Assembly: GCF_000013345.1 (NCBI RefSeq)
Contig: NC_007777.1
Span: 1,488,001 to 1,552,000 of the forward strand
DNA: 64,000 nucleotides
Source of the DNA: Frankia casuarinae
GTDB taxonomy: Bacteria; Actinomycetota; Actinomycetes; Frankiales; Frankiaceae
Reading direction: 5' to 3'
Position numbers and translations under genes: made by a program. The notes beneath the pieces were generated by a model. It saw only the letters and a list, made by a program, of their open reading frames with translations, was not told the DNA's origin and made no database searches. Shown piece after piece: positions 1 through 64,000 of this stretch; within the stretch, counting starts at the first letter, position 1, and the number at the start of each line of letters is the position of its first letter.

Positions 1-380
1 TGCTCGGCGTGGCGCAGCGCGTTCGGTCCGTAGTGCGGCCGTCCGGCGAACGTGGTCAGCATCCAGGGATGGCGCAGGCAGCTGGCCCGGGTCTGATGGG
101 AGATGGCACGCAGGGCGTCGCGCCAGTCGGCGGGCAGCGGGTCGGGGACGAGGATCTCGGCAGCGATCCGGTCGCTCATCAGATCGAGAAGATCGTCTTT
201 GCGGGCGATGTGGGAGTACAGGCTCATCGGCCGGACGCCGAGAACTGCCGCGACCCGGCGGATAGAGACGGCGTCGAGTCCTTCCGTGTCGGCCAGGGTG
301 ATCGCCGCGTCGACGATGGCCTCCCGGCTCAGCCGGGGCTTCTGGCGCGCTACGGGCCGGGTCCACAACAGGCCCTTCAT
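1..380 (-). CDS. TetR-family transcriptional regulator (partial, runs off left edge)
   Basis: Only the N-terminal part is inside the window. Read on the minus strand from an ATG at 380 it has a TetR_N helix-turn-helix: a helix like REAIVDAAITLADTEGLDAV followed by the recognition segment SIRRVAAVLGVRPMSLYSHI and then KDDLLDLM. Such proteins repress neighbouring genes and release DNA on binding a small ligand. The gene is divergent from the DHA2 exporter at 854, the usual arrangement for a local repressor of an efflux pump, and three regularly spaced dyads lie in the shared upstream region. The frame stays open upstream of 380 with an Ala/Pro/Thr-rich stretch, so a start farther out (GTG) cannot be excluded. 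The ligand-binding domain is mostly outside the window. Confidence 0.82.
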   Translation of the reverse strand, partial: MKGLLWTRPVARQKPRLSREAIVDAAITLADTEGLDAVSIRRVAAVLGVRPMSLYSHIARKDDLLDLMSDRIAAEILVPDPLPADWRDALRAISHQTRASCLRHPWMLTTFAGRPHYGPNALRHAE

Positions 381-853
381 CGGGCTGTCGCATTCCTCGA
401 CGTGCGGCGGCGCCGTCGGGGGAGCGGTCGGTAGCGCCGTCGGGGGAGCGGCCGGGCGGGCGGGAGACGGGGCGAAGCCGGTCGCAGCCGCGGGCTTCAG
501 GCGACGTTGGGGCGTGTGCGGCCCGCCCGGGTCGCCCGACCCGGCGGTTGTGACGGGCCCGTCCGGGTCGGTGCGGGAGATCAACTCCGGGGCGGGCGCG
601 GCGGGTGGGCCGGCCGGAGTCGACGGGACGTTCCATGCTCCCCTCGATCCGCACATACAGCGAGGTTACGTGGTCAGCGAGATTACACGGTCGGGTCCGG
701 CGGCTACACCGTACGGACAAAGGTACGGCGTAGCGAAAGCGATACGGTGTATCGTCGGCGGGGTGCGGCTCGACCAGGACTATTCCCGGGCGCCTGGTCC
801 GACTCGCCCCAGTTCGCGGCGGATGATCCTGCTCGGGTCGTACGGAGGTTGTG
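381..853. other. Shared upstream region between tetR-like gene and DHA2 exporter
   Basis: A stretch of about 470 bases with no convincing gene. The part next to the regulator could be a longer N-terminus of that protein, since the minus frame stays open for some distance. The part next to the exporter holds the triple dyad described separately at 705-751. A purine-rich ribosome binding site (843-849) immediately precedes the exporter start. Confidence 0.6.
705..751. promoter_or_regulatory. Three TAC-N3-GTA dyads spaced 19 bp apart (candidate TetR operators)
   Basis: Three 9-bp sites are present: TACACCGTA at 705-713, TACGGCGTA at 724-732 and TACGGTGTA at 743-751. Each is an inverted repeat with a 3-bp centre, and the sites begin exactly 19 bp apart. 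The first and third are also exact reverse complements of each other. The third extends to a longer dyad, GATAC-GGT-GTATC. Two degraded relatives (TACGTGGTC at 667, TACACGGTC at 684) lie upstream. Position between a TetR-type gene and a divergent exporter suggests cooperative operator sites. No binding data are available. Confidence 0.6.
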
Positions 854-2533
854 ATGGCAGCGCAGACCCAGGCGCCCGCCGCGGCGGGCGGGGGCATGAC
901 GGGCGGTAGCGGAGATCGGCTCGATCCGGCGCTGATCCGTCTCGCCGGGATCGTCCTCGTCGGTGCGGTCGTGGTGCAGCTCGATGCGACGATCACCTCC
1001 GTGGCGATCAACACCCTCGCCCGATCCTTCAACGTCGGAATCTCGACAATCCAGTGGGTGAGTACCGGTTACCTGCTCGCGCTCGCCATGGTGATCCCGG
1101 TGACCGGCTGGTCAGCCGAGCGGTTCGGCGCCAAGCGGATGTGGCTGCTGTCGCTGGTCCTGTTCCTCGTCGGCTCGGCGCTGTGTGGGGCGGCATGGTC
1201 GGCCGGCAGTCTCATCGCCTTCCGGATCGTGCAGGGCCTCGGCGGCGGCCTGCTTCTGCCTCTGATGCAGACGATCATCGCGCAGGCGGCCGGGCCGGAA
1301 CGGCTGGGCCGCCTGATGGCGGCGGTGGGGGTGCCCGCGCTGGTCACTCCCGTGCTCGGGCCGGTCATCGGCGGGCTGATCGTCGACGATCTCGACTGGC
1401 GTTGGATCTTTTTCATCAACGTGCCGGTCTGCCTGATCGGGCTGGTCCTGGCCTGGCTGGGGATGCCGGATGTGCGGACTCCCGGGCGGCATCGCTTCGA
1501 CGCTCTCGGGTTCGCGTTGCTGTCCCCGGGGCTGGCCGCGATCGTCTACGGCTTCTCCGTGGCCGGCCGGCAGGGTGACTTCACGGGTGTGCGGGTGATC
1601 GTGCCGCTGGCCCTCGGCGCGGCCCTGCTCGTTCTGTTCACGGTGCATGCCCTGCGGACCGCCGTCGAACCGATCATCGACCTGCGGCTGTTCCGGTCCC
1701 GGGCCTTCGCCGGTTCATCGGGGATGATGTTCCTGTTCGGGATCTCGCTGTTCGGGGCGATGTTCCTGCTGCCCCTGTACGAGCAGCAGGCCCGTGGCCG
1801 CAGCGCCGCCGCCGCCGGCCTGCTCCTCGCCCCGCAGGGGTTGGGGATGATGATCGCCCTGATTGTGCTGGGCCGGGTGGCGGACCGGCGCAGCCCGCGG
1901 TTGTTCGTTCTGGTCGGCCTTCTGCTCAGCGCGCTGGGATCGGTTGCGTATACACAGGTCGCCGCCGACACCAGCGAGGTGCTGCTCGGGGTCTCCCTGA
2001 CGGTCCGCGGCATCGGGCTGGCCATGGCGCTCATCCCGGTGATGTCCTCTGCCTACCACGGGCTGCGCCGGGAGGAGATTCCGCGCGCCACCTCCGCGGG
2101 GCGGATCTTCCAGCAGATCGGCGGCTCACTCGGGACGGCCATCCTCGCCGTGGTGCTGTCCCACCAGATCACCGGCCGACCCGCCGGGACCGGACCCGCC
2201 GATCCGGTGGCGCTGGCCGGCGCCTTCGGTACGGCGTTCTGGTGGACCCTCGGGTCCACGGTCCTCGCCGCACCGTTCGCCTTTCTGCTGCCGGGACGGC
2301 CAGCCGGCGCGGAGCAGCCCGCCCCGTCAGGCCCGCCGGTCGAGCTCCCGCGGCCGGCCGGGGCCGTCCCCACCCGTCGCCGGTCGGGCGACCACGGGGA
2401 GCTGAAGAGCCATGAAACTTCTCCCGGCCGCCGCGCCGCCGTCTCAGGGGCCGAGGGGAACCGCCACGATGGTCGGGAGTACCGGGTCCCCGCTCCCCGT
2501 GGCGGCCGAGGCGGTGGCCAGTGGCGCGGATGA
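854..2533 (+). CDS. DHA2-family (14-TM) MFS drug exporter
   Basis: A proton-driven multidrug efflux protein of the EmrB/QacA type in the cytoplasmic membrane. The N-terminal half shows the DHA2 signature LDATITSVAINTLA followed by IQWVSTGYLLALA. A motif-A-like segment (GWSAERFGAKRMW) lies between TM2 and TM3, and a motif-C-like segment (PALVTPVLGPVIGG) in TM5. About 14 hydrophobic segments span residues 25-480, followed by a polar Pro/Arg/Gly tail. Length (559 aa) is slightly long for the family. The start was set at ATG 854, four bases after the purine-rich CGGAGGT; a GTG one codon earlier is equally open. The divergent tetR-like gene and the operator triplet suggest ligand-induced derepression. 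The last 90 bases overlap the convergent gene at 2444, so the tail may be poorly conserved. Substrate unknown. Confidence 0.9.
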   Translation: MAAQTQAPAAAGGGMTGGSGDRLDPALIRLAGIVLVGAVVVQLDATITSVAINTLARSFNVGISTIQWVSTGYLLALAMVIPVTGWSAERFGAKRMWLLSLVLFLVGSALCGAAWSAGSLIAFRIVQGLGGGLLLPLMQTIIAQAAGPERLGRLMAAVGVPALVTPVLGPVIGGLIVDDLDWRWIFFINVPVCLIGLVLAWLGMPDVRTPGRHRFDALGFALLSPGLAAIVYGFSVAGRQGDFTGVRVIVPLALGAALLVLFTVHALRTAVEPIIDLRLFRSRAFAGSSGMMFLFGISLFGAMFLLPLYEQQARGRSAAAAGLLLAPQGLGMMIALIVLGRVADRRSPRLFVLVGLLLSALGSVAYTQVAADTSEVLLGVSLTVRGIGLAMALIPVMSSAYHGLRREEIPRATSAGRIFQQIGGSLGTAILAVVLSHQITGRPAGTGPADPVALAGAFGTAFWWTLGSTVLAAPFAFLLPGRPAGAEQPAPSGPPVELPRPAGAVPTRRRSGDHGELKSHETSPGRRAAVSGAEGNRHDGREYRVPAPRGGRGGGQWRG

Positions 2534-3334
2534 CGCCGGCAGGCCCGGCCGCGTGGACAGGGGAGCCGCCCCGGCGCGGCGCATCGCTCGCCGGCCCCGA
2601 GGAGTCTTTCCCCAAGGCTTCGCGATGGACAGCACCGTCGCCGTGATGAACAGGACGTTCATCACACTGGCGCCGAGGATGATCGCGACGGTCGGAGCCG
2701 CGTAGGCGACCTCCCCCCCATCCGTCGCATGTCCGGCCCGCACGACCAACGGGCGCATCATGGAGCTGCCGAGTATCACGGCAACGACGGTGATGACGAG
2801 TTTTGTCGCCACCCACCAGTGCCGCAGCAGTCCCCACCTCGTCTTTACCGAGATCACCACCCCGGTGGTCAGGGCGAGTAGAGCGAGCGGGATATTGAGG
2901 ACCCGGTCAACGACGTGCATGAGCTCATATGCGGAGTGCCGAAGACCGGCATCGGCCGCTGCGGTCGAAGCCAGGACGAGCTGCGCGAACGCCACGCCAT
3001 TCCAGCCGACACTCACCAGCACATGCACTGCCAACAGGGCGGTGCGCATTGGTTTACGCAGGTAGCGGTACCGCTCGCGCATGGTGGGTCCGGCCGCCGA
3101 GGCGCCGGCCGTCGGGGCCACGGCAGGTACGGGATTCCCGGAATCGGCTGTCTGCGCAGGATCGACCGTCGGCTCCGGATCGCGCGGTGACGCCGGGTTT
3201 GCCGGTGCCGCCGGACCGGCAGGCGTCGCGCTGGCGGCCGGGTCGGTGCCGGCAGCTGGGTCCGTGCTGTCCGCGGTCTCGAGCGGCGTCGAACCGGCCG
3301 CGGTGGGCACCGGTCCGGCGGGGGATGCGGTCAT
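2444..3334 (-). CDS. Integral membrane protein with Pro/Ala-rich N-terminus (DUF2269-like)
   Basis: Residues 1 to about 84 are a low-complexity Ala/Pro/Thr region. A four-helix membrane domain follows, starting near the basic segment MRERYRYLRKPMRTALL, with hydrophobic segments around LLAVHVLVSVGWNGVAFAQL, LNIPLALLALTTGVVISV, LVITVVAVILGSSM and AAPTVAIILGASVMNVLFI. The pattern resembles DUF2269-like small membrane proteins of actinobacteria, but no function is known. A second possible start is the ATG at 3082, which would remove the low-complexity leader. It is convergent with the exporter and their 3' ends overlap by 90 bp, so one or both C-termini may be over-extended. Confidence 0.65.
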   Translation of the reverse strand: MTASPAGPVPTAAGSTPLETADSTDPAAGTDPAASATPAGPAAPANPASPRDPEPTVDPAQTADSGNPVPAVAPTAGASAAGPTMRERYRYLRKPMRTALLAVHVLVSVGWNGVAFAQLVLASTAAADAGLRHSAYELMHVVDRVLNIPLALLALTTGVVISVKTRWGLLRHWWVATKLVITVVAVILGSSMMRPLVVRAGHATDGGEVAYAAPTVAIILGASVMNVLFITATVLSIAKPWGKTPRGRRAMRRAGAAPLSTRPGLPASSAPLATASAATGSGDPVLPTIVAVPLGP

Positions 3335-3739
3335 GCGGACGTCTCGGGCAGATTCATCGTCCGATTCTCTCCGTCACTGGATCATCAAGTGAGACGATTG
3401 TCAGGCGTCCTGGGCTGGCTCTCCGAGTAGCGGATCGAAATAGTACAGCCAATCGGTTGGCCCGGTCTGGCATAGGTGACCAGAAGCTACTTCCACAATT
3501 TAAATGCAACCACACCCGGACCGCGTTCGGATCATGGTATAGAAAGATTGATCATCGGCGGTGTGGGCTTCCCTGCGCCGCCACCTTCACGTCTGGTCGA
3601 TCGACGGCTCGACCCGTGCGCAATCCACACGCACGGGACCGGTCCACTCCACGGCGGCCCGCGGAGGGCGGGCTGCGGCAGGTGACCTCGGTGGGGAGCG
3701 GGCCGGTCAGGCTGGTGGGATCCGAATCCCTGACCCGGG
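3335..3739. other. Intergenic region, no gene recognised
   Basis: About 400 bases without a supported gene. It is less G+C-rich than its surroundings, with an A/T-rich patch near 3490-3505. A small dyad (GCCAA-TCGG-TTGGC, 3448-3461) is present. The right end contains a large palindrome described at 3722-3751. Confidence 0.5.
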
Positions 3740-3751
3740 TCAGGGATTCGG
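3722..3751 (-). terminator. Perfect 30-bp palindrome across the PAC2 stop codon (putative terminator)
   Basis: The 15-base arm at 3722-3736 (CCGAATCCCTGACCC) is followed with no spacer by its exact reverse complement at 3737-3751. The TGA of the minus-strand PAC2 gene lies inside the palindrome. As RNA it would fold into a stem of about 13 bp with a tetraloop. There is no U-tract, as is common in high-G+C actinobacterial terminators. A protein-binding site is the alternative. Confidence 0.55.
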
Positions 3752-4678
3752 GGTGGGACCGTCCGGTTCGGTCTGCTCGGCGAGGAAACGCTCCAAGGCA
3801 TCGCCGAGTTCGTCGGCGGTCGGCAGCGGCTGGACGTCGTCCGCGGCCGGCAGGCTCGGCCCGCGCCGTCCGCGCTGGTAGGCGTCGTACTGCTCTTCCA
3901 GGGCGCTGACCAGCGCGGCGGCCTCACCGCCCCTGGCGATCTGGCTGTCGACCTCGTCCTGGATGGCAACCGCGGCGGAGCGCAGCCCGTCCAGCGGGAG
4001 CAGGAGCCCGGTCGCCTTCGACACCGAGGTCAGCAGGACCTCGGTGGCCGCCGGATAGGTCGTCTGCGCCAGGTAGTGCGGGACGTGAGCGGCGAAACCC
4101 ATCGCATCCCGGCCTTCCCGCCCGAGCTCGAATTCCAGCAGGTGGCCGGCGCTGCCGGGGACCTGTAGCCGGCGCAGCCAGGGCTCGTACCCCACGATGA
4201 GGTCCTTACGGGTCGCGTGCGCGCTCACCACCAACGGGCGGGTGTGCGGCACCGCCATCGGAATCGCGTTCAGCCCGACCGTCAGACGGACGCCGAGCCG
4301 GGCCACGAGGCCTCGCAGCGCCACCGTGAACCGCTTCCACTGCAGATCTGGCTCAGGCCCGGCCAACAGCAGGAACGGAGTGCCTGCCTCGTCCCGCAAC
4401 AGGTACAGCGCGAGGACGGGATCCTCGTAGCTCTCCCAGCGATCCTCGGAGAAGACCATGGTCGGCCGGCGGGACCGGTAGTCGAGCAACTGGTCGATGT
4501 CGAAGGTGGCGAGTAGCCGGTGGTCGAGCGCGGTCATCAGGTGCTCGCCGGCCAGGCTGACCGCGCTGCCAGCGTCAACCACCCCGGTCATCGCCTCCAG
4601 CATGACGGGACGGCCGAGATCGATCGAACCGCCGGCCAGGTCCTCGGCAAGATCGTAAAGTGCATCGGGATCAAGCAC
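3740..4678 (-). CDS. PAC2-family protein
   Basis: A 312-residue protein of the PAC2 (proteasome assembly chaperone 2-like) family, widespread in actinobacteria. Recognisable parts are LDHRLLATFDIDQLLDYRSRRP near residue 55, an acidic LYLLRDEAGTPFLLLAGPEPDLQW segment, and TVGLNAIPMAVPHTRP. The C-terminal third is charged and helical. The fold is related to archaeal/eukaryotic proteasome assembly chaperones; the bacterial role is not established. GTG start at 4678, preceded by AAGGAGG on the minus strand about ten bases away. No functionally linked gene is adjacent. A perfect palindrome overlaps the stop codon and probably ends transcription. Confidence 0.85.
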   Translation of the reverse strand: MLDPDALYDLAEDLAGGSIDLGRPVMLEAMTGVVDAGSAVSLAGEHLMTALDHRLLATFDIDQLLDYRSRRPTMVFSEDRWESYEDPVLALYLLRDEAGTPFLLLAGPEPDLQWKRFTVALRGLVARLGVRLTVGLNAIPMAVPHTRPLVVSAHATRKDLIVGYEPWLRRLQVPGSAGHLLEFELGREGRDAMGFAAHVPHYLAQTTYPAATEVLLTSVSKATGLLLPLDGLRSAAVAIQDEVDSQIARGGEAAALVSALEEQYDAYQRGRRGPSLPAADDVQPLPTADELGDALERFLAEQTEPDGPTPNP

Positions 4679-5036
4679 GGGTTGAGGTCCTCCTTACGCC
4701 ACGGGTCGCGTCCGTCGTCAGGAAGAAGCGTGGCGCGCGCCTCCTCATTCCACCGGCTTATTCCACGGGCCTGTCGCGGCCCGGGGATGCCAGCGAGCCT
4801 CGTCACACAGGTGATGCGACAATTTTACCGGTAAGGAGCGATTCGCCGGTGGGTGGTGACGGGCTGTTATCTCAACCCCGCTAGGCTGCCAGGAACGCTC
4901 CAGGGCCGGATCTGCCGTGGTGGCCAGGCCCAGCGGCCTAAGGTGGCCTGACCCGACTGAGCAGGAACCCGACTGGACGAATCGGCGTGGTGTGTCCGGT
5001 CGTCATGCACATCCGCGCGGCGGAAGGTGGCACGGG
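4679..5036. other. Intergenic region between divergent PAC2 gene and unknown gene
   Basis: About 360 bases upstream of two divergent genes. A perfect 10-bp palindrome TTACCGGTAA (4825-4834) in a locally A/T-rich patch is the only clear structure and could be part of a promoter or operator. An open frame runs from GTG 4917 into the gene at 5037, but its residues look non-coding (Arg/Trp/Pro-rich). Confidence 0.5.
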
Positions 5037-5861
5037 ATGATCGAAGCGCAGGGATTCACGGCCTCACCGGGGCATCCCGACCTCGGACGGCCTGGTAGCG
5101 GTCTGGACGTCGTCGACGTGCGCCGGATTGAGGCCGTGTGCGCGCCGCTGCGCGCGTTGCGCACCGAGGGTCTCCTCGCCGGCCTGTTCGACGGCCTTGA
5201 CGAGGCGGCGGCCCTCGTCGATCTGGTGGCACGGTACTGCGTCTTGGACCACGCGGCGCTGCTGATCGCCGTGGACGACTTCGAGGCCGCGCTCGCGGCG
5301 TTGCCCGCTCTCGGCGTGCGGCCGAGCGCGCTGGTGCCCAGCGTCATCGTGAAGGCCCGGCTGGCCGAGCGCTACGCGGTGCGCGCGGAGCTGCTCGACG
5401 TGCGTCTCACCCACGCCGCGCTGCGGTCCGATGCGGGCGCGGACCGCACGTTGGAGATCTTCATGCTCCGGCGGACACCTGGACTACCGGCCGGGCTCAT
5501 CGAGCAGGAACGCGTGTTCGAGCTCGAGCGGCACTTCGCGATGCGGTTGCCGGACCCAAATCCGATCATCATCGAGGGACTGCGCTGGGTGTTGCGGACC
5601 CGGGCCGAGTTCCACTGGGACGGTGGCGGCTACAACCCGCATGACCGGCCGGCTGCCGGAGGTACGAGCGTGCTGTACTTTCTGCGTCTCGCGCCGGACG
5701 GCAAGGGAGGTGTCTGTCGCGAGCGGCTGGAAATCAAGTTCTTCGGCGATTTCTCCGCCATCGCGGACACACATCTCGCCCCGTGCGCCGACGGCGCGCG
5801 CTCGTGGGAGGTGCCGCCCGGTGCGCCGCACGCATGGTCAACCCGCCCACGTGGGGTGTGA
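5037..5861 (+). CDS. Conserved-looking protein of unknown function
   Basis: Not recognised. The 274-residue product has no signal peptide or membrane segment. The N-terminal half is Ala/Leu-rich and probably helical (LFDGLDEAAALVDLVARY, FEAALAALPALGVRPSAL). The C-terminal half has several aromatic and acidic strands (RTLEIFMLRRTPGL, RTRAEFHWDGGGYNPHDRP, ERLEIKFFGDFSAIADTHL), which could be a small beta domain with His/Asp/Glu ligands. ATG 5037 was chosen because a GGAAGG motif lies about ten bases upstream; the frame is open to GTG 4917, but that extension does not look coding. It stands alone, divergent from PAC2 and convergent with the AEC transporter, so context gives no clue. Confidence 0.65.
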   Translation: MIEAQGFTASPGHPDLGRPGSGLDVVDVRRIEAVCAPLRALRTEGLLAGLFDGLDEAAALVDLVARYCVLDHAALLIAVDDFEAALAALPALGVRPSALVPSVIVKARLAERYAVRAELLDVRLTHAALRSDAGADRTLEIFMLRRTPGLPAGLIEQERVFELERHFAMRLPDPNPIIIEGLRWVLRTRAEFHWDGGGYNPHDRPAAGGTSVLYFLRLAPDGKGGVCRERLEIKFFGDFSAIADTHLAPCADGARSWEVPPGAPHAWSTRPRGV

Positions 5862-5932
5862 TCAGCACGCCGGGCGCCCGCTACAGCGGTGACCCCACTG
5901 GAGGACGAGCACGACTCAGGCCCCCCACCTCC

Positions 5933-6835
5933 TCAGGCCCCGAGGAGCAGCGCCCAGACCACCAGGCTCACGAACGACAGCGGAACCCCGACTCCCACCA
6001 GCAGGCTCGGCAACGGTGTCGCGAGTTCGTGACGGGCGGCGATGAGTGCGCCGGCGACCATCGGGGGCATCGCCACCTCGAAGAGGGCCACCCGCACGTC
6101 GTGATCTCCGACGCTCCCCGTCAGCGCGTAGATCCCCACCACGAGCGCGGGCGCGGCGACCAGCTTGACGCCGAGGCCGAGGGCCAGCTCCCGCCACCAC
6201 ACCCGGACCGCACGCACCTGGAGTTGCAGACCGATGGAGAACAGGGCGAGCGGGGTGAGGGTGCCACCGAGCGACCCCAGCGCGGCGTTCAGCCAGCCCG
6301 GGAAGGTCACCGGCCGCAGGACGAGCGCAGCCACCAAGGCGATCAGCGCCGGAGCGGTGAGGACTCGACGGGCGAGCTCGGCGCGGGAAAGCGATGCGCC
6401 GGCACTGATCGTGACCGTCCCGAGGACCACCGTGTTTAGCAGTAGGAAGGAACCGAGCTGATCCACGAGCACGGCAACCGGGACCGACGACGCGCCGAAG
6501 AAGGCGGTCACCATCGGGATGCCGACGAAGCTCGTGTTCGCCACCGCGGTCGTGGCGATCAGGGCGACGACGACCTCCCGCGGCATCCGCAACGCTCGTC
6601 CGGCCAGCACGTAGCCGGCCGTCGTCAGGACGAAGAGCAGGTAGGGCGCGGCGATGACGAGCGCGAGGTTCGGCGGGAAGACGATGCCGTGCATGGCGCG
6701 CAGCGTCAGAGCGGGCAGGGCCACGTCCAGCAGCCAGAGGTTGATCACGTGGGCGGTGTCCGCAGGCAGTCGTCCGCGGTGCCGGACCCCGATGCCCGCC
6801 ACCAGGCCGACCAAGAGCACGATCAGTGCGGACAT
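5933..6835 (-). CDS. AEC-family (auxin efflux carrier-like) transporter
   Basis: A 300-residue membrane protein with about ten hydrophobic segments in two inverted halves, as in the AEC family (fold related to BASS transporters). Typical features are the first helix followed by INLWLLDVALPALTLRAM, a polar break in TTAVANTSFVGIPMVTAFFG and the mirrored segment near VRVALFEVAMPPMVAGALIA. Bacterial members export small organic acids such as malate or malonate; the substrate here cannot be told. Length matches the family. It is followed downstream by convergent gene 5037 and preceded by a small same-strand membrane gene about 100 bp upstream. Confidence 0.85.
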   Translation of the reverse strand: MSALIVLLVGLVAGIGVRHRGRLPADTAHVINLWLLDVALPALTLRAMHGIVFPPNLALVIAAPYLLFVLTTAGYVLAGRALRMPREVVVALIATTAVANTSFVGIPMVTAFFGASSVPVAVLVDQLGSFLLLNTVVLGTVTISAGASLSRAELARRVLTAPALIALVAALVLRPVTFPGWLNAALGSLGGTLTPLALFSIGLQLQVRAVRVWWRELALGLGVKLVAAPALVVGIYALTGSVGDHDVRVALFEVAMPPMVAGALIAARHELATPLPSLLVGVGVPLSFVSLVVWALLLGA

Positions 6836-6937
6836 TCGGCCATCGTGGCAGCCGGAGTTCCCGGAAGGCGCCGGGATGCGCCGGGCGTGGGACAGGCCAC
6901 GTGGCCGGCCTGGGGCGGGGACCGGCGCGCGGATGGA

Positions 6938-7150
6938 TCATGGCCGGTGGTTCCGGCGGCGCCGGTGCCATCGCAGGAGCCGGGGCAGCAGGATGTTGGC
7001 GGCGAACAGCACGGCGGCGAGGACGTAGTTGCCCGCACCCAGACGTTCCTGGCCGGGCAGGGGAAGCAGCGTATACGTGATCAGAACAACGGTGGACAGC
7101 AACAGAGTGCCGACCATCACCCCGCCGATCCAGGGGGGCGAGTCGGTCAT
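6938..7150 (-). CDS. Small two-helix membrane protein
   Basis: From the ATG at 7150 this gives 70 residues with two hydrophobic helices (GGVMVGTLLLSTVVLITYTL and AGNYVLAAVLFAANILLPRL) separated by a short polar loop and ending in a very basic tail (LLRWHRRRRNHRP). The frame is open upstream to a GTG at 7252, which would add 34 Arg/Gly/Pro-rich residues; that extension reaches back over the promoter of the divergent alkB-like gene, so the shorter form is preferred. No family is recognised. It may be co-transcribed with the AEC transporter. Confidence 0.55.
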   Translation of the reverse strand: MTDSPPWIGGVMVGTLLLSTVVLITYTLLPLPGQERLGAGNYVLAAVLFAANILLPRLLRWHRRRRNHRP

Positions 7151-7354
7151 CGAACGGGACCGCCGGCCCGCGGGCGACGGCGTCACGCCACCTGTTTGCA
7201 CGGGTCCTGCTCCTCGATGTGACCGGCGTTCTGTTGTCACCGTATATGACACGTGGCAGGCTCACTGTCCAGTTATCGTGCGCCGTCAGGGGTTTTCGCC
7301 CCGCGGTGGCGGTCGGCGCCGGTCGGCGGTCCGGCCGGCAAATCGGAGGTACCG

Positions 7355-8584
7355 ATGGCGGCACCTGTCCTCACCGCGCCCGGCGGCCTCGCCTGGCGGG
7401 ACGGCAAGCGGTACATGTGGCTCACCGCGATCATCGTTCCGTTGCTGGCCATCGTGGGATACGGCCTGTGGCATCGGACGGGTGTCGAGCTGCACTGGTG
7501 GATCACCCCGCTCTTCGTCTTCGTCCTGGTTCCGCTGCTCGACATGACCACACCGCCGGATCCGGTCAATCCACCGGAGGAGATCCGGGCCGCGCTGGAG
7601 GCCGACCGTTACTACCGCCGGTGCACGTATCTCTACCCGCCGCTGGCGGGCGTCGGCCTGCTGCTGGGCGCCTCGGCCTGGACGAACGGCGACCTGTCGT
7701 GGTCCGCCCGGATCGGCGTGGTGGTGTCGGTCGGCACCGTGACCGGGGTGGGCATCACCACCGCGCACGAGCTCGGCCACAAGCGGGGGATTTTCGAGCG
7801 CTGGTTGGCGAGGTTGATGCTGGCGCCGGCCGCGTACGGTCACTTCTCCGTAGAGCACAACCGGGGCCATCACGTGCGGGTAGCGACGGCGGCGGACCCG
7901 GCGAGCGCCCGGTTGGGGGAGAGCTTCTGGCGGTTCTGGCCGCGGACCGTCGTCGGCAGCCTGCGTTCCGCCTGGTCGCTGGAGGCCGCCCGGCTACGGT
8001 TGCGCGGCCGACGGGTCTGGTCGGTGCGCAACGAGGTCGTGCTTGGCTGGTTGCTCACCGCGGTGTTGTTCCTGGCGCTGGCCGTCGAGTTCGGGCCGGC
8101 TGTACTCGTCTTCCTCGTCGCCCAGGCGGCCTTCGGGTTCACCTTGTTGGAGGGGGTCAACTACATCGAGCACTACGGCCTGGCCCGGGAGCTGACTCCG
8201 AGCGGGCGTTATGAGAAGGTCGACCCCCGGCACAGCTGGAACAGCGACGCCGTGATCAGCAATCTGGCGCTTTACCAGTTGCAGCGACACAGCGACCACC
8301 ACGCCAACCCGACCCGGCGCTACCAGGCACTGCGGTCCTTCGAGGCCTCTCCCCAGCTACCGGCGGGGTACGCCACGCTCCTGCTCGCGGCGTATCTCCC
8401 GCCGGTGTGGTTTCGGGTGATGGACGACCGCGTCGTCGAGCATTACGGCGGGGACGTCAGCCGGGCGAACCTGCACCCCGCGCGCCGGGCCGCTTTGCTG
8501 ACCCGGTACCGGTCGCCGTCCGGGCCGCCGCCGTCCGGTACCGAGGTCGACGGGTCTCCGTCCCGGGGCGGTGTTCGTGGGTGA
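7355..8584 (+). CDS. alkB: Alkane 1-monooxygenase (AlkB-type, non-haem di-iron)
   Basis: An integral membrane di-iron hydroxylase that oxidises terminal carbons of medium-chain alkanes or related substrates. All the histidine boxes of AlkB are visible in order: HELGHK, EHNRGHH with the following HVRVATAADPASAR, the characteristic NYIEHYGL, and QRHSDHHANP. Four to six hydrophobic helices precede and separate them. The 409-residue length fits. Start at ATG 7355, four bases after CGGAGGT; an upstream open frame to 7253 looks non-coding. Most alkB loci carry rubredoxin genes alongside; none is seen here, so electrons must come from elsewhere. The C-terminal 40 residues are low complexity. Xylene monooxygenase and fatty acid hydroxylases share the boxes but not the NYIEHYG signature. 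Confidence 0.92.
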   Translation: MAAPVLTAPGGLAWRDGKRYMWLTAIIVPLLAIVGYGLWHRTGVELHWWITPLFVFVLVPLLDMTTPPDPVNPPEEIRAALEADRYYRRCTYLYPPLAGVGLLLGASAWTNGDLSWSARIGVVVSVGTVTGVGITTAHELGHKRGIFERWLARLMLAPAAYGHFSVEHNRGHHVRVATAADPASARLGESFWRFWPRTVVGSLRSAWSLEAARLRLRGRRVWSVRNEVVLGWLLTAVLFLALAVEFGPAVLVFLVAQAAFGFTLLEGVNYIEHYGLARELTPSGRYEKVDPRHSWNSDAVISNLALYQLQRHSDHHANPTRRYQALRSFEASPQLPAGYATLLLAAYLPPVWFRVMDDRVVEHYGGDVSRANLHPARRAALLTRYRSPSGPPPSGTEVDGSPSRGGVRG

Positions 8585-8668
8585 GCACTTCCTTGAATAA
8601 CGCACGGTAACAGCGCAGAGCCGTCCGCGAGATCGTCGGTCGGCAAGGATTCCGGCGGGGATGATCTG

Positions 8669-9427
8669 TCAGCTCTGGCCGGATTCCTCGGAGGTGCTCT
8701 GCTCGGCGGCGTCCTGATCGGCCGGCCGATCAGGAGCCGAGCCACCGAGATGCGCGGGCAGCCACCAGTCCGGCTCGCCCGGCGCGGGTCGCGGGTAGCG
8801 GCGCTGCGCGTCGTCGAGCAGCTCGTTCATCACCTTCTCCAGCAGCGCCGTGCCGTCGCGGCCCTTACCCAGTTCCGTGGGCTGGACGGGCCTGCCCACC
8901 GTGATCGAGACGCGGACACCGATCGCGTCCCGCAGTCTGAAGGGCCGCCCCTTGGTGAAAATGCGCTGGCTGCCCCAGAGGATCACCGGGATCACCGGCA
9001 CCTTCGTGTGAGCGGCCATCCGGGCCGCCCCGGTCTTGAATGTCGCCAGACAGTAACTCGGACTGATTGTCGCCTCGGGGAAGACGCCCACGAGTTCCCC
9101 GGCGCGCAGTGCGTCGAGGGCGTGGCGCAGAGACGCTGCGCCGGCCTCCCGGTCGACCGGGATGTGGTGCATGCCGCGCATGAGCGGCCCGCTGATCCGG
9201 TGGTCGAAGACGGCCTTCTTGGCCATGAACCGGACCAGCCGACGCTCCGCGATCCAGAACGGCAGACCCGCGAGCGCGAAGTCCAGGTACGAGACGTGAT
9301 TGATCAGGACGATGCCGCCACCCGATGCCGGGATGTTCTCCGTGCCCTGGATGTCGAGACGCAGGCGCAGTGCGCCGAAAAGTCCCCGCACCATGCTGAC
9401 CACCGGCCGGTAGACGTACTCCGCCAC
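8669..9427 (-). CDS. 1-acyl-sn-glycerol-3-phosphate acyltransferase (PlsC family)
   Basis: Transfers an acyl chain to lysophosphatidate or a related acceptor at the inner membrane face. Motif I is NHVSYLD (His and Asp about residues 44 and 49), motif III is VFPEAT, and the PVIPVILWGSQRIF segment is also typical. The 252-residue length fits actinobacterial PlsC homologues. Start set at GTG 9427 because GAGGAG lies about ten bases upstream; the frame is open to 9496 but those residues (Arg/His-rich) look non-coding. Convergent with the alkB gene. Several paralogues usually exist in actinobacteria, so the acceptor may not be glycerol-phosphate. The last about 30 residues are acidic and low complexity. 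Confidence 0.87.
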   Translation of the reverse strand: MAEYVYRPVVSMVRGLFGALRLRLDIQGTENIPASGGGIVLINHVSYLDFALAGLPFWIAERRLVRFMAKKAVFDHRISGPLMRGMHHIPVDREAGAASLRHALDALRAGELVGVFPEATISPSYCLATFKTGAARMAAHTKVPVIPVILWGSQRIFTKGRPFRLRDAIGVRVSITVGRPVQPTELGKGRDGTALLEKVMNELLDDAQRRYPRPAPGEPDWWLPAHLGGSAPDRPADQDAAEQSTSEESGQS

Positions 9428-9652
9428 GACGGGCCACTCCTCGATGTTCCTCGCGGTCTCCCCGGTGTGCCGAATGCGACACGACCTTACCCCCACCCCC
9501 TGACACCGGTCGTCGTGGATGTCCGGCGATACCGCGGTCCGGTTTCACCGGAAGGCAACGTCGCGTGGGGTGAGGGCAGGATCGATGATGTTCGTATCAG
9601 GCGTCTGTGGAGGAGCGGGACCAACCGCGCGGATGAGGGAGAGACGACGGAA

Positions 9653-10345
9653 ATGGAGATTCTGCGCCGGAGCATTGCGGCGCAGCCGGCGGCGCCGCAG
9701 TGGGTGCTCGTCGTTGCCGCGATTCTGGCGGCCCTGACGGTACTCAGCGACCGCCTATGGCCGATATCCAGACATGTGATAACAATTGCACACGAAGGCG
9801 GCCATGCCCTGGCCGCGGTCGCGACGGGGCGCCGCCTGGCCGGCGTTCGGCTGCATTCGGACACCTCCGGAGTAACCGTGTCCTCCGGACGGCCGACCGG
9901 TGCGGGTGTCGTCGTGACCGTCGCCGCCGGCTACACGACACCGTCTCTGCTCGGTCTCGGAGCCGCGGGCCTGCTGGCCACCGGCCGGACGAGTCTGCTG
10001 CTGCAGCTGTGCGTGGCGCTGCTGCTGGCGATGCTGGTCGTGATCCGCAACGGTTTCGGGGCCCTGTCCGTGCTGGGGAGTACCGCGGGAATCCTGGCGG
10101 TCTCCTGGTTCGCGCCGCAGACCGTGCGCGCCGGATTCGCCGCGTACATCGCGTGCTTCCTGCTGCTGGGCGCGATCCGCCCGGTGATCGAGGTGCAGCG
10201 GGGGCGCCGTCGGCGCCGGGCCGGGGATTCCGACCCGGATCAGCTCGCGCGGTTGACCGGACTGCCCCCGACGCTCTGGGTCGGGTTCTTCGGCCTGGTC
10301 AACCTCGGTGCATTGGCCGGTGGCCTCGCCACGCTGTTCGGGTGA
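9653..10345 (+). CDS. M50-family-like membrane metallopeptidase
   Basis: A 230-residue membrane protein with the zinc motif HEGGH at residues 47-51 inside a hydrophobic stretch (VITIAHEGGHALAAVATG), as in M50B-like proteins of actinobacteria. About six transmembrane segments follow. The second zinc ligand of M50 proteases (an Asp in a later helix) is not obvious; the polar stretch EVQRGRRRRRAGDSDPDQLARLTG interrupts the last two helices. It could be a regulated intramembrane protease or a catalytically weak relative. Start at ATG 9653, preceded by GGAGAG; a much longer open frame from 8750 is the antisense of plsC and is not coding. Target unknown. Confidence 0.8.
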   Translation: MEILRRSIAAQPAAPQWVLVVAAILAALTVLSDRLWPISRHVITIAHEGGHALAAVATGRRLAGVRLHSDTSGVTVSSGRPTGAGVVVTVAAGYTTPSLLGLGAAGLLATGRTSLLLQLCVALLLAMLVVIRNGFGALSVLGSTAGILAVSWFAPQTVRAGFAAYIACFLLLGAIRPVIEVQRGRRRRRAGDSDPDQLARLTGLPPTLWVGFFGLVNLGALAGGLATLFG

Positions 10346-10411
10346 CCTTCGCGTTCGGGTGACCTCCGCGCGGAACCTGGAACTGTCGGACCCGGGTGCC
10401 ACACTGGCGCC

Positions 10412-11428
10412 ATGTGCGGTCGGTACACCCAGAAGCTGAAGACCGACGACCTCGCCGCGGCGATGTCCGCTCGCGACGAGACTGCCGGCGGGGTGGCGGA
10501 GAACTACAACGTGGCGCCCACCTCGGCGATGCCGATCGTCATCGCCGAGCCGCGTGAGCTCCCGGACGGCGCTCTTCGGGGTGAGGCGCACCTCCCTCCG
10601 GCCGGCCGGCACCCGGCCGGGAAGCCGCCGGCTGCCGCCCGGACCGAGCGGGTCCTTCGCCTCGCGACCTGGGGGTTGGTGCCGTCCTGGGCCAAGGAGC
10701 GGACGATCGGGGCAAAGATGATCAATGCGCGGTCGGAGACGGCGGCGACCAAGCCGGCGTTCCGATCGGCCTTCGCCGCACGGCGCTGCCTCGTCCCGGC
10801 GACCGGTTTCTACGAGTGGTTTCATCCGGGTGGTGGCTCGCGGCGGGGGCAACCCTTCTACATCCGTCCCGCGGGCCATCCCGCGACCGGCGGGATCTTC
10901 GCGTTCGCGGGTCTCTACGAGGTCTGGCGCCGGGGTGAGGCCCCGCTGGTGACCTTCACGATCCTCACGACCGGGGCCGCCGCGGGGCTGGAGTTCCTGC
11001 ACGACCGCTCGCCGGTGATCCTGCCCGAGGCCGCCTGGGATCGCTGGATGGATCCCTCGGTCCGCGATCCCGCCGCGTTCGCCTCGCTGCTGCGGCCGGC
11101 TCCGGCCGGGGTGGTCGCGGCGCATCCGGTCGCGGCCGAGGTGGGCAGTGTCCGGAACAAGGGTCGTCATCTCATCGATCCCGTCGAGATCGATCCGGTG
11201 GTCGCCGCGGCCGTCGCGCAGGCGGGCGGGCGGACGGCTCTCGCGGTGGACCCGGAGCGGTCCGGTGGTTCCGTCGGCGGTGGTACCGGTCCGTCCACGC
11301 GGGCGGGCGGCACCGTCGATCTGTCGTCGTTCGGCATCGACCCGGTCCATGACCCCGTCCATGACCCGGTCGATACCCCCGTCAATGCCCCGGGCAAAGG
11401 CACCGCCGCGGGGCCGGGAGGCGGGTGA
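10412..11428 (+). CDS. SOS response-associated peptidase (SRAP, YedK/HMCES family)
   Basis: Forms a covalent thiazolidine link through Cys2 to abasic sites in single-stranded DNA, shielding them during replication. The protein begins MCGRYTQ, so Cys2 is exposed after Met removal. It also has NARSET, GFYEWF (Glu) and LHDRSPVIL (His), the other active-site segments of the family. The fold runs to about residue 270; the last about 70 residues are low complexity, containing DPVHDPVHDPVDTPV repeats. No LexA-type box was seen upstream, so SOS control is not supported by sequence. It is convergent with the HdeD-like gene. Confidence 0.92.
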   Translation: MCGRYTQKLKTDDLAAAMSARDETAGGVAENYNVAPTSAMPIVIAEPRELPDGALRGEAHLPPAGRHPAGKPPAAARTERVLRLATWGLVPSWAKERTIGAKMINARSETAATKPAFRSAFAARRCLVPATGFYEWFHPGGGSRRGQPFYIRPAGHPATGGIFAFAGLYEVWRRGEAPLVTFTILTTGAAAGLEFLHDRSPVILPEAAWDRWMDPSVRDPAAFASLLRPAPAGVVAAHPVAAEVGSVRNKGRHLIDPVEIDPVVAAAVAQAGGRTALAVDPERSGGSVGGGTGPSTRAGGTVDLSSFGIDPVHDPVHDPVDTPVNAPGKGTAAGPGGG

Positions 11429-11497
11429 CTCGGCGGGCGCGCTCGGCAATCGCGGGTTGATCCGCCGGAAATCCGGAGAACGGATGGTCGCCGGAGG

Positions 11498-12061
11498 TCA
11501 GGAGTGACCGTGCGGGCGAAGCGCGAGCCCGAGCGCGATCTCGGTGACACCGGTGACGATCAGTTGGATTCCGAAGATCACCGCTAGTACCATGATCGTC
11601 GTTCCCGGCCAGGTCAGCGCCAGCACGCCGAGGACGACACTGAGCGCGGCCAAGGCGAGCGGACCGGCGATGCCGCGGCCGGTCCCGCGCGAGGATCTGC
11701 TCGCCCAGGTCACCAGGGCCCGGACGACCCCGGTGATGATCAGTATCGCGCCGACGAGCAGTGCGACGACTCGGAGGGTGACTCCCGGCCACAGCAGCAC
11801 GATGACGCCGCCGAGCGCAAGCATGATCCCGAACAGGGCGGTCCCCGCAGTGTTCTCCGACCGGACCGCGGCGATCGTCTCGCTGATACCGGAGAGCACG
11901 AGTGCCACCCCGGCGAGGACCGCCAGCGTGCGGGCTGTCGCGAAGGGGTTCGTGATCAGCAGAAGTCCCAGCACGGTGACCGCCGCACCGAGCAGGAGCA
12001 ACGCCGGCCACAGCGCGCTGGGGGCTTGCTGACGTCGGTGCTGCCGGTAGATCGTGGCCAT
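11498..12061 (-). CDS. HdeD-family membrane protein (DUF308)
   Basis: A 187-residue protein with six short hydrophobic segments in three related pairs, typical of HdeD/DUF308 proteins: LWPALLLLGAAVTVLGLLLI, TARTLAVLAGVALVLSGI, ALFGIMLALGGVIVLLWPG, LRVVALLVGAILIITGVV, and two more. E. coli HdeD is linked to acid resistance; actinobacterial members have no settled role. ATG 12061 was chosen since GGAGGT precedes it closely; an upstream open frame to 12160 looks non-coding. The ferredoxin gene lies upstream on the same strand, about 125 bp away. Confidence 0.87.
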   Translation of the reverse strand: MATIYRQHRRQQAPSALWPALLLLGAAVTVLGLLLITNPFATARTLAVLAGVALVLSGISETIAAVRSENTAGTALFGIMLALGGVIVLLWPGVTLRVVALLVGAILIITGVVRALVTWASRSSRGTGRGIAGPLALAALSVVLGVLALTWPGTTIMVLAVIFGIQLIVTGVTEIALGLALRPHGHS

Positions 12062-12186
12062 CGAGGCACCTCCCCGGGTCGGGGCTCCGCCCGGATACGC
12101 GCGGGCCGCTCTCGCCAGAAGGTCTCTACCCGGTTCCGGCGAGTCGCTACCGCGACTCACTCTCCCGGCCGACCGCCACGTCGTGA

Positions 12187-12381
12187 TCAGCTGTCGGAGA
12201 TGCTGATCGCCTCGGTCGGGCAGGAGTCAACAGCCTCTTGGATGTCGTCCCACCTGGCGTCGTCGGGTTCCTCGTCGAGGAGGTAGAGGAAGCCGTCGTC
12301 GCGGATCTCGAACACGTTCGGGACGAGACGGACACAGGTTCCGCTGCTCGCGCAGCGGTCGTAGTCGACAGTCACGCGCAT
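12187..12381 (-). CDS. [3Fe-4S] ferredoxin (P450-partner type)
   Basis: A 64-residue acidic electron carrier. Cysteines at residues 10, 16 and 54 in the pattern C-x5-C ... CPTEAI give three ligands, the arrangement of single-cluster 3Fe-4S ferredoxins that usually donate electrons to cytochromes P450 in actinobacteria. The fourth cysteine of 4Fe-4S forms is replaced (SSG). ATG 12381 follows GGAGGT. No P450 gene is in the window; whether it could serve the AlkB protein at 7355 is unknown, and AlkB enzymes normally use rubredoxin. Confidence 0.9.
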   Translation of the reverse strand: MRVTVDYDRCASSGTCVRLVPNVFEIRDDGFLYLLDEEPDDARWDDIQEAVDSCPTEAISISDS

Positions 12382-12563
12382 CGGCGCACCTCCCAGTGGT
12401 GCTCCCACAATCAGTGTCGAGCGGACCTTACCGCCGAGCCCGTGGCTGCGACAGAACCGGGACCCCGGCAGGCCACTGGGCGGGGGCTGTGGACGACGGG
12501 CGGCTGTCCACAGGACGGCGGCGAGCGGAGCGGGAGCCGCCGTGATCGATCTACGGTCCAGCC

Positions 12564-13832
12564 ATGGTCGAATCCACCCCTGGTCCCGGGTACCCGCTGT
12601 CGGCCCCGTCGCCGCGTTTCCCCGTCCACGCATTTCCGCCTGAAACGTCCGTTTCGTCGCGATGGCCATCGCTGGACCTGCTGCCGTCGGACGACGCCAC
12701 CGTGCCGCTGCGTCCGCCGGACCCCCCAGCGGACGGCTCAGCTGGTGGATCCCGCCGCGTTCGTGACGCCACGTTCACCGAGGACGAGCAGGAGATCGGT
12801 GGCGACGAGTCCGACCTGTTCGGGATTCGCGAGGGCGTGTTCCTTGATGAGGACCGGGCCGCCGGCGGATGGGTCGCGGACGAGCTCGCGGCGGAAGGGG
12901 CCGATCTTGGCCGGCTGGTCGCCGGCCGAACGGATCGGCGCCGTCCGGTCCACTCCCGTCTGGTCCACCCCCGTGCGGGGCGCGAGATGGACGATGGCGA
13001 GGACGAGGGCGGCCGGGGACCTGATCGCGGGCCATCGGCCGGCCGGCCGGCGCCGGGAGTTCCACGGGGCGATCTGGTCGGCGTCATCCGCAGGCGGCTT
13101 CCGGCTACGCTGCATGGCATCGTGGTGGCGCCGGCCGCCCGGGCCGCCCTCGTTCTCGCGTTGGTCGCCCTCGCCGCCGCGCTCATGACCGCCTGGTTCT
13201 CCTGGCAGCACCGCCCGGTGCCGCTCGCCTCCTCCGAGGTCGATACCCCCCGGACGGGGGAGTCGGCGGCGGCTGGCAACGCCCGGTCGGACCACTCGGA
13301 CCACGGGGCCACCTCCGCCACGGATACGAGCGTGACTTCGGCACCGACGGCCAGGGCCGCCCGCACCGGGGCGAGCGGCGAGGTGGTGGTCGACGTCGCC
13401 GGCCGGGTGGCCCGGCCGGGGGTCGTCCGGCTCCCGGCGGGCGCGCGCGTGGTGGATGCGATCGAACGCGCCGGGGGAGTGCTCCCGGGCACCGACACGA
13501 CCGGCCTCGCCCTGGCCCGGTTGCTGGTCGACGGAGAACAGGTCCTCGTCGACGGCAAGCCCGGCCCGGCGCGGCCCGGAACGGCGGCCGGGCAACCTGC
13601 GGGTACTGGCCTCGGGTCCGCCGGTTCCACCGCGGCGACCGGTCCGATCGACCTGAATGCCGCGACCGCCGAGGAGCTTGACGGTCTGCCCGGGGTGGGG
13701 CCTGTGCTGGCTCGCCGCATCGTCGAGTGGCGCACGGCGCACGGGCCCTTCCGGTCGCCCGAGCAGCTGGCGGAGGTGACCGGAGTCGGCGACAAGCGGC
13801 TGGCCGATCTGCTGCCATTGCTGAAGGTTTGA
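12564..13832 (+). CDS. comEA: ComEA-family DNA-binding protein
   Basis: Membrane-anchored DNA receptor for uptake of transforming DNA. Order: a 190-residue Pro/Asp-rich, poorly structured N-terminus; one transmembrane helix near residues 193-213; an SLBB domain starting near 273 (VVVDVAGRVARPGVVRLPAG); and a C-terminal helix-hairpin-helix pair from about 361 (IDLNAATAEELDGLPGVGPV ... EVTGVGDKRLADLLPLLKV). The N-terminal extension is unusually long for ComEA, so the true start may be internal. The comEC gene begins 8 bases after the stop, the standard actinobacterial pair. A type IV pilus system is not in this window. Confidence 0.9.
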   Translation: MVESTPGPGYPLSAPSPRFPVHAFPPETSVSSRWPSLDLLPSDDATVPLRPPDPPADGSAGGSRRVRDATFTEDEQEIGGDESDLFGIREGVFLDEDRAAGGWVADELAAEGADLGRLVAGRTDRRRPVHSRLVHPRAGREMDDGEDEGGRGPDRGPSAGRPAPGVPRGDLVGVIRRRLPATLHGIVVAPAARAALVLALVALAAALMTAWFSWQHRPVPLASSEVDTPRTGESAAAGNARSDHSDHGATSATDTSVTSAPTARAARTGASGEVVVDVAGRVARPGVVRLPAGARVVDAIERAGGVLPGTDTTGLALARLLVDGEQVLVDGKPGPARPGTAAGQPAGTGLGSAGSTAATGPIDLNAATAEELDGLPGVGPVLARRIVEWRTAHGPFRSPEQLAEVTGVGDKRLADLLPLLKV

Positions 13833-13839
13833 CGTTCCA

Positions 13840-16473
13840 GTGGTCGACGTCGGGATGGAGACCGGACTCGCGCTGCCGGAACGGCCGTCCGGGGCTTCCC
13901 GTCCCATGGACGCCCGGCTGGTGGGCCCGGCGGTCATGGCCTGGGCTGGCGCGGCGGGTGCCGGCACCTGGCCGCCGTCCGTTCCGTTGCTGGGCGCCGC
14001 CGGTGCGGTGCTCGTCGCGGCTCCGATGTTCCTGCTGCTCCAGGTCCGTCCGCGGGGTGGTCGGCCGACTCGCCCGGGACCGGGCGGCGCTCGGGCCGAG
14101 GCGGCTACGGGCGCGTCTCGTCCGTCGCAGTCGCAGTCGCAGCCGCGCAGCGCGCCGCTCACCCGGGGCGTTGGGCGGTGCTCCGGCGGCACTGTCGTCG
14201 TGCTCACGGCCCTCGTCTTCCTGGCCGCCGGGTTTCTCGCGGGTGGACTGGCGGCTCGTCCGCGTGACAGCGGCCCGCTCGCCGATCTGGTCCGGCATGG
14301 CCGTCCGGTCACCGCCGAGGTCGTCGTCACCGACGATCCCCGCGCCACCTCCTCGTCCACCGCGGTCCGGACGGGAACCGGGCCCGGAGCCGGAGAGGGA
14401 AGAGGAGAGGGCGGCGGCGCCGATCGCGTGACCTTCGTGATCTCCGTCCGGGCGGAACGCCTTACCGCGTCACCGGCGGATCTGCGGGTCCGGGCCCCGA
14501 TGGTCCTGCTCGCGCGGGGTGGCGGCTGGGGTGCTCTGCTGCCCAGCCAGCACCTGGTCGTCTCCGGCAGGCTCGCCGAACCCCGGGTCGGTGACACCGT
14601 GGCCGCCGTCCTGTTCGCCGACGGCCCACCGCGGACCCGCGGCGGACCCGCAATGATCCAACGAATCGCCGGGGGGCTGCGGGCCGGGCTGCGTCGAGCC
14701 GCTGGGGGACTGCCTGAACCGCGTCGCGGGCTGCTGCCCGGCCTCGTGGTCGGCGACGTCTCCGGGCTCGACGATGCGGTGCGCGCGGACTTCCGCGCCG
14801 CCGGAATGTCCCATCTAACGGCCGTGTCCGGTAGCAACGTCGCCATCGTGACGGCCTCGGCGCTCTACCTCATGGGATGGACCGGGCGTGGGTCACGGTC
14901 GCGCGCCGCGGTGGGAGCCCTCGCTCTCGTCGGGTTCGTCGTGCTCGCCCGGCCCTCGGCCAGCGTGCTGCGTGCCGGGGCGATGGGTCTGGTCGGCCTG
15001 CTCGGGCTCGCCGTTGGCCGTCCCAGGGCGGTGCTGCCCTCCCTGGCGGCGAGCGTGATCATCCTGATCCTGGCGGATCCCGCGCTCGCCCTCTCGGTCG
15101 GCTTCGCGCTGTCCGTCCTCGCCACGGCCGGAATGATCGTTCTCGCGCCGGGCTGGCGGGACGCGCTCGCTCGCCGGCTGCCGGCGCGAATCGCCGAGGT
15201 GCTCTCCGTCGCGGCCGCCGCCCAGCTGGCGTGCACCCCGGTGTTGGCCTGGACCGGCGGGGGGCTGAGCCTCGTGGCGGTGCCCGCGAACGTCCTGGCC
15301 GTGCCCGCCGTCGCACCGGCGACCGTGCTGGGAGTACTGACGCTGGTCGTGGCGGCGGTGTCGCCGTCAGCAGCCGGGCTGCTCGCGCACCTCGCCGATC
15401 TGCCGTGCTGGTGGCTGGTGACGGTCGCCGGCCGGTGCGCCGATCTTCCTGCCGCGACGCTGCCGTGGCCCACGGGGGTGATGGGAGCGGGCGTGGCCGC
15501 CGGTGTCGCCTGGCTCGTGGTGGCGACGCTGCGGCGGCGGGTGCCGCGGCGACTGGTCGCTGCGGCCCTGGTCGGCCTGCTCCTGGCGCGATGCGCCGTC
15601 GCCGGGCGGCTGGCGCCGTGGCCGCCGCCCGGCTGGCGCCTGGTCGCCTGCGACGTCGGTCAGGGCGACGCCCTCGTGCTGTCGGCGGGACCGGGCACCG
15701 CGGTGCTGGTCGACGCCGGCCCCGATCCGGCCCTGCTGACCCGCTGCCTCTCCGACCTCGGCGTGCGACGGATACCGGTGGTCATTCTCAGCCACTTCCA
15801 CGCCGATCACGTCGAGGGGCTGCCGGCCGTGCTCGGCCGGCTTCCGGTGGGGGAGGTACTCGGCAGTCCGCTGGGGGAACCCGTTCTCCAGTGGCACCGG
15901 GTCCAACAGTGGACCCGGCGGGCCGGTGTGCCGCTGCGGACGGCCGTCATCGGCTCCCGGGCACAGGTGGGGGCGGTCTCTTGGACGGTCCTGGCTCCGC
16001 GCACCGTGTTGCACGGCACCGAGAGCGATCCCAACAACGCGAGCCTGGTGCTCTCCGCACGGGTGGGGGAGGTGACCATCCTGCTCACCGGGGATGTGGA
16101 GCCGCCGGCCCAGCGGGTGTTGACCGGCAGCCCGGAGGATCGGACGGCGCTACGAGCCGACGTGCTCAAGGTGCCCCATCACGGCGCCGCTGATCAGGAC
16201 GCCACCTTCCTCGCGGCGACCGGGGCCCGATTCGCCCTGATCAGCGTCGGCACCGGGAACAGCTATGGTCATCCCGCGCCGTCCACCTTGCGGACGCTGC
16301 GCCGGTCCGGCATGGCCGTCGCCCGGACCGACCGCGACGGCGCGGTGGCGGTGGTCGCCACGGCGGCACCCGCCGGGTCCGCCGAGTCCGGGTCGCTGGC
16401 GGGAGCCGCCTCCGGGTCGGGGGCGGGAGTCCGCGTCTCGGTGGTGCTCCGCCGGCCCGGGGGCGGATCGTGA
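13840..16473 (+). CDS. comEC: ComEC/Rec2 DNA uptake channel with C-terminal MBL domain
   Basis: An 877-residue polytopic membrane protein. A DUF4131-like N-terminal region leads into the competence domain (GLVVGDVSGLDDAVRADFRA, then MSHLTAVSGSNVAIV), with many helices to about residue 600. A metallo-beta-lactamase-fold domain follows (CDVGQGDALVLSAG; HFHADHVEGLP near 651; LLTGDVEP; KVPHHGA). ComEC imports single-stranded DNA, and the MBL domain probably degrades the non-transported strand. GTG 13840 is taken as start; ATG 13855 is an alternative. It is tightly packed between comEA and holA, as in most actinobacteria. Natural competence is not proven by these genes alone. Confidence 0.93.
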   Translation: MVDVGMETGLALPERPSGASRPMDARLVGPAVMAWAGAAGAGTWPPSVPLLGAAGAVLVAAPMFLLLQVRPRGGRPTRPGPGGARAEAATGASRPSQSQSQPRSAPLTRGVGRCSGGTVVVLTALVFLAAGFLAGGLAARPRDSGPLADLVRHGRPVTAEVVVTDDPRATSSSTAVRTGTGPGAGEGRGEGGGADRVTFVISVRAERLTASPADLRVRAPMVLLARGGGWGALLPSQHLVVSGRLAEPRVGDTVAAVLFADGPPRTRGGPAMIQRIAGGLRAGLRRAAGGLPEPRRGLLPGLVVGDVSGLDDAVRADFRAAGMSHLTAVSGSNVAIVTASALYLMGWTGRGSRSRAAVGALALVGFVVLARPSASVLRAGAMGLVGLLGLAVGRPRAVLPSLAASVIILILADPALALSVGFALSVLATAGMIVLAPGWRDALARRLPARIAEVLSVAAAAQLACTPVLAWTGGGLSLVAVPANVLAVPAVAPATVLGVLTLVVAAVSPSAAGLLAHLADLPCWWLVTVAGRCADLPAATLPWPTGVMGAGVAAGVAWLVVATLRRRVPRRLVAAALVGLLLARCAVAGRLAPWPPPGWRLVACDVGQGDALVLSAGPGTAVLVDAGPDPALLTRCLSDLGVRRIPVVILSHFHADHVEGLPAVLGRLPVGEVLGSPLGEPVLQWHRVQQWTRRAGVPLRTAVIGSRAQVGAVSWTVLAPRTVLHGTESDPNNASLVLSARVGEVTILLTGDVEPPAQRVLTGSPEDRTALRADVLKVPHHGAADQDATFLAATGARFALISVGTGNSYGHPAPSTLRTLRRSGMAVARTDRDGAVAVVATAAPAGSAESGSLAGAASGSGAGVRVSVVLRRPGGGS

Positions 16474-16474
16474 C

Positions 16475-17479
16475 ATGCTCACCTGCGTGTCCTCCTCCGC
16501 ACTGCCGCCGCTCGTGCTCGTCACCGGCGACGAGGATCTACTCGTCGGTCGAGCGGTGCGCGGGGTTCTCGACGCGGCTCGGGCCCGTGATCCCGATGTC
16601 GAGATCGTCGACCGGCCGGCCGGTGAGCTCAGCGAGGCCGATCTGATCGACCTCGGCGCCACCTCGATGTTCGGAGGTGGCCGGGTGATGGTCGTCCGCG
16701 GCGCGCAGGACCTCGCCGAGGATCTGCGTGACGCGTTGTTGGAGTACATCGCTCGTCCGCTCGACGACGTCGTGCTCGTCGTCGTCCACAGCGGCGTGGT
16801 GAAGAACCGCAAACTCGCGGACGTGCTGAAGACCGCGGGCGCGCGGGTCGTGCCGGCAGCGAAGATCACCAAGCCGCGGGAGCGTCACGATTTCGTCGTC
16901 GCCGAGGTGCGGCATCTCGGCGGCCGGGTCAGCGACGGCGCGGTGCGCGCCCTGCTCGACGCGGTCGGTGGTGATCTGCGTGAGCTCGCCGCCGTTTGCG
17001 ATCAACTCGTGGCCGACACCGACGGGCTGATCGACGAGGCCGCGGTGGCCCGTTTCCACCGGGGCCGGGCCGAGGCCAGCGGGTTCGCCGTCGCGGACGC
17101 GATCATCGGCGGCGACCTGCCGCAGGCGTTGACGCTGCTGCGTCAGTCCCTGGAGGGGGGTACCGCGGCCGTACTGGTCTCCAGCGCCGTTGCCGGTGGT
17201 CTGCGTGACCTCGCCCGGGTGGCGTCCGCGGGTCCCGGCTCGAAGTGGGATCTCGCCCGAGCCCTGGGTATGCCGGACTGGAAGGTCGAGAAGGCGCAGC
17301 GCTCCGCCCGAGCATGGTCGGACCGGGGTCTCGGCCAGGCCCTGCGGGCGGCCGCCGAGGCCGACGCCGGCGTCAAGGGCGCTGCGGTTGACGCCGGTTA
17401 CGCCTTGGAGAAACTGTTGCGCGAGGTCGCCGTGGCCAGGTTGGTCGGGCGGGCCCGGGCGGCCGGGAGCCGTGGATGA
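16475..17479 (+). CDS. holA: DNA polymerase III delta subunit
   Basis: Clamp-loader delta subunit that opens the beta sliding clamp. It shows the actinobacterial HolA pattern: PLVLVTGDEDLLVGRAV at the N-terminus, ATSMFGGGRVMVVRGAQDL, a degenerate Walker-like AAA+ domain without nucleotide binding, and the C-terminal helical collar ending in AVDAGYALEKLLREVAVARL. 334 residues fits. ATG 16475 directly follows the comEC stop; GTG 16487 is an alternative start. The downstream gene starts at 17476 and overlaps the stop codon, implying translational coupling. Confidence 0.92.
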   Translation: MLTCVSSSALPPLVLVTGDEDLLVGRAVRGVLDAARARDPDVEIVDRPAGELSEADLIDLGATSMFGGGRVMVVRGAQDLAEDLRDALLEYIARPLDDVVLVVVHSGVVKNRKLADVLKTAGARVVPAAKITKPRERHDFVVAEVRHLGGRVSDGAVRALLDAVGGDLRELAAVCDQLVADTDGLIDEAAVARFHRGRAEASGFAVADAIIGGDLPQALTLLRQSLEGGTAAVLVSSAVAGGLRDLARVASAGPGSKWDLARALGMPDWKVEKAQRSARAWSDRGLGQALRAAAEADAGVKGAAVDAGYALEKLLREVAVARLVGRARAAGSRG

Positions 17480-17847
17480 CCGACGGTCCGGGGACGGCTG
17501 ACGGTCCGGGGACGGCTGACGGTCCGGGAGCCGGTGCCGGCATCGTCGTGGCTCCTCAGCCGGCAGCCGACCCCGAGGCCCCGCCGCCGGGCGGCTGGTT
17601 CGGCCTGCGGGTGCTACCGGCGGGCTGGATGCGGGGGCTGCTCATGATCGTGACTGGGCTGGTCACGGTGGTGATCGCACTCGGTGATCTCGCGAGCGCC
17701 TGGGTGGTCGGTGTCCTCCCGCTGACCGTCGGCGCGATGGTTGCCTATCACGAAGTGCTTGAGCGGCTGATCCGGCCGGACGAGGTCTCGGCGGAACCGG
17801 CTCCACAGCAGCCCGGAGCCCGTTCCACGCCGTGCGGCGGGCTCTGA
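17476..17847 (+). CDS. Small membrane protein with N-terminal minisatellite
   Basis: A 123-residue protein starting within the holA stop (ATGA overlap). The N-terminus is a DGPGTA hexapeptide repeat coded by an 18-bp tandem repeat. After a Pro-rich linker, two hydrophobic segments (MRGLLMIVTGLVTVVIALGD and AWVVGVLPLTVGAMVAYHEV) follow, then a polar tail. No family recognised. Coupling to holA suggests co-expression only. Confidence 0.6.
   Translation: MTDGPGTADGPGTADGPGAGAGIVVAPQPAADPEAPPPGGWFGLRVLPAGWMRGLLMIVTGLVTVVIALGDLASAWVVGVLPLTVGAMVAYHEVLERLIRPDEVSAEPAPQQPGARSTPCGGL
17482..17529 (+). repeat. 18-bp tandem repeat in coding sequence
   Basis: Unit GACGGTCCGGGGACGGCT at 17482-17499 and 17500-17517, with a partial third copy to 17529. 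Two exact full copies. In frame, each unit adds six residues to the small membrane protein. Confidence 0.85.
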
Positions 17848-17883
17848 CCGGGCGAGAGGCCCGACCGACGGGTGGGCACGCGG

Positions 17884-17912
17884 AAAAGCCGGGACGCCTG
17901 CGGCGCCCCGGC
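17884..17912 (-). terminator. Rho-independent terminator of rpsT
   Basis: On the minus strand, 14 bases after the rpsT stop, GCCGGGGCGCC pairs with GGCGTCCCGGC across a 3-base loop with one mismatch, and is followed at once by TTTT. Hairpin arms are at 17888-17898 and 17902-17912. This is one of the few hairpins in the window with a T-run. It also separates the convergent gene ending at 17847. Confidence 0.8.
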
Positions 17913-17926
17913 TGGAGGAAGACGAC

Positions 17927-18196
17927 TCAGCTGGCGGCCAGGTTGGCGTGCGTGCGAGCCAGTGCCGACTTCTTATTGGCGGCCTGGTTGGCGTGAATGA
18001 CACCCTTGCTGACGGCCTTGTCCAGCTTGCGGGACGCGATCCGCAGCGTCTCGCCGGCGCGCTCGACGTCACCGGCATCCACGGCGTCGCGGAAGCGACG
18101 CACGTGCGTCTTGAGTTCCGACTTCACAGCCTTGTTGCGCAGCCGCCGCTTCTCGTTGGTGAGGTTGCGCTTGATCTGCGACTTGATGTTGGCCAC
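17927..18196 (-). CDS. rpsT: 30S ribosomal protein S20
   Basis: An 89-residue, very basic three-helix protein that binds 16S rRNA early in 30S assembly. It begins [17 protein letters not shown] and ends [15 protein letters not shown], the S20 pattern. GTG 18196 is used because the mature sequence begins immediately after it; the open frame to 18244 is non-coding. Single gene with its own terminator; divergent from lepA. Confidence 0.97.
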
Positions 18197-18568
18197 GCGG
18201 GAGAACCTCTGATTTGTCGAGTCGGGGTGGTGCGGACACGTCATAGTACGGGTACCGGCCGTGCCCGGTGATCCGGCATATCTCGCTGGCTCCTGGGAGC
18301 AGCAGGTACCGCGGAGAACCGGCTGCCTCCGGCGACCGGCGCCGCACGGAATGGCGACCAGATCATGACCGGACAGGTCATGATCGACCAGATCATGACC
18401 GGACGACGACGCGGCCCGTCACGGTGGCACTCAGATTATCAAACCCCCGCGCGGCGGCGCACCGGCGCAACGTTGCGCGCGGCTCCTGGCACGATGAAGG
18501 TGGTCGACCCAGATATCGGCACGGGCGGCTCCACCGTGATCACCGCGAGCGAAACGAGAACTCTCCGC
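18197..18568. other. Divergent rpsT-lepA upstream region
   Basis: About 370 bases containing the promoters of rpsT and lepA. The right half is formally an open frame continuous with lepA, but its residues do not match EF4 N-termini. The clearest structure is the GATCATGACC repeat cluster at 18361-18404. Confidence 0.6.
18361..18404. repeat. GATCATGACC direct/inverted repeat cluster
   Basis: GATCATGACC (18361-18370) is followed after 5 bases by its exact reverse complement GGTCATGATC (18376-18385), and after 5 more bases by a second direct copy (18391-18400). The direct copies are 30 bp apart and extend to GATCATGACCGGAC. Equal 5-bp spacers (GGACA and GACCA) separate adjacent arms, so alternative hairpins can form. 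It lies in the rpsT-lepA promoter region and looks like an operator array. Confidence 0.75.
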
Positions 18569-20413
<1,845 letters not shown>

Positions 20414-20473
20414 GTCCGGTGCGGGGCCGACGCGGGACCGTGGTGCCATCCGCCTGTTCAGTGAGTCGGCCGT

Positions 20474-20638
20474 TCAGCGGGTCGGCAGGGGGCTGGCCGG
20501 GAGGCGGATCGGTTCGGTGGCCGGTTCGGGGAACGACAGGTCCGCGACAGGGGCGGCGGCGCTGGAACGGTACACGGTGGTTCGGGGCGGGAGCAGTTCG
20601 AAGATCTCGTCGAGAACGGCCCTGGCGTCGTCGTCCAT
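20474..20638 (-). CDS. Small acidic protein, unknown
   Basis: A 54-residue frame beginning MDDDARAVLDEIFELLPPRT and ending PIRLPASPLPTR. It has an acidic N-terminal helix and Pro-rich C-terminus. An ATG at 20674 would add 12 residues and is preceded by a GGGTGG-like site. No family recognised. It lies between convergent lepA and divergent hemW, where many actinobacteria have a short hypothetical. Support is residue composition only. Confidence 0.4.
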   Translation of the reverse strand: MDDDARAVLDEIFELLPPRTTVYRSSAAAPVADLSFPEPATEPIRLPASPLPTR

Positions 20639-20710
20639 GACCGGATCTTTTCGCACCGACGTCGATCGGTCCATGGTGAACCACCCATATTTTCCCTTCT
20701 GTGCCCAACG

Positions 20711-20725
20711 ATGACAAAATGTCAT
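20711..20725. promoter_or_regulatory. ATGACA-AAA-TGTCAT palindrome upstream of hemW
   Basis: A perfect 6-bp inverted repeat with an AAA centre in a locally A/T-rich patch. It lies about 140 bp before hemW and about 70 bp before the small minus-strand frame. This is a typical size and composition for a dimeric repressor site. The regulator is unknown. Confidence 0.45.
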
Positions 20726-20863
20726 TACACCCGGCCAACATCGCCGAAGTGGGTATTCCGGCCTTATCCCTAGGTGGTCCTCGTGTGGCCACCCCTGGCC
20801 CGCCCGCGTGGTTGGCAAACGTAGCGTTGCCGCGAGAGCACACGTTGGGGGCACACTGGGGGC

Positions 20864-22099
20864 ATGCCACAAAAGCCTCCCGACGGCTCGCTTCCGCCGG
20901 ACGACGGTGCCCTCCCGGCGGCCGCGCTGGCCGAGGTGACCCGGCGGCCGTTCGGGGTCTACGTGCATGTGCCCTATTGCGCGGCGCGCTGCGGCTACTG
21001 CGACTTCAACACCTACACGGCGGCCGACCTAGGCGGCGCCCTGGTGTCGTCGGTGGGCCTCACGACGTTCGTCGACATCGCGACCGGCGAGGTCCGGCTC
21101 GCGCGTACCGTGCTTGGTGAGCAGGAGCTGGTGGTCTCCACGGTCTTCGTCGGTGGCGGCACGCCGACCCTGTTGACCGCGGACGATCTCGGGCGGCTGT
21201 TGCGGATCCTGGACGACGGGTTCGGGCTGGCGTCCGACGCGGAGATCACCACCGAGGCGAATCCGGAGTCGGTGGATCCGGCGCAACTGGAGCAGCTGCG
21301 CGCCGCCGGTTACACCCGGATCTCCTTCGGGATGCAGAGTAGCCGTCCGCACGTCCTCGCCGCCCTGGACCGGCGGCACACCCCTGGCCGCGTGCCCGAG
21401 GTGATGCGCTGGGCCCGCAAGGCGGGCTTTGACCAGGTCAGCCTGGACCTCATCTACGGGGCTCCGGGCGAGTCGGAGGCGGACTGGGCGGCGAGCCTGG
21501 ACGCGGCGATCCAGCTCGGCCCGGACCACGTCAGTGCCTACGCGCTGACGGTTGAGGAGGGCACGAAACTGTCCCGCCGGGTCCGCCGGGGCGAGCTGCT
21601 CGAACCCGACGACGACCTGCTTGCCGACCGCTACCTGCAGGCCGATGACGCTCTGTGCGCGGCCGGCCTGACCAGCTACGAGGTCAGCAACTGGTCGCGG
21701 GGGACCGATACCCGGTGTCGGCACAATCTGGGGTACTGGCGCGGAGATCACTGGTGGGGGATCGGTCCGGGCGCGCACAGCCACGTCGGCGGGGTGCGAT
21801 GGTGGAACGTGCGTCATCCGGCGGAGTACGCGGCCCGGCTGGGGGCCGGGCGCAGTCCCGCGGCCGCCCGGGAGGAGCTCGACGCGCAGGCCCGCCGGGT
21901 CGAGCGGGTCATGCTGGGCGTCCGGTTGGCCGAGGGACTGGCCGTCGGTGAGCTGGACGGGCCCGGCCGGGAGGCCACCGCCGGGCTCGCGAAGTCCGGC
22001 CTGGTGGAACCCGGTGCCCTGGAGTTCGGCCGGGTGCGTCTCACTCGTCGCGGTCGTCTGCTCACCGACACGGTCGTGCGAGCCCTGCTGCCCGACTGA
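20864..22099 (+). CDS. hemW: Radical SAM protein HemW (haem chaperone, HemN-like)
   Basis: A cytoplasmic radical-SAM protein of the coproporphyrinogen III oxidase-like family; HemW members bind and deliver haem. The 4Fe-4S motif is C-x3-C-x2-C at residues 39, 43 and 46 (YCAARCGYC), with the HemW-type VGGGTPT and ANPESVDPAQL following. True HemN has an N-terminal extension and a different Cys motif, so HemW is preferred. 411 residues. In actinobacteria it commonly lies between lepA and hrcA, as here. Confidence 0.9.
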   Translation: MPQKPPDGSLPPDDGALPAAALAEVTRRPFGVYVHVPYCAARCGYCDFNTYTAADLGGALVSSVGLTTFVDIATGEVRLARTVLGEQELVVSTVFVGGGTPTLLTADDLGRLLRILDDGFGLASDAEITTEANPESVDPAQLEQLRAAGYTRISFGMQSSRPHVLAALDRRHTPGRVPEVMRWARKAGFDQVSLDLIYGAPGESEADWAASLDAAIQLGPDHVSAYALTVEEGTKLSRRVRRGELLEPDDDLLADRYLQADDALCAAGLTSYEVSNWSRGTDTRCRHNLGYWRGDHWWGIGPGAHSHVGGVRWWNVRHPAEYAARLGAGRSPAAAREELDAQARRVERVMLGVRLAEGLAVGELDGPGREATAGLAKSGLVEPGALEFGRVRLTRRGRLLTDTVVRALLPD

Positions 22100-22257
22100 C
22101 GCCGCTGCCCGACCGGCGGCCGTCCGGTGGCCCGATCGGGCGGGACCGGAACCTGGGTACCGGCATGCTCGTTTCGTTACGAGGACGTCGCCGGGCCCTT
22201 ACCGGTCATTCGCGGGGTGGCTCATGTTCTGTGCTTCGACCTGAGCAGGCGGCTACA

Positions 22258-22286
22258 CTTGGCACTCACTGCGGCCGAGTGCCAAG
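22258..22286. promoter_or_regulatory. CIRCE element (HrcA operator)
   Basis: CTTGGCACTC (22258-22267), a 9-base spacer (22268-22276) and GAGTGCCAAG (22277-22286) form a perfect 10-bp inverted repeat. It matches the CIRCE consensus TTAGCACTC-N9-GAGTGCTAA except for one symmetric position in each arm. It lies 68 bp before hrcA, so hrcA-dnaJ should be self-repressed by HrcA and induced by heat stress. Confidence 0.93.
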
Positions 22287-22353
22287 CTGGGTGTCCGCCG
22301 CTGCACACACCGTGGCCCGGCCACGTCCCGCCTGGTGAAGGGGGTGCGACCGC

Positions 22354-23373
22354 GTGCTGGAGGATCGGCGGCTCGAAGTCCTTCGGGCGATTGTTGAGGA
22401 CTTTGTGCTGAGCAACGAGCCGGTGGGTTCCAAGGCGCTGGCGGAGCGGCATAATCTCGGTGTATCGCCAGCTACTGTCCGTAATGACATGTCCGCCCTG
22501 GAGGAAGAGGGGTATATCACACAGCCTCATACCAGCGCAGGACGGATACCGACGGACAAGGGCTACCGGTTGTTCGTGGACCGGTTGTCGGGGGTGAAGC
22601 CGCTGTCCCGGGCCGAACGTCGGGCGATCCAGAGCTTCCTGGAGGGCGCCGTCGACCTGGACGACGTGGTGCGCCGCTCCGTGCGGCTACTCGCCCAGCT
22701 CACCCGGCAGGTGGCCGTCGTGCAGTACCCCTCCTTGTCGAGCAGCAGCATCCGGCACATCGAGGTTGTCACGCTCGGCCCGTACCGCCTGCTGATGGTC
22801 CTCATCACCGACACCGGCCGGGTCGAGCAGCGTATCGTCGACAGCCTCGTACCCGTTGACGACGAGGTCGCCGGCGAGCTGCGTTCCGTGCTCAACTGCG
22901 CGCTGGCCGGCCGGCGCTTGGTCGACGCCCCCGACATCGTCGCGGCCCTGCCCGACAGCACCCGCTCCGAGCTGCGCCCCTACCTGACCACGGTGGCCGG
23001 TGCCGTGCTGGAGTCGCTGGTCGAGCGGCAGGAGGAGCGCATCGCGATGGCTGGGACGGCGAATCTCACGCGGTCCCCGGTCGACTTCGCCGACTCGTTG
23101 CGGTCGATACTTGAGGCGTTAGAAGAACAGGTCGTGCTGATGAAACTCATCGGCTCGGCGCGGGAGACCGGTACTGTAACGGTACGGATCGGTCGCGAAA
23201 CGGATGTGGACGCCCTCCGGTCCACCGCGGTGGTGGCCACGGGATACGGTCGTGGTCCCTTCGCGCTGGGTGGGATGGGGGTGCTCGGCCCGATGCGCAT
23301 GGACTATCCGGGGACGATGGCGGCCGTCCGGGCCGTCGCCAAATACGTGGGTGAACTCTTGGGTGCCGACTGA
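22354..23373 (+). CDS. hrcA: Heat-inducible transcriptional repressor HrcA
   Basis: Repressor of CIRCE-controlled chaperone genes. The N-terminal winged helix reads [20 protein letters not shown] then [18 protein letters not shown]. The central GAF-like domain and the C-terminal segment [20 protein letters not shown] are also typical. 339 aa, normal length, GTG start. The TGA overlaps the ATG of dnaJ by one base. The CIRCE at 22258-22286 lies in its own promoter region. Confidence 0.96.
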
Positions 23374-24512
23374 TGGCAGTGGATTATTACGCCGTTCTGG
23401 GCGTACGCCGGGAAGCGTCGAACGACGAGATCAAGCGGGCCTACCGCAAACTGGCCCGTGAGCTGCATCCGGATGTCAATCCAGATCCGGATGCACAGCA
23501 GCGCTTCCGGGGCGTCACGGCCGCGTACGAGGTGCTCTCCGACCCGGAGAAGCGCCAGATCGTCGACCTGGGCGGCGATCCGCTCGCGCCCGGTGGCAGC
23601 GGCGGTGGCGGTTCGCCGTTCGGCGCCGGTTTCGGCGGCCTCGGTGACATCATGGACGCCTTCTTCGGCGGCGGGTCGAGCCGTGGGCCCCGGTCCCGGG
23701 TCCGGCGCGGCAACGACGCGCTGCTGCGCATCGAGCTCGACCTGTCCGAGACCGCGTTCGGCGCCACGCGCGAGATCACCGTGGACACGGCGGCGGTGTG
23801 CTCGACGTGTACCGGTGCCGGTGCGGCTCCCGGCACGCACCCGTCGACCTGCGGCACCTGCGGCGGGCGGGGCGAGGTCCAGCAGGTCACCCGTTCCTTC
23901 CTCGGCCAGATGGTGACCTCCCGGCCCTGTCCGCGGTGTTCGGGTACCGGCACCGTGATCGAGCATCCCTGCCGGGACTGCGGCGGCGACGGCAGGGTGC
24001 GCAAGCGCCGGACGCTCACTGTGAAGATCCCCTCCGGGGTCGAGGACGGCATGCGCATCCGGCTGTCGGGCGAGGGCGAGGTCGGGCCCGGCGGTGGGCC
24101 GCCCGGTGACCTTTACGTCGAGGTCTCCGAGAAGCAGCACCCGGTTTTCACCCGGGAGGGCGACGATCTGCACTGTGAGCTGCCGCTGCCGATGACCTCG
24201 GCGGCGCTCGGCACCTCCGCCACGCTGGAGACCCTCGACGGCACCGAGACCATCGCCGTGAAGCCCGGCACCCAGCCCGGTGAGGTCATCAAGCTCGCCG
24301 GCCGCGGGGTTCCGCATCTGCGGGCCGCCGGGCGCGGTCATCTGCACATCCACATCAACGTCGAGACTCCGACGAAGCTGGACGGCGAGCAGGAGCGGCT
24401 GCTACGAGAGCTGGCGAAGCTGCGCGACGAGGAGGCACCGGCCGTCGTGGGCGGATCCGCCGGCGGCGCGGCGGGGCTATTCCGGCGGCGGGGCACGCGC
24501 CGCGGCCGTTAG
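23373..24512 (+). CDS. dnaJ: Chaperone DnaJ (Hsp40, zinc-finger type)
   Basis: Co-chaperone that delivers substrates to DnaK and stimulates its ATPase. J domain residues 1-70 with the HPD triad (ELHPDVN). A Gly/Phe-rich linker ([15 protein letters not shown]) follows, then four CxxCxGxG zinc repeats ([32 protein letters not shown]) and C-terminal substrate domains. 379 residues. It is coupled to hrcA by a one-base stop/start overlap, marking it as the hrcA-linked DnaJ2 paralogue of actinobacteria rather than the dnaK-operon copy. Confidence 0.96.
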
Positions 24513-24551
24513 CCCGGTCATCGGCCGTGACCGCTGCGGAGAGGATGCATC

Positions 24552-25328
24552 CTGACCAGCGCCCTGTTCCGGCTGTCGCCGCTGCCGATCGCGGACTCGT
24601 TCACCCTCGCCGGTCCGGAGGGTCGCCATGCGGCCATGGTGCGCCGGCTGCGGCCGGGGGAGCCGGTCGACGTGACCGACGGTCTCGGCCGTGCGGTGGA
24701 GTGCGAGGTCGTTGCCGCCCGGCGGGATGAGATCGACTGCGCGGTCCGGCGCCGGGTCGCCGCCGCGGCCCCGAGCCCCCGACTGGTTGTCGTGCAGGCC
24801 CTTGCCAAGGGGGATCGGGGCGAGCGGGCGGTGGAGATGCTGACCGAGGTCGGTGTCGACGAGATCGTCCCGTGGTCGGCGGCCCGGTCCGTGGCCCGCT
24901 GGGAGGGTGTCCGTGGCGTGCGGGCCCGGGAACGCTGGGTCAGAGCCGCGGAGGAGGCGTCGAAGCAGTCCCACCGACTGCACTGGCCGGTGGTGGGCGA
25001 GTTGGCCGGCCTGAAGGAGGTTGTCGAGCGGGTGCGGGCGGCGGCGCTTGCCGTCCTCCTGCACGAGGAGGCGACCATCCCGTTGGTTGGCCTGGCCCGC
25101 TCGGTTGAGGTGTCGGAGCGAGTGGCTCCGGCCGCCTCGGCGGCGGAGCTGGTGCTCGTCGTGGGCCCCGAGGGAGGGGTGTCCGAGTTGGAACTGGCCA
25201 CGCTGGGCGAGGCCGGAGCGATCGTGTCGCGGCTCGGTTCGACGGTGCTGCGCACATCCACCGCCGGCGTCGTGGCCGCGGCGGTCGTGTTCGCGGACCT
25301 CGGTCGTTGGGACGGCCCGGCGCGATGA
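24552..25328 (+). CDS. rsmE: 16S rRNA m3U1498 methyltransferase RsmE, apparent CTG start
   Basis: SPOUT-class methyltransferase that methylates N3 of U1498 of 16S rRNA. Visible features: N-terminal PUA-like part (TLAGPEGRHAAMVRRLRPGE), a trefoil-knot segment (LVLVVGPEGGVSELELATLG) and RLGSTVLRTSTAG. The first ATG in frame (24636) would cut off the conserved N-terminus. Upstream of it there is no ATG, GTG or TTG before the in-frame TGA at 24528. A GGAGAGG site at 24538-24544 sits seven bases before CTG 24552, and the residues from there align with RsmE N-termini, so CTG is proposed. It follows dnaJ by 39 bases. Confidence 0.88.
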   Translation: MTSALFRLSPLPIADSFTLAGPEGRHAAMVRRLRPGEPVDVTDGLGRAVECEVVAARRDEIDCAVRRRVAAAAPSPRLVVVQALAKGDRGERAVEMLTEVGVDEIVPWSAARSVARWEGVRGVRARERWVRAAEEASKQSHRLHWPVVGELAGLKEVVERVRAAALAVLLHEEATIPLVGLARSVEVSERVAPAASAAELVLVVGPEGGVSELELATLGEAGAIVSRLGSTVLRTSTAGVVAAAVVFADLGRWDGPAR

Positions 25329-25451
25329 TGGATAGACTGGTCAGGTAGCGTCCGTGGTCCGCCTCGCTGGGCGGTCCCTCCGGCTGGAGGGGTTCTGTCC
25401 GGTGTCGGCCGTCCGCGCCGCGCCACCCACCGCGATCATCAATCCTGAGAG

Positions 25452-26516
<1,065 letters not shown>

Positions 26517-26544
26517 CCGTCGCCGCGGTCGGAGAGGACCGCTG

Positions 26545-27150
<606 letters not shown>

Positions 27151-27170
27151 CCCGGCACAAGGGGGTCCGC

Positions 27171-28535
27171 ATGAGTTCCGGTGATCTTTTTCTCGTCTTC
27201 ATCGCCGTGATGGGCTCGCTTGCCGCGGCGGGTCTCGGCGGCATCGACGCGGCCCTGACCCGGGTCTCCCGGGTGACGGTCGAGGGTTTCTCCCGCCAGG
27301 GCCGGGCCGGCGCCCGGAACCTGGCGACCGTCGTGGCCGATCCGGGCCGCTACCTCGCGCTGCTGCTGCTCCTGCGCATCGTCGCGGAGATGCTCGCCGC
27401 GGCCTGTATCACGGTGCTGTTCGTGCACGCCTACGGGGCCGGGTTCGCCGCGATCGGCCTCGGGACGCTGGCCTCGACCCTGGTCGCGTACATCCTCGTC
27501 GGGGTGATGTTCCGCACCCTGGGCCGCCAGCACGCCCCTGCGGTGGCGTTGGCCAGCGCCGGTCTCACGGTCCGGCTGGCGCGGATCTTCGGGCCGTTGC
27601 CCCGGCTGCTGATCGCGTTCGGCAACGCGGTCACCCCCGGTCCTGGTTTCCGGGATGGTCCCTTCGCATCCGAGGCCGAGCTGCGCGATCTCGTCGACCT
27701 CGCCGAGGAGAACGAGGTCATCGAGCGTGAGGAACGCGACATGATCGCGTCGGTGTTCGAGCTCGGGGACACCCTGGTGCGCGAGGTGATGGTGCCGCGT
27801 CCGGACATGGTCTTCATCGAGTCGACGAAGACCGTCCGGCAGGCTCTCGCGCTGGCCCTGCGCAGCGGCTTCTCGCGGATCCCCGTCATCGGGGAGAGCG
27901 TCGACGACGTGGTGGGGATCGCCTTCCTCAAGGACATGGTCCGCCGGGAACGGGAGGGGGGCGAGGATGGTGCGATCGCCGAGATCATGCGTTCACCCGC
28001 ACTCGTGCCCGAGAGCAAGCCCGCGGACGACCTGCTCCGTGAGATGCAGGCGTCGCGTACCCACATGGCGATCGTCATCGACGAGTACGGTGGAACCGCC
28101 GGACTCGTCACCATCGAGGACATCCTTGAGGAGATCGTCGGTGAGATCACCGACGAGTACGACAACGAGGTTCCGCCGGTGGAGTGGATCGACGCCAACA
28201 CCGCGCGGGTGACCGCCCGGCTCGACGTCGACGATCTGGCGAAGCTGTTTGACTTCGACGTGGACGACCTGCCCGGTGCGGATGACAGCCTCACCGTCGG
28301 TGGCCTGCTGGCCACGGCCCTGGGACGGGTGCCCATCCCGGGTGCGACGGTCACGGTCGGTGGGTTGCGGCTGTCGGCGGAACGGGCCGCCGGCCGGCGT
28401 AACCAGATTGGCACCGTGGTCGTCCAGCGGTTGCCGCATCCGTCGAACGGCGACGACGGCTCGCCGCCTCCCCGATCCGACGACGGCGGCGAACCCGTGC
28501 GCAGCTCGTCGTCGGACAGAAAGGTGAATTCGTGA
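27171..28535 (+). CDS. CNNM/CorC-family membrane protein with CBS pair
   Basis: A 454-residue protein: DUF21 (CNNM) membrane domain with three to four helices (about residues 1-150), two CBS domains (about 195-310; LVREVMVPRPDMVFIE and SRTHMAIVIDEYGGTAGLV), and a CorC_HlyC domain (AKLFDFDVDDLPGADDSLTV). Members are Mg2+/Co2+ exporters or regulators, often called hemolysin-like although no lytic role is shown. Its position between ybeY and era is conserved in actinobacteria. The next gene starts inside its stop codon (GTGA overlap). Confidence 0.9.
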   Translation: MSSGDLFLVFIAVMGSLAAAGLGGIDAALTRVSRVTVEGFSRQGRAGARNLATVVADPGRYLALLLLLRIVAEMLAAACITVLFVHAYGAGFAAIGLGTLASTLVAYILVGVMFRTLGRQHAPAVALASAGLTVRLARIFGPLPRLLIAFGNAVTPGPGFRDGPFASEAELRDLVDLAEENEVIEREERDMIASVFELGDTLVREVMVPRPDMVFIESTKTVRQALALALRSGFSRIPVIGESVDDVVGIAFLKDMVRREREGGEDGAIAEIMRSPALVPESKPADDLLREMQASRTHMAIVIDEYGGTAGLVTIEDILEEIVGEITDEYDNEVPPVEWIDANTARVTARLDVDDLAKLFDFDVDDLPGADDSLTVGGLLATALGRVPIPGATVTVGGLRLSAERAAGRRNQIGTVVVQRLPHPSNGDDGSPPPRSDDGGEPVRSSSSDRKVNS

Positions 28536-28957
28536 CCGCCGACGCGACCCGGTCGGGAACCGTGCCTGCCGATGGCAACTCGGCCGACGGCGCCCCGGCT
28601 CTCGACCTCGCCGCAGAGGACGCGAAGCTCGTGGTGCTGGCCAGGGCGGCGCGGCTGCGTGCCTACGCCCCCTCGGGCGACCCTGCGGAGGGTGCGGCGC
28701 TGCGCGACACCGACGGTCGCACCTACGCGGCGGCGACTCTCGGCCTGGGCCGGGCCGAGCTAGCGATCTCGGCGCTGCGCGCGGCGGTGGCCGCCGCGGT
28801 CTCCAGCGGCGCCCGCCGGTTCGAAGCCGCCGCGGTGGTCACGCAGAAGGACGAGCTCGACCGCGCCGACCTGGCGACGTTGGCCGAGTTCGGCGCCGGG
28901 ATCCCGGTGTTCCTCGCCGGCTCGGACGGCGTCGCCCGGACCAGGGTGACCACCTAG
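28532..28957 (+). CDS. Cytidine deaminase-like protein without zinc-binding motifs
   Basis: A 141-residue protein aligning in outline with the cytidine deaminase fold (LVVLARAARLRAYAP, DTDGRTYAAATLGLGRAELA, LAEFGAGIPVFLAGSDG). The HAE and PCxxC motifs that bind zinc and catalyse deamination are both missing: the His-Ala-Glu position is RAELAISAL and no cysteine remains anywhere. It is thus unlikely to deaminate cytidine. The same degenerate gene commonly sits between the CorC gene and era in actinobacteria, so it may have a retained non-enzymatic role. Translationally coupled to the gene upstream. Confidence 0.75.
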   Translation: MTADATRSGTVPADGNSADGAPALDLAAEDAKLVVLARAARLRAYAPSGDPAEGAALRDTDGRTYAAATLGLGRAELAISALRAAVAAAVSSGARRFEAAAVVTQKDELDRADLATLAEFGAGIPVFLAGSDGVARTRVTT

Positions 28958-28958
28958 C

Positions 28959-29882
28959 GTGTCGACAACGACCTCGGTGCCGTTCCGGGCCGGCTTCGCC
29001 TGCCTCGTCGGACGACCCAACGCCGGCAAGTCGACGCTGACGAACGCGCTGGTAGGGACGAAGGTCGCCATCACCAGCGGGCGACCACAGACCACTCGGC
29101 ACGCCATCCGCGGCATCGTCCACCGCGACGACGCCCAGCTCGTCCTGGTCGACACCCCGGGGTTGCACCGGCCGCGCACGCTGCTCGGGCAGCGGCTCAA
29201 TGACGTGGTGCGGGCCACGCTGTCCGAGGTCGACGTCGTCGGTTTCTGCATGCCCGCGGACGAGCCGGTCGGCCGGGGGGACCGCTTCATCGCCGAGGAG
29301 CTGTCCCGGCTGCCCAAGCGCACCCCGGTGGTCGCCATCCTCACCAAGACAGACCGGGTCGCCGATCCCGATCGGATCGGCGCCCGCCTGCTCGAGATCG
29401 CCGGGCTCGGCGAGTTCAGTGACATCGTTCCAGTCAGCGCGGTGCGCTCCTACCAGGTCGCCGTGCTTGCCGACGTGCTTGTCGCCCGGCTGCCCGCCGG
29501 GCCCGCGCTGTACCCCGGTGGGGAGCTGACCGACGAACCGGAACAGGTGATGGTCGCCGAACTCGTCCGTGAGGCCGCGTTGGAGGGGGTCCGCGACGAG
29601 TTGCCGCACTCGCTCGCCGTCGTGGTGGAGGAGATGGTCTCCCGGGAGGGCAGGCCGGCGCAGCGTCCTCTCCTCGACGTCCGGGTGAACGTCTTCGTCG
29701 AGCGGCCCAGCCAGAAGGCGATCGTCATCGGGACCGGCGGATCCCGCCTCAAGGAGGTCGGTTCCCGCGCCCGCACGCAGATCGAGGCGCTGCTCGGTAC
29801 CCCGGTCTTCCTCGATCTACATGTCAAGGTCGCCAAGGACTGGCAGCGCGATCCGCGCCAGCTGCGTCGCCTGGGGTTCTGA
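28959..29882 (+). CDS. era: GTPase Era
   Basis: GTP-binding 30S assembly factor that binds the 3' end of 16S rRNA. G motifs: GRPNAGKST (G1), DTPGLHRP (G3), TKTD (G4). The C-terminal KH domain includes KAIVIGTGGSRLKEVGSRAR. 307 residues, normal. The GTG start lies one base after the stop of the deaminase-like gene. The last gene of the tight run before recO. Confidence 0.96.
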   Translation: MSTTTSVPFRAGFACLVGRPNAGKSTLTNALVGTKVAITSGRPQTTRHAIRGIVHRDDAQLVLVDTPGLHRPRTLLGQRLNDVVRATLSEVDVVGFCMPADEPVGRGDRFIAEELSRLPKRTPVVAILTKTDRVADPDRIGARLLEIAGLGEFSDIVPVSAVRSYQVAVLADVLVARLPAGPALYPGGELTDEPEQVMVAELVREAALEGVRDELPHSLAVVVEEMVSREGRPAQRPLLDVRVNVFVERPSQKAIVIGTGGSRLKEVGSRARTQIEALLGTPVFLDLHVKVAKDWQRDPRQLRRLGF

Positions 29883-30085
29883 GCCGGCTCGCCGCCGGCC
29901 CCACCGAGGCGCCGTCAGCACCGCATCCATGCCGCATCCATGCCGCAATGTACTGCCATACCTACCCCCCGGCTATGGACCGGGATGTCCTGCGGGTTCC
30001 TCAGGAGAACATCCGGCCGGTACCGGCCATCTGCCGGGCGACCTCGCTTCACCGCATGAACTCGGGACCGTGCAACCATGGGCGG

Positions 30086-30817
30086 GTGCCGGTGTATCGC
30101 GACGAAGGTGTCGTCCTACGCACGGCCCCCCTCGCCGAGGCCGACCGCATCATCACCGTGCTCACCCGTCGGACCGGTCGGGTGCGGGCCGTCGCCAAGG
30201 GTGTCCGCAAGACGTCCTCGCGGTTCGGGTCGCGGCTGGAGCCGGGCACGTACGTCGATCTGCTGCTGCATTCCGGCCGGGCGCTGGACACGGTCACCCA
30301 GGCGGACATCATCTCTCCCTACGGCGCCACGATCGCCGTTGACTACCCGAGGTACACTGCGGCCGCGGTGATGCTCGAGACCGCCGAGCGGTTGACCAGC
30401 GAGGAACGCCAGCCCGCCCTGCGGCTGTTCCTCCTGCTCGTGGGTGGTCTGCGTACGCTCGCCGGCGACGAGCGCCCACCCGCGCTCGTCCTCGACGCGT
30501 TCCTGTTGCGGGCGCTCGCGGTGTCCGGGTATGGGATGGCCCTGGACCACTGCGCGCGTTGCGGTGGGCCCGGGCTGCACCTGTCGTTGTCCGTGCCGGG
30601 CGGCGGCGTAGTGTGCCCGCAATGTCGCCCGCACGGTGCGGCGTCGGTGTCCGCGGGTGCGGTGCGGCTGCTCGCGGATCTGTTGCGCGGTGACTGGGAC
30701 GGTGCACTGGTCAGTGACGCCCGCGCCCGGCGGGAGGCCGGTGGCATCGCCGCCGCCTATCTCCAGTGGCATCTCGAACGCGGGCTTCGCGCACTGCCTT
30801 ATCTGGAGAGGGCGTGA
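30086..30817 (+). CDS. recO: DNA repair protein RecO
   Basis: RecF-pathway mediator that loads RecA and anneals ssDNA. N-terminal OB fold (YRDEGVVLRTAPLAEADRII, then RRTGRVRAVAKGVRK) and a helical C-terminal region with a zinc ribbon (CARCGG ... CPQC). 243 residues. The start is GTG 30086, giving the conserved PVYRDEG start; the open frame from 29948 is not coding. About 200 bases separate it from era. Confidence 0.93.
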   Translation: MPVYRDEGVVLRTAPLAEADRIITVLTRRTGRVRAVAKGVRKTSSRFGSRLEPGTYVDLLLHSGRALDTVTQADIISPYGATIAVDYPRYTAAAVMLETAERLTSEERQPALRLFLLLVGGLRTLAGDERPPALVLDAFLLRALAVSGYGMALDHCARCGGPGLHLSLSVPGGGVVCPQCRPHGAASVSAGAVRLLADLLRGDWDGALVSDARARREAGGIAAAYLQWHLERGLRALPYLERA

Positions 30818-31105
30818 CGCGGCCGGGCGCCGTGGTGGAGGTCTTGCGTGTGGGCCGGGACGGTCATCCCGGCGAGGCGGGCCGGGCGGCCTGGGTGCGA
30901 CCGCCGGGGAACGGGACCATGAGAGCGGGACGGCGGTGGGACGGGCCGTGGCGGAAGGACGAGGACGGACATGGTGAGGCGGAAAGCGGCGGTGGGTGCG
31001 TCCGGCGCGACCCGGCGCCGACGGGGGGACGATGTGGTGATGGCTGGGACCGGCAGGACGGATTGCGGCGTGAAGCCGCCCCGGACGGGTGCGGGGAGGT
31101 AGGCG

Positions 31106-31903
31106 GTGGCGCTGCGTAATGGTGTGAAGACGCGGTTTCGCGATCCGCATCCCCATCCCTCCGGCGCGCGACCTCCGGTCCTGCCGTCGCGTCTCGTCCC
31201 GCGGCATGTGGGCATCGTCATGGACGGCAACGGACGGTGGGCGAAGATGCGCGGGCTGGCGCGAACAAAAGGACACGAGGCCGGCGAGGACGCCCTGTTC
31301 GACTGCGTCGAGGGCGCGATCGAGCTCGGGGTCCGATGGTTGTCGGTGTTCGCTTTCTCCACGGAGAACTGGAAACGGTCACCGGACGAGGTGGCGTTCC
31401 TGATGCGCTTCACCGACGGGGTGTTCGGCCGGCGCATCGAGGACATGCACGCGCTCGGTGTGCGGGTTCGCTGGGCGGGTCGTCGTCCCCGGCTGTGGGG
31501 GAACGTGATCAGGCGGCTGGAGTCGTCCGAGGAACGTACCCGTGACAACGACCGGCTCACCTTGGTGATGTGCGTGAACTACGGCGGCCGGGCCGAGATC
31601 GCCGATGCCGCGGCGGCGATCGCCCGGGACGTGCGGGAGGGCCGGCTGCGCGTCGATCGGATCGATGAGGCGACCATCGGCCGTTACCTGGACGAGCCCG
31701 ACATGCCCGATCTGGACCTCGTCATTCGGACTTCCGGGGAGCAGAGGCTCAGCAACTTCCTGCTCTGGCAGGCCGCCTATGCCGAGTTCTCGTTCGTCGA
31801 GACGCTCTGGCCGGACTTCGACCGGCGCGATCTGTGGTCCGCCTGTGAGGACTTCGCCCGACGGGACCGGCGCTACGGCGGAACCGTCGCCCATCACGTC
31901 TGA
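31106..31903 (+). CDS. uppS: Isoprenyl transferase (UppS/cis-prenyl transferase)
   Basis: Condenses isopentenyl diphosphate in cis orientation to make polyprenyl carriers for cell wall and polysaccharide synthesis. Motifs: HVGIVMDGNGRWA (catalytic Asp), FSTENWKR, MCVNYGGRAEI, LVIRTSGEQRLSNFLLWQ and the ELW-like AEFSFVETLWPD. 265 residues. GTG 31106 follows GGAGGT. The next gene overlaps its stop. Confidence 0.95.
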   Translation: MALRNGVKTRFRDPHPHPSGARPPVLPSRLVPRHVGIVMDGNGRWAKMRGLARTKGHEAGEDALFDCVEGAIELGVRWLSVFAFSTENWKRSPDEVAFLMRFTDGVFGRRIEDMHALGVRVRWAGRRPRLWGNVIRRLESSEERTRDNDRLTLVMCVNYGGRAEIADAAAAIARDVREGRLRVDRIDEATIGRYLDEPDMPDLDLVIRTSGEQRLSNFLLWQAAYAEFSFVETLWPDFDRRDLWSACEDFARRDRRYGGTVAHHV

Positions 31904-32475
31904 TGCCCGTGCCCGACGTTCCGACCGTGCCCGACGTTCCGACCGTGCCCGACGTTCCGACCGTGCCCGACGTTCCGACCGGACCCGACGTTCCGACCGG
32001 ACCCGACGCTTCCACCGTGCCCGACTGGGCGGCGCCGACGGCCGGTGCTCCGGTCGTCGCCCAGATCGCCTTCGCCGTGCCCGGGGACGCCGTACCGGGG
32101 GACGCCGTGCCGGGCGGGGCGGGGTTCGCCGCGGCGGCACGTCCGGCGCTTGACGCGCTCGCCCGGGCCCCGGGATTTCGTGGTGGGCGGATCGCCCAGG
32201 CGCTCGACGAACCCGGCTCGTGGCTGATGACCACCGAGTGGGACGGGCCGGGCGCGTGGCGTCGCGCGTTGTCCGCCTTCGAGGTGCGATACGCGCTGAC
32301 GCCGCTGCTCGTCTTCGCGGTTGACGGGCCTGGCACCTTCGAGGTGCTGGTGTCGGTGGACGGGCCGGGCGGCTCGGCGCGGACCCATCGGTCCGACCGT
32401 ACGCCGGACGCCGACACCGCGGCCCCCGGCGAGCCGCCGCGCTCCGTCGGTGCGCCGGGCGCCGGCCGGCCGTGA
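31903..32475 (+). CDS. Antibiotic biosynthesis monooxygenase-like domain protein with repeat N-terminus
   Basis: 190 residues. Residues 3-38 are a VPDVPT repeat, followed by a second short repeat (PGDAV). The central about 90 residues resemble an ABM dimeric alpha-beta barrel: RPALDALARAPGFRGGRIAQ, SWLMTTEWDGPGAWRRALS, FEVRYALTPLLVF. ABM proteins range from quinol monooxygenases to haem-binding proteins; no catalytic claim can be made. The C-terminal 45 residues are Pro/Ala/Gly-rich. ATG overlaps the uppS stop. The assignment rests on fold pattern only. Confidence 0.6.
   Translation: MPVPDVPTVPDVPTVPDVPTVPDVPTGPDVPTGPDASTVPDWAAPTAGAPVVAQIAFAVPGDAVPGDAVPGGAGFAAAARPALDALARAPGFRGGRIAQALDEPGSWLMTTEWDGPGAWRRALSAFEVRYALTPLLVFAVDGPGTFEVLVSVDGPGGSARTHRSDRTPDADTAAPGEPPRSVGAPGAGRP
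31909..32016 (+). repeat. 18-bp tandem repeat (VPDVPT)
   Basis: Unit GTGCCCGACGTTCCGACC occurs four times exactly (31909-31980), followed by two diverged copies to 32016. Each unit encodes Val/Gly-Pro-Asp-Val-Pro-Thr. The array lies directly at the protein N-terminus. Confidence 0.93.
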
Positions 32476-32518
32476 CCAACCGCGGGATTGTCGGTGGGTA
32501 CCGGTAGCCTCGACTCAG

Positions 32519-32602
32519 CATCATGGAATCTACGATCTATGGATTGTGGATCTATGATTTGCAGATCTATTGATCATGAATCTATGGATCATGGATTCGG
32601 AG
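32519..32602. repeat. A/T-rich degenerate ATCTATGG array upstream of glyQS
   Basis: A run of about ten 7-9-bp units related to ATCTATGG (ATCTACG, ATCTATGG, ATTGTGG, ATCTATG, ATCTATT, ATCATGA, ATCTATGG, ATCATGG). It is far more A/T-rich than anything nearby and contains several GATC sites. It lies 150-230 bp before the glycyl-tRNA synthetase. It does not look coding. Confidence 0.8.
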
Positions 32603-32652
32603 TGTCGATGTCCCGTGGACAGTCCCCTCCCTGATCGCCTGACCGCTCTCTT

Positions 32653-32699
32653 CGGACACCGGTCGCCGGCGGACCGGTGTCCGGTCCCCGGAGCCGGGG
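32653..32699 (+). promoter_or_regulatory. Two strong hairpins in the glyQS leader
   Basis: CGGACACCGGTC (32653-32664) pairs perfectly with GACCGGTGTCCG (32672-32683) across a 7-base loop. Three bases later CCCCG (32686-32690) pairs with CGGGG (32695-32699). No T-run follows. The hairpins lie 50-95 bases before the start codon and could be a transcript leader, an attenuator of non-classical type or an upstream terminator. Confidence 0.55.
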
Positions 32700-32748
32700 T
32701 GTCCCGCACCACTCGTGACCGCGACAGCGAAATGCCGAGGCTCGCTCG

Positions 32749-35802
<3,054 letters not shown>

Positions 35803-35878
35803 TCATGGGCATTCTGGCTGCGCATACCGTTACCGCGGGTTAGCGTCTGGGTATCACTCCGGGGCGGAAGGGACGACC

Positions 35879-38572
35879 ATGGCGCGCTACGTGTATGGCT
35901 TCCACCAGGGCAACAAGGACATGAAGGATCTTCTCGGTGGTAAGGGTGCGAACCTCGCCGAGATGACGAATCTCGGCCTGCCTGTCCCGCCCGGGTTCAC
36001 TATCAGCACCCAGGCATGCCGGGAGTACCTTGCCGGCGGCGAACCGGTCGGGCTACGGGCGGAGATCGATCATCATCTTGCCACCCTGGAGACCGCCCGG
36101 GGACGGCGGCTCGGCCAGGCCGACGATCCGCTGCTGGTGTCGGTGCGTTCCGGCGCGAAGTTCTCCATGCCCGGGATGATGGACACCATTCTGAACATCG
36201 GCCTGACCGATCAGGCCGTCTTGGGCCTGGCCGAGCAGTCAGGTTCGCCGCGGTTCGCCTGGGACTCCTACCGCCGGCTGCTGGCCATGTTCGGCCGGAC
36301 CGTCCTCGGCGTCGGCGAGCCGTCGTTCGACGCGGCCCTCGAGGCGGCGAAGCGGGCCAAGGGCACCAGTAGCGACCTCGACCTCGACGAGAACGACCTG
36401 CGGGCGCTCGTCGCGACCTACCAGCGGATCGTGCTCGAGCGCACCGGCCGCCCCTTCCCCCAGGATCCCCGCGAGCAGCTGGATCTCGCGATCCGAGCGG
36501 TGTTCGACTCCTGGAACGGGCCGCGGGCCCGGCTGTACCGCCGTACCGAGCGCATTCCGGACGATCTCGGGACGGCAGTGAGCGTCGTCGCGATGGTGTT
36601 CGGCAACCTTGGAACGGATTCGGGCACCGGGGTGGCCTTCACCCGGGATCCGGGCAGCGGCGAACCCGGCGTGTACGGAGACTATTTGCCCAATGCCCAG
36701 GGCGAGGATGTGGTGGCCGGGATCCGTAACCCGGTTCCCCTCGCCGAGCTGGAGCGGATCGACCCGGCATCCTTCACCGAACTGCGCGAGATCATGACGC
36801 GCCTGGAGAAGCACTACCGGGACCTGTGCGACATCGAGTTCACGATCGAACATGGCAGGTTGTGGATCCTGCAGACCCGCGTCGGCAAACGCACTGCCGC
36901 GGCGGCTTTCCGGATCGCCGCCATGCTCGCCGAAGGCGGTGTCATCGACGACGACGAGGCGCTGTGCCGGGTGAGCGGCGACCAGCTCGCCACCCTGATG
37001 TTCCCGCGCTTCGACGACACGGCCCGGCCCGCCCCGATCGCGACGGGAGTGAACGCCGCGCCCGGGGCGGCGGTGGGGGAGGCCGTCTTCGACGCCGCCG
37101 AGGCGGTGCGGGTGGCGGCCGAGGGCCGACCGGTCATCCTCGTCCGCCGCGAGACGAATCCCGATGACCTCGCGGGCATGCTCGCGGCGCGCGGAATCCT
37201 GACCTCCCGAGGCGGCCGGACGTCGCATGCCGCCGTCGTCGCCAGAGGATTGGGCCGGACCTGCGTGTGCGGGGCCGAGGAGATCGAGGTCGATCCCGCC
37301 GGTCGCCGCCTCACCACCGGGCGGGGCGTGGTCGTGCGGGAGGGGGACATCCTCTCCATCGACGGGACCATCGGCGCGGTATACCCCGGTTCCGTACCAC
37401 TCGTCCCGTCACCAGTCGTCGAGTACTTCGAGGCCGGCCGTCCCGACCATCCCCGGCCGGGCGGGGACCTGGTCGCCGCCGTGGATCGGCTGATGCGGCA
37501 CGCCGACCGGTCCCGCCGGCTGCGGGTCCGCGCGAATGCCGACACCGGGCCGGACGCCGCGCGGGCCCGCCGGTTCGGCGCCGCGGGCATCGGGCTGTGC
37601 CGCACCGAGCACATGTTCCTCGGGGATCGTCGTACCCTGGTCGAGCAGATGATCCTCGCGGGAACGCCGGCTGAGCGGACCGAGGCGCTCAGCCGGCTGC
37701 TTCCCCCGCAACGGGAGGATTTCGTCGAGATCTTCACCGCGATGGACGGTCTGCCCGTCACGGTCCGGCTGCTCGATCCGCCGTTGCACGAGTTCCTCCC
37801 GGACCTCACCGAGCTGTCCGTGTCGATCGCCGCCGCGGACGCCGCCGGAAGGCCGGTCGACGACGCCGACCGGGAGAGGCTGGCGGTCCTGCGCAGCATG
37901 CACGAGACCAACCCGATGCTGGGTCGCCGCGGCGTCCGACTCGCTCTCACCGTCCCGGGGCTGGTGGAACTGCAGGCGCGGGCGATCGCCGAGGCGCTGG
38001 TGCGCTGCCGCCGCGTAGGCGGTGATCCCCGTCCCGAGATCATGGTTCCGTTCATCTCCACCGCGACGGAGCTGGATGCCATCCGGGACCGGGTGCGCGG
38101 GGTGCTGGCCGAGGTCGGCACCGAGAGCGGCCTGGAGATCGACCTGCCGATCGGCACGATGATCGAGGTTCCGCGGGCGGCGCTCACCGCGGACCAGATC
38201 GCCCGCCGCGCCGAGTTCTTCTCGTTCGGCACCAACGACCTCACCCAGCTGCTCTGGGGTTTCTCCCGGGATGACGTCGAGGCATCGTTGCTGCCGCGCT
38301 ACCTCGACCTCGGCATCCTCGCCGGGTCGCCGTTCGCGTCGGTGGACCGCGACGGGGTGGGCGCCCTGATGAGGACGGCGGTCCGGGCTGGGCGGGGCGC
38401 TCGGCCCGATCTCGGCCTCGGCGTCTGTGGCGAGCACGGCGGCGATCCCGATTCCGTGCACTTCTTCGCCGAACTCGGGCTCGACTACGTCTCCTGTTCG
38501 CCGTTCCGGGTGCCGGTGGCCCGGCTGGAGGCCGGGCGTGCCGCGGTTCTCGGCCGGTCGACGGTCGGGTGA
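35879..38572 (+). CDS. ppdK: Pyruvate, phosphate dikinase
   Basis: Interconverts pyruvate + ATP + Pi with PEP + AMP + PPi. N-terminal ATP-grasp domain (DLLGGKGANLAEMTNLGLPV), central phosphohistidine domain (ILTSRGGRTSHAAVVARGLG, His near 450), and C-terminal PEP/pyruvate TIM barrel (MIEVPRAALTADQIA, SFGTNDLTQLLWGFSRDD, CGEHGGDP with Cys near 850). 897 residues, full length. ATG 35879 follows GGAAGGGA. It likely adjusts gluconeogenic/anaplerotic flux. Separated from glyQS by only 76 bp, but there is no functional link. Confidence 0.97.
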   Translation: MARYVYGFHQGNKDMKDLLGGKGANLAEMTNLGLPVPPGFTISTQACREYLAGGEPVGLRAEIDHHLATLETARGRRLGQADDPLLVSVRSGAKFSMPGMMDTILNIGLTDQAVLGLAEQSGSPRFAWDSYRRLLAMFGRTVLGVGEPSFDAALEAAKRAKGTSSDLDLDENDLRALVATYQRIVLERTGRPFPQDPREQLDLAIRAVFDSWNGPRARLYRRTERIPDDLGTAVSVVAMVFGNLGTDSGTGVAFTRDPGSGEPGVYGDYLPNAQGEDVVAGIRNPVPLAELERIDPASFTELREIMTRLEKHYRDLCDIEFTIEHGRLWILQTRVGKRTAAAAFRIAAMLAEGGVIDDDEALCRVSGDQLATLMFPRFDDTARPAPIATGVNAAPGAAVGEAVFDAAEAVRVAAEGRPVILVRRETNPDDLAGMLAARGILTSRGGRTSHAAVVARGLGRTCVCGAEEIEVDPAGRRLTTGRGVVVREGDILSIDGTIGAVYPGSVPLVPSPVVEYFEAGRPDHPRPGGDLVAAVDRLMRHADRSRRLRVRANADTGPDAARARRFGAAGIGLCRTEHMFLGDRRTLVEQMILAGTPAERTEALSRLLPPQREDFVEIFTAMDGLPVTVRLLDPPLHEFLPDLTELSVSIAAADAAGRPVDDADRERLAVLRSMHETNPMLGRRGVRLALTVPGLVELQARAIAEALVRCRRVGGDPRPEIMVPFISTATELDAIRDRVRGVLAEVGTESGLEIDLPIGTMIEVPRAALTADQIARRAEFFSFGTNDLTQLLWGFSRDDVEASLLPRYLDLGILAGSPFASVDRDGVGALMRTAVRAGRGARPDLGLGVCGEHGGDPDSVHFFAELGLDYVSCSPFRVPVARLEAGRAAVLGRSTVG

Positions 38573-38645
38573 GTTTCCGCCTGGCCCGTTTCCTGCCCTT
38601 TCCGGGCCGGGATCCCGATCGGGGCTGGGCGGATGAAGGGGGCAG

Positions 38646-39383
38646 TTGCCCTGTGATGTCGGTCGTGTGCCCATAGGGACGCTACTGTTCGTTCGTGTGG
38701 GCCTGTCCCGTCCTCGTCTCATCGTCAACCCGTTTCGCGTGACCTGGTACCGCGTGCCATGGTGGCGTTGGATGATGCGGGCGGTGGCGGCTGTCCTCCT
38801 CGGCATCATGGTTCTCGCCGTGGTGACGTTTCTGCAGGTCTGGTGGGTGGGCAGGGAGGATCACCGGCCCCGGTCCGACGTCCTCGTGGTGCTCGGTGCT
38901 TCGCAGTACGACGGGCGTCCCTCGGCGGTCCTCGCCGCCCGTCTCGACCACGTGCTGGAGCTCTACCGGGAGGGAATCGCCCCTCAGGTGATCACAGTCG
39001 GTGGGAAGCAGCCGGGCGACCGTTACACCGAGGGCGAGGCCAGTGCGACCTATCTGCGGCAGCGGGGTATCCCCCCGGATCGGGTGCTCGTCCTACCCGA
39101 GGGTTCGAACACGCTCGGGTCGCTGACCGCCGTAGCCGGGTTGATGAACTCGCGGCACTGGCACACCGCCGTGCTGGTCACCGATCCCTGGCACAGCCTG
39201 CGTTCTCGGACGATGGCCCGTGACCTCGGTGTTGACGCCGTCACCTCCCCGGCCGACCGGGGGCCGGCCGTCCACGGCTTCGGCACGCAGGTCCGGTACA
39301 TCATCCGCGAGGGGATCGGTTACCGGTGGTACCAGCTCTTCCGCCAGGCATCACCACCTTCGGCGACCACCCGGGCCGTCTGA
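38646..39383 (+). CDS. YdcF-family (DUF218) membrane protein
   Basis: 245 residues from a TTG at 38646 preceded by GAAGGGGG; GTG 38697 is an alternative start 17 codons later. One transmembrane helix (AVAAVLLGIMVLAVVTFLQV) is followed by the DUF218 Rossmann-like domain: DVLVVLGASQYDGRPSAVLAARLD, VGGKQPGDRYTEGEASATYL, GSNTLGSLTAVAGLM, VTDPWHSLRSRTMARDLG. Family members (YdcF, SanA) are tied to envelope integrity or polysaccharide handling; the reaction is unknown. It is a separate unit between ppdK and tkt. Confidence 0.85.
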   Translation: MPCDVGRVPIGTLLFVRVGLSRPRLIVNPFRVTWYRVPWWRWMMRAVAAVLLGIMVLAVVTFLQVWWVGREDHRPRSDVLVVLGASQYDGRPSAVLAARLDHVLELYREGIAPQVITVGGKQPGDRYTEGEASATYLRQRGIPPDRVLVLPEGSNTLGSLTAVAGLMNSRHWHTAVLVTDPWHSLRSRTMARDLGVDAVTSPADRGPAVHGFGTQVRYIIREGIGYRWYQLFRQASPPSATTRAV

Positions 39384-39620
39384 CACCGGGTCGACGTTCG
39401 TCGGCAGCAGCGGATACGAACCCGTGACGCCTCTGACATATCAAGGCCCGCTTCGGCCCTCTTTGCCGTCGGCCGCCGCTGATACGGTTCGGATCGCCGG
39501 GTGAGGGGGTAGTGCGACACGTGGTAGTGAGGCAAAGCGGCGGAGTCGGCTGCCCGCGGCGCGAGAGAACCCTCCGGAGATTACCTTCCGGGTGTGGAAC
39601 GACACTGTAAGGAGACTGGT

Positions 39621-41495
39621 GTGGCAACTCCCGTATCCGAGAGCACGGTCGGGACGGCCGACCTGGAGACGGTTCGGGAACTCGCGCAGCAACTGCGGGT
39701 CGACTCGGTGCGCAGCAGCACCTCGGCGGGTTCCGGGCATCCCACCTCGTCGATGTCGGCCGCGGACGTGCTGGCGGTTCTCGTCGCGCGCCACCTTCGG
39801 TACGACTGGGACAACCCGGCGGACCCGGCGAACGATCATCTGATCTTTTCGAAGGGGCACGCATCCCCGCTGATCTACTCCATCTTCAAGGCGGTCGGGG
39901 TCGTCGGTGACGACGAGTTGATCAATGGTTACCGCCGTTTCGGTGAGCGGCTTCAGGGCCACCCGACGCCTGTCCTGCCGTGGGTCGACGTCGCGACCGG
40001 GTCGCTCGGGCAGGGCCTGCCCGACGGCGTGGGCGTCGCGCTCGCCGGTAAGTACCTGGACAAGGTGCCCTACCGGGTCTGGGTGATCTGCGGTGACAGC
40101 GAGATGGCGGAGGGCTCGGTCTGGGAGGCACTGGACAAGGCCTCCTACTACAACCTCTCCAACCTCATCGCGATCGTCGACGTCAACCGGCTCGGCCAGC
40201 GCGGCCCGACCGAGCTCGGCTGGGACCTCGACACCTACGCCAGGCGGGTGGAGTCCTTCGGCGCCCGCGCGGTCGTCGTTGACGGCCACGACATCGCCGC
40301 GATCGACGCGGTGCTCGCCGACGCCGAGGACGTCACCCGGCCGACCGTCATCCTCGCCCGCACCCGCAAGGGCGAGGGCTTCTCCGAGACCGCGGACGTC
40401 GAGGGCTGGCACGGCAAGCCGTTCCCCGCCGACATGGCCGACCGCGCCATCGCCGAGCTCGGCGGCCTGCGCGACCTGCGGGTTCGCGGTCCGGTGCCGC
40501 CCGCGGACCTCCCCCGACCGGCGCCGGTCGAGCGGCCCGTCATCACACTGCCCACCTACGATCTCGGCGCCAAGGTGGCGACTCGGCGCGCCTACGGCCA
40601 GGCGCTCGCCGCGCTCGGAGCCCGCACCGACGTGGTGGCGCTCGACGCGGAGGTCAGCAACTCGACCTACTCCGAGGACTTCGCCAAGATCTACCCGGAC
40701 CGCTTCTTCGAGATCTTCATCGCCGAGCAGCAGCTCGTCGCGGCGGCGGTCGGGCTGTCGGTGCGTGGCTACGTGCCCTTCGCCTCCACGTTCGCGGCGT
40801 TCTTCTCCCGGGCCTACGACTTCATCCGGATGGCGGCGATCTCCCAGGCCGACATCCGGCTGTCCGGCAGCCACGCGGGAGTCGAGATCGGCGCCGACGG
40901 GCCGTCGCAGATGGCGCTCGAGGACATCGCCATGATGCGGGCGGTCGGCGGCTCGACGGTGCTCTACCCGAGCGATGCGACGTCCGCCGCGAAGCTCGTC
41001 GAGGCGATGGCGGATCTGCCCGGGGTCAGCTACCTGCGCACCACCCGTGGAGCCTACCCCGTGCTCTATGGCCCGGACGAGCCGTTTGCCCCCGGTGGTT
41101 CCAAGGTGCTCCGCCGATCGAATGCCGACACCGTCACGCTCATCGGTGCCGGTGTCACCCTGCACGAGTCGCTGGCCGCGGCGGACACCCTCGTGGCCGA
41201 GGGGATCGCGGCCCGCGTGATCGACCTGTATTCCGTGAAGCCGGTCGACGCGGCGACGCTCGCCGACGCCGCCCAGGCCACCGGCGGGCGCATCGTCGTC
41301 ACCGAGGATCACTACCCGGAGGGTGGACTGGCCAGCGCGGTGCTGGAAGCGCTCAGCGACGGCGGCGTGCCGCTGTCGGTCCGTCATCTCGCGGTGCGGT
41401 CGCTGCCGGGTTCCGGGACGTCTCAGGAGCTCCTGGACGCGGCCGGCATCTCCGCGAGGCACATCGTCGAGGCCGCCCGCGACCTGCTGCGCTGA
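39621..41495 (+). CDS. tkt: Transketolase (short, human-TKT-like form)
   Basis: Thiamine-diphosphate enzyme of the pentose phosphate pathway. N-terminal TPP domain: SGHPTSSMSAADVLAVL, FSKGHASPLIYS, GSLGQGLPDGVGVAL, GDSEMAEGSVWEAL near 158. Central pyrimidine domain has FIAEQQLVAAAVG (catalytic Glu near 369) and GSHAGVEIGADGPSQMALED. A C-terminal transketolase domain follows. At 624 residues it is shorter than the usual 690-residue bacterial form and closer in layout to the vertebrate/actinobacterial short type. GTG 39621 is chosen because AAGGAGA lies a few bases upstream; the frame is open to 39594. A strong hairpin follows the gene. Confidence 0.93.
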   Translation: MATPVSESTVGTADLETVRELAQQLRVDSVRSSTSAGSGHPTSSMSAADVLAVLVARHLRYDWDNPADPANDHLIFSKGHASPLIYSIFKAVGVVGDDELINGYRRFGERLQGHPTPVLPWVDVATGSLGQGLPDGVGVALAGKYLDKVPYRVWVICGDSEMAEGSVWEALDKASYYNLSNLIAIVDVNRLGQRGPTELGWDLDTYARRVESFGARAVVVDGHDIAAIDAVLADAEDVTRPTVILARTRKGEGFSETADVEGWHGKPFPADMADRAIAELGGLRDLRVRGPVPPADLPRPAPVERPVITLPTYDLGAKVATRRAYGQALAALGARTDVVALDAEVSNSTYSEDFAKIYPDRFFEIFIAEQQLVAAAVGLSVRGYVPFASTFAAFFSRAYDFIRMAAISQADIRLSGSHAGVEIGADGPSQMALEDIAMMRAVGGSTVLYPSDATSAAKLVEAMADLPGVSYLRTTRGAYPVLYGPDEPFAPGGSKVLRRSNADTVTLIGAGVTLHESLAAADTLVAEGIAARVIDLYSVKPVDAATLADAAQATGGRIVVTEDHYPEGGLASAVLEALSDGGVPLSVRHLAVRSLPGSGTSQELLDAAGISARHIVEAARDLLR

Positions 41496-41547
41496 CCCGT
41501 CCAGGGCCGGCGGCCGGCGGTCGAGAAGGCACGAGGCTGGGACATCC

Positions 41548-41580
41548 GGTGGGACCGGGGGAGATCCCCCCGGTCCCACC
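41548..41580. terminator. Strong bidirectional hairpin between convergent genes
   Basis: GGTGGGACCGGGGG (41548-41561) pairs perfectly over 14 bp with CCCCCGGTCCCACC (41567-41580) across the loop AGATC. It lies 52 bases after the transketolase stop and 10 bases after the stop of the minus-strand PH-domain gene. No T-run. Most likely a shared terminator. Confidence 0.75.
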
Positions 41581-41590
41581 AGGCCGTCCC

Positions 41591-42130
41591 TCAGTCGTCT
41601 CCGGCTGGGGCGGGTGCTCCACCGAAGGTCATGTCGACCAGGGTGAGGTAGAGCCGGTCTGGACGCGGCAGGAACTGGATCTTGGAAAGCGCCTGGTCCT
41701 GGCCGGCGGACTCCACGACGAACTCGCCGTACCCGAGCAACCGGCCAAGCGGATCCCGGTTGTACGTGAGATCCGTGATCTTGGAAAGTGGCATCGTCTG
41801 GACCTTGCGGAAAAAGATCCCGGACACCTTCAGGAGCCGTTTGTCGGTGATCATAAGGTGCTCGAACTGCCAGTCGGCGACCCTCCACAGCATCCTCAAG
41901 ATCATGAAGAGGGCGAAGTACCACAGCAGCGTGGTGATGATGCCGGCGTCGACGTCCTGCGAGGCGAACAGGATGTTCGCCACGAGCGCGAGCAGTACGG
42001 CCCCGACGGTCTGCAGGAAGATGGGCAGCAGGACCGCCCAGTGCAACCGCACCATCATCACCAGGCGTTCCTGGGATGCGAGGTACTTGGTGTCGCGCTG
42101 AGCCAGGTCCGGAAGCTGGAGTCTCACCAC
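41591..42130 (-). CDS. PH-domain (bacterial, YdbS-like) membrane protein
   Basis: 179 residues with two hydrophobic helices (AVLLPIFLQTVGAVLLALVA and TLLWYFALFMILRMLWRVA), followed by a bacterial PH-like domain (DUF304): EHLMITDKRLLKVSGIFFRK, MPLSKITDLTYNRDPLGRLL, GYGEFVVESAGQDQALSKIQ. Role unknown; related proteins influence membrane stress or secretion. GTG start with a second GTG directly after. The small membrane gene just upstream on the same strand may share its transcript. Confidence 0.85.
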   Translation of the reverse strand: MVRLQLPDLAQRDTKYLASQERLVMMVRLHWAVLLPIFLQTVGAVLLALVANILFASQDVDAGIITTLLWYFALFMILRMLWRVADWQFEHLMITDKRLLKVSGIFFRKVQTMPLSKITDLTYNRDPLGRLLGYGEFVVESAGQDQALSKIQFLPRPDRLYLTLVDMTFGGAPAPAGDD

Positions 42131-42170
42131 GCCGGCAGTGTCCCAGACATCAAGAGTGGCCGGGTAGCCA

Positions 42171-42326
42171 TTACAGAGCGGTATCGGTTACGAACTGGGA
42201 CACCCCGTTACCGACGGACTGCAGCCAGTCGAAGGCGCGGCCGACGATACTGGCCGCGCTGTTGGGCGCGGTCACCACGAAGAAGATGAGGAACGCGATC
42301 GCCCCATACCTAATGATCTTGTCCAC
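42171..42326 (-). CDS. Small single-helix membrane protein (51 aa)
   Basis: Beginning at GTG 42326 behind CGGAGG, the protein reads DKIIRYGAIAFLIFFVVTAP at its N-terminus, one transmembrane helix, then an amphipathic segment (IVGRAFDWLQSVGNGVSQFV). It lies 40 bases upstream of the PH-domain gene on the same strand, implying an operon. Short proteins of this pattern are common in actinobacteria; function unknown. Confidence 0.7.
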   Translation of the reverse strand: MDKIIRYGAIAFLIFFVVTAPNSAASIVGRAFDWLQSVGNGVSQFVTDTAL

Positions 42327-42421
42327 GGCAGGCCTCCGGGCCGATTCGGGGAAGGGTGCGCACAAAGTATCGCCGCTGAGCTCGATGGAGGTCGCGGAAT
42401 CGCGCCGATACTCTCAAACTC

Positions 42422-43684
42422 GTGGTCAGTGAGTGGTATGACACCTCGGACACGGCCCGTCGGATCGTGGAACGCCCGAAGGCCACACCGGCTCAGCGTC
42501 GTCCCTTCGCCCGGGACCGAGCCCGGGTGCTGCACTCCAGCGCGCTGCGCAGGCTGGCGGGAAAAACCCAGGTCGTGGGCCCGCTCGACGACGACTTCCC
42601 GCGTACCCGGCTGACCCACTCCCTGGAGACCGCCCAGGTGGGCCGGGAGCTCGCCGAGGAACTGGGAGCGGACCCCGACCTGGTCGAGGCGGCGTGCCTC
42701 GCGCATGATCTGGGTCATCCCCCTTTCGGGCATAACGGCGAGCTGGCGCTTGACGAGGCCGCAGCCGCCTGCGGTGGCTTCGAGGGCAACGCCCAGAGTC
42801 TGCGCGAGCTGACCAGGCTCGAAGTCAAGATCGTCGACTGTGACGGTCGCAGCGCGGGCCTGAACCTTACCCGGGCGACCCTGGACGCGGCGACGAAGTA
42901 CCCGTGGCCGCGCCGCCCTGGGCCCCGGGCGGACAGCACGAAGTTCGGCGCCTACGCCGACGACCTGTCCGTGCTCCGCTGGGTCCGGGAGGGCGCACCG
43001 GCCGCCCGGCGCTGTATCGAGACGCAGATCATGGACTGGGCGGACGACGTGGCCTATTCGGTGCACGACCTCGAGGACGGGGTCGTTGCCGGACACATCG
43101 ATCTGGCCGCCCTCGACGATTCCGGCCGCCGGGCGGAGCTCGCCGCCGCGACCGCCGTCCGCTACCCGGGGCCGTCCGCCGAGGCGGTGGCGGCCGCCCT
43201 GGGCACCCTGCGGTCCCAGCCCTGGTGGGTCCGCTCCGAGATCACCTCGGCCCGGGGCCAGGCCGCTCTGCGGGCGATGACCAGCGAGCTCATCGCCCGG
43301 TTCGCGCACAGCGCGGTCCGTGCCACCCGGGCGTGCCATCCCGACGGTCCGCTGTGGCGCTATGGCGCGGATCTGGTGGTGGATCCGGACACCGTGGCCG
43401 AGTGCGCGGCGCTCAAGGGGGTCACCGCCTGGTATGTGATGGAGCGGCCGGGTGCCCGCGCCCGGCAGTCCCGGCAGCGGGAGGTGGTCGCGGAGCTCGT
43501 GGCGATGCTCTCCCGGGGCGCGCCGGACGTGCTCGAGCCGTCGTTGCGCGCGGCCTACCGCATGGCCGCTGACGATGCGGCACGGCTACGGGTCGTCATC
43601 GACCAGGTGGCGCGTCTGACCGACGCCAGCGCCGAGCGGCGGTATGCGTTGCTGTGTGGACGACCGGCGCCGCGGGTCCTGTGA
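42422..43684 (+). CDS. dgt: dGTP triphosphohydrolase-like HD protein
   Basis: Hydrolyses dNTPs to deoxynucleoside and triphosphate, affecting dNTP pools. HD-domain metal ligands: RLTHSLETAQVG, then AHDLGHPPFGHNGE, then DVAYSVHDLEDG. 420 residues, as in the actinobacterial group 2 dGTPase-like family. The GTG start is at the beginning of the conserved SEWYDTSDTAR segment. It precedes dnaG by about 500 bases; the dgt-dnaG order is common in actinobacteria. Hairpins follow the stop. Confidence 0.92.
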   Translation: MVSEWYDTSDTARRIVERPKATPAQRRPFARDRARVLHSSALRRLAGKTQVVGPLDDDFPRTRLTHSLETAQVGRELAEELGADPDLVEAACLAHDLGHPPFGHNGELALDEAAAACGGFEGNAQSLRELTRLEVKIVDCDGRSAGLNLTRATLDAATKYPWPRRPGPRADSTKFGAYADDLSVLRWVREGAPAARRCIETQIMDWADDVAYSVHDLEDGVVAGHIDLAALDDSGRRAELAAATAVRYPGPSAEAVAAALGTLRSQPWWVRSEITSARGQAALRAMTSELIARFAHSAVRATRACHPDGPLWRYGADLVVDPDTVAECAALKGVTAWYVMERPGARARQSRQREVVAELVAMLSRGAPDVLEPSLRAAYRMAADDAARLRVVIDQVARLTDASAERRYALLCGRPAPRVL

Positions 43685-44180
43685 GCCACGAGCCCGGTGT
43701 GCGGGGGACCCGGTGCGAGAGGGGTTCGGTGCGTGCCGGATCCGTACGTGGTGGGTCCGTGTCCGCCGGATCCGTGCGTGGTGGGTTCGGTGGGTGTCCT
43801 CTGCTGGCCCGATGGCCCGACGGTGTTTCGGGTGTTCCCCCGTTCGGGGGGACACCCGCTCCCTCGGCTGGGGGAGCGAGCCGGCGCGCGGTCCGCGGCC
43901 CGACATCGCAGCTCGGCATGCACGTCACGGCCCCTGTCCCCAACATTCACGTGGCATGATCGGTACTGTCGTGCTTACGACACGTACCATCGCAGCGGTA
44001 GGACCGATGTGAGGGGCGCCGCGTCACTCGTCGACAGGCCGGGCAGGCCGGCGGGTGGTGGTCCTAGCATCGATCCGGCGGGAATGGACGTGGCAAACAT
44101 ATTGACGGGCACTCTGCCCCGGGCGAGCTACCTCTCGTTCGGGTACCCGCAGAGTCTCGACGCGGACTTGGGAGGGGCGG
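43685..44180. other. Intergenic region dgt-dnaG with repeats and hairpins
   Basis: About 500 bases without a supported gene. It contains a 30-bp imperfect direct repeat (43729-43758 and 43759-43788, sharing CCGGATCCGT and CGTGGTGGGT). Two adjacent strong hairpins lie at 43829-43878. A third hairpin (43962-43988) has arms GGTAC+TGTCGT and ACGACA+GTACC with a GCTT loop and one bulge. The dnaG promoter should lie in the right half. Confidence 0.6.
43829..43878 (+). terminator. Tandem hairpins after dgt (putative terminator)
   Basis: A 13-bp stem (43829-43841 with 43846-43858, one G-T wobble, loop GTTC) overlaps by two bases a second 7-bp stem (43857-43863 with 43872-43878). No T-run. They lie about 150 bases after the dgt stop. 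Typical of G+C-rich actinobacterial 3' ends. Confidence 0.5.
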
Positions 44181-46070
44181 GTGGGGGGACGAATCCGTGA
44201 CGCCGACGTCGCCCTGGTCCGGGAGCGCTCGCCGATTGCGGACGTCGTGGCCGAGCACGTACAACTGCGTCCGGCGGGGCGTAACGAGCTCGTCGGGCTG
44301 TGCCCGTTCCATGACGAGAAGTCACCCTCCTTCTACGTCAATGCGGCAACCGGCCTGTTCCACTGTTTCGGATGCCAGCAGGGTGGTGACGTCTACTCCT
44401 TCGTGCGGGAGATCGACGGGCTGACCTTCCGGGAGGCGGCGGAGCGCCTGGCGCGCCGGGCCGGGGTGGCGCTGACCTACGAGGGCGGTGGGACCACCGA
44501 CCGTACGGTGTCCAGCCAGCGGCAGCGGCTGCTGGAGACGCACCGGGCGGCCGCCGAATTCTACGCCGAGCAGCTAGAGTCGCAGGCCTCCGCGCGCGCC
44601 GGCTGGGACTTCCTCGCTGCGCGGGGATTCGATCTCACCACGGCGGCGCGCTTCGAGGTCGGCTACGCCCCGACCGGCTGGGACACCCTCACTCGGCATC
44701 TGCTCGCCCGGCGCTTCACCGGCGAGGAGCTGGTGCTCGGGGGGCTGGCCAAACAGGGCGCCCGCGGGGGTCTGATCGACCGTTTCCATCATCGGCTGAT
44801 GTGGCCGATCAGGGATCTCGCCGGTGAGGTGGTCGGCTTCGGTGGGAGGCGCCTCGCCGAGGACGACGCCCCGAACGCCGGGCCGAAGTACCTCAACACG
44901 CCGGACACGCCGTTGTTCAAGAAGGCGAACCTGCTCTACGGCGCCGATCTCGCCCGCCGTGACATCGCCCGCCGCTACCAGGTCGTGGTGGTCGAAGGCT
45001 ATACCGACGTCATGGCCTGCCATCTCGCCGGGGTCACCACGGCCGTGGCGACCTGTGGCACCGCCTTCGGCTCCGAGCACGTCGCGGTGGTCCGCCGGCT
45101 GCTCATGGACTCCGACGAGCGTCGCGGTGAAGTGATTTTCACGTTCGACGGCGACGCGGCCGGGCAGAAGGCGGCGCTACGCGCCTTCGAGCACGAGGAG
45201 CGCTTCGCCACCCAGACCTTCGTGGCGGTGGAGCCCTCCGGCCGCGACCCCTGCGAGCTGTGGATGAGCGGTGGCGACGGCGCCGTGCGGGATCTGGTGG
45301 CCAGCCGGGTGCCGCTGGTCGAGTTCGCGATCCGCGGGGTGCTCGACCGCTACGACCTCAACACCACCGAGGGCCGGCTCGCAGCCTTGGACGCCGCCGC
45401 GCCGCTGGTCAACCGGCTCAAGGACGCCGCGTTGCGGCACCGGTACGCGGTGAACCTGGACCGCTGGCTGGGTTTCCTCGACGAGCGGTTCGTGGTGGGC
45501 CGGGTGGCCGAGCACCGGTCGAGGCAGGGGGGCGAGCGGGCTGGTGCCCGTTCCGCGCCGATGCGCCGGCGCGGGGCGGGGGCCGATGACGCGGCGGTCA
45601 TCGTGGAGCGTGAGGCGCTCAAGCTGGCCGTTCAGTATCCCGGGCTGGCGGGCCCGATGTTCGACACGCTGGGTCCGGAGATGTTCACTGTTCCCGCGCA
45701 CCGTGCCGTCCGTGACCTCATCGCCGAGGCCGGTGGGGTGTGCGCGGGGCTGGCGAGGTCCGGTGAGGTCACCACCTGGGTGACCGAGCTGGCCGCGGCG
45801 GCTTCGGAGGAGGAGCTGCGACGCTTCGTCACTGCCCTTGCAGTGGAGAGGGTGCTGTGCGACCACGATGTGGATGATCGTTATGTCGACGAACAGATGT
45901 CGCGGGTACAGGAGTTGCATGTGACCCGTCGGATCACGGACCTGAAGTCGCGTGTGCAGCGGCTCAACGGGGTGACCGACGCCGAGGCCCTTCGCCGTGC
46001 GTTCGGCGAGCTGATCGCTTTGGAGCAGCACAAGCATCAACTCCGGGAGCGGGGCGTAGGTGCCGCGTAA
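44181..46070 (+). CDS. dnaG: DNA primase
   Basis: Synthesises RNA primers for replication. CHC2 zinc-binding domain with Cys41, His44, Cys62 and Cys65 (CPFH ... HCFGC). TOPRIM core with [13 protein letters not shown] and [18 protein letters not shown]-terminal DnaB-binding helical domain is joined through a Gly/Arg-rich linker. 629 residues. The GTG start follows GGAGGGG. The sigma factor gene begins 40 bases after the stop, a remnant of the macromolecular-synthesis operon arrangement (dnaG-rpoD). Confidence 0.95.
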
Positions 46071-46110
46071 CCTGGGTCGATCCCGAGAAGGAAGTGACGA
46101 GATTCCGCCC

Positions 46111-47289
46111 ATGAGTCCTACCGTCCTACCCCGCGAAGCCCAGGTGGACGAGGTCAAGGACCTCATCACCCGGGGCAAGGAGATCGGGTTCCTCACCACC
46201 GAGGATGTCACGGTCGCCATCCAGGCCGCGGAGCTGCCCCCGGAGCAGGCCGAGACGGTGCTGCAGGTGCTGAACGACGAGGGCATCGAGGTACTCGAGG
46301 CGGGAGGTGAGAGCCCCGACGAGGCGGATCTGCTGGCCCGCCGTCGCCGCGAGGAGGAGGAGCTCGCCCTCAAGGCGCCGACCTCCGACCCGGTGCGCAT
46401 GTACCTCAAGGAGATCGGCAAGGTCCCCCTGCTCACCGCCGAGGAGGAGGTTGATCTTGCCAAGCGGATCGAGGCGGGGCTGTTCGCCTCCGAGAAGCTG
46501 GCGGTGGCCACCAAGAAAACTTCCCCGCAGATGCGGCGGGACCTCGAGGCCATCGAACGCGACGGGCAGATCGCCAAGCGCAAGCTGGTCGAGGCGAACC
46601 TGCGTCTCGTCGTCTCGATCGCCAAGCGGTACGTCGGGCGCGGCATGCTGTTCCTGGACCTCATCCAGGAGGGCAACCTCGGCCTGATCCGGGCGGTCGA
46701 GAAGTTCGACTACACCAAGGGCTACAAGTTCTCGACCTACGCCACCTGGTGGATCCGGCAGGCGATCACGCGGGCCATCGCCGACCAGGCACGCACCATC
46801 CGCATCCCGGTGCACATGGTCGAGACCATCAACAAGCTGATCCGCATCCAGCGGCAGCTCCTGCAGGACCTCGGCCGGGAGCCGAGTCCGGAGGAGATCG
46901 CCAAGGAGATGGATCTCACCCCGGACAAGGTGCGTGAGATCCTCAAGGTCTCACAGGAGCCGGTGTCGCTGGAGACCCCCATCGGTGAGGAGGAGGACTC
47001 CCACCTTGGCGACTTCATCGAGGACTGCGACGCCGTCGTCCCGGTCGACGCGGCCAGCTTCATCCTGCTTCAGGAGCAGCTCGACTCGGTCCTGCACACC
47101 CTGTCCGACCGGGAGAAGAAGGTCATCCAGCTGCGCTTCGGGCTCACTGACGGGCACCCGCGTACGTTGGAGGAGGTCGGGCGCGAGTTCGGGGTCACCC
47201 GGGAGCGCATCCGCCAGATCGAGTCGAAGACGCTGTCCAAGCTTCGGCATCCCTCCCGGTCGCAGAAGCTGCGCGACTACCTGGAGTAG
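46111..47289 (+). CDS. sigA: Principal RNA polymerase sigma factor (RpoD/HrdB/SigA type)
   Basis: Group 1 sigma factor for housekeeping promoters. Region 1.1-like: [20 protein letters not shown]. Region 1.2: [20 protein letters not shown]. Region 2: [20 protein letters not shown] and [20 protein letters not shown]. Region 3 follows, then region 4: [15 protein letters not shown] and [20 protein letters not shown]. 392 residues; the N-terminus lacks the long acidic or Lys/Ala-rich extension of Streptomyces HrdB or mycobacterial SigA. An in-frame GTG 46060 inside dnaG is the alternative start. Confidence 0.95.
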
Positions 47290-47381
47290 GAGCGACCGGC
47301 AACCATTTCCGGCTGTTGGCCGCCGATAGCGTTATGGTTACCTCTGGTCGATATTTGATATTCGTAATCCGGATCCGGGAG

Positions 47382-48590
47382 TCACGCCGATCCGGTGGGA
47401 GCATCGGCCCGTGGCGCCCCCCGCCGGGTTCCGGTGCCCGTGGGCTGGACCGGGATGTCCCGGCCCTCGCTGGTCGGTAGCCGTCCGGTCAGGGCGGTGA
47501 AAACCGTGCGGAGGTAGTCGTCGGGCCGAGTGGCGGCCTCGGCCCACTCCGCGGCGCGCCGGCCGACGCGGGCCAGTCGCGCTCGGTCGGCGAGCATGCC
47601 GTGCAGGACGTCCGCCAGCGCCTGCGCCGACTCGTCCATCGGCGTCTGCCCGGTCACGCCGTCCTGGTAGGCGTCGTGGCTACCGCCTGAGGCGGGTCCG
47701 ACCACCGCGCACCCGGCGAGCTGCGCCTCGAGCAGCACGATGCCGTAGCCCTCACCGCTGATCCGTGGCCCGCGCGAGCGGGTGCGGGTGCACAGCGCGA
47801 ACAGGTCGGCGGTGGCGTAGAGGCGTGCCAACGCGTCGTCGGTCGGGGACTCGTGCAGCTCGGTGTCGGGGTGCGCGGACACCAGCTCATGCAGGGCCCC
47901 GGGTGCCGGGCCCTGCCCGGCGAACACCAGCCGGACCGGGCCGAGGGTGGCCCGGACGGACTCCACGGCCTCCAGCAGGACCCCCGCACCCTTGCCCACC
48001 CAGTCACTGAGCCGGAACACGCTCAGCATGGTCGGTACGGGGGACAACGGCCGGCGGCGGTTCGCCTCGGCCAGCAGGGTCGCCCGCCACGTCGGTGAGA
48101 TGCCCGGCCGGAGGATGGGGGCCAGACCCAGCGTCGACAGCGCGCCGGCGCTGTAGGAACTGATCGTGACCGGGCGCAGGAGCGGGTCGGCGCGCAGGAT
48201 CGCGCGGTCGGTGCGGCGCATGCCCCAGATGTCGGTGCCGTAGAGCAGCACCGGGCCGAGACGGGCCCGGGACAGTCGGAGGGCCGCCGCCGCGACAGGG
48301 ATGAGGTTGGCGTGCCCGGCGACCACGCTGTCGGCCTGGCCGAAGCGGCGCGCCGCGGCGAGCGCGCGCGATGTGAAGCGCGCCCTGATCGCCGGGGTCA
48401 GCTCGACGCCTGGCTCCAGCATGTCGACCCGCAGGAGATCGGCCCCACCGGCCCGCAGTGTCTCCTCGATCGTCGAGAGATAACGCTCGATCCCGCCACC
48501 GAGGCCGCGGGAACTGCTCAGCAGTAGAACCCGGGCGGGTCGATCGGTGAGGGAGGCGGTCGGGGCGGTGGATCGACGCGAGATCTGCAC
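47382..48590 (-). CDS. Glycosyltransferase family 4 (GT-B) protein
   Basis: 402 residues from GTG 48590. The N-terminal Rossmann half begins ARVLLLSSSRGLGGGIERYL (Gly-rich donor loop). The C-terminal half has LVFAGQGPAPGALHELV, a DLFALCTRTRS segment and EGYGIVLLEAQLAGCAVVGP, the GT4 E-x7-E nucleotide-sugar motif. It transfers an activated sugar to a lipid-linked or nascent glycan at the inner membrane face. An open frame continues to 49409 antisense to the methyltransferase and is not coding. First gene of the polysaccharide region, convergent with sigA. Confidence 0.87.
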   Translation of the reverse strand: MQISRRSTAPTASLTDRPARVLLLSSSRGLGGGIERYLSTIEETLRAGGADLLRVDMLEPGVELTPAIRARFTSRALAAARRFGQADSVVAGHANLIPVAAAALRLSRARLGPVLLYGTDIWGMRRTDRAILRADPLLRPVTISSYSAGALSTLGLAPILRPGISPTWRATLLAEANRRRPLSPVPTMLSVFRLSDWVGKGAGVLLEAVESVRATLGPVRLVFAGQGPAPGALHELVSAHPDTELHESPTDDALARLYATADLFALCTRTRSRGPRISGEGYGIVLLEAQLAGCAVVGPASGGSHDAYQDGVTGQTPMDESAQALADVLHGMLADRARLARVGRRAAEWAEAATRPDDYLRTVFTALTGRLPTSEGRDIPVQPTGTGTRRGAPRADAPTGSA

Positions 48591-48710
48591 GGAGAGTGAT
48601 TTTAATGTCTCTCCAGGTGCTAGTCCTGTGCTGCGGAGCGTGTCATAGTAACGTTTCGAGTTCTCTTGACTGCCTGTAGCTTCTCCGATGATGGCGACAA
48701 GGGGTCGTGT

Positions 48711-49460
48711 ATGGAAGCCGATCTGCGGTACCGCAACGGTGGTAACCCGCCTCTCCTCGATCTGATCGACATACCGGCGGGTAAGGCGCTGGATTGTGGG
48801 TGCGGAGCCGGGGACAACGCGCGGCTGCTGCGGGCCCGGGGCTGGCGGGTGACGGGGGTGACGATTGATCCGTCCGAGCGGGCCGCCGCCACGGCCGAGT
48901 GCGACCACGTCGAACTCGCTGATCTGAACGCCGGGCTGCCCTTCGTCCCCGACGGAAGTCACCAGCTCGTGCTGCTTTCCCACATCCTCGAGCACCTGGC
49001 GGATCCGGTGCCGTTGCTCGTAGAGGCCCGGCGGGCGCTGGCACCCGGCGGCCGGGTCCTGGTGGCGCTGCCGAACGTGCTGCACTACCGGCAGCGCGCA
49101 CTGTTCCTGCGGGGTCGGTTTGAGTACACCGAGACCGGTCTCATGGACGCTACCCACCTGCGGTTCTACACTGTCAACTCGGCCCGGCGGCTGTTGGAGG
49201 ACAACGGACTGCGCATCGTCGCCACCGCCACCACCGGTGGTCTGCCGTGGTGGCGCACCCGTGAGCTGCTCCCCGGGGAGCTGGTGCGGCGGTGGGATCG
49301 TCGCGTTCTGGACCGGTGGCCGAACATGTTCGGCTGGCAGGCGCTGTTCCTCGCGGCGCCACAGGTGACGCGCCGGACCGGCGCATCCGGCGTTGCCGTG
49401 GTGCGGCAACGGTCCGCGCCGTCTGGTGACCAGCCCGACTACGGCCAGCTTGTCCAGTGA
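48711..49460 (+). CDS. SAM-dependent methyltransferase (class I)
   Basis: 249 residues. Motif I is ALDCGCGAGDNARLLRARGW; the rest of the fold is visible in VTGVTIDPSERAAATAECDH, LVLLSHILEHLADPVPLLVE and LAPGGRVLVALPNVLHYRQR. The last resembles methyltransferases acting on sugars or lipid-linked glycans in polysaccharide loci. The start ATG 48711 follows AAGGGG. Divergent from the GT4 gene; its 3' end overlaps the convergent GT2 gene by 22 bp. Substrate not known; a glycan hydroxyl is inferred from context. Confidence 0.83.
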   Translation: MEADLRYRNGGNPPLLDLIDIPAGKALDCGCGAGDNARLLRARGWRVTGVTIDPSERAAATAECDHVELADLNAGLPFVPDGSHQLVLLSHILEHLADPVPLLVEARRALAPGGRVLVALPNVLHYRQRALFLRGRFEYTETGLMDATHLRFYTVNSARRLLEDNGLRIVATATTGGLPWWRTRELLPGELVRRWDRRVLDRWPNMFGWQALFLAAPQVTRRTGASGVAVVRQRSAPSGDQPDYGQLVQ

Positions 49461-50317
49461 GCGGCGCGCGGCTCGTCGTCACGTGCCTCTCCCGGCGGGG
49501 GAAGCATCGAGAGACCGTCCAGCAGGCCGTGGAGGACGAGGGCCGAGGTCCGGGTGCCGTGCCCGAGGAGCATGTCCAGCGCGACGGCGCGGGGTAGCAC
49601 GACGACCGCCGTCGCCAGAGCGATCAAGGCGGCCCGGGCTCGCCATCCGCGGACCCGGGCGAACCAGAGCCGGTTGCGCACCCCGTAGTAGGCGTCGCCA
49701 TGCCGGGGGACGGTCGTGCTCCCGATGCGCTGTGCACGGTGCGGACTGACCACGACGCTCCATCCGGCGTCCCGGACGCGGTAACAGAAGTCGACATCCT
49801 CGAACCCGAGGTAGTAACGGCCGTCCAGGGGGATCCGCCGCAGGCAGTCCGCCTTGACGAACATGATCGTGCCTGCGACCCAGTCGGCCTCCAGGGGGCG
49901 GTCGCCGGGGGGACGCCGGGCCTTCGGCGCAGCCAGGACCGGGCTTAGCCGCGCCGGGCCCGAGCGCCGACCGTCGTTGTCGACCAGTGTGGGCGCGACC
50001 ACGCCGATGTTCGTCCCGGCCAGCAGATCCAGGCAGGCGCGCAGCGCCAGGTCCGGGATCCTGACGTGGTTGCCTATCAGGAGATAGGCCTGCGCGGCGG
50101 GGTAGCCGTGGCTGGCGAGCCGGAAGCCTCCGCCGAGACCGAGGTCGCGGGGCGGCAGGATCCAGGCGACCGAGGCCGGCAGGTGGTCGGGTCGGTCCGA
50201 CCGGTCGTTCGCGACCACCGCCACCTGGGCGATGACGGGGCTGCCGTCGAGCCATCTCGCAAGCTCCACGGTCGGCCGGTGCGGACCCCAGTGGACAATC
50301 ACCGCCACGGTCTTCAT
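49439..50317 (-). CDS. Glycosyltransferase family 2 (rhamnosyltransferase-like)
   Basis: 292 residues from ATG 50317, behind AGGGGG. N-terminal nucleotide-binding strand TVAVIVHWGPHRPTVELARW, then LPPRDLGLGGGFRLASHGYP (GN-x-GFG-like acceptor loop), EADWVAGTIMFVKADCLRRI and GRYYLGFEDVDFCYRVRDAG, the ED-x-D/E-x-R signature of GT2 rhamnosyl/galactofuranosyl-type enzymes. A C-terminal hydrophobic segment (LIALATAVVVLPRAVALDML) may anchor it to the membrane. The open frame beyond 50317 is not coding. Confidence 0.87.
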   Translation of the reverse strand: MKTVAVIVHWGPHRPTVELARWLDGSPVIAQVAVVANDRSDRPDHLPASVAWILPPRDLGLGGGFRLASHGYPAAQAYLLIGNHVRIPDLALRACLDLLAGTNIGVVAPTLVDNDGRRSGPARLSPVLAAPKARRPPGDRPLEADWVAGTIMFVKADCLRRIPLDGRYYLGFEDVDFCYRVRDAGWSVVVSPHRAQRIGSTTVPRHGDAYYGVRNRLWFARVRGWRARAALIALATAVVVLPRAVALDMLLGHGTRTSALVLHGLLDGLSMLPPPGEARDDEPRAAHWTSWP

Positions 50318-50537
50318 CGGACCCCCTGCGTCGCTCGGGTAGAGCATCCGGTCCGGCGGGCGACGAGCCTCCACGGCTCGGAATGAGTATCGAGGGTAAC
50401 AGAAGTGCCTCTGCATGTAACGGTGAGTGAGGTTCGGGGTGCTGGTGTGACCCGCCGGCGTGGTCCCCGCGCCCATCCGGCCTGCCGGTCCGGTGGACTC
50501 CCGGCGGCACGCGCCGGCGAGGGGCCGGCGATACTGA

Positions 50538-50571
50538 GTGCTCCACGATTCGGTGTGCTCCACGATTCGGT
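50538..50571. repeat. 17-bp tandem duplication
   Basis: GTGCTCCACGATTCGGT at 50538-50554 is repeated exactly at 50555-50571. It lies just upstream of the sortase-like remnant. Short; probably a slippage product. Confidence 0.9.
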
Positions 50572-50592
50572 CCAAACCATTCGCCGGCCATT

Positions 50593-50982
50593 GTGAAAGG
50601 TGTCCCCGCCACCGTCCTGCGCCGGGGTCCCGGACATATGCCGGGGACCACCATGCCCGATGAGCTGGGGAATGTCGTGGTTTCCGGACATCGGACCGCA
50701 TATAGAAAACCGTTTAGTCGTCTCGATGAGCTGAAGGTTGGGGATCCCTTCCCCGTCGAGGTGCGAGACCGTTACCACGCGTATCGCGTCACCGAATCTG
50801 AGGTGGTAGCGCCGACTCGGTTCGACGCCACCTGTCCGATGCCCGGAGAACCCGCTGAGGTGCCGGGCAAGGAGCTGATTACTGTACGATCTCCGCCCCT
50901 GGCGGGGATTTCCCGGAACGGACACGGTGTGGTCCCGGGCGGCAACGGTTTGGATTTCGCCGGTGCCCTTCACGGTGATTAG
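50593..50982 (+). pseudogene. Sortase-like remnant lacking catalytic cysteine
   Basis: The 129-residue frame matches the core of class E/F sortases: GPGHMPGTTMPDELGNVVV, then SGHRTAYRKPFSRLDELKVG with the catalytic His at residue 33, then YRVTESEVVAPTRFDAT. The catalytic Cys in the TxTCxP motif should fall at ITVRSP, where Arg99 occupies its place. A possible catalytic Arg remains in ISRNGHGVV. The usual N-terminal membrane anchor and about 80 residues before the core are missing upstream, and the C-terminus is shortened. It therefore reads as a truncated, inactive gene; a repurposed non-catalytic protein is less likely. No LPxTG protein is nearby. Confidence 0.7.
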
Positions 50983-51415
50983 TGTTACCCGGCGGTTGGC
51001 CAACGACGGTGTCGGCGGCCACGGACCGAGCCGATGCCGGTGGAAAGTCGGGCATCGGATACCCTGCGAACTGGCGAACGTTACGCTCGGATAGCGCGGG
51101 GATAAACCAGGCGCGTGATGCCGGCGGCGGTGACGTCGTGGGCGGCCATCCTCGACCGGCTGCGGCGGCTCACCCAAGGACGCAGCTCACTCAAGGACAT
51201 TGCGGGATCGGCTTCGGGGGAATTCGATGAATGGGCGGGATCGGATACGGCGTGGCTCGACGATCCGGCACGGCGGTGCGGGCCGCCCGTCGGGTAGCCG
51301 CCGATGGTTGCGCCACGAGGTCGAGGCGGGGATGGCTGTCCCCGGGAGCACGCGGACCGGCGATGTCGGTCCGCGTGCTCGTCCAGGTCATGGATGCGCT
51401 GCGGGCGGAGCGACG
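50983..51415. other. Intergenic region upstream of the GGDEF/EAL gene
   Basis: About 430 bases. An open frame continuous with the downstream gene begins at 51200, but its residues are Arg/Gly-rich and do not look coding. No repeat or hairpin of note was found. Confidence 0.5.
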
Positions 51416-53230
51416 ATGGTCCAGTCAGTTTTGTTCCGGTCGGTGTTGCCCCGGTCGATGCTGGTCCGGCCGGTCTCGGGGGTCGCCGCCCTGATGGGGG
51501 GTGCGCTGGGTCTGCTTCTGGGACTGCTCTGTCTCATCGGCGGATGGGGCGGGCCCGCGCCGTCGCCGGTCGCGTTGTCGTGCGTGGTGCTCGCGGCCGC
51601 GGCGTTGTCGATCGCGGTGGCGATCCTCGCCGCGGCGGTCTGGCCGGGTCCGAACGGTCCGGCCGACGCGAACGGTCTGGCCGGTTCGGCCGGACCGGAC
51701 ATCCAGCCGTGGGATCCCCGGGGAGGCGTGGGCCGTGCGTGGCCGCGGCGCGGCGTGGTGGATGAGCTGACCGGGCTGCCGGGCCGACGGTACTTCCTCG
51801 ACGTCGCCAGCCGTTGTCTCACGGGTGGTGAGCACCGGGCGCGTGGCGCGACGTCCGTGTCGGTGCTGCTCATCGATCTCGATCGGATGCGTGATGTCAA
51901 CGGGGCGCTCGGGCATGAGCATGGGGACCGCCTGCTTGCCACGGTGGGTTGCCGGCTACGCGGAGCGCTGCCCGGATCGGATCTGCTCGCCCGGGTGGAC
52001 GGCAACGCGTTCGCCGTGCTGTTGCGCGGCGCCGATGTGGCCCGGGCCGAACAGGTCGCTCGGCGGTTGCGGGAGGTGCTGGAACTGCCCGTTCCACTCG
52101 CGGGAACTCCGGTGCGGCCCGAGGCGAGCGTGGGGATCGCCCATGCCCCCGAGCACGGCCGTGGCGCGCTGGAGCTCTTTCGTCACGCGGAGGAGGCGAT
52201 GTACCTGGCGAAGGGGGGCCGTCACGGGCAGACCGTCTACGCCCGCGACCATCCACCGATCAACCGTGCCCGCCTGCTGCTGCGGGCCGAGGTGCGCCAT
52301 GCGCTGGACTCCGGCCAGATCGAACTGAGTTACCAGCCCAAGGCGGATCTGCGCAGCGGTCGGATCAGCGGTGTGGAGGCCCTCGTCCGCTGGCGCCATC
52401 CGGTCGACGGCGTGCGGCAGCCCGACGCCTTCCTGGCGGAGATCGAACGTGCCGGGTTGATGCCGAAGCTCACCGTGCAGGTCCTCGACCAGGCCTTGGC
52501 CGACTGCGCGCGCTGGCACGGCCGGGGTGCCCCGCTCGCGGTGTCGGTGAACGTCCCCGCGTCGGTCATCGTCGACCGCGCCTTCGTCGGCGTGGTGCGG
52601 GCCGCGCTCGCCCGGCACCGGCTCCCGCCCTCGGCGCTTGTCATCGAGGTCACCGAGGACTCCCTCATCGTGGCGCGGGAGCTGGCGCAGGGAACCCTGG
52701 CGGGGCTGCGCCGGTTCGGTGTGCGGGTCAGCCTGGACGACTACGGCACCGGCTTCTGTTCGCTGTCGTACCTGCGCGAACTGCCGGCCGACGAGGTGAA
52801 GCTGGACCGGACCTTCCTGCGTGACCTCGACCGCGATCCGGCCGCGGCCGAGATCGTGCGGTCCACGGTCTCCCTGGCACATGCGCTGCGGTTACGGATT
52901 GTCGCCGAGGGGGTCGAAACGCAGCGTTCCTGGACCTCTCTCGCCGCCTGGCAGTGTGACGAGGTCCAGGGGTACTTTGTGTCACGTCCGATGGCGGGGG
53001 AACGAGTCGTCGGCTGGTTGCGGGAATGGGGCAGCAGGCTTGCCGTCCATCCCGGGACCGCGCCGCGCGCCGTGGCGGGACCGGTCGACACCTGCGCGGC
53101 ACAGTCCCCGATCTCCCCAATCGTGGCACCGGCGGTCGAGGCCGTCGCGCCCACGCGGCCGTCAGCGGCGGGACCGGCAACCCGGCGGGCGGTCGGGCGC
53201 CGGGTGCCGGCCGACCTTGCGGCGTCCTGA
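51416..53230 (+). CDS. c-di-GMP phosphodiesterase: two TM helices, degenerate GGDEF, intact EAL
   Basis: 604 residues. Two hydrophobic helices (about 20-44 and 52-76) anchor the protein. The GGDEF domain begins at DELTGLPGRRYFLDV; its signature is R193-VDGNAF, so the Asp and Glu that bind metal are Asn and Ala, and cyclase activity is unlikely. The EAL domain has EAL at 321-323 (GVEALVRWRHP), NVPASVI, EVTEDSL, LDDYGTGFCSLSYL, DEVKLDRTFL, VAEGVET and QGY, the full set for c-di-GMP hydrolysis. The C-terminal about 70 residues are low complexity. ATG 51416 follows GGAG. Location in the polysaccharide region suggests control of surface glycan or adhesion. Confidence 0.9.
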   Translation: MVQSVLFRSVLPRSMLVRPVSGVAALMGGALGLLLGLLCLIGGWGGPAPSPVALSCVVLAAAALSIAVAILAAAVWPGPNGPADANGLAGSAGPDIQPWDPRGGVGRAWPRRGVVDELTGLPGRRYFLDVASRCLTGGEHRARGATSVSVLLIDLDRMRDVNGALGHEHGDRLLATVGCRLRGALPGSDLLARVDGNAFAVLLRGADVARAEQVARRLREVLELPVPLAGTPVRPEASVGIAHAPEHGRGALELFRHAEEAMYLAKGGRHGQTVYARDHPPINRARLLLRAEVRHALDSGQIELSYQPKADLRSGRISGVEALVRWRHPVDGVRQPDAFLAEIERAGLMPKLTVQVLDQALADCARWHGRGAPLAVSVNVPASVIVDRAFVGVVRAALARHRLPPSALVIEVTEDSLIVARELAQGTLAGLRRFGVRVSLDDYGTGFCSLSYLRELPADEVKLDRTFLRDLDRDPAAAEIVRSTVSLAHALRLRIVAEGVETQRSWTSLAAWQCDEVQGYFVSRPMAGERVVGWLREWGSRLAVHPGTAPRAVAGPVDTCAAQSPISPIVAPAVEAVAPTRPSAAGPATRRAVGRRVPADLAAS

Positions 53231-53343
53231 TGGCGGGCGATGGCGTGGCGGTCGCACCGGGCCCGTGAGGGCGGTCCGATTCGGGGGTCCGGGCGCCGTC
53301 GGCACCAGGACCCCGATGTCCCCGATGTCCGTGATTCCGGTGA

Positions 53344-54966
53344 TCAGGGTTCGGGCCCATCCCGGCCGGCTGCGGCGTCCAGCCGTAGCGTGAGCGCGGC
53401 GACGGCGGCGATCTGCCGTGCGTCCTCGCCCGGGGCGCCGGCCACGATGCCCGCGCAGATGTCGCGGTACATGGCCGGGTAGCTGTCGAGCCGGTTGACT
53501 CGCCGCCGCCGCAGGATGTGGGACCCGGCCTCCGCGGTGTACTGCGAACCGTCGACGATGGTGGCCGTCACGCCGTTCGCGCGCAGCTGGGACTGTTCCC
53601 GCAGACCGTGCCGGCTGCCCCCGGCACTGGTCAGCACGAGCGAGAGGACCGCGTCGTTCTCCAGCTCGACGTACACCGTGAAGGTGTCCGTGCGGGAGCG
53701 GGCCACCGTGCTCCGGCGGACCGGCGCGAAGTCGTTGAGCCAGAGGAAGTGGTCGATCCAGTGGCAGCCGTTACTGACCAGCCGGGTGCGTGAGGACGGC
53801 CAGCGGTACCAGTGCCGGCGGGGAAGCGGTTCCTCGTACACCACGGCACTGTAGATCAGCGGCTCGTTGCCGTCGGCCAGGCGCAGGTCGGAGCGCAGCC
53901 AGGCGTTCATCGGGCTGTGGCGTCGCTGGAAGCAGGCGAACAGGCGCCCGCCGGCGTGAAGGAGTTTCACCAGCCGGCCGAGATCCTCCTCTGTGGTGAC
54001 AACGGGCTTCTCGACGACGGCCACCGAGCCGAGCCGCAGCGCATCCCGGGCCAGCGGCGCGTGCGTGTGGTGGTAGCCCGCGATGAGGACGACGTCGGCC
54101 CGCTCCCCGTCCCGGAGCAGCGCCGCGGTGTCCCAGGAACATCGGTCCGGTCGCCGGGTGCCCAGCTGGACGGGGTCGATCTCATGCACACCGACGAGGT
54201 CGAGGTGATCACGGACGTGCGGGACGATCTGCGTCTTGGCATAGTGTCCCAACCCGAACAGGACAGCGGTGGGTCGTCCGGACGCGGATGGCGGGCCATA
54301 GCGCCGGGTGCTCTCCGTGATCGGACTGACCCCGGCGAGTGGACGATCCCCGGGGCGGGCCCCGGTCCACTCGGTTGCAAGCCAGGCGACGAGACGGTCG
54401 ACGGCGCCGGGGTCCACCGGTGCTCCCGACATCGGGGACCAGCCGATGAGCGTGTCGTCCACGGCCGGGAACGCGGTCGCCGGCCGGGCCCGGTAGACGA
54501 CCGCGGATCGCGGTGGCGGCGGATCGGGGCTGACGAAGCCGAGTGGGTCGGCGGGAGCGCCGGTGGGGCCGCCCGGCCCCACCGGGCGGACGAGGTCCTG
54601 ATGCAGGACGACGCGTTCCATGCACGCCGGGTGGCAGGGGGCGACGAAAGCGACGGTCGTTCCCGTCGGCGAAGCCGCCCCGCTGACGGGTGGGACCGCC
54701 TCGATCAGGGTGCCCAGGCCCATGCCGAAGTAACGCTGGTTGCGGTCGCGTTCCCGCAGCCGGCTGGCCGTTTTGCGGGCGACCGCGCGGATGCCGAACT
54801 CGCGGGTGTAGGCGGCGAGGGCCCGGCTGCTGCCCGCCCTGACGAAGAACTGACCGTCCACGGGGAACAGCGTCACCCAGATGTCCGGGCGGATCCGGCA
54901 GTGGCCGGGCAGGGGGGTCTCGTCGAGGAAGCCGGCCAGCCACCGGTTCCCGATCAGGATGTTCAT
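53344..54966 (-). CDS. Two-domain Gfo/Idh/MocA-family oxidoreductase
   Basis: 540 residues. From about 230 on it is a Gfo/Idh/MocA enzyme: AVLFGLGHYAKTQIVPHV (NAD(P) binding), VVLIAGYHHTHAPLARDALR, VEKPVVTTEEDLGRLV (the EKP motif) and a C-terminal sugar domain with SNGCHWIDHFLWLND. Such enzymes oxidise or reduce a sugar hydroxyl. The first about 215 residues are not a standard part of the family. One segment (TTVAFVAPCHPACMERVVLH) faintly recalls the GroES-like part of medium-chain dehydrogenases in bi-domain oxidoreductases; this is a guess. ATG 54966 overlaps the phosphatase stop by four bases. Last gene of the minus-strand operon. Confidence 0.8.
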   Translation of the reverse strand: MNILIGNRWLAGFLDETPLPGHCRIRPDIWVTLFPVDGQFFVRAGSSRALAAYTREFGIRAVARKTASRLRERDRNQRYFGMGLGTLIEAVPPVSGAASPTGTTVAFVAPCHPACMERVVLHQDLVRPVGPGGPTGAPADPLGFVSPDPPPPRSAVVYRARPATAFPAVDDTLIGWSPMSGAPVDPGAVDRLVAWLATEWTGARPGDRPLAGVSPITESTRRYGPPSASGRPTAVLFGLGHYAKTQIVPHVRDHLDLVGVHEIDPVQLGTRRPDRCSWDTAALLRDGERADVVLIAGYHHTHAPLARDALRLGSVAVVEKPVVTTEEDLGRLVKLLHAGGRLFACFQRRHSPMNAWLRSDLRLADGNEPLIYSAVVYEEPLPRRHWYRWPSSRTRLVSNGCHWIDHFLWLNDFAPVRRSTVARSRTDTFTVYVELENDAVLSLVLTSAGGSRHGLREQSQLRANGVTATIVDGSQYTAEAGSHILRRRRVNRLDSYPAMYRDICAGIVAGAPGEDARQIAAVAALTLRLDAAAGRDGPEP

Positions 54967-55754
54967 CCCGGTGCCGGGGTCCGGTCGACCGGGACATCCG
55001 CGAGGCCTGCCGGGCCTGCCGGGTCTGCGGGGTCCGTAGGCGTGACCGCCAGTCGTTCGTGACACGCCTCCGCCAGCAGGGCCATCGGCCGTGACAGCGT
55101 CTCTTCGATCATTCGCGCGCAGTTCTCGAACGCATCCCGACCGCCGTCGAGGGGGTCGGCCAGGTCGTCGAGGGCAGCCGGTAGCGCGTGGCCGGCGGCC
55201 CGGATCCGCCGGGCCGTGGCGGCGAGATACTCCCCGGCCGCCCGTGTCCCGCCCGGGGGGATGTCGGCGGGGCGGACTCCGGAGGTCACCCGTCCGAACT
55301 CGCGCAGGGTGAAGGTACGGCGCATGGCCCGTGGCACAAGGCCCACCACCGTCGAGCGGTGTGCGCGGGTCGCGCACAGCACCAGATCGCTGGCCTGGAC
55401 CAGATCCGGTGTCAGCAACCTTGCCCGGAAGCCGGACGGGTCGAGCCCCCGCGATGTCAGGATCGCCGCGGCCTGGGGGTACATCGCCTCACCTGCCCGG
55501 GCGCATACTCCCGCGCTGCTCACCAGAAGGTCCCCGGCGGGGCTGGGTGGATGCCATCCCTCGGATGAGGACTCGTTACCCCCGGTCCCACCGGATGCCT
55601 GCGCGCCGGCCGCGCCGAGGCTGATCTGGTCCAGCGCGGCGCTGAACCGGGCGGCGGCGAGATGCTCGGCCAGGGGCGAGCGGCAGACGTTTCCGGTACA
55701 CACCATCAGTACTGCCCACGGTCGTTGCCGCACTGCCACCCCTTCCTCCGTCAT
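54963..55754 (-). CDS. Low-molecular-weight protein tyrosine phosphatase
   Basis: 263 residues. The P-loop is VCTGNVCRSPLAE (Cys19, Arg25, Ser26), and the general-acid DP motif is DDLADPLDGG near the C-terminus. Compared with the usual 150-200 residues there is an insertion of about 30 Gly/Ser-rich residues after the first helix (around 38-68) and an extended Ala/Pro tail. In polysaccharide loci such enzymes (Wzb type) dephosphorylate bacterial tyrosine kinases or glycan enzymes. No kinase gene is in the window. The ATG is preceded by AGGAGGA; GTG 55739 is also possible. It follows the flippase fusion by 45 bp. Confidence 0.88.
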   Translation of the reverse strand: MTEEGVAVRQRPWAVLMVCTGNVCRSPLAEHLAAARFSAALDQISLGAAGAQASGGTGGNESSSEGWHPPSPAGDLLVSSAGVCARAGEAMYPQAAAILTSRGLDPSGFRARLLTPDLVQASDLVLCATRAHRSTVVGLVPRAMRRTFTLREFGRVTSGVRPADIPPGGTRAAGEYLAATARRIRAAGHALPAALDDLADPLDGGRDAFENCARMIEETLSRPMALLAEACHERLAVTPTDPADPAGPAGLADVPVDRTPAPG

Positions 55755-55799
55755 CCCTTTCCTCCTCTCTCCGCCGGGGTCGGCGGGGCGCGGACCAGC

Positions 55800-58088
55800 T
55801 CAGCGCGACCGCGAGGGCTCGCTCCGGCGCCAGTAGACGCAGGTCCAGTCGACTTCGATGATCGGCTCGGTCACCCCGTGGGCGGCCCGGTAGTCCTCGA
55901 CTGCCGCCCGGCAGCCAGGAACGGCTCCATAGTCGTCAACGATGCAGAAGCCGCCGTCGGAGAGCTTCGGGTAGAGCGCCGTCAGCGCGTCGGTGGTGCT
56001 CTCGTACATGTCGCCGTCGAGGCGCAGGACCGCGAGGCGCTCGATGGGCGCGGTGGGCAGGGTGTCCCGGAACCAGCCGCGCAGGAAACGGACCTGATCG
56101 TCGAGCAGGCCGTAGCGGCGGAAGTTGTCCCGCACCTGCTCGAGGGACACCGACAGCTCCGCGTACTCGTGGTGGCGGTCGCCGGTGTCGGCGGCGTAGC
56201 GCCCCGGATTGGGCGCGGGCAGGCCGGCGAACGAGTCGGCGACCCAGACCGTGCGGTCGGGGACGCCGTAGGCGGCGAGCACCCCGCGCATGAGGATGCA
56301 CGCGCCGCCCCGCCATACCCCGGTCTCGATGAAGTCGCCTGGGACGCCGTCGACGATGACTCGTTCGGCGCACTCCTGGAGGTTGCGCATCCGGCGGTCG
56401 CCGGTCATCGTGAGCGCCAGCCGTGGCCAGTCCCGGCCGTCGGTCCGGGCGCCCGGTGCGCTCCTCTTGACGATTTCCATTCCCTGGCTGCGGAAGGCTC
56501 GTACCAGCATCCTCTTCGCGCCGGTGCGCGGCTCCCACGCACCGCCGTCCCGACCATCCCAGAGAGAGCAGGTCAGCGTCGCGCGAAGCAGATCGAGGTA
56601 CCGCACCGAGGTATCGGAAAGATCGTGACGGGCGACGGTCGGGTCGTGCGGGGCGACGGTCGGCGTCGTGGTCATCGTGGCTCCTGATGAGAGGGGTGAG
56701 CGCGGAAAGGGGATGGGACCGTGGGCCGTCAGGCTCCGTTCGCTGTCGGGTGAGGCGCCGTCCAGGGGGACGCTGTCGGGTGAGGCGCCTGCCGCGCGGG
56801 CGAGCAGGCGGGTACTGGCCAGGTGCAGCGACACGGCCGAGGCGGTGTAGGTGATCCCCGACACCGCGGCCACGATCGGCAGGCGGCCGTCGTGCAGCGC
56901 CGCCGCGAGGCCGAGCACGGTCGACAGCGCGACCGGGACCTGGATGGCAAGCACCGTGCGGGCGGCACGGAACCCGAGCAGCACATGGGTGAGCAGGTAG
57001 TCGACGGACTGCGGGATGGTCGCCAGCACGAGGACCTGGGCGGCCGGGGCGGCGGGGGCGAACCGCGTGCCGTAGACGATGCGGATGGCCGTCGGCGTGA
57101 CGAGGGCGATCGTGCCCGCCACCGCGGCGGCGAGGGCGACGGTGGCGATGACCGCGCGGCGCACCACCCGGGCCCGCTGCCGGGGATCGACCAGGGTGCG
57201 GAGCCGGCTGAACATCACCATGCCGGTCGCCTGGCAGACGGTCGTGCAGGCGCCGGCGACAGCGACGGCGACGGCGTAGAAGGCCACCTGCTCGGCGGCC
57301 AGGAAGGTGGCGACGAGCAGCATGTCCAGCTTGTAGATGAGCTGGGCCCCGACGACGGTGCCGTAGGCCCCCAGGGCGGACCGCATGAAACGGCGCCGGG
57401 GCAGCAGGCGTCCCGGCCGCGCGAGGGCGGGAAGGCCGCCGAGCACCGCCACGTGGTACCCGAGTGGGGGTAGCAGGGCCGTCACGCCGAGGGTCAGCAT
57501 CCACAAGCCTGGATCGCGGACTCCCCTGCCGGCGAGCGCGGCGAACGCGGCCAGTGTCGCCGCCGCCGGTAGCAACCGGACGAGCTGGAACTCGCCGGTC
57601 ATCCGACCGCGGCGCTGCGCGAGCCCGGCGGCGTTGGAGGCGGCCACGGCCGCGGCGGTGAAGCAGGTCGCGCCCAGCACGGCGACGGCGTCCCAGGCGG
57701 CTCCCCGCCCGGCTCCCGTGCCGCCCGAACGGCCCGGGCCCACAGTGATCAGCATCGGCACCACGGTGAACAGCACCGCGGCGAGCAGCGCCGACGCGAC
57801 GGTCTGGGTGAGCAGCGGGCCGAGCAGCGCGCGGTCCTCACCGTCATCGGTGACCAGCGTCTGGGAAACACCCAGGGCGAACACCATCGCGAGCATGCCC
57901 GCCCAGGTCTGCAGCGCGACGAACTCGCCGCGGGCCACCGGCCCCAGAGCGCGGGCGGCCAGGACGCCGGTCGCGGTCCCGACGACCAGCGTGCCCGCGT
58001 TGCCGGCGAGTACGGCGACGGTGGAGCGGGGAAGCCGGCTCGCGAGCGGGCCGGTCATGACGGCCCGGCGGCTGACGGCTCTGGTCAT
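55800..58088 (-). CDS. Wzx-type flippase fused to TylF/MycF-type methyltransferase
   Basis: A single 762-residue frame. Residues 1 to about 435 form a polysaccharide-biosynthesis flippase of the MATE/MOP superfamily with about 12-14 helices (GNAGTLVVGTATGVLAARAL; KLDMLLVATFLAAEQVAFYA). A linker of about 35 Ser/Pro residues contains a duplicated GASPDS. Residues 472-762 form a TylF-family O-methyltransferase: ETGVWRGGACILMRGVL, VADSFAGLPAPNPGRYAADT, LRLDGDMYESTTDALTALYP, GFCIVDDYGAVPGC. Because Met472 (ATG 56675) has its own ribosome binding site, the methyltransferase may also be made separately. ATG 58088 overlaps the upstream GT4 stop by four bases. Exporting the lipid-linked unit and methylating a sugar would fit the locus. 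Confidence 0.85.
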   Translation of the reverse strand: MTRAVSRRAVMTGPLASRLPRSTVAVLAGNAGTLVVGTATGVLAARALGPVARGEFVALQTWAGMLAMVFALGVSQTLVTDDGEDRALLGPLLTQTVASALLAAVLFTVVPMLITVGPGRSGGTGAGRGAAWDAVAVLGATCFTAAAVAASNAAGLAQRRGRMTGEFQLVRLLPAAATLAAFAALAGRGVRDPGLWMLTLGVTALLPPLGYHVAVLGGLPALARPGRLLPRRRFMRSALGAYGTVVGAQLIYKLDMLLVATFLAAEQVAFYAVAVAVAGACTTVCQATGMVMFSRLRTLVDPRQRARVVRRAVIATVALAAAVAGTIALVTPTAIRIVYGTRFAPAAPAAQVLVLATIPQSVDYLLTHVLLGFRAARTVLAIQVPVALSTVLGLAAALHDGRLPIVAAVSGITYTASAVSLHLASTRLLARAAGASPDSVPLDGASPDSERSLTAHGPIPFPRSPLSSGATMTTTPTVAPHDPTVARHDLSDTSVRYLDLLRATLTCSLWDGRDGGAWEPRTGAKRMLVRAFRSQGMEIVKRSAPGARTDGRDWPRLALTMTGDRRMRNLQECAERVIVDGVPGDFIETGVWRGGACILMRGVLAAYGVPDRTVWVADSFAGLPAPNPGRYAADTGDRHHEYAELSVSLEQVRDNFRRYGLLDDQVRFLRGWFRDTLPTAPIERLAVLRLDGDMYESTTDALTALYPKLSDGGFCIVDDYGAVPGCRAAVEDYRAAHGVTEPIIEVDWTCVYWRRSEPSRSR
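56673..56690 (-). promoter_or_regulatory. Internal ribosome binding site and ATG in the flippase-methyltransferase ORF
   Basis: On the minus strand, CAGGAG is followed after six bases by ATG at 56675, in the same frame, at the junction between the linker and the methyltransferase domain. This supports an independently translated 291-residue methyltransferase, with or without the fused form. Confidence 0.55.
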
Positions 58089-59317
58089 CCGCGCCGAGCG
58101 GTGTCGCGCACATGGGCAACGGCGCGCAGGAAGCCGTCCACGGACGCGGCGAGCTCGATGTCGCCGATCACCTTCTCCGACTCCTGGGCCATCCTGGCCA
58201 GGACGTCGGGGCGCGCGCGCAGCTCCCCGAGGATCCGTGCGAGCGCGTCCACATCGCCGACCGGGTGAACCCGGCCGTTGCGGCCGGGACGGACGTCGTC
58301 GGTCGGGCCGGTGGAGCCCACCCGGTCGCTGACCACCACCGGCAGGCCGCAGAGCACCGCCTCCTTGACCGCCAGCGGATGCGGATCCCGCTCGGCGGGG
58401 TGCAGGTAGAGGTCGCTGGCCGCGTACAGGCGGGGGAGCCGTTCCTGGTCGGCGAATCCGACCATCCGCAACGCGCCGCCGAGCTCGGCGGCCACCGCAT
58501 CGAGAGTGGCGCGCAGCACTCCGTCCCCAGCCATGATCACGATGATTTCCCGGTCGACCGGACCCCGGGGCGTGCGGGTGAGGATGCGCAGTGCGTCCGC
58601 GATGTCGAGGGGGCGCTTCCGAGAGATCATCTTTCCGGCGAACAAGGCGACAAGGGCGTCCGGGGCGATGCCCAGCTCGGCGCGGATCGCCGTTCGATGC
58701 TTGTCCCGATGCGCCAGTACGGCCCGCAGCGCCGTCTCATCGGTGGGATACGGCGTGCGGAACATGCGGGTGGCGGGGACTCCATAGTTGGCCAGGTACG
58801 CCTCGTTGTTGTCGCCGATCGTGAGGAATGCGCTCACTGAACGCATCAGGTGGGGCAGCGTGAGCCGTTTGACGGCGCGGACGGCTGGGGTTCGCTGGCC
58901 GAGGAGCTCGCTGTCACTGATCATGAGGGCGGGTACGCCTCGTCGCCGGCACCAGGCGAGCGCCGCGAGGGAATGGGCGTACCGGTATCCGTAGACGAGC
59001 ACGCATGCGGGGCGCAGTCGGTCCAGGGCCGCCCAGGTCCGGGTAACCATCTGCCGGGTGACGTCGGGCTGCCGCCAGCCAGGGCGCAGCGGCAGGTCCG
59101 CGATGAACTCGTGGTGATAACCGGTTACGACGTCCGATTTCCACTGCACGTCGAGGCCGAAATCCGCGTCGAAGTAGCGTTCCAGGCCCGATCGGGACAG
59201 GAAGAGCACCCGAAGATCCACCTCGTGTTCGGTCAACGCCCGGTACAGCGGCGCGAAATGCTGGATCGCGTGCGATACGACGACTGCCACCGTCGTCGAC
59301 CTGGGGACGGAGGTCAT
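58085..59317 (-). CDS. Glycosyltransferase family 4 protein
   Basis: 410 residues. The N-terminal half begins TTVAVVVSHAIQHFAPLYRA and contains DSELLGQRTPAVRAVKR and FLTIGDNNEAYLANYGVP, segments found in GT4 enzymes that build O-antigen-like glycans. The C-terminal donor domain has VALFAGKMISRKRPLDIADA, RMVGFADQERLPRLYAASDL and HPLAVKEAVLCGLPVVVSDR, which carries the conserved Glu. First gene of the minus-strand operon; the flippase fusion starts inside its stop. The 17-bp array lies upstream in the intergenic region. Confidence 0.88.
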   Translation of the reverse strand: MTSVPRSTTVAVVVSHAIQHFAPLYRALTEHEVDLRVLFLSRSGLERYFDADFGLDVQWKSDVVTGYHHEFIADLPLRPGWRQPDVTRQMVTRTWAALDRLRPACVLVYGYRYAHSLAALAWCRRRGVPALMISDSELLGQRTPAVRAVKRLTLPHLMRSVSAFLTIGDNNEAYLANYGVPATRMFRTPYPTDETALRAVLAHRDKHRTAIRAELGIAPDALVALFAGKMISRKRPLDIADALRILTRTPRGPVDREIIVIMAGDGVLRATLDAVAAELGGALRMVGFADQERLPRLYAASDLYLHPAERDPHPLAVKEAVLCGLPVVVSDRVGSTGPTDDVRPGRNGRVHPVGDVDALARILGELRARPDVLARMAQESEKVIGDIELAASVDGFLRAVAHVRDTARRG

Positions 59318-59461
59318 GAGCCGGCTGTTCCTCCTCGCAATGACCGCTGATCGGACCGGGTGGGCCGTGCGCCAGTACGAATCGATCCGACTCTGTCACT
59401 CAAAGTATTAATCGAGCAACTGTCTGTAGATGCGTGTCGTGGGTCGCGGATCGCGGGTGCC

Positions 59462-59610
59462 GAGTGGCGGTGGGGCCTGAGTGGCGGTGGGGCCTGAGTG
59501 GCGGTGGGGCCTGAGTGGCGGTGGGGCCTGAGTGGCGGTGGGGCCTGAGTGGCGGTGGGGCCTGAGTGGCGGTGGGGCCTGAGTGGCGGTGGGGCCTGAG
59601 TGGCGGTGGG
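59462..59610. repeat. 17-bp tandem array (8 exact copies plus partial)
   Basis: GAGTGGCGGTGGGGCCT is repeated eight times without a mismatch (59462-59597), followed by 13 bases of a ninth copy (59598-59610). It is strongly strand-asymmetric in G and T. There are no spacers, so it is not CRISPR. Exact identity of all copies indicates recent expansion or active homogenisation. Confidence 0.97.
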
Positions 59611-59666
59611 TGGCGGTTGCGGCGTCATCGGGTGGAGACACGCGGGTTCCCCGCCGTGGTCGTCCT

Positions 59667-59693
59667 CCTTCTATCACTGTCAGTGATAGAAGG
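59667..59693. promoter_or_regulatory. Perfect 27-bp palindrome (candidate operator)
   Basis: CCTTCTATCACTG and CAGTGATAGAAGG are exact reverse complements around a single central T. The core CTATCA...TGATAG resembles tet-operator-like sites of TetR-family repressors, though spacing differs. It lies about 95 bp upstream of the epimerase start. As RNA it would also form a hairpin. No regulator gene is adjacent. Confidence 0.75.
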
Positions 59694-59787
59694 GGGGCTG
59701 TCCGAGGGGCGCGCAGTGTCGTTGTCGACCGATGGCGGTACGTGACGCCCATGGCCCGGCTTTCCTTACTCACGGGTGGTGGTTGGA

Positions 59788-60870
59788 GTGACCAGGCGGG
59801 TCGTCGTCGCCGGCGGGGCCGGCTTCCTCGGAAGCCATCTCTGTGACCGCCTGCTGGCTCGGGGTGCCGAGGTGATCTGCGTCGACAACTTCCTCACCGG
59901 CCGGCCGGGCAACATCGACCATCTTCGGAGGCATGGCGGGTTCCGCCTGCTGCGGCGGGACGTGACCGAGCCGATCGACGTCACTGGCCCGGTCGACGCC
60001 GTGCTGAACTTCGCCTCCCCCGCGTCCCCGGTGGACTATCGGGCCCTGCCCCTGGAGACTCTGTCGGTCGGTGCGTCGGGTACCGCGAACCTGCTGGATC
60101 TGGCATATCGCAAGAACGCCCGGTTCCTTCTGGCCTCCACCTCGGAGGTCTATGGCGACCCCCGGGTCCACCCCCAGCCGGAGGAGTACTGGGGCCACGT
60201 CAATCCGATCGGTCCGAGGAGCATGTACGACGAGGCCAAGCGCTTCGCCGAGGCGTTGACCACCGCCCACCGCGCCACCCACGGCACGTCCACCGGGATC
60301 ATCCGGATCTTCAACACCTATGGGCCGAGGATGCGCGCCGACGACGGGCGTGCCATCCCGACCTTCATTGCGCAGGCCCTGCGTGGCCAAGCCGTCACCG
60401 TTGCGGGCGAGGGTCGCCAGACCCGGTCGCTGTGCTACGTCGACGATCTGGTGGAGGGGGTCGTGCGCATGCTGGACAGCGACCTTCCCGGTCCGGTGAA
60501 TCTCGGCAGTCCCCAGGAGATGACGATCATTGATGCGGCGCGGCTCGTCGTGGAGGTATGCGGGGCTGACGTCCCGATCACCTTCGTTCCGCGACCGCAG
60601 GACGATCCCACCGTGCGCTGCCCCGACATCACGCTGGCGCGGGAGGCGCTTGGATGGCGACCCCTGGTGGACGTACGGGACGGGCTTGCCCGCACCGTGG
60701 CCTGGTTCCACGGACGTGTCGAGCGGCCGCGGTCCCCGTGGCTGGTGCCCCGTCAGGAGCCGCCGGCAGGCTCGGACGTGCTGGGCGGTGACCGCGACGG
60801 GTTCACCGTGCGGACTGGTGAACCGGGGCTGGCGGTCAAGGTGGGTGAGGACGACGCGACGGATTCGTGA
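59788..60870 (+). CDS. NAD-dependent epimerase/UDP-glucuronate decarboxylase-like (UXS type)
   Basis: A short-chain dehydrogenase of the extended type. Residues 1-310 match UDP-xylose synthase/UDP-glucuronate decarboxylases: [72 protein letters not shown], the YxxxK pair in [10 protein letters not shown] (near 147), and [12 protein letters not shown]. It probably converts UDP-glucuronate to UDP-xylose or a related nucleotide sugar for the locus. The last about 45 residues are an unrelated polar tail. GTG 59788 and GTG 59776 are both possible. It lies downstream of the palindrome and array. Confidence 0.88.
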
Positions 60871-60914
60871 CCTCAATCCATTGCTCTTTGTAAGACGTCG
60901 ACTACTTTAAGTAT

Positions 60915-61805
60915 GTGACCCAGGATGGCTCTGGAAACCTCGCGGCGATCTCCGGGCATCGTGCCGGTCCGCTGCGCTGGCGGCTGGCGGGACGTCTGGC
61001 CGCGGGCCTTCCCAGCCTGCGCGGTCGTGGCTGGCCGACCCGATGGATGCAGGACCCTGCGAACACCTACAGCGGTCCCCGCTATCGGCCACCAGCGCTC
61101 GCGCCGGTGTTCGACGCGGTTCTGCGCCCCGGTGACTGTTGCTATGACGTCGCTGCTGGCCTCGGGATCTACACCCTGTGGGCGGCCGGGGTAGTGGGAG
61201 CGGCCGGCGAGGTGCATGCCTTCGAGGAAGCACCGCGCACCGGGGCGACGCTCGCGGCACTGGTCGAGCGCAACCGGCTCTCGAGTGTCCACCTGTCCAG
61301 TGCCGCGGTGGGTGCCAGTGCCGCGGTGGGTGCCAGTGCCGCGGTGGGTGCCAGTGCCGCGGTGGGCGTCGCGCCCATCCCGGGCGCGACGCCCATCACC
61401 CTCGATGCCCACGCCGCGCGGCACCGACCGCCCGCCCTGGTCAGGATCGGTGGTGAGGCCGAGAGCCTCGACGTGCTGCGCGGCGCCGGTGAGCTCCTAC
61501 GGGCGCATCGGCCGGCCCTCCTGCTGGCGATGCCGCCCCGCCCCGCCCGCCGCGGCGGAGACCGTTCCGGCGAGAACAGCCACCGCGGCGAAGGGGATCG
61601 GCGGGCTGCCGGGGAGAATCCCGGTGAGCTGGTCTCGCTGCTGGCCGCCGCCGGCTACCGGATCCTCAATCTGAGCCGGCGCGGGCTGACCGGGCAGGGC
61701 GTCTTCTCGCCGAACGTGCTCGCGCTCCACGACGGCTGGGAGCGTTTCGAACAGGTCGCCGTCACCCTGCGGCGTACGCCGCTGCCCCGCGACCGGACGG
61801 CGTGA
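60915..61805 (+). CDS. FkbM-like methyltransferase with internal hexapeptide repeats
   Basis: 296 residues, GTG start. The SAM-binding region is CYDVAAGLGIYTLWAAGVVG and GEVHAFEEAPRTGATLAALV, similar to FkbM-type enzymes. Just after it, where the fold would continue with strand 4, an array of GASAAV hexapeptides is inserted (residues about 128-151). ALVRIGGEAESLDVLRGAGE and LLRAHRPALLLAMP follow, then an Arg/Gly/Glu-rich insertion. The repeats and insertions raise doubt about activity. It sits between the epimerase and the polymerase on the same strand. Assigned by motif I and context. Confidence 0.7.
   Translation: MTQDGSGNLAAISGHRAGPLRWRLAGRLAAGLPSLRGRGWPTRWMQDPANTYSGPRYRPPALAPVFDAVLRPGDCCYDVAAGLGIYTLWAAGVVGAAGEVHAFEEAPRTGATLAALVERNRLSSVHLSSAAVGASAAVGASAAVGASAAVGVAPIPGATPITLDAHAARHRPPALVRIGGEAESLDVLRGAGELLRAHRPALLLAMPPRPARRGGDRSGENSHRGEGDRRAAGENPGELVSLLAAAGYRILNLSRRGLTGQGVFSPNVLALHDGWERFEQVAVTLRRTPLPRDRTA
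61297..61368 (+). repeat. 18-bp tandem repeat inside FkbM-like gene (GASAAV)
   Basis: Unit CCAGTGCCGCGGTGGGTG occurs four times in tandem from 61297, the fourth with one change near its end. Each adds six residues in frame. It lies inside the methyltransferase core rather than a terminus. Confidence 0.93.
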
Positions 61806-61882
61806 GGTTCGGGCATGCCTGATCTTCTCTGTTGGCGAACTCTCTGCTGGCGGACGTCCCGGGCCGCCTGCCCGCTCGCGGG

Positions 61883-63496
61883 ATGTCCGCGGCGCCACTC
61901 AGGTACGCCTGCCGGCGACGCCTCGCCGATCCCCTCGGGTGCGCCGTGGTGATCGCCCCGGCCGTGCCGGGTGGGAGGGTTGCCCACGCCGTCCGCCGTC
62001 CGCCGCTGCTGTGGCTGATGATCGTGATGGTCGGCGTGGTGCCGTGGTTCGTCGAGGCGCTCCGGCTGCCGTCCGAGCCCGACCGGGTGGTCCTGCGCTC
62101 GGTGGCGTTCACGTTCGAATGCCTCGCCGCGCTGCTCCTGGTCGGTGCGCGAGCGGGGCGTGGTTACGGGCTGGGGTTGTTCCGTCTCGGCCCCTGGTAC
62201 CTGCTGTGGACCGGGATGTCGTTCGGGCTGGTGTCACTGGTCTGGCACACCCCCCAGCTGGACACTCCGCAGATCCATCTCGACGGCGTGCTGCGGGCAC
62301 TCGCCCTGGCGAGCCTCGCCCTGCCGCTGTGGACCTGCGGATACCTGCTCGGCCCGGGCCGGCTGGTGACGCGCGCGGCCACCCGGTTTGCCACCGCGGC
62401 GGCGCCCGGGACCGGTACCCGGCTGCGCGACCGGAGCGTGCTGTGGATCCTGTGCGGGATCTCGGTGGCGGCCCGGGTCCTGCAGATTCTCCTGGGCCAG
62501 TATGCCTACCTGGGCGACGCGTCCCAGAAGGTCTCCGAGGCGAGTGCCTACGCCCAGCCGCTCACCCTGCTCGGCGGCCTCGGGATGTCCGCCCTGCTCA
62601 TCGCCGCCGTCGATCTGGCCCGGGGCAGGGAAGACGGGGGCGGGGGGCGTCGGCGGACCTTCGTCGCCCTGCTGTCCGTCGAGATCCTCTTCGCTGTCGC
62701 CAGCGGGATGAAGGGGGTGTTCGCGACCAGCGTGTGGGGAGTGCTGATCGCGTTCTCCGTCGCCCGCGGCCGGCTTCCGATGCGGTGGATCGTCGCGGCC
62801 GCCGCCATCTTCGTCCTCGTGCTGATTCCCTACAACGCCTCCTACCGGGCCCAGGTACGCGGCCAGAGCCACACCATGGACGCTCGGTCGGCGGTGTCCA
62901 TGGCGCCGACCGTGCTGGGCCGGACGCTGTCCGGGGACGCCCCCGCGGGGGAAGGCCCCGGGGAGTCACCGTTGGAGTACCTGACCTCGCGGATGCGAGG
63001 CATCGACAGTCTGGCCATCGTCGTCCAGCTGTCTCCCGACATCGTTCCCTACCGGGACATCAACGAGCTGTTCCTGGCTCCCGTCCTGACCGCCGTGCCC
63101 CGGGCGGTCTGGCCCGACAAACCGATCAGGGCCACCGGCTACGAGTTCAAACAGCAGTACCTCTCGGGGAACGCCCGGATCTACTCCGCGGCCGCTGTCT
63201 CCCCCCAGGCCGACCTCTATCTGCACGGGGGCTTGCTTCCCCTGCTGGTCGGCATGGCACTACTGGGCGCCGGTTTCCGACTGATCGACGAGGCGTGGGA
63301 CCCGATGAAGGATCTACGCTACATCGTGATCTTCGTTCCGCTCTTCCTCCAACTGGTCAACTCCGAGAGCAGCGTGGGGGACCTCCTCGCGGCGTTGCCC
63401 ATCCAGCTGGCCGTGCTGTTCCTGACGGCACGCTTCGCCTACGGTGGCGCCCGGCCCGCAACGAAGGGAAAAAATCTTGCTTATGGACGCCAGTGA
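61883..63496 (+). CDS. O-antigen/oligosaccharide repeat-unit polymerase-like membrane protein (Wzy)
   Basis: About 537 residues with 11-13 predicted transmembrane helices (LLWLMIVMVGVVPWFVEALR; FECLAALLLVGARAG; TFVALLSVEILFAVASGMKG; WIVAAAAIFVLVLIPYNASY) and one large periplasmic loop (SPDIVPYRDINELFLAPVLT, AVPRAVWPDKPIRATGYEFK). This layout is typical of Wzy-type polymerases, which lack strong sequence signatures. ATG 61883 is used; a TTG at 61832 would add 17 residues. It overlaps the downstream methyltransferase by 15 bp. It would polymerise units exported by the flippase of the minus-strand operon. Confidence 0.8.
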   Translation: MSAAPLRYACRRRLADPLGCAVVIAPAVPGGRVAHAVRRPPLLWLMIVMVGVVPWFVEALRLPSEPDRVVLRSVAFTFECLAALLLVGARAGRGYGLGLFRLGPWYLLWTGMSFGLVSLVWHTPQLDTPQIHLDGVLRALALASLALPLWTCGYLLGPGRLVTRAATRFATAAAPGTGTRLRDRSVLWILCGISVAARVLQILLGQYAYLGDASQKVSEASAYAQPLTLLGGLGMSALLIAAVDLARGREDGGGGRRRTFVALLSVEILFAVASGMKGVFATSVWGVLIAFSVARGRLPMRWIVAAAAIFVLVLIPYNASYRAQVRGQSHTMDARSAVSMAPTVLGRTLSGDAPAGEGPGESPLEYLTSRMRGIDSLAIVVQLSPDIVPYRDINELFLAPVLTAVPRAVWPDKPIRATGYEFKQQYLSGNARIYSAAAVSPQADLYLHGGLLPLLVGMALLGAGFRLIDEAWDPMKDLRYIVIFVPLFLQLVNSESSVGDLLAALPIQLAVLFLTARFAYGGARPATKGKNLAYGRQ

Positions 63497-64000
63497 TGTT
63501 CTTTACCGAACCAAGATCTCGATCGCCGGTGCCCTGACGTCCCCGGCGGTGGGAACGGTCATCGCGGCGGCCACCCGCAACCGGGTCCCCAACCACGGGC
63601 TGCGTTTCGACGTGGCTGACCGCGACTTCACCCCGCAGGCGCGGGCGGCGCTGTTCTGGCGGCTGTACGAAGGGGCCGAGATCCGGATGATCCGCCGTCA
63701 TCTCACGACCTCGGGCACCGTCGTGGAACTTGGTGCGAGTCTGGGCATCACCAGCGCGCATATCGCCTCGCGGCTGGCACCCGGCTCGCGGCTGGTGTGT
63801 GTGGAGGCCAATCCCCACCTCATCGAGGGCCTCACGCGACGCCTGGCCGCGTACGCCGGGCACATCACCCTGGACGTGGAGAACAGGGCGATCACGCAGG
63901 CCGTGGGTCCGGTGGCGTTCGCCCTCGTCGGGAACAACCTCGGTTCCCGGTTGTGGGACGACGCGTCACGGCGGACCGTCACCATTCCGGCGGCCACGCT
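63482..64000 (+). CDS. FkbM-like methyltransferase (partial, runs off right edge)
   Basis: The first 173 codons are present. Motif I is TVVELGASLGITSAHIASRL and motif II is SRLVCVEANPHLIEGLTRRL, as in FkbM methyltransferases, which methylate sugar or glycan hydroxyls. The start overlaps the end of the polymerase gene by 15 bp; GAAGGGAA lies just upstream. It continues the plus-strand polysaccharide operon beyond the window. Confidence 0.82.

Follow-up and report, generated by a model that had tools for sequence, protein, structure and literature searches.

We found a 17-bp minisatellite in the spacer that separates two divergent glycan operons of Frankia casuarinae; it is probably a neutral intergenic array of the VNTR type that arose by slippage or recombination, expanded recently and has little or no effect on expression. 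The array lies in a window of 64,000 nucleotides (positions 1488001–1552000 of a genome assembled as a single contig of 5,433,628 bases). At window positions 59462–59610, Tandem Repeats Finder gave a period of 17, 8.8 copies, 100% match, no indels and a score of 298, and direct read-out of the 149 bp confirmed the eight identical tandem copies described in an earlier sequence-only reading. An array of 17 bp × 8.8 at 100% match falls within what is called a bacterial minisatellite or VNTR, namely head-to-tail, near-identical units of ~10–100 bp. Four observations support the neutral reading: the copies are exact, the corresponding spacers of related genomes have no array, the spacing with the array subtracted is similar to that of the relatives, and the genome has a large background of such arrays. 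The array thus looks like an ordinary minisatellite, real and recent in appearance, one among roughly a thousand estimated for the genome. The features discussed below are collected in Table 1.

Table 1 Array, conserved spacer elements and neighbouring genes, in window coordinates.
Feature	Coordinates	Strand	Basis
17-bp minisatellite: eight exact GAGTGGCGGTGGGGCCT units and a 13-bp partial ninth, GAGTGGCGGTGGG	59462..59610	no strand	Direct read-out
Element A: conserved block of relatively high AT content, shared with related genomes	59388..59442	no strand	Comparison with relatives
Element B: perfect palindrome with 13-bp arms, CCTTCTATCACTGTCAGTGATAGAAGG	59667..59693	no strand	Read-out and comparison with relatives
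GT4-type glycosyltransferase, first gene of the minus-strand cluster	58085..59317	-	Pfam PF00534, 1.5e-20
Fusion-like ORF: weak polysaccharide-export domain and TylF-type methyltransferase	55800..58088	-	PF05711, 3.4e-123; PF13440, 4.4e-5
NAD-dependent sugar-nucleotide epimerase/dehydratase	59776..60870	+	Pfam PF01370, 2.1e-51
FkbM-type methyltransferase	60915..61805	+	TIGR01444, 3.9e-9, just under its cut-off

The array cannot be a product of chance, because 0 comparable arrays arose when 1.2 Mb of the F. casuarinae genome was simulated with a first-order model; likewise, 0 dinucleotide shuffles within the window equalled the observed match count. A whole-genome search found no second tandem occurrence of the unit, and the five other sites that matched it, none of which was adjacent to another, each had 2 mismatches. 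A dispersed repeat family was therefore rejected, the unit being tandem at one genomic site only. Several other classes were also considered and set aside. The array read-out contained no spacers between the repeats and the Pfam-identified neighbours are glycan genes, which is not what a CRISPR or iteron array would present. The ORFs crossing the array had neither the GC3 pattern of this genome's real genes nor a Pfam match, in agreement with the earlier statement that it is not coding. A mobile-element or plasmid origin was rejected, as there was no plasmid match and no exact match in viral or genome contigs, these two contig scans being strict because they were limited to exact matches. A structured RNA was set aside, as no Rfam family was recognized (the top match, mir-1910 with an E value of 0.18, is at chance level), and the blastn similarities in other genomes were short, G-rich and low-scoring and did not represent homologous loci. 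The array itself is G-rich, with a unit G4Hunter score of 1.25 that exceeded those of all other sampled stretches of the window.

The array is placed between the glycosyltransferase gene and the epimerase/dehydratase gene, ~145–180 bp from either start. Orthologues of the former share 69–72% identity in four congeners and those of the latter 71–75%; three GTG start options exist for the epimerase/dehydratase (59776, 59779 and 59788), of which 59788 gave the best alignment with relatives. This arrangement bears out the earlier placement of the array at a divergent point near a palindrome. Two conserved elements flank it. The Element A consensus, TCAACGCACTGTAGATATGTGTCG, was located in the window at about 59416–59439 with 6 mismatches, and in relatives with 0–2 mismatches (G006, G003, G011 and G009) or 4 (G004). 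In the window, Element B has turned into a perfect 27-bp palindrome, which occurs once in the genome; relatives retain mainly its right half, GTGATAGA, and carry it upstream of the epimerase gene. The Element B consensus, GTGACTGTCCGTGATAGA, had 0–2 mismatches in G006, G003, G009 and G010 and 3 in the window, and was weak in G011. We take the palindrome core, TATCACTGTCAGTGATA, to resemble operators of the TetR and lambda-repressor kinds. From their conservation, position and relative AT-richness, Element A is the putative promoter region of the minus-strand glycosyltransferase operon and Element B a putative operator/promoter element on the epimerase side; a scan of the spacer found no sigma-70 consensus promoter or terminator.

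The epimerase gene is divergently adjacent to the glycosyltransferase gene in G006, G011 and G003, as in the window, and the array is absent from the syntenic spacers of these three genomes. No orthologous spacer contained even a single copy of the 17-bp unit, the best match in any rotation being 11–12 of 17 positions, the level of random stretches. Since the copies are exact and the relatives' syntenic spacers are array-free, the recent copy-number change proposed in the sequence-only reading is well supported. The array is located between A and B and outside both. A and B are 233 bp apart in the window, or 84 bp apart when the 149 bp of the array are subtracted; the corresponding distances in the array-free G006, G003 and G009 are 70, 78 and 39 bp, respectively. 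Because the array-free gap resembles those of the relatives, the array is, on this comparison of spacers, a lineage-specific expansion added to a spacer whose length was already loose and tolerated.

We then placed the array against the background of the genome, by sampling 20-kb stretches at 60 evenly spaced sites, which together cover 1.2 Mb or 22% of the genome, and counting arrays whose period, copy number and match were at least 7, 2.8 and 85%, respectively. The sample contained 215 arrays (179/Mb), which extrapolates to ~970 for the whole genome; near-exact arrays numbered 82/Mb, and 25 sampled arrays had at least five near-exact copies and a period of at least 12. Placed among these by score, the focal array would come second of 216, which makes it large, yet within the range of the genome. 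Periods were mostly 9–21 bp, mainly 9, 12, 15 and 18, with peaks at 18, 15 and 9. The period was divisible by 3 in 132 of 147 coding arrays versus 27 of 68 intergenic ones, a contrast that fits a general expansion process followed by filtering by reading frame. Divergent promoter spacers contained no excess of intergenic arrays (8 observed versus 12.9 expected with a crude gene caller), so it is unremarkable in this genome to meet one at a divergent point.

These data bear on the second part of the sequence-only reading, according to which changes in array length would alter promoter spacing and switch surface-glycan expression. Such a phase-variation switch of one or both glycan operons is, unlike the recent copy-number change, not supported by these data, and we consider it unlikely. 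Its appeal lies in the position of the array, as a contingency locus could plausibly sit in the spacer between divergent glycan promoters. The phase-variable simple sequence repeats of the Haemophilus/Neisseria type have units of 1–5 bp and lie between promoter elements. The focal array resembles them as a divergent-spacer repeat near surface-glycan genes, but its unit is 17 bp long and it is apparently not between −35 and −10. Being outside A and B, it would leave the core −35/−10 spacing unchanged if these elements, whose positions as promoters are themselves inferred, are the promoters; moreover, the A–B distance differs among array-free relatives and divergent spacers have no excess of arrays. 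An actinobacterial precedent for tandem arrays upstream of genes exists in the promoter tandem repeats of M. tuberculosis, whose copy number varies within isogenic populations and has been proposed to alter promoter strength (PMC12817950). At lpdA, cysG-efpA and dop, however, the repeats are promoter sequence located 12–29 bp upstream of the gene, with units of 54–58 bp for cysG and lpdA (PMC12817950), and their variation is documented, whereas the 17-bp array lies ~145–180 bp away and between, not within, the conserved elements.

The G-rich unit could also affect transcription, by adopting a quadruplex or another non-B DNA structure that insulates the divergent promoters or dampens their supercoiling coupling in a manner graded by array length. 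In favour of this explanation, the unit ranks by G4Hunter score within the highest 6% of random genomic units and within the highest 10% of array units. We nevertheless regard the explanation as decidedly improbable: the array is not conserved in relatives, the array units of the genome are only mildly enriched in such sequences (11% reach a G4Hunter score of at least 1.2 versus 6% of random units), and the palindrome confounds the single-strand fold energy. There is very little to be expected from an iteron-like tandem binding site of a regulator. Although 17 bp is a plausible site size and the repeats are direct, the unit has no dyad, the orthologous spacers do not contain a single copy and the genome has no near-exact sites elsewhere. 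An assembly artefact is scarcely credible. Tandem arrays are error-prone, and the short-read position of a deletion in hypF2 needed Sanger correction (PMC5745019), but assemblies collapse arrays more often than they expand them, the genome is a single contig and 149 bp is short enough for one Sanger or 250-bp read.

The neutral minisatellite is thus the reading that we prefer. Replication slippage or unequal recombination would recently have enlarged the array, at an unconstrained mid-spacer site where it is flanked by A and B but enters neither, with the divergent glycan operons on either side; it may still be variable at present and is probably a polymorphic VNTR. We infer this mechanism, the present instability and the nil or small effect on expression from the observations given above. 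Bacterial VNTR loci such as the mycobacterial MIRU-VNTRs are similar in being intergenic, with short, near-identical head-to-tail units and a lineage-specific copy number, but the MIRU units are longer than 17 bp, and the focal unit is not dispersed in the genome. The array is therefore a candidate strain-typing marker that could distinguish closely related Frankia isolates.

Two single-contig congeners had array densities of 152 and 185/Mb, similar to that of this genome, and 10–45 arrays/Mb were counted in a second genus of the family and in two further families. Long near-exact arrays (at least five copies and a period of at least 12) numbered 0 in 600 kb of the two congeners versus 25 in 1.2 Mb here (p ~6e-5), a contrast that serves as a lead only, as the cut-off was picked after inspection of the data and the sequencing methods used for the congeners may have influenced the counts. 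The minisatellites of this genome seem to exceed those of the two sampled complete congeners in length and exactness. The abundance of arrays is not explained by loss of NucS or SbcD, as both genes are present. In laboratory CcI3, hypF2 carries a Sanger-confirmed 9-bp tandem-repeat deletion relative to the reference (PMC5745019), and pyrF recurrently lost a single G from a seven-G run in mutagenised cells under selection (PMC11946415), which indicates that repeats do change in CcI3. It is conceivable, though we hold it only tentatively, that the lineage has a genome-wide, still active process of minisatellite expansion which makes long exact arrays of a kind missing from the two complete congeners sampled, that the focal array is one of its products and that some arrays alter expression or proteins. 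With its density of long exact arrays, this genome could offer a way to test what causes minisatellites to expand in bacteria, for which congeners with mostly short or degenerate arrays would be a suitable comparison.

Some further observations were made in the glycan locus, which also contains a low-molecular-weight tyrosine phosphatase and a weak Wzy-like protein. Downstream of the glycosyltransferase gene, the 762-aa ORF may be a fusion; in the stretches read, the matches in relatives span one part or the other only. The FkbM-type methyltransferase may be decaying, because its orthologues in G006 and G011 have a segment of ~25–30 residues and a KIDVEG motif region that it lacks. Positions 61297–61366 inside this gene form an exact in-frame array of 18 bp × 3.9 that encodes SAAVGA repeats. 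Elsewhere in the window, positions 31907–32025 carry an 18-bp × 6.6 array with 94% match in a region called coding.
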